A stretch of DNA of 51,535 nucleotides, taken from Candidatus Altimarinota bacterium. Its GTDB lineage: Bacteria > Patescibacteriota > Gracilibacteria > BD1-5 > UBA6164. The DNA lies in contig SAAG01000002.1 in NCBI GenBank assembly GCA_010119095.1, forward strand, positions 1-51,535. Reading direction: 5' to 3'. The notes beneath the pieces were generated by a model. That model made no database searches, had not been told where the DNA came from, and was given only the letters and a program-made list of their open reading frames with translations. Both the position numbers and the translations under genes were made by a program. Numbering within the stretch: the first letter of the stretch is position 1; the number at the start of each line of letters is the position of its first letter. Shown one piece after another: positions 1-51,535 of the stretch.

Positions 1-461
1 CAATGTCTGTACTGTAGTTCAAATTCATTCTGATGGAGCAGTTCATGATACTAAATTTGTAAAAGTTCATTGTCTATCATAATATCAAAATAATATAGCT
101 TTTTATCGCCTTCTTGATAAACTACCTCACTTGGTGTATTTCATACAGTAGATGAAATAGGAACAGCTACATCATCTCAGTCAATATTTACAAGTACAAA
201 TCAACAATCAGTATTATTATCACAACTTACTTTAAATTCTATATATCATGGATTATTCTCATTATCATTATAAAAATATTTTCATTCTCCTTCTATTTTT
301 GGATTGTTATTTTTCCAATTTTCATCATCAATAGAATTTTTTATATATTGTAGAGCTAGTCATTCAGCTTTCTGATATGTAATTTTTGTTTTTGCATAAA
401 TTAATGATATTGGATTAACAACAATAGTAATCAATAGGATAAACAAAGCTAATTTTTTCAT
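1..461 (-). CDS. Secreted hypothetical protein, partial, apparent frameshift
   Basis: Begins at ATG 461 with a clear signal peptide (MKKLALFILLITIVV, ending near IYA) and continues as a small exported protein I do not recognise. UGA falls at plausible glycine positions. The intact frame closes at a TAG at 51-53, but the end looks artificial: a one-base shift in the run of five T at 100-104 opens a frame that stays open to the window edge and reads as good protein (YYDRQGTFTNLVSGTAPSEG). I infer a single-base indel, real or a sequencing error, so the gene is annotated to the edge. If there is no frameshift, the product is 136 residues (51-461). The segment 462-625 upstream is non-coding and A+T-rich, without a feature I can name. 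Confidence 0.55.
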
Positions 462-625
462 AAGAAAAAGTTAAGATATAAAGATTTATTAAAAGTTATA
501 TTAATAAATCTTTAATAAATTACCCCAAAAATTTATTATGTATAAACAATATTTTCTTTTAAATTGACCATTTATTTAATTATACACGATTTATATTAAT
601 TCCGTATTAAAAAATTGAAAATCGT

Positions 626-1624
626 TTAATTTTTTATTATTTTTCTTATTACTTTAGCCAATTTTTCTGGGTCATGTCTTACTACATCACTTTCATTGAT
701 TAGGTCAGCATTGATAATTTTGTACTCTTTGGTTAAGAAATTGTGAGATTCTTTCATTTTTACTGGCTTTTTTCATTCCTCTTTCTTGTATTTTTCTACT
801 AGTTCATCACTTATAATTCAATCATTTACTATTACATAATCGATTACTTCTCCTGCATATTTCTCTATGTTATCAATAAAATCAGGTAGTTCATAAGTAG
901 TAGTTTCTCATTTTTTTGTCATAATATTAACTACATAAACTATCTTTGCTTTTGTGTCAGTTAAAGCTTCTTTCATCCCCGGAGAAAGTAGATTTGGAAT
1001 AATACTTGTATAAAAATCTCCTGGTCATATGATAACGATATCTGATGTCAGAATAGACTCTCTAGCTTTTGGATTTAGTGTTCAATCTCATCATACCAAA
1101 AAAGCATCAACTATATTTTGATCTATATTGTGTCATCTCTCTCAAGGATTAGTATCGCTTACATCTATATTTTTTTCTCAAATTATTTCTGTTCCATCTT
1201 CAAATCTAACTCATAGGTGTACATCCTCTAAAGTAACTGGTATAACTTGTCCTTCTGTATCAAACATCTTGCAAGCTTCTTCAAGTCCACTTTCGAAACT
1301 TCACTTTATATCTGCAAGTGCAGTCAGTAATATATTTCAGATTTTGTTTCATCCTATTACTCAACATTCTCATTTAAATTTATATTCAAAGAGTTTTCTT
1401 ACAAATCAAGTATCACGAGCCAATGCAGCTACTGCTCTTCTGATATCCCCTGGAGGCAATACTCAGTATTTGTCTCTAATCTCTCCAGTAGTTCAACCGG
1501 AATCAGTCATAGCAATAATTGCTCTAAGATCTCTTTCTTCTCTACTAAAAACTTTTTTTAATCAATAAAGTACATTAAAACTTCCTGATCATCATCCTAT
1601 TACTGTTATGTTAGTTTTTTTCAT
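626..1624 (-). CDS. yvcK: YvcK/CofD-family gluconeogenesis factor-like protein
   Basis: A 332-residue protein of the CofD/YvcK family. It opens with the nucleotide-sugar-binding glycine loop (TVIGGGSGSFNVLYGL), then AMTDSGGTTGEIR and LPPGDIRRA, followed by VIGGGNIGN, IIGPGDFYTSI and the C-terminal DVVRHDPEKLAKVI, all family hallmarks. YvcK proteins bind UDP-sugars and link carbon metabolism to cell-wall synthesis and cell shape; they do not make F420. Several loop glycines are UGA codons. It is the last gene of a minus-strand run with alaS and the HD hydrolase. The length is normal for the family. Confidence 0.9.
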
Positions 1625-1693
1625 CTTATTGTTTTTAAAATTTACCACCCGTATAAGTTAATCATTTTTCGAAAAATTCAAGTTTTTTTAAAC

Positions 1694-2353
1694 TTATCTT
1701 TCTCATTTCCATTCGGCAAAAAACTGCTCTAAATATTTTTCCATAAATATATGTCTTTCAGTTGCTATCTGTTTTCAAACTTTTGTTTTCATCTTATCTT
1801 TTAATTTTAGTAATTTTTCATAAAAATGATTAATAGAGTGTGACTCAGCTCTATAATATTGTTCACAAGTCATATTTTCAATAGGTTTTTGATTTGGTTC
1901 ATAAATTGGTCTTTTTATCTTTCCTCAATAAGCAAAAGTTCTTGCAATTGCTATTGCTCCTATCGCATCTAATCTATCAGCTTCTTCAACAATTTGAAAT
2001 TCTATAAATTTGTTTATTGTTTTTCAAGACAGACTCTTACCATATCCTATATTTTCAATAATAAAAATGATTTTTTCTTTTTGTGTATCTGTTAACTCTA
2101 TAGAATTCAAAAAATCATTAATTTTTTTTATTTGATTTTCTTTCTTTCATTGAAAAAATTTTTCATCCAACATCTCATGAAATACTGCTCATAATCAAAT
2201 AACTAACTCATCTCAATCTTGTTCTCACTCAAAAATCTTGATTGAATTATCATAAACTCTTTCTATGTGATACATATCATGAGCTGAACATAATCAAACT
2301 AATTCATTATTGATATATATTTTCGCTTTGTTTATTATTGTATTATCTAACAT
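1694..2353 (-). CDS. HD-domain hydrolase (YpgQ-like)
   Basis: A 219-residue protein of the HD phosphohydrolase superfamily. The first metal motif is AHDMYHIERV near residue 24. The second, usually HD, reads FHEMLDEKF, so the aspartate after the histidine is glutamate here. A later EEADRLDAIGAIAIARTFAYGG matches the conserved E-DRLDAIG block of YedJ/YpgQ-like enzymes, which act on nucleotides or other phosphomonoesters. It starts 5 nt after the alaS stop, so the two are probably co-transcribed. The substrate cannot be told from sequence. Confidence 0.82.
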
Positions 2354-2358
2354 AGTTA

Positions 2359-4275
2359 TTATTTTTCTAAAACTGCTTTGATTCTCCTAACTCAAGCACT
2401 GCTTGATTCTTCTTTGATTATTCTAAATCTTCACATTGTTGAAGTGTTTGTGATATGTGGTCATCAGCAAAGTTCTCTTGAGTAGATATTACCCTCACTG
2501 TCTTTTACTGTGTAAACCTTAACTATTTCTGGATACTTTTCCCAGAAACTTCACTCTATTGTTTTGTCTGATTCTGCTTCTGATTTTTTAATCTCATCTA
2601 AAACCATAGCACAGTTTTTTTCTATTACACTGTTTACATAATTTTCTATTTCTTTAAGTTTATCTTCACTTACTTTTTCTCCATAATTGAAATCAAATCT
2701 AAGTCTTTCTGCTGTGATATTTGATCACTTTTGATGAATATCTGCTCAAAGTACTTTTCTGATTCAAGCAAGCATCAAGTGAGCTGCAGTATGCAAAGCT
2801 GTAGTTTCTTCAGCACTATCCGCTAATCATCATTTAAATTTTTGTTCTGCTCAGGCACGAGATAAATCTTTGTGTTTTTTGAAAGCTTCTTTAAATCCTT
2901 CTACATCTATTTTTAATCATTTTTCTTCTGCCAATTCTTGTGTTATTTCTAGAGGAAAACCGTAAGTATCATAAAGTTTAAATGCTTTATCTCATGAGAT
3001 AGTATCTATTTTTTTACCTGTTTTTTCAAAGGCTATTTCAAATCATTTTACTAGTTTTTCAAACTCTTTTAGTCAATTTTCAAGTGTAGCTAGGAATTGT
3101 TTTTCTTCTTTTTCTATTTCTGTTACTATAAAATCTTTTTTAGCTTCTAGTTCTTTGTAATGGTCTTTGTATTCTTTTATTACTTCAAGTGCTACTTCTT
3201 TTGAGAGTCCTCAGTTTATTCATAAATCTCTTGCAAATCTGATTGCTCTTCTTAAAAGTCTTCTTGTAAAGTATCATTGGTCTTTGTTTGAAGGAACTGC
3301 TCAGTCGCAAATAAGGAAAGTAGAAGCTCTTAGGTGATCCATAACTACTCTAAATGCTTTTGTTTCTTTTGGGTTTTCACCGTATTTTTTACCTGATAAT
3401 TCTTCGATTTTTGTTCTAATTCAATCAAACAAGTCTCCAAAAAACACATCTGGATTATTTTTTATTGCTGCAGCAAGTCTCTCAAGTCATCATCAAAAAT
3501 CTATATTTTTGTTTGCAAGTTCTTTAAATCAGTCTCCCGACTTTTGAAATTGCATAAAGACATTGTTTCAGATTTCAAGAAATCTACCACAATCACAGTT
3601 TGGATGACAAGGTTCATCTTTCCATTCTGAAACTTCATGCATTTTTAATTCTGCACCAAAGTCCCAAAACATCTCTGAATCAGGTCCACCTGGTTCTCAT
3701 TCTGGCATATTTCCAGGTATTCAAGCTCTACTCCACCAGTTTTTTTCCTCAGGATAATAAAATATCCTTCCTCATTGCATTCCTTTCTCTTCAGCAAAAT
3801 CTACATCTAGTGCATCACTTCAAACATTTTTAAACTCTTTTCTCCATAATTCTACTGCTTCTGTATCTTTTGAAATACCATATTTTTCATTACCTCTAAA
3901 TACAGTTACATAGAGATTTTTTGGATTTAATCATAATTCTTTTGTCAGAAATTCAAACATCCAAGGAACTTGTTTCTCCTTGAAATAATCTCATAAACTC
4001 CAGTTTCAAAGCATCTCAAAAAATGTAGTGTGCCTATTGTCTCCTATATCTTCTATATCTCAGCTTCTGAAACTCTTTTGACTATCACAAATCCTGTTTC
4101 AAAGAGGGTGTTTTTCTCATAGTAAGTATGGAACCATAGGTTGCATACCTGATCCTGTAAATAAAGTTGTTGGGTCATTTTCAGGAATAAGTGGACTAGA
4201 TGGTACAATCTTGTGTCCTTGTTTCTCAAAAAATTCTAAGTATTTTTGTCTTATTTGTTGGCTTGTAATGGTCAT
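2359..4275 (-). CDS. alaS: Alanyl-tRNA synthetase, short form
   Basis: Charges tRNA-Ala. The N-terminus ([20 protein letters not shown], then [11 protein letters not shown]) is the class II catalytic core. The editing domain carries both zinc motifs, HTAAH and CGGPH, near the C-terminus. The protein is 638 residues and ends at the [11 protein letters not shown] element that closes the editing domain, so the C-Ala domain present in most bacterial AlaRS (about 870 residues) is missing. No Shine-Dalgarno sequence precedes the start, which follows a short tandem A+T repeat. A good sigma70-type promoter lies about 90 bp upstream. It heads the alaS-HD-yvcK run. Confidence 0.95.
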
Positions 4276-4281
4276 ATTTAG

Positions 4282-4313
4282 AAAAATTAAAAAATTAAAA
4301 AATTAAAAAATTA
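4282..4313. repeat. Four-copy 8-bp tandem repeat in the alaS leader
   Basis: Four perfect copies of AAAAATTA (TAATTTTT on the transcribed strand) lie immediately upstream of the alaS start, where a ribosome-binding site would be. Such a tract could vary in copy number by slippage; any effect on expression is inference. Confidence 0.75.
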
Positions 4314-4365
4314 GCAGATTTTCCATTTGTAAATCTATAATTTGTTAATCTAAAATCTACGATAT

Positions 4366-4393
4366 ATTATATTAGAGAAAGTATTTTTTTCAA
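4366..4393 (-). promoter_or_regulatory. Promoter for alaS
   Basis: On the minus strand, TTGAAA (4388-4393), a 16-nt spacer and a perfect TATAAT (4366-4371). It is the only good promoter between alaS and the terminator behind it. Confidence 0.65.
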
Positions 4394-4401
4394 GGTCAAA
4401 T

Positions 4402-4436
4402 AAAAAAAGCCTGATTAAACAAATCAAGCTTTTTTT
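4402..4436. terminator. Terminator between the 4453 gene and alaS
   Basis: An A-run and GC-containing stem (AAAAAAAGC-TGATT) pair with ATCA-GCTTTTTTT across a short loop. It lies just past the stop of the minus-strand gene at 4453-4869 and upstream of the alaS promoter, and has T-runs on both strands. Confidence 0.7.
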
Positions 4437-4452
4437 ATATAATTTGATATTA

Positions 4453-4869
4453 TTATTTTAGTAAATTAGGAATATTTTCAACAATTGTATTCATTATTTT
4501 TTCATCATTTGGATCAATTCACATTTTTTTAAGTGTAAATATCATATATCTATCAGCAAGAATTAGCTCTATTATTTCATTAGCTGGTCTATTGTCATTT
4601 ATTTTATTTGCAAGTCACTCATTAATTGATGTTAATACAGCTAATATCATATCTAAAATATTATCTCTTAATTCTGAGTTTTTCTCGTGTTTTCAACTCA
4701 TAAATGAATCAACTCTAGAAATAACTTTTTCAAAAGTACTATCTAATGAACATCTAAGAGTATGGACTACTTTTAGTCTTATTTCATCTGAATAATTAGT
4801 TACTTCTAAAGATTTTTCTCAATTTCAAGAATCTTCTGTTTCAATTAAACCTTTTATTATTTCTGTCAT
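4453..4869 (-). CDS. Hypothetical 138-residue helical protein
   Basis: Starts MTEIIKGLIETEDSGNGE and ends ENIPNLLK. No signal peptide or membrane segment is visible. The composition is acidic and predicted helical, with an even spread of Leu/Ile and no motif I recognise. It is transcribed alone: a consensus promoter sits 28 bp upstream and a terminator follows. The divergent neighbour is the AbrB-type regulator gene. UGA codons fall at ordinary surface glycines, which supports real coding. Confidence 0.75.
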
Positions 4870-4896
4870 ATTATATATAAATTAATTAATAAGTAT

Positions 4897-4924
4897 ATTA
4901 TAATCAATGTTAATTATTTGTCAA
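4897..4924 (-). promoter_or_regulatory. Consensus promoter for the 4453-4869 gene
   Basis: Reading the minus strand: perfect TTGACA (4919-4924), a 16-nt spacer and perfect TATAAT (4897-4902), with the start codon 28 bp downstream. Confidence 0.75.
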
Positions 4925-4992
4925 TATTATTTTTTACTTACCTTTGCATTTTATTATAATTTATTATACTATTTCTGTTAAGTATAATATTT

Positions 4993-5028
4993 CCTACTTT
5001 TCCTACTTTTTCAACTTTTCTTACTATA
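4993..5028 (+). promoter_or_regulatory. Tandem 9-bp repeats upstream of the AbrB-like gene, possible operator
   Basis: Two perfect copies of CCTACTTTT (4993-5001, 5002-5010) are followed without a gap by the related TCAACTTTT and CTTACTATA. A TATAAT box at 4983-4988 sits just before them and the AbrB-like start codon 12 bp after. The position suits autoregulation by that protein, but this is inference. Confidence 0.45.
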
Positions 5029-5040
5029 TAAATTATAATT

Positions 5041-5286
5041 ATGGATATCAAAAAATGTGAAAATATCAATAAAAAATGTTGAATTTGGATACACTGAGCA
5101 GTTACAGTTGGAGCAAAATGACAAGTTGTTATCCCATCTCAAATAAGAAAATATCTAGATATAAATGTATGAGATAGCCTTATGGTGGTGACTAAATATG
5201 GTAAAGCTATTTGAATGGTAAAACAAAATGACATCGAAGAACTAATGGCTTTTATGGAAGCTGAAATGAACTCATTTAAAAAATAA
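5041..5286 (+). CDS. AbrB/SpoVT-type DNA-binding protein
   Basis: An 81-residue swapped-hairpin DNA-binding protein. The core GAVTVGAKGQVVIPSQIRK (residues about 24-42) followed by YLDINVGDSLMVV is the classic AbrB/SpoVT/MazE fold. An N-terminal extension of about 20 residues holds two cysteines (KKCENINKKCG) and a nearby histidine and could bind a metal. There is no toxin gene beside it, so a transition-state-type regulator is more likely than an antitoxin. The next gene is the pump's fusion protein 24 bp downstream, so it may regulate that operon. Confidence 0.85.
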
Positions 5287-5310
5287 ATAATTAACTTTTA
5301 ACACAAAAAT

Positions 5311-7236
5311 ATGAAAAAAATAATTTCCTTATTTTTACTTACTCTTTTACTTATCTCTTGTGGAAAAACTGAAGAAACAGTAAAAAATACAAAAAAAGAT
5401 TTTTTGGTTCAAATAAAACCACTAGATTCTCTATGAAGTAATTCTTTTTTGAAAAAAAGTGGTAAAATAGAATGAAAAGAAGATATAAAACTTTCTTCTC
5501 AATGAATTTGAAGAATTTGAAATATCGCAGTAAAAGAATGAGAAAAAGTTAGAGCATGACAAAATATAGTTTTCTTAGATGATACTGTTGCAAATTATTG
5601 ATTGAATCTAGATAGAGCATGAGTATCAATTGAGAGACTTCAGATTAACTATGACTCTACTAAAGTATCCCTTGATAAACAAATATTTGATCTTGAAATA
5701 GCTTTAGAAAAACTTGAAAATAGCCTTAAAACACTTAAAACTACATCTTCTGTTGATATATCACAAGCTCAGGATAATTTAAACAATAGTGATTATGAGT
5801 GAATGGATACAAAATCTTCTTTAGAACTACAAAAACTTGATAATTCTATTTCAAAAGCAGAGCTAGATTACAATAATGCATTATCAAACAATAAAGAAAC
5901 AATAGAAAATTTTAAAAATTCTACAAAAAAAGAATATCTTACACAAAAAATGTTTTTAGATGATATAATTACCTTTTGAGATAAATTGTTTGATATTACT
6001 TGATTGTATGAAGATGATGTAAAAAAATTTGATGATTTTTTCTGAGCAAAAGATATGCTTCTAAAAAGTAAAACAGAAGAAGAATTAAAAAATTTAGTTA
6101 AAATAAAAGAAACTTTAAATTCAATGAATTTTGATAAAGAAAATTTGACTGAAGAAAATTTACTTGATTTTTTGTTAGTAATTGAGACAAATTATACTAC
6201 AATAGATAGATATTTAACTTCACTTGAAAAAACTATAAATAACTCTTTAATATCAGTATGACAACTTGGTCAAACTCAAATAGATGCTTATGTTGCAACT
6301 ACAAATGCTTATCAATCTCAATTAACAATAAATAATTCAGCTTTTATTGGTTTTAACAATTCTGCTTCTAGTTTTTTAAAAACATATAAAAACACAGAAA
6401 GTTCTCTTGCTAAACAATTAGAATTATTGAAAAAAGATAGAGATATATTTGTAAAATCTTATGATTTATGAACAACTAGTTCAGAAAACACTTTAACTAA
6501 AGTTGTTACTTCAAGTGAAGATGCAATTAACTCTATAGAATTACAAATAAAACAAACTGTTGAATCTATAAAAACAGCTAAAGAATCTAGAGATTTGACT
6601 CTTAAATGAATTGAAAATAGTATGAGAGAAGCATACATTGCACAAAACCTTGCTGCAAGAGAATATAACAAATTAAATATTACAGCTTCTATTGATTGAG
6701 TTATTTGAGACATATTTGTAGATGAATGACAGGATGTAAGTATGTGAACTCCAATTCTGACAATTATCTCTGATAAAGCATCTCAAGTTGAGCTATATTT
6801 TAAAGAAAGTGAGCTACAATACATAGATGTTTGAGATCCTGTTTATACAAAAATCTGAGAGAAGTCTCTTACTTGAACTATTTATTCAGTTTCATCTATT
6901 TCAGATGACTCTCTTAACTACAAAGTTTTGGCAGTGTTTAATGAAAAAATACAAAATCTTGGTTGAGTAATAGATGTTTCTGTTCCTATTAAATCAAAAT
7001 CTATTCTACTGCCTATTAAAAATGTAAAACTAGTTTGAACTAATAAATGAACTATTTATATATATGATAATAAAAAAGTTGTTCAGAAAGAAGTTCTATT
7101 ATGAAAAATGTATAAAGAAGATATTGAATTCTTGTGATTTTTGGACTCAAAAATCAATCCTAAAAAAGCATTTATAGTAACTAGTGATTTCACTAATTAT
7201 GATGAGAATAAATTCAATATAAAGATTGAACAATAG
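5311..7236 (+). CDS. Membrane fusion protein (HlyD/RND adaptor), lipoprotein
   Basis: Periplasmic-type adaptor of an RND or ABC-style pump. It begins with a lipoprotein signal (LLLISCGK, lipobox Cys near residue 17). A biotinyl-lipoyl-like half, with GRIGNIAVKEGEKVRAGQ near residues 70-90, precedes a very long helical, coiled-coil insertion of some 300 residues. The second half motif (ASIDGVIGDIFVDEGQDV) and beta-barrel region follow (ISDKASQVELYFKESE). At 641 residues it is much longer than the usual 350-420, the extra length lying in the helical hairpin. It precedes the RND gene, its evident partner; no outer-membrane channel gene is nearby. Confidence 0.85.
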
Positions 7237-7240
7237 AATA

Positions 7241-7355
7241 ATAATTAACAATTAATAATGATTAATTAATAATAAAAGTAGCTCTAGCTAATAATTATAT
7301 TATTATTTATTACTTAATTGTTAATTATTAATTGTTAATTATTAATTATTAATTA
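7241..7355. repeat. A+T-rich inverted repeat between pump genes
   Basis: This non-coding spacer holds AATTAACAATTAATAAT on its left and the exact reverse complement ATTATTAATTGTTAATT on its right, with further partial copies. Transcribed, it could fold into a long weak hairpin between the two pump messages. Related blocks occur at other intergenic sites in the window. Confidence 0.6.
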
Positions 7356-10300
7356 ATGTTTATGTCAAGACTTAATGAACTGAGAGAAAAAACACTTAAA
7401 TGATTTTTTTGATTTTGGGTTAGACAATATCGTATTTCCTATCTGGTTATACTATTAATAGTAATTTTATGAAGTCTTTCTTTAGTAAGTATTCCAAAAG
7501 AATCAAGTCCAGCTATTGAATTTGGTATGGTATCAGTTTCAACTGTTTATCCTTGAACAAATCCAAACGATATTGATAGCTTGATTACTGAAAAAGTATA
7601 CAAAGAAGTTAAAGATATCAAATGAATTGATAAAATAGAATCAAGTTCTTCTTTATGATTTTCATCAGTTATCATAACTTTAAAAACATGAGCTGATACT
7701 AAAGATGTAGTAAATGAAGTAAGAAACAATGTTAATAAAATAGTTTTCCCTACTGATGCTAAAACTCCAGTTATAACTGAAATCGATACTGATACAAAAC
7801 AAGCTTTTTGAGTTTATTTGTATTCAAAAGATCCAAATATTTCAAAAGGTATTTTAGTAGAAAAAGCTAATATATTGAAAAATAATATAGAAAAAGTTAG
7901 CTTAGTTGAAAGTGTTGATTTTGCTAATTGAAATCTTAGGTCAATGCTATGATCATCATCAACAAGTTGAAATGAATATGATATAGAAATAGTTATTCCT
8001 GAGGAAAAAATAAAAAATTCATGATTAACAATTGAGGCAATATCTTCTACAATTAAAGCATGGAATAAGGATATCCCTATCTGAAATTTTAAAGTATGAG
8101 ATAAAAAATATGACTTTCGTATAGAATGAAAATATAGTGATTCAATAGAAATGCTTGAAATTCCATTACAACTTAGTAGTTGAAACTACATAAAATTATG
8201 AGACATTGCATCAATTGAAAGAGTTTATAAAGATAAATCTATAAGTTTGGTATGAACTTATGAAAGAAATTGATTGCCATTTATATCACTTCTTGTAAAC
8301 AAAATAGATTGAGCAAGTATACTTACTGCTTCAAAAGATGCAAAAAAAGTAATTGAAGATACTTTTAAAACTGATGAGTTTAAAGATTTATCGTATGTTT
8401 ATGGTAATGATATAGCTGATCAAATAATGGAAGATTATAAAGATTTAGCAAGAGAAGCATTAACTACACTTATTTTGGTATTTGTTGCAATGTATCTCTT
8501 TGTTTGATTTAAAGATTCTGTGTTTGCATCTGTTACTCTTCCTTTGGCATTTTTGACAACTTTTATAATACTTTATTATGGTTGATATTCACTAAATTTT
8601 TTAACAAACTTTTCTTTAATCTTGTCATTTTGAATTGCAGTTGATACCATAATAGTAATAGTACAAGCCGCTTCAGCCAAAATGAGAGTATGATATGATC
8701 CTGAAACCGCTATAATGCTTGCACTTAAAGAATATGCAATTCCTATTATTTCTTGAGTATTATCTACTATAGTTGCATTTATACCAATGATGTTTTTACC
8801 AGGGATAATGTGAAAATTTCTAGCTTACATCCCTATAACAATATTTTGAGTATTGGCTTGTTGATTGGTTTTAGCCTTGACTGTAAACAGTGCTTTATAT
8901 CTACTTTTTGTTAGAAAACAAAAAAAATATGTGCATGATGATACTACTTTGGAATATGCTAGTGATGAAGAAAAAGAATTATTATACCTTGAAAGAGAAT
9001 GAAAAAAAGAGCTTTGATTTAGTACAACATCACTAAGAGTAAGAGTTATACATGCTGTAACTTTATGGTACAAAAGAGTATTGTCTACTTTCCTTCAAAA
9101 TACATTTATTAGAAGAGTTTCTATAATCATCCCTGTAATTTTGCTTATATTATCATTTATATTTTTAGCTCCTGCAGTATGATTTAATCTATTTCCTAGT
9201 GCAGATAATAATTATCTGACTGTCTCAATCGAATGAGAAAATGGTTTAAAAACAGAGAGAATGAATGAAAAAATAGTATGAATTAGTGATTATTTATCAA
9301 AATATAAAGAAATTAAATATTATACTATTTCAGTTTCAGATAATTATGTTGATATCACAATTCAACTTACAAAAAGAAATGAGAGACAGAAGCTGGGACA
9401 AAGAAATGTTTTTGAGATAGAAAAATTAATCTCAAAAGATATGGAGATTTATGAATGAAAATGATTAAAAGTAGTTACTGAAGCATTAAAATGATGACCT
9501 CCTTGATGAAAGGCTGTTTGACTTAAGATTACTGCTGAAAAATCTGAACAATTATCAGAGCTTATTGATACAGCAAAAGTATTTGAAAAAAAATTGAAAA
9601 CAATCCCTTGAACAAAATCAGTATCTCTATCATCAAATGATACTCCTGGGCAATTTATCTTTACTTTTAAAAAAGAGGTTTTAGGTACATACAATATTCC
9701 TCCTGCTGTAATTTATGGTCATATAATGCAAATGATGAACTGAGTTAATGTATGATCAATAGAAGACAATTGAACGGATATGGATGTGTATGTGAAACAA
9801 TCAAATTTTAGAGAAGAAGTAAATATCGACGATATTATGAATTCTAGTTTTTCTTATGCATGAAAAATATATCAAGTTGGTAACTTTGTTGAATATAATG
9901 CTAAAAACTCTATTGCATCTATATCAAGTGAGGATTGAAAAATTACAATTACTGTAGATGCTGACTTAGAGAAATGAGTTGATAGTGTTTCTACTCAAGC
10001 AAAATTTGAAGAATATGCAAAATCCTATACTTTTCCATCATGAATATCTTATATGAAATGATGAGAAAATGAAGAAAATAAAGAATTAATTGTTGCCGTT
10101 TTATCTTCATTTTTTATTGCAGTAATAATAATTTTCTCTATATTAACACTACAATTTAATAGTTACTCTCAACCACTTATAATACTATATTCAGTAGTTA
10201 TGTCATTACCATTTGTAATGCTTTGACTACTAATAACTTGAAATCCTTTTTCTCTACCTTTTTGAATATGATTTATATCATTTACTTGAATTGCAGTTAA

Positions 10301-10586
10301 TCACTGAATAATCTTGGTAGATGCTATCAATATAAACTTAAATAAATGAATGAACTCTTTTACAGCTCTGGTTGAAGCTTGATCTAGCCGTCTTGAACCA
10401 ATGACATTAACTACTTTTACAACATCTCTATGAATACTTCCAATTGCTATGAAAGATGAGTTTTGGGCATGAATGGGTTATACAATTATATTTTGAATAA
10501 TATCAGCTTCTGCATTAACATTGTTTATCTTAAAATGAATTTACTATGAAGTATATTTAAGAAGTGAGAAGAAGAAAAAAAGTTAG
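7356..10586 (+). CDS. RND-family efflux transporter
   Basis: A 1076-residue AcrB/MdtB-type RND pump with the duplicated 12-TM plan: one TM, a large extracytoplasmic domain (VSVSTVYPGTNPNDIDSLIT), TM2-6, then the repeat. In TM4 the usual Asp-Asp pair reads AVDTIIVIVQ (D430, T431), so only one acidic residue remains. TM10 reads GIAVNHGIILVD, without the AcrB lysine. The coupling network therefore differs from AcrB, though lysine-free versions exist in other RND subfamilies. The start is ATG 7356; ATG 7362 is equally possible. The substrate is unknown. Confidence 0.9.
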
Positions 10587-10594
10587 AAATACTT

Positions 10595-10627
10595 AAAAAA
10601 TAACCATCTTAGGGTGGTTATTTTTTT
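10595..10627. terminator. Bidirectional terminator after the RND gene
   Basis: AAAAAATAACCA pairs with TGGTTATTTTTT across a short loop. It lies between the convergent RND and pseudoprotease genes, with T-runs in both directions. Confidence 0.85.
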
Positions 10628-10637
10628 ATAATATTTT

Positions 10638-13106
10638 TTATTCAAATATACTAAAATTCATCTTTGGTACAAGTAAATCAACCATCATTGATTTAGTCAT
10701 TACCTTGTAACATTTATTGAGATAAGCTCATTTGCAATAGTCATTATTTATCTTGTCTTTTGAAGTAAAATCAAATTGTCATTTTTTGTAAATATCTTTT
10801 TTTACAATACTTTTTTTATCAAAAATAAAGTATACATTTTTTGTTTGAAAATATGAAATCTCTTCTTTAGAATCAATTCAAATTTCATCATATATGCTTA
10901 TCTTTTCTCATGGATATTTTTTTTCTAGATAAACCTCAAGCTTTTCTCTTATCAAACTATATGATGAATCATTTTTAAATTTTTGATACTTTTTAAGCCA
11001 TTCTTCACTATATTCTGCATTAATTCAAGCAAGCTTAAGTTCAATATAATCATCAAAAACTAAAGCTTTGTCATAATCTACATAATAATCTAGTGGTATT
11101 TTCATCTCTTTGAAAACAGTATATAAACTAGTTTTTCTTCAATTTATATCAACATAATTATTTTGAAATAAACAACTGTATTGTCCTCATGAACAAGCAA
11201 ATTTTGTATTGAATTGATAATTATATTTAAATTTAAAGTAGGTCTTTAAGTAATCTTTCCATTTAATTGGCTCATCTGGATTATAATACAGAGAATTTGA
11301 AATAACCTTATATCTAACTAGTGTCTTGAGTACACTTTTAAAATTATCAGACTGATATTTTATATCCTTAAATTTTAACGGAACTATTGTTTTATAGATA
11401 TTTGGTATTTTTGTTCCCCCATCTCAAATCTTGTCTATTGATACATTACTTTCTAGATAAGCAACCGTTTTTGTTAAATTTTCTACTATTGTTGTTCTAT
11501 TTGATACCAATAATCATTGTAAATAATATTCTTTATTATTTATTCATTTTAATTCATTAAATATGTTTATATAACAATATCTTTTATAAAATGAAAATCA
11601 TTTTTCATCTTTTGTCTTTATATCCTTATTTGGACAATACATATATCCATCATGTCACAAAAATTTTATTTTTTTCTTATAATCGCCCTCTATTCAAGAA
11701 GTATCTTCTAAATACATTTGATCAAGTGTTTTTGTTTTTCAGTTATTTTTTTCTAATTCTTTTAATGATAACTGGAAAAAATCTGTTAATTTTCAAAAGT
11801 AATTTATTGCCTCTCCTTGTGTATCACTAAGCATTGATCATGTTGAAATAGTGATTTTTGGTTTATCAATTTTTAAATTAGTTTCAATATTTTTTATTCA
11901 TGATTTATTAAAAGAAATGGTAGTTAGTATTTCATCTAAAGATGCAATAGAAGCTTTTTCTTTATATTGATCACTAAACTTTTTTCTATTTAAAAATATT
12001 GTAACTAACTTATCTTCTAACTTTGTAGCATAAATATGTTTTTCATAAAATGAATCTGAATTTATTAAAATATGAGTAAATTCAACCTGTCCTATTTTTT
12101 TCTTTCAAACTTTATCTTTGTTTTTATCATATAAATTTTGACTTGAAAAAAAGTATAATAACTCATCATAATTATCTACTTTGATATTTTTTTCTAACCT
12201 CACCTCCATGTAATTTACCAATGCATCATTATCAACTCTTGGCTTTAATATAAATCATTTATCTAAATTGTATCTTTTTATTTCATAATCCTTTTTAAAA
12301 GAGAAATTTACAAAATTATCACTTATTTTTAGTGAATTATTTAAACTATTCAATTTTTCACTCACTTTGATAAAATTATCTGAATTATTTATAGATAATG
12401 GGGCCTTTCATATGTTTTTCTCAATAAAACTTTTAGCTTCATTGATATCTAACGAATACAATGAGCTAGTATTATAAAACTCTGAAATATAGTTTGATGA
12501 AAATCAGATTAATTTTCCGTCTTTATTTGTAAAAGCTCATCCAAAAAATTTATTAGACAAAAGGGCATCTGATTTTAGATATTTATGATTTTTATATATT
12601 GACTCTCATGTAAATTTTCATTTCTTTTTTTGAATCAATCAATCCAAATTACCAGGGTATCAAATAGAATAATACTCTTCCTCTAATTTAGTTTTATAAC
12701 TGTATGCTATTTCTAAATAGGACAATTTTGTTAAATCAACTCAGCTTCATGAAGTATTTTTATCATCCAATTTCAATATCGCTAACTCTAGGTCTTCATC
12801 ATAATCAACTAAAGATGCAGTATATAAACAGCTTGGTTTTGTAGAATAATCTTTTGTTAAACAGATATTATAATACTCTGACGATACTCATTCCATATTA
12901 TTTACAGAGAAACTGCTTGCCAATAAGTAACCATCTTTGTTTAAAACAATTGCTGTTCATCATCAAACTTCCTCGATATTGTTTCAAATAACATCTTTAT
13001 AGCTTACTATTTTTACAACAGGTAAATATTGTTCTCATAAAGAATATGATTTATTAAAACAAACAAACAATAATACAAAAGCGATTATTAATTTTATTTT
13101 GTTCAT
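10638..13106 (-). CDS. Secreted protein with degenerate trypsin-like domain and SLH-like tail
   Basis: An 822-residue exported protein with a signal peptide (KIKLIIAFVLLFVCF). Residues about 28-205 follow a DegP/HtrA-type chymotrypsin fold: VGGGTAIVLNKDGYLLASS, then AILKLD, YSIGYPGNLDG and FFGGAFTNKDGKLIG. All three catalytic positions appear changed: the usual His is Phe66 (SSFSV), the Asp before LAILK is Glu107, and the GNSGG serine is Phe188. A hydrolase is therefore unlikely; binding or scaffolding is more plausible. The middle is unrecognised. Near the end, FKDIKYQSDNFKSVLKTL and NSLYYNPDEPIKWKDYLK resemble S-layer homology repeats, suggesting attachment to the cell surface. It follows the aminotransferase gene by 22 bp. 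Confidence 0.8.
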
Positions 13107-13128
13107 TAAAAATTAAATTAAGTAGTAA

Positions 13129-14412
13129 TTAATTTTTAGAATATTCAATTATAGCTTTTTTAATAGTTTTTACTATATGTTTAAATTTTTCTAAATCTTC
13201 TTCTAAAAGTGTCATTCTAAATCAATGATAACTTGAATTGAATCAACTTAGAGGAACTGTACAAATTCAATATGCTGCCATCATATAATAACAAAATTTT
13301 TTATCAAATCTCAAATCAACACAGATTCATTCTATGTATCATTTTAGATTATCATTTTCTATTTTTAATGTAGGATTTTTTGGAAATTTATCTAAATTAA
13401 AAATTATAGCACAGTAAAATGCTCCTTTTGGTTTTACAAATTTAATTAAATCTAAGTCTCAGAAAATATCTTCTACTATTTGTGCTCTCTCTTTGTATTT
13501 TTTTATTCTATCTTTTAGAGACTTTTTGAAATCTATTGACTCATAGATATCAGGTAATACTTTTTGAGGAAGTGTTGTAGAACAAACTTCTAGCATCTTA
13601 GAAAAAAATACTGATTTGATATATTTTCTAAATTGTTCATCTTTGTCTTGATTATAAACTTCAATCCATCAACATCTAGAACCTGGCCATGGAACTTCTT
13701 TACTAAGTCATTTCATAGCAATTCCAGGTACATCTCAAATTATATCTTTTAATAACACCCTATCTTCTTCTTCAAAAGTAAGTTTTTCATAAATCTCATC
13801 AAAAATTACAAATAAATCGTATTTTTTTGCAATATCAATGATTCATTTTAAAGTTTTTTTCTTAAATACTGCTCAAGTTGGATTATCTGGATTTATAACC
13901 AAAATTGCTGAAATATTTGGATTATATCTAACTTTATTTTCTATTTCTTCTAAATCTGGATTCCAGTCATTATCTGGGTTTAAATTATATGTTATATGAA
14001 AACTTCCAGAGTTTGTTGCTTCTGCTGAAGAATGAGTTGGATATGCTGGATTTGGTCACAATACTCTAGCTGAAATTGCAAGATATCAATAAACTTTATT
14101 TATAGCTTCTCATAATCAGTTGAAAAAGATTATGTCATCTGATGTGATTTTTCAATTTTTCTTTGCTAAATATTCTCTTGTTTCTAGAACTCATTTTGAA
14201 GGAGAATAAGCAAATGAATCATCTTCATCAATATTATTTTTTACAATCTCTCTTAGCCAAGTAGGCACTTTTTCTCATTTACTTACAGGATCTCATATAT
14301 TTTCCCAGATAATTGTAACTCAAAAGCTTTTTATTTTATTTCATACTTCTACGATTTCCCTTATTTCGTAGGTTTGTTCAGCCACTCAAAAATGTACAAT
14401 ATTATTTCTCAT
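13129..14412 (-). CDS. PLP-dependent class I/II aminotransferase
   Basis: A 427-residue fold-type I aminotransferase. Visible landmarks are SPSKGVLETREYLAKKNG, the NPAYP substrate loop, LVINPDNPTGAVF, DEIYEKL, the PLP-lysine region MKGLSKEVPWPGSRCGW, and a normal C-terminal domain. It resembles the alanine/aspartate aminotransferase group (AlaA- or AspC-like) that moves amino groups between amino and keto acids; the exact substrate is not clear. CPR genomes usually lack most amino-acid synthesis, so salvage or interconversion is more likely than biosynthesis. It shares a run with the downstream secreted pseudoprotease, a pairing I cannot explain functionally. Confidence 0.88.
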
Positions 14413-14478
14413 AATTTAAAAATGTAATATAAGTTTGTCAAATATAAATCTTAGGTTTTTTGCATAATTTATGATAGA

Positions 14479-14506
14479 ATTATATTGAATATAAAAATAA
14501 AAACAA
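14479..14506 (-). promoter_or_regulatory. Possible promoter for the aminotransferase
   Basis: On the minus strand, TTGTTT (14501-14506), a 16-nt spacer and perfect TATAAT (14479-14484). It abuts the start of the divergent VirD4-like gene. Confidence 0.45.
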
Positions 14507-14514
14507 ATGGAAAA

Positions 14515-17358
14515 ATGAATAAATTATTTTATGTAATATTGTTTTCGCTTTATACCGCACCAACAACTTTTGCACAACTTATTCGTTCAAACACACAAAC
14601 GAATACCTTGAGAATTGCCTCTGAAACATCTGGAAACTCTGCAATTTATGATTTTTTTTCTGGTGTATTTCAGTTTTTTGGGTATCTAATTATCATAGTA
14701 GTATGAATTATTGTACTTATAAAAATAATAAGACTTCTATTTGAATTATACTATGCAAAAAATCTGATTTATCTGAGAGTTACTCTCCCAAGAAATGATA
14801 GTAAACTAGATAAAGAGCATGAAACAAAAAAGGATTTCAAAGAAAAAATTTGAATAATGTCTATGTTTTTTAAATCTGTTCACAAGATGAGTGATGCTGG
14901 ATTTAGAGAAACTGTTGTAAACTATGTATTTAAACATGCAAAACTTTCTTTGGAACTTGTTTATGAGAAATGAGAAGTTTCATTTTTTATAGTAACATAT
15001 AAAAGCTTTTTTAATCTTATTGCTCAACATATCACATCTGTCTATACAGATGCGGAAGTTAAGATAGTAGATCCAAAAAAAGAATATATAAATCTAAGGG
15101 AAAAATGATATAACATAAAATGTATTTCTCTGCAAAAACAAAATGATGATGTTTTCCCTATAAAATCTTATAAATACCTTGAAAATGATCCATTAAATAA
15201 CTTTACAAATGTTTTTTGATGATTATGAAAAGAAGATAAGGCAATATTTCAAATTGTGATTAAACCAGTAGGGTCAAAGTGGAATACAAAAGCAAAAAAG
15301 GCTGCATGACTTGTATCAAAATGACAATATTGAAAAAAGAAAAAATTTGCATATGCAGATTTTTTATGGAATCCGATTGTTGGTATGATTCAATGACCTG
15401 AAGATATGATAAAAAATCAAGAAAATGCTCCAGGAGCCAGTTCTTGAGATGCTTATAAGATATTTAATCAAGCTGAAACTGAAAGTCAAAAAATCATGTG
15501 AGAAGCTGCTAGTCAACCTGCTTTTAATGCATCTTTGAGAATAATTGTTAGCTCCAATTCTAAAGAAATGAGCACTGATTGAGTTAATGCAATTATATGA
15601 GCCTCTTCTATATTTACAGATGAATACAATAATTCTTTGGATAATCCTCAATTTAGAGAAGATACATTGTCTTTTATTTTCGTTCCAACTATTTATTTTT
15701 GATATAAATATAAACTAGTTTGATTTTTTCAAAATGTATCAACTTTTTCTGTTGATGAGATTTCTACTATGTATCATTTTCCAGATATAAACTACAATAA
15801 ATCTCCTTTAATAAAATGGTTAGATTATAAAAAATTGGCTCCTCCACATAATTTAAAATTTCCAAAAGAACCTACTATACTTGAAGAAAAAGATGAAAAT
15901 TGAAAAACTTCATTAAGTCAAAAAACCCTTGGATGATTTCCTGTCTTTAAAGATGGGGTTTTAATGTGATGGAATGAATATAGAAACACTAAAACTCCAA
16001 TATATTTTAGTAAAAAAGATAGATGAAGACATCATTATGTAATCTGAAAATCATGAGGATGAAAATCAGTATTTATAAACTATTTAGCAAGACAAGATAT
16101 ACGGAATTGAGATTGAATCTGTGTAATTGATCCTCACTGAGATTTGGTTGAAGATATATTAAAATACATACCAAAAGAGAGAGCTAAAGATGTGGTTGTC
16201 TTTGATCCTGGTGACGATGAAAGACCTATGTGATTAAATATTCTTGATATAATATCAACTGACCCTGAATGAAGGGCTAGAGAAATGGATAGAGCTGCAA
16301 TGGATGCTACTGAAATATTTATAAAGATTTTTGGTGATGAGATTTTTGGTCCTCGTATCCAACATTATTTCCGTAACTGAGCTTTAACCTTAATGGAAGA
16401 TGAGGAAGATTGAGGAACCTTGATTGATGTACCAAGACTATTTGTCGATGATGCTTTTATGAAATATAAAACTTCAAAAGTAAAAAATCCTGTTGTAAAA
16501 TCATTTTGGGATCATGAATATGCAAGTACTTGAGATAGAGAGAAACAAGAAATGATACCATATTTCTCTGCTAAATTTGGTCCATTTATTACAAATACCA
16601 CTATTAGAAATATTATCTGACAGACAAAATCTGCATTTAATCTGAGGGAAGTTATGGATAACAAAAAAATCCTTTTGGTTAACTTATCAAAAGGTAAAAT
16701 TTGAGCATTAAATGCACAGTTATTATGACTTATATTTGTATCAAAAATAAATATGGCTGCAATGAGTAGAGCCGATATTCCTGAGAGTGAGAGAAAAGAT
16801 TTTTTCTTATATGTTGATGAGTTTCAAAACTTTGCAACAGATACATTTTGAGAGATATTATCAGAAGCTAGAAAATATCGCTTAGCTTTGGTTATGGCTC
16901 ATCAATTTATTGCCCAAATTGGTTGAAGTGGAGATAAATATGGAAAATGATGAAAACCAGCAATTAAAGATGCAGTATTCTGAAATGTATGAACAATAAT
17001 GAGTTTTAAGGTCTGAGCTGAAGATGCAGAATATCTTGAAAAAGAATATGCTCCGCTTTTATCTCAACAAGATATAATTTGAATTGCAAATTATACAACT
17101 TACTGTAAACTTAATATAGATAATGCTTCAAGTCGTCCTTTTGATTTTAAAACTATTTGGGATGAGAAATATAAAAATGAGAAAGTTTCTGAGATAATCA
17201 AAGAATACTCTAGAAAAAAATATGGTAGAAAGAAAAAATTTGTTGATATGGAAATAGAAACTAGACTTGGAATAACTTCAATGGATAATAATGAAAACAC
17301 ATCTAGCCCTACAAATGAAACAGTTATACCTCCAACAGATGTAGCAACACAAACATAA
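14515..17358 (+). CDS. VirD4/TraG-like type IV secretion ATPase, membrane anchored
   Basis: A 947-residue ATPase of the HerA/VirD4 class. It has an N-terminal signal-like segment, a TM helix near residues 55-80 (FFGYLIIIVVGIIVLIKII), and a long middle domain. The P-loop GKSGGGKS lies at about residues 511-518, its glycines mostly UGA-coded. A DPHGDLVED block follows and Walker B is FFLYVDEFQNF, then the conserved AHQFIAQ segment and KVGAEDAEYLEKEY. Such proteins push DNA or protein through type IV secretion or conjugation channels, and CPR genomes carry them beside pilin-like genes, as here. I chose ATG 14515; in-frame TTG 14485 is an alternative. Confidence 0.88.
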
Positions 17359-17380
17359 TATTTATTATTAATTGTTATAT

Positions 17381-18319
17381 ATGTTAAAAAAAATTATTTT
17401 ATTATCTTTGCTATTTTTTAGTTTATTTTCAATAAACTATACTTTTGCTGATAGTGATTATGATACAAAAGTAAAGGTAGGTTCTGATACAAATACTATT
17501 GAAAATAATCGTTTAGATAAATTAGAAACTGAAGAATTTATAAAGCCAAGTAATACAAATACATGAGCTAATTGAATTAAAGATTTTATAGTAAAAGTTG
17601 CAAAAGATGTAAAAAATATATTTTATGCAATTGCTACAATATACTTTCTTGTTATTACAATAAGATTGTTGATTTCAGAAAATAGTGAAGAATCATTTGA
17701 AAAGTATAAAAAATGATTAATTTGGATAACTATTTGAATTGTTGTTATGCAAATGGCATATGCTTTTGTTCTAAGTGTTTTTGATAAATGAGTATCTACT
17801 TTTGCATGAAGCCTTATAAATACTGTATTTATTCCTGTAATTAGACTACTTGAGACTTTTGCCTCTATTTTCTTCTTACTTATTGCAATATATAGTTTTA
17901 TAAGATTGTTATCTGCTAATTGAGAAAAAGAAAAAATAAAACAATGAATTGATGCGATAATATATGCTACTGTTTGAATATTTTTAGTGTTATTGTCTTC
18001 TAGAATAATAATAGCAATTTATTGAAACTATAACATAAGTAGTTCTTGATTGTCATATATCGATAAAGAAGAAAATTTTTCAAGTTTTATAACTCTATTT
18101 GTTAAGCTAATAAATTGGATGAATTGATTTGTTGCAATTGTAACTCTTATAATGATAATGTATGCTTGAGCAAATATAATATTTTCTTGATGAGACGATG
18201 AAAAAATGAAAAAATGAAGAACTACTATAATTTATGCATTTATTTGAATTTTGATTTTAACAATTAGTTATCTTATTTTAACATTCTTCATCTGACCAGA
18301 TTGAAGTAAAATTACTTAA
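17381..18319 (+). CDS. Multi-pass T4SS pilin-like protein, triple module
   Basis: A 312-residue membrane protein with a signal peptide (LKKIILLSLLFFSLFSINYT). It contains three copies of a module built as TM helix, short polar linker, basic helix, TM helix. The linkers are ISENSEESFEKYKKG, LSANGEKEKIKQG and FSGGDDEKMKKG, each followed by I-Y-A-IG-type hydrophobic segments. This module is the core of the TrbC/VirB2-like or T4SS-pilin families of CPR bacteria, where it usually occurs once per protein. It lies 22 bp after the VirD4-like gene, in the same operon. A membrane-embedded part of the channel is inferred. Confidence 0.75.
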
Positions 18320-18348
18320 TTTATTATACTATTATTTAATTTAATAAT

Positions 18349-19242
18349 ATGTTTAAAACAATATTTTTATATCTAGTGATGATTGGGTCATTAACTCTTT
18401 CTTTTTTCATGTCTTTTGATATATGTAGAGCATGAGTTGTTGACATATCATGAGATTCTGAAATAAAAAAAGTATCTCTAGAAAAAAAATCATGAACTTT
18501 GGTTGATAACATAAACGAAACTTGATTTTCTTTATTATCAAGTATAAAAACTATTTTAATATGAGTTTTCTTGTTTTATATAGTTTATGCTTGAGCAAAG
18601 ATGATTATGTCAATGTGAACAGATGATGCAAAAATAAGCTCTGCTAAAAGACAAATCTGGTATGGTGTCATATGAATTATTTTTATAAACATACCTTGAA
18701 CAATTTATAATGCCTTTTTCAAGGAAACACAATGATGAAACTCTACAACAACAAATTGGTCATGAAGCTGAATAAGTTCTATTGTATGAGATTGATTTGA
18801 ATCATTATTTAAATTTATTGTTTGATTACTTGAGATATTGATATTTTTTATCGCTTTATTTATCTTTATTTACACTTGATTGAAATTGATAATCTGATGA
18901 AAAGATTCAAAAACTGTAAATGAAGCAAAATTAAAGATATTGTACTCTATTGTTGCTTTGGTACTTGTTTGATTTATAGAAGTATGGAAAGAGTTTGCAT
19001 TTGGTGCTGATTTTGCTGTTTGATATGGTATATTTAGAACTATCGCAAATTTATTACTTTATATTGCTCCACTGATATGATTATTCTTCTTAACTTTAGC
19101 TTGATACTATTACATAACTTCAGGTTGAGATAAAGAAAAAGTAAAAAAATCAAAAGATATAATAATCTATATTCTTCTTTGAACTTTGATCTTTTTAGCT
19201 TCTTACACTATATTAATAGAATTAAATACATTTATTAATTAA
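18349..19242 (+). CDS. Multi-pass T4SS pilin-like protein, triple module
   Basis: A 297-residue paralogue of the upstream gene, again with a leader segment and three TM-linker-TM modules. Module linkers are MSMGTDDAKISSAKRQ, IIGGKDSKTVNEAKLK and ITSGGDKEKVKKSKD; the last is the closest match to the single-module pilin-like proteins of the island. The short loop ETQGGNSTTTNWSGSG between modules is probably extracellular. It follows the previous gene by 29 bp and precedes the next by 9 bp. The role is inferred from the family and neighbours only. Confidence 0.75.
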
Positions 19243-19251
19243 ATTTTTTAT

Positions 19252-19653
19252 ATGAAAAAAATATTGTTACTAATAATTACATTTCTTGCATTTTTTGTAT
19301 TTCAAAGTACTTATGCAGAAACAATTAAAGTAAAAATCCCTATAAATCTAAGTTCAGTTATAAGCACTTGTTGAAGTGAACCAACTGATTGATCCTATGA
19401 ATGTAGCATAACAACATGATTTTCATCAGTAAAAGAGTGATTATGACAAATAGTAAAATATTTAACATTTATGACATGACTTGCCTGAGTATTATACATA
19501 ATAATAAACTGAATAATGCTTAGTATGGCATGACTTGATCAAAATATGGAAAAATCTGCTAAAGATAACATCAAAAAAACTCTAATTTGATTAATTATTT
19601 TACTTCTTTCATGATTAATATTGAATTTTATTGCTCCATGGATTTATGTATAA
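19252..19653 (+). CDS. T4SS pilin-like small membrane protein
   Basis: A 133-residue protein with a signal peptide (KKILLLIITFLAFFVFQSTYA), a short exported region with three cysteines (ISTCGSEP, YECSITT), and one two-helix module with linker SMAGLDQNMEKSAKDNIKK. It has the size and plan of TrbC/VirB2-like pilins. Its TAA stop (19651-19653) directly abuts the stop of the opposite-strand gene. It is the last plus-strand gene of the island. Confidence 0.75.
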
Positions 19654-20013
19654 TTATATTCAAACACTTGTTACAAGTTTAACTGCTCACCAAGATAATA
19701 TAATTACTACTATTCATATTACAGCATAAATAAAGGTTTTCCAAGCTTTTTTAAATTGAGCTTCATCTCAATCAGATGTAATAAAAAGGTATCAAACATA
19801 AATAAAAACACCTATAATAATCAATGCAATAACTGCAAAAATATACTCTGTAAAACCATCAAAAATATTGTCTAAAATCTCAAATCAGTCTCATCATCAT
19901 AAACTTATTATACTTTTTGCTCAAGCACTTTCAGGATCTACATCAGATTCACTGAAAGAATATGCTTTAGAAAAAACAAAACACAATAACAAAGTTTTTA
20001 TTATATTAATCAT
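19654..20013 (-). CDS. T4SS pilin-like small membrane protein
   Basis: A 119-residue exported two-helix protein: a leader (INIIKTLLLCFVFSKAYS), a short glycine-rich loop, then TM, linker ITSDGDEAQFKKAWK and a second TM (FIYAVIGIVVIILSWGAV). The pattern is the same as in the convergent gene with which it shares abutting stop codons. It follows the next pilin-like gene by only 4 bp, so the three minus-strand copies form one message. Confidence 0.78.
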
Positions 20014-20017
20014 AATT

Positions 20018-20404
20018 TTATATAGTTATATAAGCCTCATTAATTAAATTAATTAGAAAATATCATGAAATAGAAATAAATACCGCTATAAGCGACCAGA
20101 AAATCCATTTTCTGGCTTTTTTTGCTTTTTCTTCTTCTCCTGCAGAAAAAATATACATAAATCCTGCAAAGATTAGGGCTATAACAGCGACAACGGCAAC
20201 ATATTTAATTAACTCAGCTACAAGGTGTCACAAAAAGCTTAATGCATCTCCAGAACTAGATGAACTACAACCTGGCAATCAATCACATTTTATATTTGGA
20301 CCACTTGATCCTCATCCTCCTCAACCAATAGAAATAGAAATTCATGCAAAAGCATAATCTAGTGATAAAAAGACTCAAAGCAGTATATATATAACTTTTT
20401 TCAT
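20018..20404 (-). CDS. T4SS pilin-like small membrane protein
   Basis: A 128-residue exported protein with a signal peptide (KKVIYILLGVFLSLDYAFA), a glycine-rich segment, a two-cysteine loop (KCDGLPGCSSSSSGD), then TM-linker-TM with linker FSAGEEEKAKKARKW. This is the most typical pilin-like sequence of the island and the best candidate for a true VirB2/TrbC-like pilin subunit. It starts 9 bp after the stop of the upstream pilin-like gene. Confidence 0.8.
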
Positions 20405-20413
20405 AATACTTTA

Positions 20414-20815
20414 TTAACTATATAGTATGTATCTAACAAGATTCATCAAATAATAAGAACTTAATGCAATAAATAATGCTAAAAATCCTGTATATATCAT
20501 ATTTCTTCATTTTGTTAAAAATTCTTCTTTTCAGTTGTAAAATATCATATATCCTGCTCATATTGTAACTACAAGTAATGCAATAACTCAAATTGAAACC
20601 ATAAGTATTCAAATAACATCAACAAGAAAATTATCTGCTTTTTGTTTTAAAGTTCATCCTGGAACTTTATCAGCTCATATTGGTGCTATATCTGATGTAG
20701 TTATTGTGAAAGTTGGTTTTGAAAAATCAGAATCTCATTCAACTTGAGTAAATTGAAAAAATCAAAATAATATTGATATAAAAAATAGTAATGTAATTTT
20801 TATTTTATTTATCAT
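20414..20815 (-). CDS. T4SS pilin-like small membrane protein
   Basis: A 133-residue protein: an N-terminal TM or leader (ITLLFFISILFGFFQF), an exported segment, then a two-helix module (VSIGVIALLVVTIGAGYMI, linker FYNGKEEFLTKGRN, second TM). The linker is less conserved than in the neighbours and lacks the GGD-like turn. It is the first pilin-like gene of the minus-strand group, 11 bp after the helical-repeat gene. Confidence 0.72.
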
Positions 20816-20826
20816 ATTTTTTATTA

Positions 20827-21960
20827 TTAATAATCTGACATAACATAATCAAAGTAACCCGTTTTAACATTAAACTCATAAGTTATACCATATTCTTTAT
20901 ATTGTTGAAAATCTTTTGGAACATAGTCTATGTATCATTTTTCAAATAACTCTTTGTCAGTAAATGCATTTTTTCAAGTAGACTTAAAATAAGCTTTATT
21001 TGCATTATCTAGATAATACAGATTTATTTCTCTAACCGTCTTATTTACATAGTTTTGACAAGAATTACTATCTAGAAATTCTTTTTCTCTTTTATCATTA
21101 AACTTTCAAAATATATCAACTAACAACTTTTCTAATCCCTTAATAACATTTGTATCTATGCTTCTTATTTGTTCAATTTGATTGATTAATCACAAACATT
21201 TTCTATCTATTTCTTTTTTTTCATCTACTACACTACGAGCAAGAGTTAAAAACATAAAAATAGATTTTTCTCTATCTCATCACTTTCATTGCATTATAGC
21301 AGCCATTATTTTTGCTCATTCAAGACTATCTTCATTTGCACTTGCAACTTTATAATAAAATGCTGAATTAATCGGATCATTTTTATAAAAATAGTAAATA
21401 TAAGCAAGATAAAAGGGTACTTTATAGGATTTGCATGGATTTTTATACTTTTCCTCGCTCCATATTTTTACTAAGTCAAACTCTTTTTTTATCAATGCAA
21501 CAGTATCTTCATTACAAAAATTTTTCATTCCTTTCAATCATACATTAATTCATTGATCTATATATGCCTTTTGTTCTAAATCTGATAATTTTTCATATCT
21601 ATAATTGAAATCTGGCAATAAAAGCTGTGCTATAATATATGGGTGTTCAAAAAATGGATTTAAATCAGTTATTAAATCAGTAATTTTAAATAAGTATTTT
21701 TTGTATTCTGCATTAATTGCATTTCCTCAAATATACTGAATTGTTTTTAACCGATACAAATCTGCTCTAAGATTATTAAAACCAAAACTAGTCAATTTTG
21801 CAACTTGGCTTTTTGGCAAATTTTCAGGGTGATAAACATATATTTCTTGGATTTTCTTTTCTATTTTGTAGTTTGTTTCATTAATCTTGTAAAAAGCTAA
21901 TAAAACAATTACAAAAAAAATAAATATAGATATTTTTTTTAAAGCTTCTTTTTGTTTCAT
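20827..21960 (-). CDS. Membrane-anchored helical-repeat (TPR-like) protein
   Basis: A 377-residue protein with one N-terminal TM anchor (KKISIFIFFVIVLLAFYKI) and an all-helical extracytoplasmic part. The block NNLRADLYRLKTIQYIGGNA and later NPFFEHPYIIAQLLLP and FYLAYIYYFYKNDPINSAFYY have the spacing of TPR-like repeats; similar ADL-W-L-IQY blocks occur in bacterial tetratricopeptide proteins. The ending has several cysteines and YIDYVPKDFQ. It leads the minus-strand part of the island, so it may help assemble the pilin-like apparatus. I do not recognise a named family. Confidence 0.7.
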
Positions 21961-22061
21961 ATATTAAAAGTATAAGAGTAATAAGAATGTAAGAGCATAA
22001 GAGTAAAGAATTAATAAAGTTCTTTTATTCTTTTTTATCTCTTATTCTCTTAATCTTTCTA

Positions 22062-22550
22062 CTAAATATCAACTCCGTCAGAATCAATAGTAATTTTATT
22101 ATTTTTCTTACAAATATACAATCTTCTATCTTTTCATTCTCATTCGCTTTTTGTATAGATATCTGACTTTAAAGTAGACACATAAGAATGTATTTTTTTT
22201 CTTTCATAAGCAGAGAAAAAAGGTAGTTTAAAGTCGTTTCATGTCTTTTTTACAAACTCGATTTTTCCTTTAATATAATTAATTAATTTATCTTCTTTTG
22301 ATTTTAAATAATCATTAATTTCTATATGTATAATTATATTATCTTCTGTTTGTTTATTTATTATTATTTTCAAAATACTCTTAATTTCTTCAAGATTTTT
22401 TCCTCTTGTTCAGATAAGCAAAGGAGAATCAGTACTTTCCAGTTTTATATAATATATATTTTCTAATTCTTTTACAACTTCTAAACTAGAAAAATCAATT
22501 AACATTTTAGAAAAAAATTTCTCTACAATATTTTTTATTTGCTCTTCCAC
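22062..22550 (-). CDS. jag: Jag/KhpB-type RNA-binding protein (KH + R3H)
   Basis: A 162-residue protein. The KH-like domain has LLIGTRGKNLEEIKSILKII (about residues 46-65). The R3H domain follows with SAYERKKIHSYVSTL and the family ending SEGEGKDRRLYI. The N-terminal Jag_N domain of longer homologues is absent. Jag/KhpB proteins bind RNA and affect cell division and envelope synthesis, and usually sit beside yidC, which is not here. No ATG fits upstream, so I chose GTG 22550; the first in-frame ATG would remove part of the KH domain. Confidence 0.85.
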
Positions 22551-22630
22551 AATATTTAATTTTAGTATGTAAAGTATAATTTAACATAGATTAATAAATT
22601 TTTTCATTTTTACAAGTTTTTATATTTATT

Positions 22631-22658
22631 TTGACAAAAAAGCAAAAAAACATATTAT
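22631..22658 (+). promoter_or_regulatory. Promoter for infB
   Basis: TTGACA (22631-22636), a 16-nt spacer and TATTAT (22653-22658), 36 bp before the infB start in a 143-bp intergenic region shared with the divergent jag gene. Confidence 0.65.
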
Positions 22659-22693
22659 TCAAAGTAAATTTTTAATAAATAAACCATATATTA

Positions 22694-25120
22694 ATGCCTG
22701 AAAATATTGTTGATGATTACTATCTAAATATGAATTTAGAAAATGCTTGAGATTCAAATAATCAAGTTAAGAAGAAAATAAAATTTGTATCAAAAAAAAC
22801 TGAAATAAAGGATACTCCAATTTCACAAGAATCAGTAGTTGTTGAAGAAAAAATAATTGAAAAAAAAGAAAAAACAAAAGTTATAAAACCTACTATAGAA
22901 TTTGCAAAAGAAGTAAAAAAAGAAATCCCTAAACAAACAAAAGTTGAGTTACCTGCTGAAAATATAGTAAAAGAAGAGGAAAAAAGAGTTTTTAAATTTA
23001 AAAAAATAGAACCTAAGGTAAAAGAAGAAGAGAAAAAGACAGAAAACATAAGCCAAAAAAATACCTTTACCGATAAAAAACCTGAAATAAAAAAAGATGC
23101 TGTCCAAAACTTTAATTTTTTTGAATGAAAAAATCTAAATAAAAATGATAAAAGCAAGAAGGAGAAAGGCTTTTCTGTATGAAATAACTTTTTTGATAGA
23201 AAAAAACAATGATTTAAGAGAAATGATTTTAGAAAAAACATATGATTAATGGATGATGATTGAGATAAAGAAGTTGTTTTTACTAGATCTAAAATAAATG
23301 AAAAAAAGAAAGAAGAGAAAAAAGTAGAAAATATTACTCAAAACCTTACATCAAAAAAATGAGAAGAGGTTTGTATTTGAGATATATTAACACTAAAAGA
23401 ATTTTCTGAAAAGATTTGAATTCCTTTTTCTAAGCTTATAGCTGAGTTTATGAAAAATGGTATGATGGTAAATATAAATAGTAAAATTGATTTTGAATCT
23501 GCTAGTATTATAGCTGAAGTTTTTTGAGTAAAATTGGTTAGAGATATTTCTTCATGATTAAGTATAAATGATTTAATGGCTTGAGATATTTCAAATTTAC
23601 TTATTGAAGATGATTCAAGTAAGTTGGAAAATAGACCTCCTATAATCAGTATAATGTGACATGTTGACCATTGAAAGACTTCACTACTAGATCATATAAG
23701 ACATACTAAAGTTGCTTTTTGAGAGGCTGGGTGAATTACTCAAAGTATATGAGCATACCAAGTTGAGCAAAATTGACAAAGAATAACTTTTCTAGACACT
23801 CCATGACATGAAGCATTTACTGTGATGAGAGCAAGATGAGCAAAATCAACAGATATTGCTGTACTTGTAGTAGCTGCAGATGAATGAGTAAAACCACAAA
23901 CAGTTGAAAGTATTAACCATGCGAAAGAAGCTTGAATTCCTATTATTGTTGCTATAAACAAAATGGATAAAGAGTGAGCTAATCCAGATAATGTTAAAGC
24001 TTGACTTTCTGAAAACTGATTAATCCCAGAAGATTGGGGATGAGAAGTTCCTATGATACCCGTTTCAGCAAAAACATGATTTTGAATTGATGACTTATTA
24101 TGAGTTATACTTCTTGTTTCTGAAATGCAAGAATTAAAAGCTAATCCAAATAGACCTGCTGTTGCAACAGTAATTGAATCACATCTTGATTTACAATTAT
24201 GACCTATCGCTACAGTTATAATAAATACTTGAACGATAAACAAATGAGACAATATAGTGTGTAAAGATTCATATTGAAAAGTTAAGATTCTTAAAGACTA
24301 CACTTTTAAATGAATTAAATGCACTACTCCTTGAGATCCAGTAATGATTATCTGACTTGATAAAGTAGTTGAATGATGAGATATACTACAAGTTGTACAA
24401 GATATAGAAAAAGCAAAATTCCTAGCTACAGAATACTTAAAAGTAATGCAATCAACTAAGTCAAAATATATGACTTGAATTGATTTAATAATGTCTAAAA
24501 TAAAATCATGAAGCTTAAAACAATTAAAAATTGTTGTTAAAGCCGATACAAACTGAAGTCTTGAAGCAATAAAATCTTCATTACTAAAACTATCTACAGA
24601 AGAAACTTCTGTTTCTATTATTCATTCATGAGTATGAAACATAAGTGAAAGTGATATATTGATGTGTCAATGAAGTGAAGCAATCTTGGTATGATTTTGA
24701 GTATCAGTATTACCAACCGCTAAATGAGTTTTAGAAAGTTCTAAAGTAGAGTACTTAAATAGTGAGATTATCTATCATATAACTGAAAAAATCGAAAAAA
24801 TAATTACTTGAATGCTTGATCCTAAAGAAATAGAAACAATATTATGAAAAGCAACTGTTTGATGAATCTTCTATACATCAAAAGAATTTATGATTGTTTG
24901 ATTAAAATTACAAAAAGAGGCTATTATAGAAAACTTAGCAAAAATAAGAGTTATCAGATGAGATAAAATGGTTTGAAAATGAGATATAAAATCATTGAAA
25001 TTATGAGTTGAAGAGGTAAAAATAATTGAATGACCTGCTGAATGTGGTATAAAATTTGTTTGAAATGTAGCTCTTGAAATGTGAGATTTACTTGAATTAT
25101 ACAAAATTGAATACAAGTAG
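22694..25120 (+). CDS. infB: Translation initiation factor IF-2
   Basis: An 808-residue IF-2, which brings initiator tRNA to the ribosome. A lysine/glutamate-rich tail of about 220 residues leads to the IF2_N segment (LKEFSEKIGIPFSKLIAEFM). The GTPase domain shows G1 GHVDHGKT at 322-329, G3 DTPGHEAF, G4 NKMD and G5 SAKTG, then domains II-IV ending LLELYKIEYK. Many glycines, including both in the P-loop, are UGA codons, so this gene proves the recoding. The last part contains CPAECGIKF, the usual start of the fMet-tRNA-binding domain core. Confidence 0.97.
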
Positions 25121-25163
25121 TTTTTAAACTTTCTTTATATTTTTATTTCTTAATAATTATATT

Positions 25164-25589
25164 ATGACTTCAATGTTAGATTCATTAGAAATATTAAGCA
25201 CTCTAACTCAAGATGATAGGGACAATTTAGCTGTATTTTGTCAGGAAAGATTTATTAAAAAATGAAATGTATTATTTTCTGAATGAGATGAATGAAATGC
25301 AATGTATTTTTTAAAATCTTGAAAAATTGATATTTTAAAAAATATAAATTGAGAAGATATAAAACTATGACAAGTTGTAGCTGAAGAAGTTTTATGAGAA
25401 ATGGCTTTATTTCAGAGTACAAATAAATCTAGAATGGCTTCTGCTATTGCTAGCCAAGATAGTACATTGATTGTAATTTTGGACTTTTCAATGAATGAAT
25501 TAAAAGCTAAACACCCTCATGTTATAGAAAAAATAAAAGAAATAATTGAATATAGAAACAGTCAAAACACTAAATATAATATAGTGTAA
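25164..25589 (+). CDS. Single-domain cyclic-nucleotide-binding protein
   Basis: A 141-residue protein that is essentially one cNMP-binding beta-roll: FIKKGNVLFSEGDEGNAMYF, LKSGKIDILKN, and a phosphate-binding cassette LGEMALFQSTNKSRMASAIA that keeps the glutamate and arginine which contact the cyclic nucleotide. There is no helix-turn-helix, so it is not a CRP-type regulator by itself; it may work with a partner protein. It starts 43 bp after infB and is followed by a strong terminator. Confidence 0.85.
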
Positions 25590-25605
25590 CAAATTTTAAA
25601 AAGCT

Positions 25606-25635
25606 AAAAAAGTACTAGATAATCTAGTACTTTTT
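25606..25635. terminator. Bidirectional terminator between cNMP gene and era
   Basis: AGTACTAGA and TCTAGTACT pair across a three-base loop with A-run and T-run flanks, between two convergent genes. Confidence 0.9.
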
Positions 25636-25646
25636 ATTTATTGTTT

Positions 25647-26543
25647 TTACTCAAACATCTTTTTAATAAGTTTTTCATCATTTTTCCATTTTTCTCTTGT
25701 TTTTACTCTTAGACTTAAAAACACTTTTTTCTCAAAAACTTTTTCTAAATCAAGCCTTGATTCTTTTCAAATCTTGGCTATCAATGAACCTGCTTTTCAA
25801 ATAATAATAAATCTTTGACTATCTGTTTCTGTATAAATATATGAAATTATGTTTAATATATCTTCTTTGTCTTCTATCTCCTCAACTGAAACAAAGATAC
25901 TGTGTGGAACCTCTTCTTTTGTGTTTAAAAAAACTTTCTCTCTTATAATTTCGCTAATTCTAAAAAACATATCTTGAGAAGTATAATAATCCTCGGGATA
26001 TAGTGTCATTCAATTTTTTAAGTGTGTTTTTACTCTTGAAATCAATTCAATAAATCAAGTTTTGTCTATTGAAGAAATTTTAAAAGTATTTTCGTTTAAT
26101 GGAATATTGATTTTTGGTTTTAAATCAATCTTTGTATATACTTTTATAACTGGTATCTTTATTTCCTTAATTAATGATTTGATGTAGTTTTCCTCTTCTC
26201 ACCCATCTCTTGTTGTATCAATAAAATAAAGTATTACTGATGCTTCTTTCATAGAATTTGTAGCTTCTTTATTTATTTCTTTGTTTAAAATTTTTTGAGA
26301 ATCATGAATTCATGGAGTATCAAATAATATTATTTGACTATCAATATCATTATAAATAGCTAAAATTCTCTTTCTGGTTGTTTGTGGAACATTTGTTGTG
26401 ATTGATACTTTTCTTCAGATAAGAGCATTGATAAAAGTAGATTTTCCTGTATTAGGTCTACCGATAATTGCTACATATCAGACTTTTTTTTCTTTTAAAT
26501 CCTGAGTTTTTGATAATATTTCATTTAAATCTAATTCCTTCAT
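25647..26543 (-). CDS. era: GTPase Era
   Basis: A 298-residue Era, which binds the 3' end of 16S rRNA during 30S assembly. G-domain motifs: G1 GRPNTGKST, switch TNVPQTTRKR, G3 DTPGIHD, G4 TKID. The C-terminal KH domain has RFIIIGKAGSLIAKIGKESR and then VFLSLRVKTREKW, the usual Era ending. Length and domain order are normal. Transcribed alone from the region shared with rpsF. Confidence 0.95.
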
Positions 26544-26609
26544 TGTTAAATTTATTATTAATTGTTAACTGTTAATTTTTAATTAACTTTACTTATTATA
26601 AATATTTTT

Positions 26610-26637
26610 TTGACAAAATTAAATTATTTTTTAAAAT
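26610..26637 (+). promoter_or_regulatory. Promoter for rpsF-ssb-rpsR
   Basis: TTGACA (26610-26615), 16-nt spacer, TAAAAT (26632-26637). The start codon is 81 bp further on, leaving a leader of about 75 nt. Confidence 0.7.
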
Positions 26638-26643
26638 GTATGT

Positions 26644-26665
26644 GGTTTTTACAAAAAACCTTTTT
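26644..26665 (+). promoter_or_regulatory. Leader hairpin with T-run before rpsF
   Basis: GGTTTTT pairs with AAAAACC across a 3-nt loop and is followed by TTTTT, just after the predicted transcription start. It resembles a weak intrinsic terminator and could serve as an attenuator for the ribosomal-protein operon. This is inference; S6:S18-responsive leaders are known in other bacteria. Confidence 0.4.
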
Positions 26666-26718
26666 ATTTATATCCTTCCAAATTATAAAATAGCTTGGAT
26701 GTTTAACCCACAGGAATT

Positions 26719-27003
26719 ATGAAAAAATATGAACTGATGCTAATTGTCAATCCGAATGTTTCGGAAGCAGACAGAAACACTTCACTAGAAAGTGTAAAAA
26801 ATCTAGTAGAAAAAACTTCTTGAAAAATAGTTAAAGAAGATTTATGGGGTGAGAAAAAAATGGCATATGAAATCAATTGATCATCAAAATGATTTTATGT
26901 ACTATACAATATAGAAATTGATGGAGTACAAATTAAAGAAATGACAAAAGAAATCAATCTAAATAAAAATATATGGAGACATATGTTTGTATGCAAAGAT
27001 TAA
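26719..27003 (+). CDS. rpsF: 30S ribosomal protein S6
   Basis: A 94-residue S6: MKKYELMLIVNPNVSE at the start, then SGKIVKEDLWGEKKMAYEIN and NLNKNIWRHMFVCKD. S6 binds the central domain of 16S rRNA with S18, whose gene lies two genes on. The preceding CAGGAATT gives a short GGA purine element 5 nt before ATG. The order rpsF-ssb-rpsR is the common bacterial arrangement and confirms all three calls. Confidence 0.97.
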
Positions 27004-27030
27004 TTTTATTTAATTTATAACTTAAAAAAG

Positions 27031-27444
27031 ATGAGAACTGTTAACAAAGTAATACTTATTGGTAATGTAACTAGAGATCCTTCAATTAAAGCTACTGAAA
27101 AAGATAAAAAAATTGCCCTGTTTACAATTGCTACAAATAGATATTATAAAACGAATGATTGAGAAAATAAAAGCGAATCTGAATTTCACAACTGTGTAGC
27201 ATGGGGAAATTTGGCAGACAGAGTTGAAAAATTTTTAGTAAAATGAAAACTAGTATATGTAGAATGAAGATTAAGAACAAGAGTTATAGATAAAGAAGAT
27301 TCTTCAAGAGTATATAAAACAGAAATTGTTGCTTCAAATTTAATCTTTTTAAATAAAAGATCTGATTTTGAGGAATGAACTGCAATAGACGAATTGGATT
27401 TAATTGATGATGAGGTTGCAAACACAGATGATGATAAATTTTAA
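27031..27444 (+). CDS. ssb: Single-stranded DNA-binding protein
   Basis: A 137-residue SSB with an N-terminal OB fold: VNKVILIGNVTRDPSIK, FTIATNRYYK, FHNCVAWGNLADRVEKFL, VEGRLRTR. A short acidic tail ends DDDKF, a reduced form of the usual DDDIPF protein-interaction tip. It covers single-stranded DNA during replication and repair. It sits between the two ribosomal protein genes of the same operon. Confidence 0.95.
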
Positions 27445-27489
27445 AATGCTTATTAAAGCATTCAATATTTAACTTTTAATATAATTATT

Positions 27490-27705
27490 ATGACAACTAA
27501 ATGTCCTTTAGAAGGAATTGAAATAGACTATAAAAATGTAGAACTATTAAGTAAATATATAACTAAATTTGGTAAAATTGTACCAAGATACTATTCACAT
27601 GTTAGTTTAAAAAACCAAAAGAAACTAGCTAGAGAAATAAAAAGAGCAAGAATGATGGCATTGTTACCATTTGTTAAATGATATGATGTAAATTTTCATT
27701 CATAA
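27490..27705 (+). CDS. rpsR: 30S ribosomal protein S18
   Basis: A 71-residue S18: [20 protein letters not shown] near the start, then [20 protein letters not shown] and [20 protein letters not shown]. The UGA within the last ten residues is read as glycine, so the protein runs past the standard-code stop. It ends 5 bp before the operon terminator. Confidence 0.96.
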
Positions 27706-27710
27706 TCACA

Positions 27711-27762
27711 AACTATAAAAAAAGAGACTAGATTTTAAAATCTAGTCTCTTTTTTTATAGTT
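27711..27762. terminator. 52-bp perfect palindromic terminator
   Basis: The arms AACTATAAAAAAAGAGACTA + GATTTT and their exact reverse complement meet without a loop (centre 27736/27737). It serves rpsR on the plus strand and thiI on the minus strand, and includes the thiI stop codon. Confidence 0.92.
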
Positions 27763-29239
27763 TACACTTAATTTTATTATTATCATACCTTAAAACCTTG
27801 ATATTTTGAAATCATTTTTCTTTTAGATATAAAGTGTGGAGTTTTGATAAAACACCTCTCTCACAGTAAAATAAATATGTTTTTGAATGATCTAGAGAGG
27901 GGAATCTGCTATTTATATCATAAAATGGAATATTTAGAATATTTACTCAGCTAAGAGTTAGTGGATTTTTTTCTATTTTTTCTTCATCTCTCAAATCTAT
28001 AACTATCTCGTCCTTTCATGGTAAATAAACTACATCTAACGATGTTTCTAGCTCTCATAAGTCTTCTTTGAGTAAATCTACCATTTTTTCTACTTTCCTT
28101 GTTTCTACAGCTTTTTTTAAGCATATTTCATCTATATTTTTTTCTTCTTCTAGTATTTCAGATTCTTCTGATTTTGTTGCTGGTCTATCTGATATAACTC
28201 CACAATATTCTGGCATATTGCATGCAAAATTATATGTTCATATCATCTTAGATATATTTATAATATCTAGTTTATCATAAGTTATAAGTGGTCTCAAAAC
28301 AAGCATACTTGAAGCTTTATCTATTACTGCCATATTTGATAGTGTTTGACTTGATACTTGTCATAAACTATCTCATTTGACTAAAGCAAGATGTACTCTT
28401 TGTCCTACTTCACAAGCACATTTTAACATAAATCTTTTTAGTACAATTCCTCTGTATTTATGGTTAATTTTTGTAAGTATTTCTTTTACTACCTCTTCAA
28501 AATTGATGGTTGTAAATCTAGCTTTATAGTTTGGTGAAAAGTTTTTCCATAGGTAGCTAGCTACTTGTTTTACTCATAGTTCATGAGCTTTACCTCACAA
28601 ATTAAAAAATAAAAAATCTACTTCACATCATCTTTTCATACTCAAATATGTTGAAACTCAGCTATCAAATCATCCCGAAATCAATGATAATACTTTTCAC
28701 TGAAAAGACACTGGGTATCATCAAATTCAATTATATTTGTTGTTTATAATAAAATATTTATCACTTTTTATATCTATATTGATAGTTTCATCAGGATTTT
28801 TTAAATTAACTTTGGCATTAGTAGCATTTTTTAAAAATAATCCCCCTATATATCTTTCAGCTTCCATTGAATTAAAGCTATGAGAGCCTGTTCTATGGAT
28901 TCTTACAACAAAAGATTTGTCTCTAATTTTATCTAAAAATAAATCTTTTATGTTTTCAAATGTGTCATCTAAGCTTATAAAGTTTTCTTCTTTAACTTCA
29001 TAAAAATTGTGAATCCCTGGGATAAAAGACATAACCTTTATGATTTCTTTTTTCTTTGTTTCATCATAGGTTTTTGGCATATTTATGTCTATCCTATCCC
29101 ATGTATCATGTACATCTATTTCTTCAAGGTAATTAGATAAAAAGACCTTTATGTTTTTAGCTAAAAGTCTTATTGTTCTTTTTCTTACTGGTTTTGATTT
29201 TATTATTATCTCTGGAGATACTTTAATTATAAATTTCAT
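27755..29239 (-). CDS. thiI: tRNA 4-thiouridine synthase ThiI with rhodanese domain
   Basis: A 494-residue ThiI, which adds sulfur to U8 of tRNA. The N-terminal ferredoxin-like/THUMP part ([35 protein letters not shown]) leads to the ATP-pyrophosphatase domain and a C-terminal rhodanese domain. The persulfide cysteine is present in [18 protein letters not shown], very close to the E. coli sequence. This extra domain is found in only part of the family. The stop lies inside the shared terminator palindrome. It ends a run with the O-methyltransferase and ftsX. Confidence 0.93.
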
Positions 29240-29257
29240 TTGTTTTTTGTTAATTTT

Positions 29258-29827
29258 TTAATCTTTAATTATCATCATTATTCAATCATCTACATCTATT
29301 GGAATTATATTGTGAGAAATTTTATTTTCCTCAACATAATTGTATAGTGGCAACATCTTCTCTTTGTGTTCGATTTTTTTAAATTTTATAACATCATCTA
29401 TTATTATTATTCCTCATTTTTTTGTCTTATTCCGTACAAGTAAAAGAAAATCTTTACTTCTTTTTTTCATACCATCAATAAAAACAAAATCATATTTTTC
29501 TTTTAGCTTTGGTATGACATCCAGGGCATTTCAAAGAATAGGATTAATTAGAGATTCGACTCAGGCTTCTTTAAAATTTATTAATGCATCTGCATATGAT
29601 TTTGGAGAAAATTCAATAGTTGTAATACTTGAGTATGACAAATTTTTAATTTCATATGCAAAGTTGATTGTTGAAAATCCATTAGCTGTACCTATTTCAA
29701 GTATTTTTTTTGCTTTTTTTATTTTGATTAAATCTCTCAGAAACTTTGCATTTGTAAAACTGATGTTTGGGATATCATTTTTTTCTCAATGTGCTTTCAA
29801 TTTCTTTAAAAATTCTTCTTCTTTCAT
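29258..29827 (-). CDS. SAM-dependent O-methyltransferase
   Basis: A 189-residue class I methyltransferase of the O-methyltransferase (family 3, YrrM/TrmR-like) group. SAM motif I is LEIGTANGFSTINFAYE, followed by TTIEFSPKSYADAL, FVFIDGMKKRSKDFLLLV and GGIIIIDDVIKF. In other bacteria close relatives methylate a wobble uridine derivative of tRNA (TrmR), which would fit the adjacent tRNA-modifying thiI, but small-molecule methyltransferases look alike. It starts 5 bp after the ftsX stop. Confidence 0.82.
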
Positions 29828-29832
29828 TATTA

Positions 29833-30738
29833 TTATTGATTATTTATATATTTTCTAGATGAAAAATATCAACTAAGTGCTCAAATAAGAGTAAATATAA
29901 TAAACTCTCAAAATAGGATAATATCAAAATTATTTAAAATAAAATCAAAAGAGTGGTCTGATGATAATACATAGCTTAGATTATTTAAAAGTAGCATAAA
30001 AATTGTTCCTGATCATAGAAAAGATAAAAATGTATATATCATTCATTGAAAAATAAATGGTCAATGAATAAAAAAGTTGTTTCATCATACAAGTTTTGTT
30101 ATATATATCTCGTCTCTATAATAGTAGATAAAGTTTCAAATAATAGAGTATACTATAATAGATATAGATAATAAAAATATACTAATTACAACATATAAGC
30201 CAATACTAAGTATATTTAAAACAGATATTACTTTTATAATTCTTGAATATTGTCCATTATAATCAGTAAAGTTTTCCTTATTTTCAAGTTTGCTTCAATT
30301 ATCCAATATATGAATCATATTTTGTATTCTTTCATTTAAAAGAGCATAATCATCCATTCATATCTTTGAGACAACTATTGTATTTGGTAGAGGATTCTCG
30401 TTTTCTAAAATTCAAACCAACTTAGGATCTTTTTCTCTTAGTTCGTCTAATAATTGTTCTCTACTTTTATATTCAGTATTAATTCATTTAGAAATATCTT
30501 CTATGTTTTGCACCAATTTAACTACTTCTGAAGAATTTCTATCATATGTATCTTTCAGATATAGAGAAATGCTTAATTTTGAATTAATAGAATCAATTAA
30601 TTTAAAACTTACATTGTGTAAAACAAGAAGAATGTTGATAAAAAACATCAAAAGCATCAAAACAATTATTGAAGAAAAAGACAAAAACTTGTTTCTCAAA
30701 ATATTTTTTAATGCATATTTTAAAACACGATTGAACAT
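29833..30738 (-). CDS. ftsX: Cell-division protein FtsX
   Basis: A 301-residue permease-like subunit of FtsEX, which controls peptidoglycan hydrolases at the division site. It has the MFNRVLKYALKNILRNKFLS start, first TM, an extracytoplasmic domain (SISLYLKDTYD; NPLPNTIVV) and three further TMs, with YRDEIYITKLVGG between. Length is normal. The ATPase partner gene ftsE, usually directly upstream, is not in this window. A divergent queA lies upstream. Confidence 0.88.
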
Positions 30739-30806
30739 TAATTGTGTATTAATTAATAAATTAAAATTATTTTAACCATAAATTATTTTTTTTCAATTAT
30801 AAATAA

Positions 30807-30833
30807 TTGCTTTTTTGTATAATTTTTTATAAT
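30807..30833 (+). promoter_or_regulatory. Possible promoter for queA
   Basis: Two TATAAT boxes lie upstream of queA (30818-30823, with an extended TG, and 30828-30833). Only weak -35 matches are seen, such as TTGCTT at 30807-30812. Confidence 0.4.
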
Positions 30834-30860
30834 AACTAAACTAATCCTTACGACAAATAA

Positions 30861-31886
30861 ATGAAATTAAACGAATTTGATTATTATTTACCTAAAGAGC
30901 TTATTGCTCAAACTCCAATTACCCCTAGAGATAGCTCAAAATTACTTGTTCTTGATAAAGAAACATGAGAAATAAAAGACAAAACCTTTTTTGATATAGT
31001 AACTTATCTATGAAACAATGATGTCTTGGTTTTAAATAAGACAAAAGTTTTGAAAGCAAGACTAAAAGGAAAATTGACTACTGAAAAATGAGAGCATAAT
31101 TGTGAAGTTTTTCTTCATAAACAAATAAATGACAATTCTTGGGATTGTTTGGTATACCCTTGAAAAAAAATGAAAGTTTGAACAAAGGTGTATTTTGATT
31201 GATTAGAGTGAACAATTAAACAAATCTCTGATAACTGAAGAATAGTAGAATTTGATAATTGATGAAGTGAATTTTTTGAAACTATTGAAAAAATCGGTGA
31301 AACTCCGATTCCCCCTTATATAAAAGAAAAACTAGAGGATTCTGCTAGATATCAAACTGTATATTCAAAAGAAATCTGAAGTGTTGCTGCTCCTACTGCA
31401 GGACTTCACTTTACTCCAGATTTAATAAAAAACCTAGAAGATAAATGAGTAAAAATAGAGTATGTAATCTTGCATATATGACTAGGGACTTTTAAATCAA
31501 TCGATACAGAAAATATTATGGATTATAAAATTCATTCTGAGTATATTGCACTAGATAAGGAAACAAGTGATAGGTTAAATGCTTATAAAAAATCAGGTAA
31601 AAATATAGTTTCTGTTTGAACAACTTCAACAAGAACTTTAGAGAGTTTTGCAACAAATAAGTGAGAGTTAACTTATTGAGAAAAAGAAACTACTTTATAC
31701 ATATATCCATGATACAAATGGCTATTTGTAGATAAACTCATCACCAATTTTCATCTTCCAAAATCTAGTTTACTAGTACTAGTATCAAGTCTAGCATGAA
31801 AAGAAAATATAAAAAATGCCTACAGACATGCTGTAGACAATAAATATAGATTTTTTTCATTTTGAGATGCTATGTTTATAAAGTAA
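30861..31886 (+). CDS. queA: S-adenosylmethionine:tRNA ribosyltransferase-isomerase QueA
   Basis: A 341-residue QueA, which moves the ribosyl part of SAM onto 7-aminomethyl-deazaguanine in tRNA during queuosine synthesis. Family motifs: [20 protein letters not shown] at the N-terminus, [46 protein letters not shown] and [17 protein letters not shown]. Length is normal. No other queuosine gene is adjacent. It converges with fmt across 18 bp without a visible terminator. Confidence 0.96.
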
Positions 31887-31904
31887 TTTTACAATTTTGT
31901 CATA

Positions 31905-32864
31905 CTATGATATGACAGAAATGAAGTTTTTATTACCGTTTATAAAATCCATTATAGACATACTTTTCTTTCACTCCAATTTCACTTTTTCTAGTATAAT
32001 GGCTTTATTATCTTTGCAAATTACTCATATTTTTTTATTTTCAAGTTTTATTACTTGTCAAACTTGTCCACTTTCTTGTCTACTTTGATTATCAATACTT
32101 ATTTCTTCTAGATTCAATTTTTTTCAAAGATAATTTGTATAAATTCATGGCCATTTATAATAAGCTCTAAACTTGTTATATATTTCAAAACTCGTTTCTT
32201 TTTTAAAATCTACAAATCAATCTTCTTTTTCTATTTTTTTACAATATGTTGCTTTTGTGTTATCTTGAGGAATTCACTTAATTTTTCAATCAATAACTCA
32301 AAAAAGTGTGTTAAGCAGTAGCTTTGGTCATATTTTTTCAAATTTTCTAAAGATATCAAAAGTTTTGTCTACATTGTCCACCTCAACTTCCTCTATTTTA
32401 AGCACATCTCATTCATCCATTCATTCTGACATATACATTATTGTCAATCATGTCAATATGTCTCAATTTTTTATAGATTCCTGAATTGGACTTGCTCAAC
32501 GATATTTTGGAAGAATGCTTCAATGTATATTTATACACCCATATTTTGGTATTTCTAAAATCTCTTTTGGAATAATTTTTCCATATGCAACTACAATTAT
32601 AAAATCTAGATTTAACTTTTTTAGGTCAGAAAAAAAATCTTCATTATTTTTTAATTTAGCTGGTTGTAATACTTTTATATTATTATCTAATGCAAATTCT
32701 TTTATTGGGGTATTTGATATTATTTTATCTCTTCCCTTTGGTTTGTCAGGCTGACTTACAACAAGACAGGGTTCAATAGATTCTTTATAATTATCTTTTA
32801 TTTCCAATATTCATTTTAAAATATTTTTAGAAAACTCTCCGGTTCAAAAAAATGCTATTTTCAT
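31905..32864 (-). CDS. fmt: Methionyl-tRNA formyltransferase
   Basis: A 319-residue Fmt, which formylates initiator Met-tRNA. Start KIAFFGTGEFSKNIL; catalytic region YGCINIHSSILPKYRGASP with the active Asn and His, and MSEGMDEGDVL with the Asp. The C-terminal OB-like domain ends LEGKKSMSIMDFINGNK, as usual. It is the last gene of a long minus-strand run and starts 7 bp after the pilin-like gene; a deformylase gene is not nearby. Confidence 0.95.
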
Positions 32865-32871
32865 AATAATG

Positions 32872-33588
32872 TTAATTACTTGTTATTTTTATACTTTTTT
32901 CGTATCACCCCTTTTCAAAAAACAAATATACTTCTTTATTGTCCCATAAAGTATTTCAAGAGTAAAAACTCTTTTTAGAGTTTATGTTTTTTAAAGTAAA
33001 CTCGCTTGTTTTTAATCCAGATTTATCAAGTTCTGTGTTTGCTTCAATAAAGTTTGTCGTCAATCAAGAAGCACTTAAATTGTCTTTACTAAAATAAAAA
33101 ATTCCTACATTATTTTGTCATAAATTATATGTGGTTTTAAAATCATAGGATTGGTATTTATTTAGGTATCCTGTATAGGTCTTGCTTTGATCCATTAGTT
33201 TACCATATAAAAATTTATTATTATTAAATACTTTTATTTCCCATGATCAAGTCGCTGTCAAATTTAAAGATAAAACAAAGCTTTTTGTTGTTTTATCTAT
33301 TGTTAGAGTTGAATTTGCTGCTTTTATAGACTGATCATATTTATATAAAAAATAATCTTTTGCTCATGAAAAACTGGCTTCATAGTCATATGCTTCTCTG
33401 TTATTTACCTTTAAATCCAATTCATTAAGCTTGTTTTCTATCAAAAAATTGTCTGTAGCTACCTTTTTTTCATCAATAAAACTATTAAAATAACTTATTC
33501 ATGAAACTGACAAGAAAGTAATTATGGCTACTACAAACATAATTTCCACTAAAGTAAATGCTTTTGAATTATTAAAATATTTTCTCAT
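32872..33588 (-). CDS. Type IV pilin-like (prepilin) protein
   Basis: A 238-residue protein with a type III (prepilin) signal: the cleavage region SKAFTLVEIMFVVAIITFLS has the conserved Glu five residues after the cut, followed by a hydrophobic stalk. The cut follows an alanine rather than the usual glycine (KA/FTLVE). The C-terminal half is a beta-rich unrecognised head domain. It is probably a minor pilin or pseudopilin exported by the type IV pilus system common in CPR bacteria; no pil assembly ATPase is nearby. Confidence 0.82.
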
Positions 33589-33589
33589 A

Positions 33590-34654
33590 CTATTTATGAA
33601 TTAATTTTCTTCATTTTTTAACCTTATCTACTATACTGTTAATAAATATTACAACAAAAATTATTATACAAAAAACTACGATTTTTCATTTTCTATCAAG
33701 AAAAAGAGCTGTTACTCAAAAAAAGAAAGAAAGTGAATAAATTAAGGTTAGTATTTGCTTGTTTGTAAGTCATTTATCAAGTAACCTATGGTGAAGATGA
33801 GTAAAATCTTTTTTAAGTGGACTTTTTTTATTTAATATTCTTCTTACTAAAACATATATTGCATCAACCGAATATATTCAAAATACAACAAGGACTGTTG
33901 CTATCTTTCATCCTGATATAATAGCTAATGTAGCAAGCATAAACCCTAGAAACATAGTTCCGCTATCTCACATAAGGATCCTTTCTTTGACATCATAAAA
34001 CCAAAATGGAACTAGTATTCAAACTATACTTATTGCCATTGTCATAATAAAAATTGCATTATCTACTCATCATTCGTAATTATCCCTATAAAACAATATG
34101 AGTCAAAGTAAAAAAATTATAAAAAATGAAATAGCTGAAATTCATGAAGTATTTCCAGGTATTCAATCAGTCCAATTTAGAGAATTAAAAATAAATACAT
34201 ACCATATAATTGTAAAAATGAGTGGAATTGTGAAAATCTGCAATCATCAAATAAAAAAACTATGTGTTTGTAAATCAAAAGTTCATCAAAATATATTACT
34301 TACATAACCTATTTTTATTGATGTAATTCAGATTGTCGCTCATATAATGATTTGTACTATTAATCTGATTTTTGGATTTACATCAAATAAATCATCAAAA
34401 AAACTAATAATAGTTATAATTAATCCAAAAGTCCATATAAGGTATAGTTTTGAATTGTGGTCAACAAAGAAAAATGAGATAATCAAAAATACTATATAAA
34501 AAATCACTCACATGCTATAAGGAACAGGATCTCTCTTTTTTCAGTATTTTTTTGGATTATCAAGTATATTTACTTTTTTAAACAATCTTTTAAATATCTC
34601 TATAAAAACAAAAGATAAAAGTAGGGATGATAAAAAAGCAAAAATTATAATCAT
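33590..34654 (-). CDS. WecA/TagO-type glycosyl-1-phosphate transferase
   Basis: A 354-residue integral membrane enzyme of the MraY/WecA superfamily, which joins a sugar-phosphate to undecaprenyl phosphate at the inner leaflet. Visible: SFFDDLFDVNPKIRL (first aspartate motif), FNSLNWTDGIPGNTSG (catalytic), LMGDSGTMFLGFML, and the C-terminal DFTHLHHRLLD, the WecA/TagO histidine motif. About ten TM helices. It suggests synthesis of a cell-wall or surface polysaccharide. It lies 2 bp after the pilin-like gene start on the same message. Confidence 0.9.
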
Positions 34655-34672
34655 ATGTTTTTAAGTTAATTA

Positions 34673-35392
34673 TTATTTTACTTCTGCCACTACTTTCACT
34701 TTTTTTAAATAATTTGGCAGTATCTTTATATAGAAAACAAATACAGTTCAAGTTAATAGGAAAAATCAAAGAGCTATTCAGTCTAAACTTGCAGATATAT
34801 AACTTACAATCACTCCCCATAATGATCCTGCAGTTAATGCTGCTATTCAAAATAAATTTAACCAGTATCTTACTTTATCTTTTATACTTACTAGTCAACT
34901 TGTAATCATGGAAAAACCAAGTGCTTGAAGTAGATGAAAATTGTCATGAGGTATAAATCTGATAAAAACAAAGAAAAGTATAAAATTAACTACCAAAAAA
35001 ACATTTTCATTTAATAGTTTTAAATCTTTTTCAAAGATAAAGAATCCAAAAGTCTTCATTGCAGCAAGGATATACATAAATTGCCAAATTATATATTGGT
35101 ATTGTCCGCTAGAAATAAGCCCATAAATAGACAATGATGTAAATATAGAAACTGATATTAGTTGATTTATTGCTCATTTTTTATTTTTTCAAGCAGTATA
35201 AAAATCTTGCATTATCATTATGAATAGATTTCAAAGGAAGTTTGCAATAAATAGTATTATTATCTCTGTTATATTACCTTTTCATGTTATATAAACTATT
35301 CAAAGACAAATAAAAAGTACTATATAAACCCACCAATTACCTTTTGAAAAATTTTTAAGTTCTTTTATAAAAACATCTTTTATCTTTTCCAT
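34673..35392 (-). CDS. Polytopic membrane protein, unknown
   Basis: A 239-residue protein with about seven TM helices, starting MEKIKDVFIKELKNFSKGN. Other visible parts are FLGNLFIMIMQDFYTAGKNK and FIRFIPHDNFHLLQALGFS. It vaguely recalls PnuC-like or small transporters, but I see no diagnostic motif. It sits 18 bp upstream of the WecA-like gene and 9 bp after the nucleotidase, so it is part of the operon and could be a transporter or envelope factor. Confidence 0.6.
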
Positions 35393-35401
35393 ATTTTTTT
35401 G

Positions 35402-36241
35402 TTAAAATAATAAATTTGTTAGGTTTTTAGCTTCGTTATCTCCAGTTATAACTACATCATAATTATTTTTATATTGTTCCAGTAATTCTTCTTCCTTATC
35501 ATTTAAAAATCCTATTTTTAATAGATTATCATATTTAAATCCTTCTATCATACCTACATCTCATAGAGAATCTCAAAGCAAAATCACATTTTTCCTGCTT
35601 TCTATTTGATTGTAGATTTCTGGAAAATCTTTTAAAACTGTTTCATCTTTGTTAAACACATGTATTACTCTTTTGTCATAATCGATAGCATTTCATTCAT
35701 TATCCCAAACAAATTCATTGGAGATAATTTTTATATTTGGTGTTAAAAATCATTCTTTTTCTAGATAAATCTTTATAGAATCTGTTCAAAGACCGTTTGC
35801 TGAGATTATTATAAGTGGAATATCGTTTTTTGCTAAAAATTTTAATAATTCTTTTATTCCTTCTCTAAGTTCTATAACCTTGCTTTCAATAACTTTTTCT
35901 ATATCTCTTTTATGAAGACCTGATGACACAAGTAAACTTAGATGTTTGTACCACCAGTTAGTCATTTCTTTCTTTTTTTCTTCAAGAGAAATATTGGGGT
36001 TAAGTTCTATTGGGTTATAGTAATCAAAAAGTTTATATGCCTCTTTAGAATATTCGTCGCTTAGATATCACTCACTTCTCAAAACTGATATTAGACTTGG
36101 TCTTTTTTGTCAGGCTGAAAAAGCTTTTGTTAGTGTTCTATCAAAATCAGCTAATATATGAAGATTATTTAATCAATCATTTTTTATTTTATTTATGATT
36201 TTTTCAGTTTTTGTAATATCATGATATGACAAATTTTGCAT
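35402..36241 (-). CDS. HAD-family pyrimidine 5'-nucleotidase (UMPH-1 type)
   Basis: A 279-residue HAD phosphatase most like the UMPH-1 (cytosolic 5'-nucleotidase III) family. The nucleophile motif is HILADFDRTLTKAFSAG, then IPLIIISANGLGTDS (motif II) and NVILLGDSLGDVGMIEGF (motif IV). UMPH-1 enzymes remove phosphate from pyrimidine nucleoside monophosphates and are best known from animals, with scattered bacterial members. It lies 3 bp downstream of glyA on the same strand. A nucleotide-salvage role would suit a host-dependent cell. Confidence 0.8.
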
Positions 36242-36244
36242 AAT

Positions 36245-37570
36245 TTATTTATAAATAGGAAATTTTAAACAAAGTTCTTTTATTTCATTTCTTATTTCTG
36301 CTAGTCTTTTATTGTTATCGATAAATTTATAAAACTCTGCTAAGTTTTTTGCTCTTTGTTCTTTATCGTCACTATAGTCAAATTGTTTTACTTCATCACT
36401 TACTTCTTTTATCCAGTTTGCTATCATTTCCATTTCTGGTTCTTTCATCCCTCTCATTGTAGTAATTGGTGTTCCCATCCTGATACCACTTGGATTAAAT
36501 GCAGTTGCTGGGTCTTTTGGAATGGTATTTTTGTTTAGTGTAATTCAAGCATGATCTAGAGCTTCTTGTAAAAATATACCTCTTCATCTTCATACATTTA
36601 TTAGAAGTAGATGATTATCTGTTCAATTACTTACTAATTTAAATCATAAATTCATCAGTTTTTCTGCTAAAAATTTTGCATTTTTAACTATTTGTTTATT
36701 TGATTCTCTAAATTCTGGTTTCAAAGCTTCTCATAGAGCAACAGCTATCGCCAAAGTCTGATGATTATGAGGTCCTCATTGAAGTCCTGGAAACACAGCT
36801 TTATCTATTTTTGCAGCTAGTTCTGGATCTTTTTGTAATCATTTTTCTGTTACCATAATCATACCTCCTCTTGGTCCTCTCATAGTCTTGTGAGTAGTTG
36901 TAGTTATGATATGTACAAAAGGAGCTGGATTTATGTGTACTCAAGATATTACAAGTCCAGAGATATGTGCTATATCAGCCGCAACATAAGCTCAAACTTC
37001 ATCAGCTAATTTACCTATTTCTTCAAAAGGAAATTCTCTTGGGTAAGCTGATGCTCCTATCCAAACTAGTTTTGGTTTATTTTCTCTTATTATTTTTGCT
37101 ACTTCTTCTAAATCTATATGTCCGTCTTCTTTTACATGATATTGTACTGGATTATAAAAAATCCCTGTTGCAGATACTTTCCAACCATGTGTAAGATGTC
37201 ATCAGTCAGGTAAGCTTTGTCCTACAACTGTGTCTCAAGGATTACAAGTTGCTAGATATACAGCTAAGTTAGCAGGACTTCAACTATATGGTTGTACATT
37301 TGCATGAACTACTCCAGGAAAAGCTTCTTTTGCTCTTTTTATAGCAAGCTCTTCCACTTCATCAACTACATTATTTCATCCATAAAATCTTTTTCTTGCA
37401 TATCATTCACTATATTTGTTTGTAAATGGAGTTCAAAGTGCTTCTATAGTAGATAGAGAAGCAATACACTCTGAAGGTATAAGTTCAAGACTAGTTTCTT
37501 GTCTTTCCATTTCTCTTAAAACAAGATCATAACACAAAGGGTCAGTTCTTTTTAGATTATCAAAATTCAT
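36245..37570 (-). CDS. glyA: Serine hydroxymethyltransferase
   Basis: A 441-residue PLP enzyme that interconverts serine and glycine with tetrahydrofolate, the main one-carbon source. Motifs: [63 protein letters not shown], and the PLP lysine block [16 protein letters not shown]. Length is near that of SHMT from other bacteria. Many conserved glycines are UGA. Fmt, in the same run, uses formyl-THF from the same pool, which fits the context. Confidence 0.96.
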
Positions 37571-37673
37571 ATAAATATTGTTAATAAATAAAATTTTTAG
37601 TATTTGTTTTTATTTAAATAATATCAATTTTGTAGTATAATAATAATTCATAATTAATCTTTTAATAAATAAA

Positions 37674-38957
37674 CTATTTGCTTTTGTTTTCTTCTTTATA
37701 CTTATCTACTGAAAGCTGTAGAGCTTCGTATTTTGTAAAGCTTTTTAATATTTTTTTTGCTTCTTCTAATTGTCTATCATACAGTTTTTCATAATCTTCC
37801 TTTATAAAAACAACTTCTATATCTGGTTCAATCCCTTCTTGATCAATATTTTTTCATTTTGGAGTAAACCATTTTGCAATTGTTATTTTAAGTAAACCTC
37901 AATTAGATAAATCAAAAGGTTCTTGTACTGATCATTTTCAAAAAGTCTTTTCTCATACTATAATTGCTTTATTATATTCTCTCAATGCTCAAGCTGTTAT
38001 CTCAGAAGCAGAAGCCGAATTTCAATTTACTAGAATAACTATTTTTTTATTAAAAATTTCTCCTGTATTTATACTTTTATATTCATTATTAAAAAGCGAA
38101 TCTCTGTATTTTGTTTTTACAAGTACATTTCCATTTTCTATAAATTCTGATAATATTTCAACGGCACTTTGTAAATATCATCCTCAATTATCTCTTAAAT
38201 CTATTATTAGTCAGCTTATTTTTTTATCATTTACTTCTTTCAAAGCTTCTTTAAACTCTTCTGAGGTTTTATCTCAGAATAAATTTATAGCAATGTAACC
38301 TATATTTTCTTTTTCAAAATAATTTGTTTGTACTGAAGGAATATTTATTTTTTGTCTAGTAACCTCTTTTTCAAAAGATTCAAACTCTCCAGATCTCAGT
38401 ATAGTCAACTTAACTTTTGTTCAAGCCGGTCATTTTATTAGTTTAACAGCATCATATAAGTTTTTGTCTTTTAAATCCTGTCAATCTGCTTTTGTTATCA
38501 AATCTCCAGGGATTATTCAACTATTTTTTGCAGGAGAATCCTTTATAACCATACTTACAACTACTCAAGCATCTGTTTTTTCTACAACCGCTCCTATTCA
38601 ATCAAAGTCTCAAGAAAGAGTTTCTTCAAAAGCTTTTTTTTCTGTTAAATTCATAAATTCACTATGTTTATCTCATAGAGAATTAACCATTCATGAAATC
38701 ATTCATGAAACAATGTCTTCTTTTTTTATTCATTCAATAGAATAATATTCATTTTTTATAGTACTATAAGCTTCCCAAAATAATTTTAAATCAAGGTCTT
38801 TTTGTATTTCTCTATCTATTTTATTTTCACTATTTTTTGTTATTCATAATCCTTGTTTTATGTCTACATACTCATTAAAAAGTATCCCAGTTATAAAACT
38901 TGTTAAAAAGATTATAATAACTAAAAAGTTATTAACATTATTTTTTTTCTCGAACAT
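37674..38957 (-). CDS. C-terminal processing peptidase (S41/CtpA)
   Basis: A 427-residue membrane-anchored protease. N-terminal TM (FLVIIIFLTSFITGILF), then a PDZ domain (DFDGIGAVVEKTDAGVVVS; NSGIIPGDLITKADGQDL), then the S41 fold with IIDLRDNGGGYLQSAVEI, the catalytic serine in VNGNSASASEITAGAL and lysine in GEKTFGKGSVQ. It trims exported proteins at their C-terminus. About 100 bp separates it from glyA, so it may not be co-transcribed. Confidence 0.92.
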
Positions 38958-39285
38958 TTTTTACAATTTTATGAAATTAATTTTTAACTTTTTAAATATA
39001 ATGTTTAATTAAAAAAACACAAGTCAAATAAAAATAAATAATTTTGTTAAAAAGTTTATAAATTTAAATATTACTTTCTATACTACATTTTTTTTATATT
39101 TTAAACATTTTTACATTTATAAATATTTTTTATTTGGCTTAAAATAAGTCTTTTAACAATTTAATAATTTTTATATTACTATTACTATATATATAAATAT
39201 ATTAAATAAATAATAAAGAAACAAATATTTGATAAAAAATATAATATATAGTAAAATAAATGTATATATTTTTAAATTTATATAA
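38958..39285. other. A+T-rich intergenic region (328 bp) between divergent genes
   Basis: No coding signal is seen. It separates ctpA (minus) and the 39286 gene (plus). It holds an imperfect long-range inverted repeat (AAGTCAAATAA near 39024, TTATTTGGCTT near 39128) and a likely plus-strand promoter close to its right end. The rest is very A+T-rich. Confidence 0.6.
39229..39257 (+). promoter_or_regulatory. Promoter for the 39286 gene
   Basis: TTGATA (39229-39234), a 17-nt spacer and TAAAAT (39252-39257), 28 bp before the start codon. Confidence 0.5.
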
Positions 39286-40644
39286 ATGAATTTCAAATTT
39301 ATTGTATCAAAAAATCAGAAAAGATACGATTTGATAATAAATGCAAATTCTGAATTTGAAGCAAGAGACAGAGTACATAGAGAATGATACTCTATTTTAA
39401 GTGTAGAAGAAGTAACAAATTTAAATATACTTTGAAATAAGTTTTTATTTACCATCATAAAAGATCAAGAAACAAAAAATGGTGTAATATATTGAGAAGA
39501 TATATTTAAAGCCTATTTAAAACTTAAAAAAGAATTTTGATATGATGTTGTTACTTTGTTTGCTGAAGAAGATAAGGATAAACCAGAAGAATATAAAAAA
39601 GAAGTATTAAAAAGAGTAGAAGAAGAATATTTTTTATTCTCAAATAAAAATAAAAAACAAGATGATGAAATATTAGACCAAGCAAAAAAACAACATGTTA
39701 AAGAAAATATATTAGAACAAGATTTTTATCTAAAAAAAGAACTTGAAGAAGTCTATAAACTAACTGATTTTGTTTTAAAAAAATTACAAAACCTTATAAA
39801 TAGTGCATATTTTGATATTTCAACAGAACAAAAAGAAAAATTAACATTTATTTTAAATAGTTTAATATCAATAAAAAATTCTAGAAATATAAACAAATTA
39901 AGGGAAATTTTAGAATTAGCTTTAATAAAAATATGAAAATTAGAGCTAGAATATCTTGAAAAAACAAAAGATAAAAAAATTGGATTATTATTAAAAGAAA
40001 CAAATACTTTATTAAAAAATACAGGATCAAAAACACAGATTATAGAAAAAAATAAAGATATTTGATATATTTTAAGCCAAAAATTACTAGTTATAAAAAA
40101 AATTATTAATGATTATAAAAAAGATGATTCTTATAAAGAAGATAAAGAAACACATTCTTATATAAAAACAATGGTATTACTAAAAAAATACCAAGAAAAA
40201 AAACAAGAAGTAGATAAGGAATATAAAAAAAATATGTATTTTTTGTTTTGAAATAAGGATAAAAAAGAAGCATTAGATATAAGAAGAACCGTTATTAATC
40301 AAAATATTTCAATACTAGAGGCAAAATTAAAATGAAGAATTTTGTCATATACAAAGATTATAAAAGGTTATAGAATATTGGAAGAAATGTTTTTAAATAT
40401 TATTAAATACATATTAAGTCATATAACAGTAATAGTAATTGTTTTTTGTTTTATTTTCTTAATTTTTATTAATCTTTCTTATTATTCTTTATTTCCTGTT
40501 GATATAAGTTCAGACTGATTATTAATATTTATATATTTTATTTTACTTTTCCTTTTTCTAAATCTAGCAAGGGGATTTAGTTCTTTTATTTTTTATTTTG
40601 TTTTTTTCATTTTTTTAAATATATTTTTTACAGTAAACTTTTAA
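39286..40644 (+). CDS. Coiled-coil membrane protein with PilC-like N-terminus
   Basis: A 452-residue protein I do not recognise overall. The first 45 residues (YDLIINANSEFEARDRVHRE, then GYSILSVEEV) resemble the short segment that precedes type II secretion F/PilC domains. A long lysine/glutamate-rich, probably coiled-coil region follows (about 90-370). Two C-terminal TM helices close it (ITVIVIVFCFIFLIFINLS; LLIFIYFILLFLFLNLA). The PilC membrane domain itself is not seen. It could be an inner-membrane scaffold. The next gene, 42 bp on, is another unknown membrane protein. Confidence 0.7.
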
Positions 40645-40686
40645 GGAATAAATAGTTTTTCCTAATAATTTATTAAAGTAAAAAAT

Positions 40687-41955
40687 ATGAGCCTACTTTT
40701 GTTAATCATCTCTTTCATTTTTTCATTTATTTTTTATTCCTTTTATAATCTTGAGATACTAGGTAAGATTTTTAGTGATAGTAAATATGTATACTATGAT
40801 TTTAACTCTTATTCAATTTCATGAAATATTTTTTATGAATCTTTGCTGTTTTTAATAATAGGAGGATTTTTTTTCTTATTTTTTTCTTCACTTTTTGAAA
40901 AAAGCAATGATAAACAAAATAACCCCTACTTAAAAAATTGGTTAAAAGATAACTTTAAAAACATCCTCTATTATATTGGTTTTGCTCTTTTTTATACATC
41001 TATTTATATGATATTGAAAGAACTAGACTTCAACTTCTTCTATATTATTTTTTCAATAAATACAATAATAATAATATTATATCTAATTTATAATAAATTA
41101 TTTATTTTATCTGATTTATTAAAAATAAATACTTCATTATTTTCAACAATATACATATTTATTTTTATAAAATTCTTTATAACAGAAGACACGAGCTTTT
41201 TTTTAATAGATTTTATTAATTCAATTGTTATACTAATATCTTTTTTAATTAACATATATAGTGAAAAAGTTATTTTAAAGAAAAAAAGCGATAGTTTTAT
41301 GCTTTTGCATTTTTTTATATATCTTTTTTTATTTGTTTCTTTCTATTTTAATTTATTGTTTGATAGTGTATCATTTATATTTTCTATTTTTTCTTTTATA
41401 ATAAGCTTTTTATTATTTAATTTTATAAAAAAAATTGATTTTTTTAAAAATAGCATTATTACTTTAAAAATTGTTGGAATATTTTTTAGTTATATATCTA
41501 TTGTAACTTGAATTTATTATCTACAAAATTATGACAATTATTTTTTAGAAATATTTATACTATTTATAATTTTATACTTGTCTTTTTTTAATTTTAAAAT
41601 ACATAAATTATATGAAAACTATACTTCATTTTTTTTCTTTATTATTTCTCTGTATTTCAGTTTATTTTATATTTATTATAATTATATATATTTAAATAAC
41701 TTCAACGATTTATACCTCGTTTTTTATGGTTTTACGATATGTTTTGTAACTATACTATCAACCTATTTTTATAGATTTAGAAAAATCTATGATTATTATT
41801 TTATATATTTTGTTTGATTGATAATAAGTGTAATAGCAACATTGTATTATTATTATGTAAATAATTTTGATTTATTTAGTTTATGAATAATCTTATTATA
41901 TGATTCTATAATGATATTTTTGAGTTATTTTAAACTTAAACAAGTAGAAAATTAA
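40687..41955 (+). CDS. Large polytopic membrane protein, unknown
   Basis: A 422-residue, extremely Phe/Ile/Tyr-rich protein with about eleven or twelve TM helices and no clear charged motif. It begins SLLLLIISFIFSFIFYSFYN, and the loop EKSNDKQNNPYLKNWLKDN is probably cytoplasmic. Codon use is even more A+T-biased than in its neighbours. It is paired with the coiled-coil gene upstream and with the aminopeptidase gene 17 bp downstream. Function cannot be assigned. Confidence 0.65.
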
Positions 41956-41972
41956 TTATTAATAAAAAATTT

Positions 41973-43379
<1,407 letters not shown>

Positions 43380-43380
43380 T

Positions 43381-43620
43381 ATGAAAATAGGGATTTATAG
43401 ACATTTTAAATGAACAATAGTTGAAGTTATTTGAGTTGCACTAGACAGTGAAACTCTTGAAGAAGTGGTTGTTTATAACCATCCTGATGCTATAAAATGA
43501 AAAAAAGAAAACACTATGTGGGTTAGATCTAAAAAGATGTTTTTAGAAACAATTGAAAGAGATTGAAAAACTATGCCTCGTTTTGAGTATATATGAGATA
43601 AAAAATATGGAGAAATATAA
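43381..43620 (+). CDS. DUF1653 protein
   Basis: A 79-residue protein that fits DUF1653: GIYRHFKGTIVEVIGVALDS, VVVYNHPD, TMWVRSKKMFLETI and KTMPRFEYIG match the family pattern from end to end. The fold is beta-rich and the function is unknown. It starts 1 bp after the aminopeptidase stop. Confidence 0.9.
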
Positions 43621-43647
43621 TAATATATTGTAAATAGACAAATAAAT

Positions 43648-44358
43648 ATGTCAAAGCTGTCTAACATTATCAATTTTATCAAAGATGTTATATCACCAAA
43701 ATATTGTTATTCTTGTAAAAAAGAATGACATTTTTTGTGTCCACAATGTCTACAAACAATAAAAAAACACCAACCTTACTGTTATATATGTAAAGACAAA
43801 AATGCAGGATTTGAAGTTCATGAAAAATGCAAAAAAAATGTCTTTTTTGACAAGATAATTGTCTACTGTCATTATAGAGATAACACAATAAAAAAACTTA
43901 TAAAAGATGCAAAATTTTATGGTAGACAAGAGATATTGGACAATTTTTGATTAGGACTTTCAAACTTGTTTTTTGAAAATGAAATAGTATTAAACAAAAA
44001 CAATTATATTATTATCGCTACACCAATGCATTTTTTGAGGAAAATAAAAAGATGATATAACCATAGTGAAGTTTTAGCAGAAAGTATTTCAAAAAAAACA
44101 TCAATTTTGTATTATCATAATATGACAAAAAAGATAAAATATACAAAACAACAATCAAAATTATCTAAAAATGATAGAGAAATCAATTTAAAAGATAGTT
44201 TTCAAATAAACAAAAAGTATTTAGAGTTAATTAAATGAAAAAATATAATTATTGTAGATGATGTAATATCTACAGGATCAACAATAAACCACCTAGCAAA
44301 ATTATTAAAAGATAATTGAGCAAATAAGGTAATTTGATTAGTAATTGCAAGCGATTAA
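43648..44358 (+). CDS. comF: ComF-family phosphoribosyltransferase-like protein
   Basis: A 236-residue ComFC/GntX-type protein. The N-terminal double zinc-finger has CYSCKKEG, FLCPQCLQ and CYICKD. The phosphoribosyltransferase fold follows, with the PRPP motif IIIVDDVISTGSTINHLA near the C-terminus and the RGYNHSEVLAESI block. ComF is needed for natural transformation in several bacteria, acting on incoming DNA; CPR bacteria often keep com genes. It starts 27 bp after the DUF1653 gene. Confidence 0.88.
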
Positions 44359-44417
44359 AACTTGAAGAAAATAATAATGTATGTTATATTATTAATGCTT
44401 AATATTAAGTATTGATA

Positions 44418-45029
44418 ATGGATAAATTAGAGAAAAAAGATATTTGTACGATACCAAAAGAGTTTTTAAAAACAAAGCAAGTTGAATCTCTTGTTAAACA
44501 GGGAGTTATTGAAGTTCTTAATTATTTAGTTTGTCCAAATTGCTGAGAAGATTATTTAGAAGAAAATGGTTGTATTAGCTGTGGTTATTGAGTTTTAAAT
44601 AATGCATCAAAATTACCAGAAATAAAAAGAATAATAGAAAAAGATAAACCAAAAGAAAAAACAAAGAAAATTACACAATCAAAAAAATTAGCAGTAGAAA
44701 GTCTTAGCAAAGGGACAATATTTAAGGTTACAAATATAGAAATTGATAATTGAAAAATAAAAAGTATAAAATTTAATAAAGATAAAAAAAATTATATTAT
44801 ATATATTAGTGACTATTTATTAGATTCTAAACAAATAGAAGATAGGCATGGAGAAAACTATGATTTAAAAAAAATATCCACAATAACATACGATAAAGAA
44901 AATACTTCTCAAATTATATGAAAAAATGCTTTAAGATTTTATTCTATGAGATACTTTACTTGGCTTTGATGATATTTAGAACTAAACAAATTTGTCAGAA
45001 AAGTTTTAGAAAACTATCATGGAATATAA
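44418..45029 (+). CDS. Zinc-ribbon hypothetical protein
   Basis: A 203-residue soluble protein with one zinc ribbon, CPNCGEDYLEENGCISCG (near residues 39-56), followed by a lysine-rich linker and a C-terminal alpha/beta region (KKNYIIYISDYLLDSKQIE; RFYSMRYFTWLGGYLELN). I do not recognise the family. The zinc ribbon suggests nucleic-acid or protein binding. It follows comF after 59 bp and is closed by a hairpin. Confidence 0.72.
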
Positions 45030-45102
45030 TTTAAAATCACAATAATATATATTCCCCTTGTATTAATTTTTTTTTGAGTAAAATAGGATATTGATACTAA
45101 AG

Positions 45103-45125
45103 TGAAATTAAATTTCATTTTTTTT
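45103..45125 (+). terminator. Hairpin with T-run before uvrA
   Basis: TGAAATT and AATTTCA flank a single A (45103-45117) and are followed by eight T. It may terminate the 41973-45029 operon or lie in the uvrA leader. Confidence 0.5.
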
Positions 45126-45145
45126 AGTCTTTAAAGCTATTTTTT

Positions 45146-47977
45146 ATGTCAGAATTCTTAGAGATTTATTGAGCTAGAACACATAATCTAAAGAATATAA
45201 ATTTGAAAATACCAAAAAATCAAATGGTTGTTTTTACTGGACTTTCATGATCTGGTAAATCAAGCTTGGCTTTCAATACAATTTATAGTGTATGACAACA
45301 AAAATACTTAGAGAGTTTATCAAGTTATGCTCGTATGTTTATTGGTTGAATGAAAGAAGAAGCATTGGTTGATGAGATAAAATGACTATCTCCTACAATC
45401 AGTATAGATCAAAAGACAACCAATCGTAATCCTAGATCAACAGTTTGAACAATTACAGAGATTTATGATTATTATAAATTACTTTACTTAAATATATGAG
45501 TCAGAAAGTGTATTAAATGCGAAAATATAATTAAAAAAGACTCATTAAAACAAGTGCTTTCAGACATATCTTCTTTTGAAAAGGAAACAAGATTTATGAT
45601 AAAAGCTCAGATTTTTTGTAACAAATCATGAATTACAAAAGACTATGTAAAAAAAGAGGTATTAGATAACTGATTTATAAGATTTTCTCTTAATGATGTG
45701 ATTTATACAGTAAATGATGAATTTGTAGTAGATGAAAAAAAATCTTATAATTTAGATATTGTAATTGATAGACTTACGGTTAAAGATTATTCAGATGATG
45801 AATCAAGTGATACAAAAAGACTCAAAGATAGTTTAGATTTGGCTTTTAAAACTTGAAACTGATTTATAAAAATATATTTTATGACCAACCCCGGGGTTGA
45901 AAAAAAATATTCAAATAAGTTTGTTTGTAGTAAGTGTGGGCATATTCCAGAAGAACTGGATATATCATCTTTTTCTTTTAATAGTCATAAGTGAGCTTGT
46001 CCAGATTGTCATTGACTTTGAGTACAGACAGTATTTTTAGAGGAAAATATAATAAATCCAAGACTTAGTTTAGAAGAATGAGCTGTAATCGTTCATGGGT
46101 TTGGATCTTATTTTTTATCTTTGATACAATCAGTTTGAGAAAAACACAACATAAGAACAAGAGTTCCATATAGTGAACTGACAAAAAAAGAAAGAGATTT
46201 AGTTTTAAACTGAACATGAAGCGATTTATATAAAGTTAAGTATACAAATGATGCTTGAAATACAAATACATACACTTCAAAATTTGAATGAGTAATAAAT
46301 ACCCTAAACAGAAGATTTTTTGATAATTCAAATTTGGAAGCTTGAAAACTGGATGATTTTGTAACAGAGATAGAGTGTCCAGTTTGTGAGTGAAAGAGAC
46401 TGAAAAGTGAAAGTTTATCTATTTACATAAACGGTTTAAATATAGGAGATTTAAGTGAATTGTCTGTTTGAAAATCACTAGATTTTATAAAAAATCTAAA
46501 ACTAAATGCTGAAGAAGATAAAACAGTAAAAAATGTACTTAAAAATGCTCGTGAAAGACTTGAATTTCTTGCTTGAGTTTGACTTGAATACATTACTATA
46601 TCAAGAAAAACAAATACCCTTTCAGGTTGAGAAGCACAAAGAATAAGGCTAGCAACTCAGATATGAGTAAAACTTGAATGAATAATATATGTTTTGGATG
46701 AGCCAAGTATTGGTTTACATCCAAGAGATAATGATATGCTTATAAATAATCTAAAAAAACTTAGAGATATAGGTAATACTTTGCTTATAGTTGAGCATGA
46801 TGAGGATATAATGAAACAAGCTGATTATATAATAGATATTTGACCATGAGCATGAATTCATGGGTGAAATATAATAGCAACTTGAACTTATGAAGAGATT
46901 ATAAATAATAAAAATTCTGTAACTTGACCTTATTTGTCAGGAGAAAAAGAAGTTGTTGTTGAAAGAAATAAAAGAAAAAAGGATAAATTTTTAAGTATAT
47001 TTTGAGCAAGTCATAATAATTTGAAAAACATAGATGTACATTTCCCAGCTTGAAATCTGACAGTTGTAACTGGAGTGTCATGATCTGGTAAATCAAGTCT
47101 AGTTAATGACATACTTGCAAATTATCTTGCTAATGAATTAAATAGAGCAAGTAAACAATTTTGAAAATTTAAGTCTATTGAATGATTAGAAAATTTTGAT
47201 AAGGTTCTAGTAATAGATCAATCACCTATTTGAAAAACCCCAAGAAGTAATCCTGCAACTTATACTTGAGTTTTTACCAATATAAGAGAAGTATTTTCTA
47301 TGTCTTATGAATCTCAGGTTAGATGATATGGTCCTGGTAGATTTAGTTTCAATACTCGTGAATGAAGATGTGAAGCCTGTGAAGGAGATTGAGTAAAAAA
47401 GATAGAAATGCACTTTTTACCACCAGTATATGTAGAGTGTGAAGAGTGTAATGGAAAGAGATTTAATCCTGAAACCTTGGCTATTAAGTACAAATGAAAG
47501 TCTATTGCAGATGTGCTTGATATGACAGTAGAAGAAGCAACTTCTTTTTTCTTAAACCATAAAAAGATATCAAATGTATTATGAGTATTAAACGATGTAG
47601 GACTCTCTTATATAAAACTTGGACAATCATCAACTACCCTATCTGGTTGAGAAGCACAGAGGATAAAACTAGCAACAGAGCTATCAAAGAGATCTACATC
47701 TAAAACGATTTTTATACTTGATGAACCAACAACTTGATTGCATTTTCAAGATGTGGAAAAACTATTGAAGATTTTACATTCTCTAGTTGATAAATGAAAT
47801 ACAGTAATTATCATAGAGCACAATATGAATGTCATATTAAACTCGGATTACATAATTGATATATGACCCAATGGTTGAGATTCTGGATGAAATCTAGTTG
47901 TTGCTTGAGATATAGAAGAGGTAAAAAAATGCAAAGAAAGTTTTACTGCAGTAGCAATTAATAAATATCTATGATAA
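45146..47977 (+). CDS. uvrA: UvrABC system protein A
   Basis: A 943-residue damage-recognition ATPase of nucleotide excision repair. Two ABC modules: Walker [13 protein letters not shown] near residue 37 and [13 protein letters not shown] in the second, signatures [15 protein letters not shown] and [15 protein letters not shown], Walker [14 protein letters not shown] and [14 protein letters not shown], plus the zinc modules CSKCG...CPDC and CEACEG...CEECNGKR. The stop is TAA directly after UGA-Gly, overlapping murB by 7 nt. Length is normal. Confidence 0.97.
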
Positions 47978-48861
47978 ATATAAACTACTTACAAACCAAT
48001 GTAGACATATCTAAGTTGTCTAACTTCAAGACTAAGGCTTTCGCAAAGCTATATTTTGAGGTTAAAAGTAGACAAGATGTAGACAAGTTGAAAGAGATAT
48101 TTGATTTTGCAAAAAAAGAAAAACTTAAAGTATTATTTATTTGATGAGGAACTAACCTACTTTTTGCTTTTGATATGTTTGAGTGAATTGTTATAAAAAA
48201 CTGTCTACAATGATGGACTTACGATAAAAAAACAAAGATACTAGAGGCTTATACTTCAGAGAAGATACGGGATATAGCAAAAAGCTTAGAAGATGATTAT
48301 GGACAAGATATATGGCATAGGTTTATAGGATTACCTTGAACCATAGGTTGAGCAGTGGTTGGTAATGCGGGGTGTTTCTGACTTGAGACAGAATGAAACT
48401 TTTTAGAAGCAGAAGTATTAAATTTGTATAACTATGATATTACAATTTTGCAAAAAAACGAGATAAATTTTTCATATAGAAATTCTATTTTTAAAGAAAA
48501 AGAAGGATATTTTATAATAAAAGTTAAATTTGATTTAAATGAAAAAGTAGAAAAATATTCTTCAGAGGTAGATAATATAGATTTTAGAGAAAATAAACAA
48601 CCAAAATGAAACTCTGGAGGAAGTTTTTTTAAAAACCCAAGTAAAGAATTATCAGCCTGAAAAGCAATTGAAGAAGTTTGATTAAAATGATATAATCATA
48701 ATTGAGTATTGTTTAGCCCTTTACATGCCAATTTTTTGATTAATACAAAACTAAATTGAGATTGGAGGGACTTGATATATATGATAGATTTAGCAAAAAC
48801 AAAAGTAAAAGACAGGTTTTCTATAGATTTAGAACCAGAGGTTAGAATAATTACTAATTAA
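47971..48861 (+). CDS. murB: UDP-N-acetylenolpyruvoylglucosamine reductase MurB
   Basis: A 296-residue flavoenzyme that makes UDP-MurNAc, a committed step of peptidoglycan synthesis. FAD motifs: FIGGGTNLLF and FIGLPGTIGGAVVGNAGCFG. Catalytic region NSGGSFFKNPS with the active serine, LEPEVRII with the glutamate, and FSYRNSIFK. The ATG lies inside the end of uvrA. A peptidoglycan gene here agrees with WecA-like, FtsX and YvcK in showing a cell wall. Confidence 0.95.
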
Positions 48862-48874
48862 ATTTTATTTATTT

Positions 48875-49250
48875 GTCATTCCCGCGGAGGCGGGAATCTA
48901 CATTATATTTTTTTCTAGTATATGAATGAATATTACATATATATAATGAGCAATACAAATAACACTGTTTTATATATTTGAGTTACTAATGATATTATAA
49001 GAAGAGTATATGAACATAAAAATAAAATACTGGAATGATTTTCAAATGATTACAATTTAAATAAACTTGTATATTATGAAATATATAACGATATAAAAAT
49101 AGCATTAGAAAGGGAAAAACATTTAAAAAAATGGAATAGAGAATGGAAAGACAATTTAATAAATAAAGTAAATATAAATAGAAACGATTTGTATGAGAAT
49201 CTAATTAATTAGAGCAATACAAGGAAGATTCCCTTCTTCAAGGGAATGAC
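48875..49250 (+). mobile_element. Hairpin-ended element carrying a GIY-YIG gene
   Basis: The gene at 48922-49212 is framed by two 25-bp ends in opposite orientation. Left end (48875-48899): GTCATTCCC, eight bases, GGGAATCT. Right end (49226-49250): AGATTCCC, eight bases, GGGAATGAC, which is the exact reverse of the left arms with a different 8-base loop. Each end can also fold on itself. A shortened copy with the same ends follows at 49281-49413. The G+C-rich ends stand out from the A+T-rich surroundings. I infer a small mobile or repeat-spreading unit of 376 bp; no target duplication is clear. Confidence 0.65.
48922..49212 (+). CDS. GIY-YIG nuclease (UPF0213-like)
   Basis: A 96-residue single-domain GIY-YIG protein: MNEYYIYIMSNTNNTVLYIG holds the two tyrosine motifs (YIYIM, YIG), then VTNDIIRRVYEHKNK with the conserved arginine, and ALEREKHLKKWNREWK with the catalytic glutamate. 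All active-site residues are present, so it should be able to cut DNA. It lies inside hairpin repeats and has a deleted sibling next to it, so it may act on those repeats in a selfish or RAYT-like way. That function is inference. Confidence 0.9.
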
Positions 49251-49280
49251 AGTTATTTTGAAAGTAGTAAAAATGTCTTT

Positions 49281-49413
49281 GTCATTCTCGCGGATGCGGG
49301 AATCTACATTATATTATTTCTAGAAATAGAGTATAGGGGGATGAATAAATTACTATGAAACTCTTAATTAATTAGAGCAATACAAGGAAGATTCCCTTCT
49401 TCAAGGGAATGAC
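49281..49413 (+). mobile_element. Internally deleted copy of the GIY-YIG element
   Basis: A 133-bp unit with the same left end (49281-49305, GTCATTCTC...GCGGGAATCT) and right end (49389-49413) as the full element, including the flanks CTACATTATATT and TTAATTAATTAGAGCAATAC. Most of the gene is missing; only a start-like ATGAATAAA (49341) and the gene-end sequence remain. This is a MITE-like relic. Confidence 0.7.
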
Positions 49414-49442
49414 AATTATTTTGAATAGGTAAAATATAAGTA

Positions 49443-49467
49443 ATATTCCTTACTTTTAGGGAATGAC
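49443..49467 (+). repeat. Third, decayed right end of the hairpin repeat
   Basis: ATATTCC, then a loop, then AGGGAATGAC: a degenerate version of the right-end hairpin, without a matching left end, 30 bp after the deleted copy. Confidence 0.5.
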
Positions 49468-49490
49468 ATAATCTTTAATAAAATACTTTT

Positions 49491-50213
49491 ATGAGTGAAA
49501 AATTGAGAATACATAAATATCTAAGCCAAGCAGGAATCTGTAGTAGGAGAAAGGCTGAGGAATATATAGAAAGAGGTTTGGTTACAATCAATTGAGAAAA
49601 AGCCAAGATATGAGATATGATTGATCCAGAAGTTGATGATGTAAAATTTATGGAAGAAGCTGTCGAAGAACAAAATAATCTTGTCTACTATAAACTTAAT
49701 AAACCAGGTGGAATTGTAACAACTTGTGCATCAACATGAGAAAAAACTATTTTAGACATTGTAGACATCAAGGAAAGAGTTTTTCCAATAGGTAGATTAG
49801 ATAAAGAAACTACAGGGCTTATAATCCTTACAAATGATGGTAGATTAGCTAATTTTTTGATGCATCCTAGGTATGAACATGAAAAAGAATATGTAGTAGA
49901 GACTTTTTGACCAATAAATGATGAACAATTAGAAAAGATGAGAAAATGAGTATTTATACTTTGAAAAAAGACAAAAAAAGCAGATATAAAAAGAATAAGT
50001 TCAGGAAAATTTTTTATAGTACTAAAAGAGTGAAGAAATAGACAAATAAGAAGGATGGTTGAAGCTGTTGAGTGAACAGTAAAGAGATTAAAAAGAATTA
50101 GAATTGAAAATATTGAACTATGAACTTTAGAAATAGGGTGATATAAACACTTATCAAACAAAGAAATAGACTGATTATTTAATAAACTCCAAATAAAAAA
50201 ACTGATAGATTAA
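49491..50213 (+). CDS. RluB/RsuA-family pseudouridine synthase
   Basis: A 240-residue rRNA pseudouridine synthase. An N-terminal S4 domain (LRIHKYLSQAGICSRRKAEE) is followed by the catalytic fold: LNKPGGIVTT, FPIGRLDKETTGLIILTNDG with the active aspartate, and KEGRNRQIRRMVEAV. RluB/RsuA enzymes modify 23S or 16S rRNA; the exact site is not clear. The stop lies inside a terminator palindrome and overlaps the next gene's stop region. Confidence 0.92.
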
Positions 50214-50228
50214 TCTATCAGTTTTTTT
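50195..50228. terminator. Bidirectional terminator between convergent genes
   Basis: ACTGATAGATT and AATCTATCAGT meet with no loop (50201-50222), flanked by A-run and T-run. It includes the stops of both the pseudouridine synthase and the coiled-coil gene. Confidence 0.9.
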
Positions 50229-50890
50229 ATTTCTCTAACCTCATTTCTGATATTTTTCAAAATAGCTATAAAGCTATTTTTGACATCATTTGATGAATTA
50301 AATGATAAAGAATTAAAATTTATTAATCTTTTATTTTCACTTTCAAGTTTTTTAATATGTTCTATTATCAAATCCTTGTTTTCTTGATTCCCTTGTTTCA
50401 TTTTCAAAGAAAGCTCTATTGTAAATATACTTAAGCTTTTGGAAAGTCTTTTTGATAAATCTACATACTTATTTTTTGATTTCATTGTTTCTATTTCAAC
50501 AAGACTTTTTTTAAGTTTTAAATATGATTTTACTCTTGGATTTAATGTTTTAAGTTCATCGATTATACTTCTCATTACCTCTTCTGCTGTATTTTTTTCG
50601 ACACTTATTGTTTGTATTTTTCTCAAGGCAAGAATCATCCTCTCGATTTTTTTTAAAAAATTGTTTATTTCAGAATCTCAATTAATATCATATTTTTCAT
50701 TAAATGTTTCAATTTCAGTTTTCAATTTTTTTAAGTATTTTTCTATTAATCTTGCTCAATTTATGTTATTTGAAGTATTTTCTACACTTGGATTTAGATC
50801 TAATTTTATATCATCACGATAAGAAATTGCAAAAGCTTTGTTTGCAAATAAGATAAAAAATATAGTAATTAGAGATAAAACCTTTTTCAT
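50210..50890 (-). CDS. Secreted coiled-coil protein
   Basis: A 226-residue exported protein: signal peptide KKVLSLITIFFILFANKAFA, then an almost wholly helical, lysine/glutamate-rich body (ARLIEKYLKKLKTEIETFNE; IKKLESENKRLINFN). No catalytic motif or cysteine is visible. It could be an extracytoplasmic structural or adhesion protein. The stop overlaps the neighbouring convergent gene by 4 bp. I do not recognise the family. Confidence 0.8.
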
Positions 50891-50955
50891 TAATTATTAT
50901 TGTTTATTGTTAATTATTAGTTATTATATTCTTATAATTTATTAATCAAGATTTT

Positions 50956-51336
50956 ATGATTAAATTTGTTAAATTCTTTTTTTCATGAGTAGCAACATAT
51001 GGTATAAATATGGGCTTAACTTACATATTAATCAGCTTTTTTTTATTATCAAAAGATATTTCATATTTTATTTCGATTTTGATAATTACTATTATAAACT
51101 TTATTATTTCTTTAAAATTTACTTTTAAAAAATGATATTCTCATACGGTTTTTGTAAAATATGTTGTTATTTTATTGTTATTTTCAGCACTAAACTACAT
51201 ATTAGTAGTTATGATTAAGAATTATTTAAGAACAAATTTTTATTTATTGATTTTTATTGTTACAACAATGATTTTCTTTTTAAAATTTATTGTATATGAT
51301 AGATATGTCTTTAAAAAAACAGTTATTAATTACTAA
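50956..51336 (+). CDS. GtrA-like membrane protein
   Basis: A 126-residue protein with four TM helices, of the GtrA family: FVKFFFSGVATYGINMGLTY in TM1, FIISLKFTFKKG after TM2, and the ending FLKFIVYDRYVFKK with the typical Arg-Tyr-Val-Phe. GtrA proteins help move lipid-linked sugars across the membrane for surface glycan modification. This would fit the WecA-like enzyme at 33.6 kb. Confidence 0.82.
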
Positions 51337-51345
51337 TTATATATC

Positions 51346-51535
51346 ATGATTGTTGCTCTTGATCTAGAAACTACAGGATTATCAAAAGAAAAAGATTTTA
51401 TTATAGAAATTGCTTTAGTAAAATTTGATGAAATTACATTTGAGATAATAGAAGAATTTTCTACTTTGGTTAATCCAGGTATAAAAATACCAGACCTAAA
51501 TACAAATATAACTTGAATAACAGACGAAATGGTAA
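51346..51535 (+). CDS. DnaQ-like 3'-5' exonuclease, 5' part
   Basis: Cut by the window end. The first 63 residues show ExoI motif IVALDLETTGLSKEKDFIIE with both catalytic acids (D-x-E), then VNPGIKIP and NTNITGITDEMV, the usual sequence of DnaQ/DEDD exonucleases. Whether it is a Pol III epsilon subunit, a nuclease-helicase fusion or a stand-alone exonuclease cannot be seen. It begins 9 bp after the GtrA gene. Confidence 0.85.

Follow-up and report, generated by a model that had tools for sequence, protein, structure and literature searches.

Paired proteins of three fused pilin modules across the Gracilibacteria: a candidate membrane platform for a type IV secretion pilus

Why should a secretion-pilin module be strung together three times in each of two neighbouring proteins of a Gracilibacteria genome? 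Gracilibacteria are tiny, parasitic-type bacteria that live on other cells, and in one cultivated relative the type IV secretion system (T4SS) is essential. The two proteins are encoded in the window, by which we mean the whole stretch of 51,535 nucleotides analysed here, from Candidatus Altimarinota bacterium (contig SAAG01000002.1). Translated with NCBI code 25 (TGA = Gly) the window yields a normal gene set, while table 11 leaves almost no long frames; the six pilin-module genes at 17372–20815 are readable under the former and absent under the latter. They comprise three forward-strand genes (312 or 315, 297 and 133 aa) and then three reverse-strand genes (119, 128 and 133 aa), P0001 being 312 aa long if it starts at ATG 17381 and 315 aa if it starts at TTG 17372. 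The genes and their modules are as follows:

14485..17358, forward strand: P0008, VirD4/TraD-like coupling ATPase of 957 aa, opening the run (Pfam DUF87, TrwB_AAD_bind)
17372..18319, forward strand: P0001, triple-module protein 1 (PF18895 in three stretches; AlphaFold2 hairpins)
17576..17788, forward strand: P0001 module 1, with the degenerate turn ENSEESFEKYKK (module profile, 52 bits)
17816..18028, forward strand: P0001 module 2, turn NGEKEKIKQG (module profile, 52 bits)
18083..18301, forward strand: P0001 module 3, turn GGDDEKMKKG, nearest to single pilins (module profile, 79 bits)
18349..19242, forward strand: P0002, triple-module protein 2 of 297 aa, paralogue of P0001 (PF18895 in three stretches; hhalign)
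18511..18729, forward strand: P0002 module 1 (module profile, 52 bits)
18796..18981, forward strand: P0002 module 2 (module profile, 32 bits)
19030..19227, forward strand: P0002 module 3, turn GGDKEKVKKS (module profile, 64 bits)
19252..19653, forward strand: P0003, single-module pilin-like protein ending the run, module at 19429–19644 (PF18895, 28.5 bits)
19654..20013, reverse strand: P0004, single-module pilin-like protein, module at 19669–19875 (PF18895, 40.0 bits)
20018..20404, reverse strand: P0005, single-module pilin-like protein, module at 20036–20236 (PF18895, 25.3 bits; TrbC, 22.3 bits)
20414..20815, reverse strand: P0006, single-module pilin-like protein, the most diverged, module at 20432–20641 (TrbC at E 0.023 only)
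20827..21960, reverse strand: protein of 377 aa adjoining the reverse-strand pilins, without Pfam or NCBIfam matches (67% identity in a congener)

A sequence-only reading of this DNA had described six genes of one TM–linker–TM pilin-like module, ten modules in all (3 + 3 + 1 + 1 + 1 + 1), and its gene lengths, module count and family assignment all stand under code 25, with PF18895 and with a profile made from single-module proteins. PF18895 (T4SS_pilin; gathering cut-off 26.6 bits) matches P0001 at 57.1 bits and P0002 at 55.4 bits, in three stretches each, and is above its cut-off once each in P0003 and P0004; P0005 is slightly short of it, and P0006 has no PF18895 match and a weak TrbC match alone in the Pfam search, though its congener orthologue does match the module profile. 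The singles-only profile was trained on a set that included P0003–P0006 themselves but left out every triple; it picks out exactly three domains in P0001, three in P0002 and one per single, and the next ORF of the window scores E = 0.086. P0001 and P0002 are thus members of the T4SS_pilin family with three modules each. Their families align with each other at an hhalign probability of 100 (E 1.4e-59, 251 columns), and signal-like segments are found at the N-termini of triples and singles as well. One detail of the earlier description was too broad: the GGDxEKxKK turn is clear in third modules and in P0004 and P0005 only, whereas modules 1 and 2 carry it in a degenerate form.

Two other pilin models bear a looser likeness. 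TrbC/VirB2 pilins (PF04956) share the two-helix hairpin, basic turn and signal-like N-terminus, and a weak, repeated profile similarity, but the PF04956 cut-off of 27.9 bits is reached by none of the proteins (P0002 26.7, P0005 22.3, P0004 20.5, P0006 15.3), and a mature VirB2 pilin contains a single hairpin, as do P0003–P0006, against three in P0001 and in P0002. The model for the Mbov_0395 family of pilin-like conjugal transfer proteins (NF045849) covers one module in 80 positions, and it matches each triple in three stretches, at 38.7 and 38.2 bits, under its cut-off of 40.

Could these simply be ordinary six-TM proteins that are modular in appearance only? Fold searches lend this some support in giving generic helical matches: Foldseek returned nothing under E 0.2, VIA-align returned only generic helices, and no T4SS pilin or VirB6 surfaced in the fold searches, a result that excludes nothing; nor was any pilin found among solved structures searched with the triple and single profiles. 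The controls, however, contradict chance resemblance. Each triple is matched three times by a curated Pfam family, reversal of 73 multi-module proteins from the class loci left not one domain, other multi-TM ORFs in these loci were without any domain in 48 of 51 cases (the exceptions being two single-module PKD proteins and one triple split by a stop), and module positions are kept across the class. We regard the probability of this explanation as negligible. AlphaFold2 likewise predicts three helical hairpins in each triple rather than unrelated folds, with pLDDT 80.6 and pTM 0.65 for P0001 (long-helix hairpins at residues 63–136, 138–214 and 233–304) and pLDDT 80.3 and pTM 0.50 for P0002.

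Seen from the window alone, the family had looked locally amplified. Comparison across genomes contradicts this, as the pair is ancient and class-wide. P0001 has matches in 191 of 192 class genomes, a tally that takes in single-module hits too, and in a sample of the phylum the triple-protein profile was matched over most of its three-module length in all 26 class genomes. For the 261 non-class genomes of that sample, none of the matches listed spans most of the profile, the best listed outside the class being one of 116 bits over about two modules. Thirty-nine class loci, analysed by ORF, encode 73 proteins with at least three modules, 71 with three and two with four, and 34 of these loci contain an abutting, same-strand pair of triples separated by −81 to 54 bp. 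The loci that depart from the pair do so at a contig end, by a frame split by a stop, in a lineage with one triple, or with a neighbour too diverged to score. That one-triple lineage (L234, L239, L260, L263 and L266, from the order to which the window belongs) has the ATPase followed by one triple-module gene alone; the second paralogue may have been lost, moved or become too diverged to detect.

How firmly the pair is tied to secretion genes varies among families. P0008 passes the Pfam cut-offs for DUF87 (32.8 bits against 23.2) and TrwB_AAD_bind (28.9 against 20.5), bearing out the VirD4-like ATPase proposed beside the pilins, and in the window's family the order ATPase–triple–triple recurs in 28 named Gracilibacteria genomes, with a single-module gene after the triples in 26 of these 28 loci (the wider collection was searched with the coupling ATPase as query). 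In many class families, however, the two paralogues, hereafter A and B, stand alone between housekeeping genes with no T4SS gene adjacent, and at many loci single-pilin genes are not adjacent either. Such isolation suits a two-protein complex, and at those loci the functional link to secretion is drawn from resemblance to the pilin family and from the gene order of the window. This isolation and the near-universal presence of the pair in the class also lend some substance to the proposal that A and B have left the T4SS and reuse the pilin fold in some general membrane complex, such as an insertion aid, a channel or an envelope anchor. We nevertheless think this quite improbable: in the window's family the pair remains linked to genes for a VirD4-like ATPase and a single pilin, and in other families to genes for single-module PKD proteins.

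A tree of the triple cores falls into two paralogue groups, with three changes of first/second label compared with about 24 when labels are shuffled; the A/B gene order appears swapped in the window's order, albeit with weak tree support. Profiles of the individual positions pair A1 with B1 and A2, A2 with B2, and A3 with B3, module 3 being the position nearest to the single pilins. In held-out genomes module position was recognised for 412 of 426 triple modules (97%), and A or B type was assigned correctly for 147 of 147 proteins. The tree, together with this recognition of position and paralogue, dates the fusion to three modules, and the subsequent duplication to a pair, to before the split of the sampled families; the A/B separation is older than their divergence. 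Module number is also matched between partners: 33 loci have 3/3, and family f10 has 4/4 in five genomes with complete loci (L088, L306–L309, with four modules in both paralogues), where the A-type and the B-type protein each acquired an extra '2'-type module. Matched numbers are expected if A and B form a complex, the 4/4 match being that of one family and possibly of one or two events.

The modules also differ by position. An Arg ends helix 1 in 50–70% of modules 1 and 2, an Asp or Glu lies within helix 2 in 30–40% of them, and a Lys occurs in helix 1 in 70% of module 1; in a consensus comparison all three features were missing from module 3 and from single modules. Module 3 is by this comparison single-pilin-like, and modules 1 and 2 are specialised. 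The net charge of the turn rises through modules 1 to 3 and is highest in the singles, and the linkers are net acidic; this mild asymmetry would agree loosely with turns on the inner and linkers on the outer side of the membrane.

These patterns bear directly on whether the triples are structural pilins, that is, pre-linked protomers within the fibre, at its tip or in a rigid segment for example, whose three hairpins fill three neighbouring subunit positions. The hairpin and turn retained in all three modules, the signal-like N-terminal segments shared with the singles and the almost single-like module 3 all agree with such a role. Identical lattice positions would, however, be expected to hold similar modules, so the position-specific divergence of modules 1 and 2, with charges gained in and at the ends of helices, counts against it, as does the frequent occurrence of the pair without adjacent single-pilin genes. 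On balance we consider that the triples are unlikely to be fibre subunits.

A different role was suggested by two reports: VirB6 was reported absent from Gracilibacteria in one study (PMC12102498), and CedA, with 6–7 TM helices, resembles the CedA1 pilin in its N-terminal region, just as VirB6 resembles VirB2 (PMC9905601). The triples were for this reason tested as the missing VirB6, namely as the channel itself, a CedA/VirB6-like pore of fused pilin hairpins, with which their intramembrane charges are compatible. Yet 14 of 184 class genomes have a PF04610 (VirB6/TrbL) match over the cut-off, and the triple pair is present in several of these 14 too. The window's own genome encodes a VirB6-like protein (G000:C72:20132–21637) from a family shared by 24 of the 25 genomes in the window's family; the link of this VirB6-like family to TrbL is moderate (hhalign probability 69.8 over 48 columns). 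P0001 and P0002 have no Pfam match to TrbL, and the triple and VirB6 profiles do not match each other (hhalign probabilities 1.6 and 11.4). Replacement of VirB6 by the triples is not supported: separate VirB6/TrbL or VirB6-like proteins exist, one of them in the window's own genome, and the profiles do not match. That the triples are the channel in place of VirB6 seems to us improbable, to about the degree that a place in the fibre does; a pore alongside VirB6 is possible.

The T4SS of this genome appears scattered. An impression of a reduced or unusual apparatus was half right, as the reduction is not borne out: reading of the sequence identified a VirB4-like candidate on another contig (G000:C59) and PrgI/VirB3-like and TrsD-like candidates beside a pilin on a third (G000:C108), in addition to the VirB6-like gene, and there are more single pilins outside the window's run. 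In other classes, clustered genes match the VirB4 candidate at E near 0 and the TrsD candidate at E 1e-32 to 1e-44; no VirB4 Pfam model is over its cut-off in this genome. In other Patescibacteria classes one two-module protein is found among single pilins, often near VirB4, TrsD, PrgI or VirB6-like genes, and in some genomes directly adjoining VirB4, TrsD and VirB6-like genes. At every locus of family f12, within the class, that is long enough (L155:289–3332, L157, L161 and others), the gene for a TrbL/VirB6 protein of about 670–850 aa is succeeded by one for a two-module pilin. Taken together, these arrangements show multi-module pilins to be a component of T4SS clusters distinct from VirB6. 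The two-module proteins of other classes probably do not correspond to the C-terminal pair of modules in the triples, since they lack the position signatures; separate fusion events or an ancient divergence would account for them better.

The reading that we favour, at something just short of an even chance, is that A and B do not polymerise but stay embedded in the membrane, where they serve as base or platform for a type IV secretion pilus with a fibre of single-module proteins. It keeps, as a best guess, the original suggestion that fused copies are fixed while single ones polymerise. Both proteins would be exported and inserted as pilins are, with the charged hairpin turns and the linkers on opposite sides of the membrane, and would be retained in the membrane as an A–B complex serving as a fixed base or assembly platform for the polymerising single-module subunits. 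Single pilins may dock on module 3, the most pilin-like; modules 1 and 2, which have gained charges within helix 2 and at the ends of helices, may keep the complex assembled or form the lining of a pore, and VirB4/VirD4-type ATPases would presumably supply the energy. A more specific version, in which the Gracilibacteria have a distinct secretion pilus built on an obligate A–B platform, possibly a pore, of fused pilin modules in equal hairpin number (3/3 or 4/4), we consider doubtful, if somewhat less so than the fibre and channel alternatives.

Some of this has known counterparts. The same module occurs in the Patescibacteria VirB2 arrays, where clustered, highly divergent pilin genes lie near T4SS genes, but those arrays, in the accessible part of their description, are of 2–11 single pilin genes (PMC12102498), whereas each chain of the A–B pair has three fused, position-specific modules. 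In the crenarchaeal Ced system (CedA, CedA1, CedB; PMC9905601), too, a polytopic protein partly homologous to its partner pilin is accompanied by a HerA/VirB4-type ATPase; the Gracilibacteria differ in having two polytopic paralogues with three full modules each, CedA being compared here by its description. VirB6/TrbL, proposed as a pilus assembly platform (PMC12857230), is like the triples a polytopic inner-membrane T4SS protein of about six helices, though with no profile similarity to them. The module family and the single-gene arrays are thus known already. New are the fused, paired, position-specialised triples, of which we found no account in the open-access literature searched; in its accessible part, a 2025 survey of Patescibacteria T4SS counts pilins by profile and does not describe fused multi-module proteins.

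If the platform reading is true, A and B are a concrete new T4SS component, kept in nearly every genome of the class, and a living case of a pilin-derived polytopic membrane component of such a system. A shared origin has been suggested for pilins and for the polytopic channel proteins VirB6 and CedA, its direction being left unresolved (PMC9905601). The pair would bear on the common origin of VirB2/CedA1 and VirB6/CedA, and a pair of fused, position-specialised pilin trimers near T4SS genes offers a natural intermediate with which to test it.

A few further observations concern the surroundings of these genes. In the window, HlyD-type and AcrB-type (RND) genes lie adjacent at 5311–10586, in a Gracilibacteria genome, RND pumps being normally partnered with an outer membrane, and the reverse strand at 10638–13106 encodes a secreted-looking protein of 822 aa whose N-terminal domain is trypsin-like (HtrA-type) and whose long C-terminal remainder is unassigned. 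Contig C98 of the same genome assembly (G000:C98, L145) carries a VirD4-like gene but, in contrast to all other parts of the genome, lacks in-frame TGA codons, and is possibly a contaminant. Elsewhere, giant surface-type proteins of up to about 1,670 aa, with one pilin module in the N-terminal region, are encoded directly downstream of the triple pair, at L062:10004–14767 (forward strand), where PKD repeats come after the module, and similarly at L063, L067, L069, L071, L084 and L091; whether these are pilin-anchored adhesin stalks is a question they pose. Finally, pilin arrays lie near a gene that reads as ComM/YifB-like, a label taken from its sequence alone, at L123, L125, L127, L132 and L137 and in the window's own genome (L012:5103–9056), which suggests a tie to DNA uptake or recombination.
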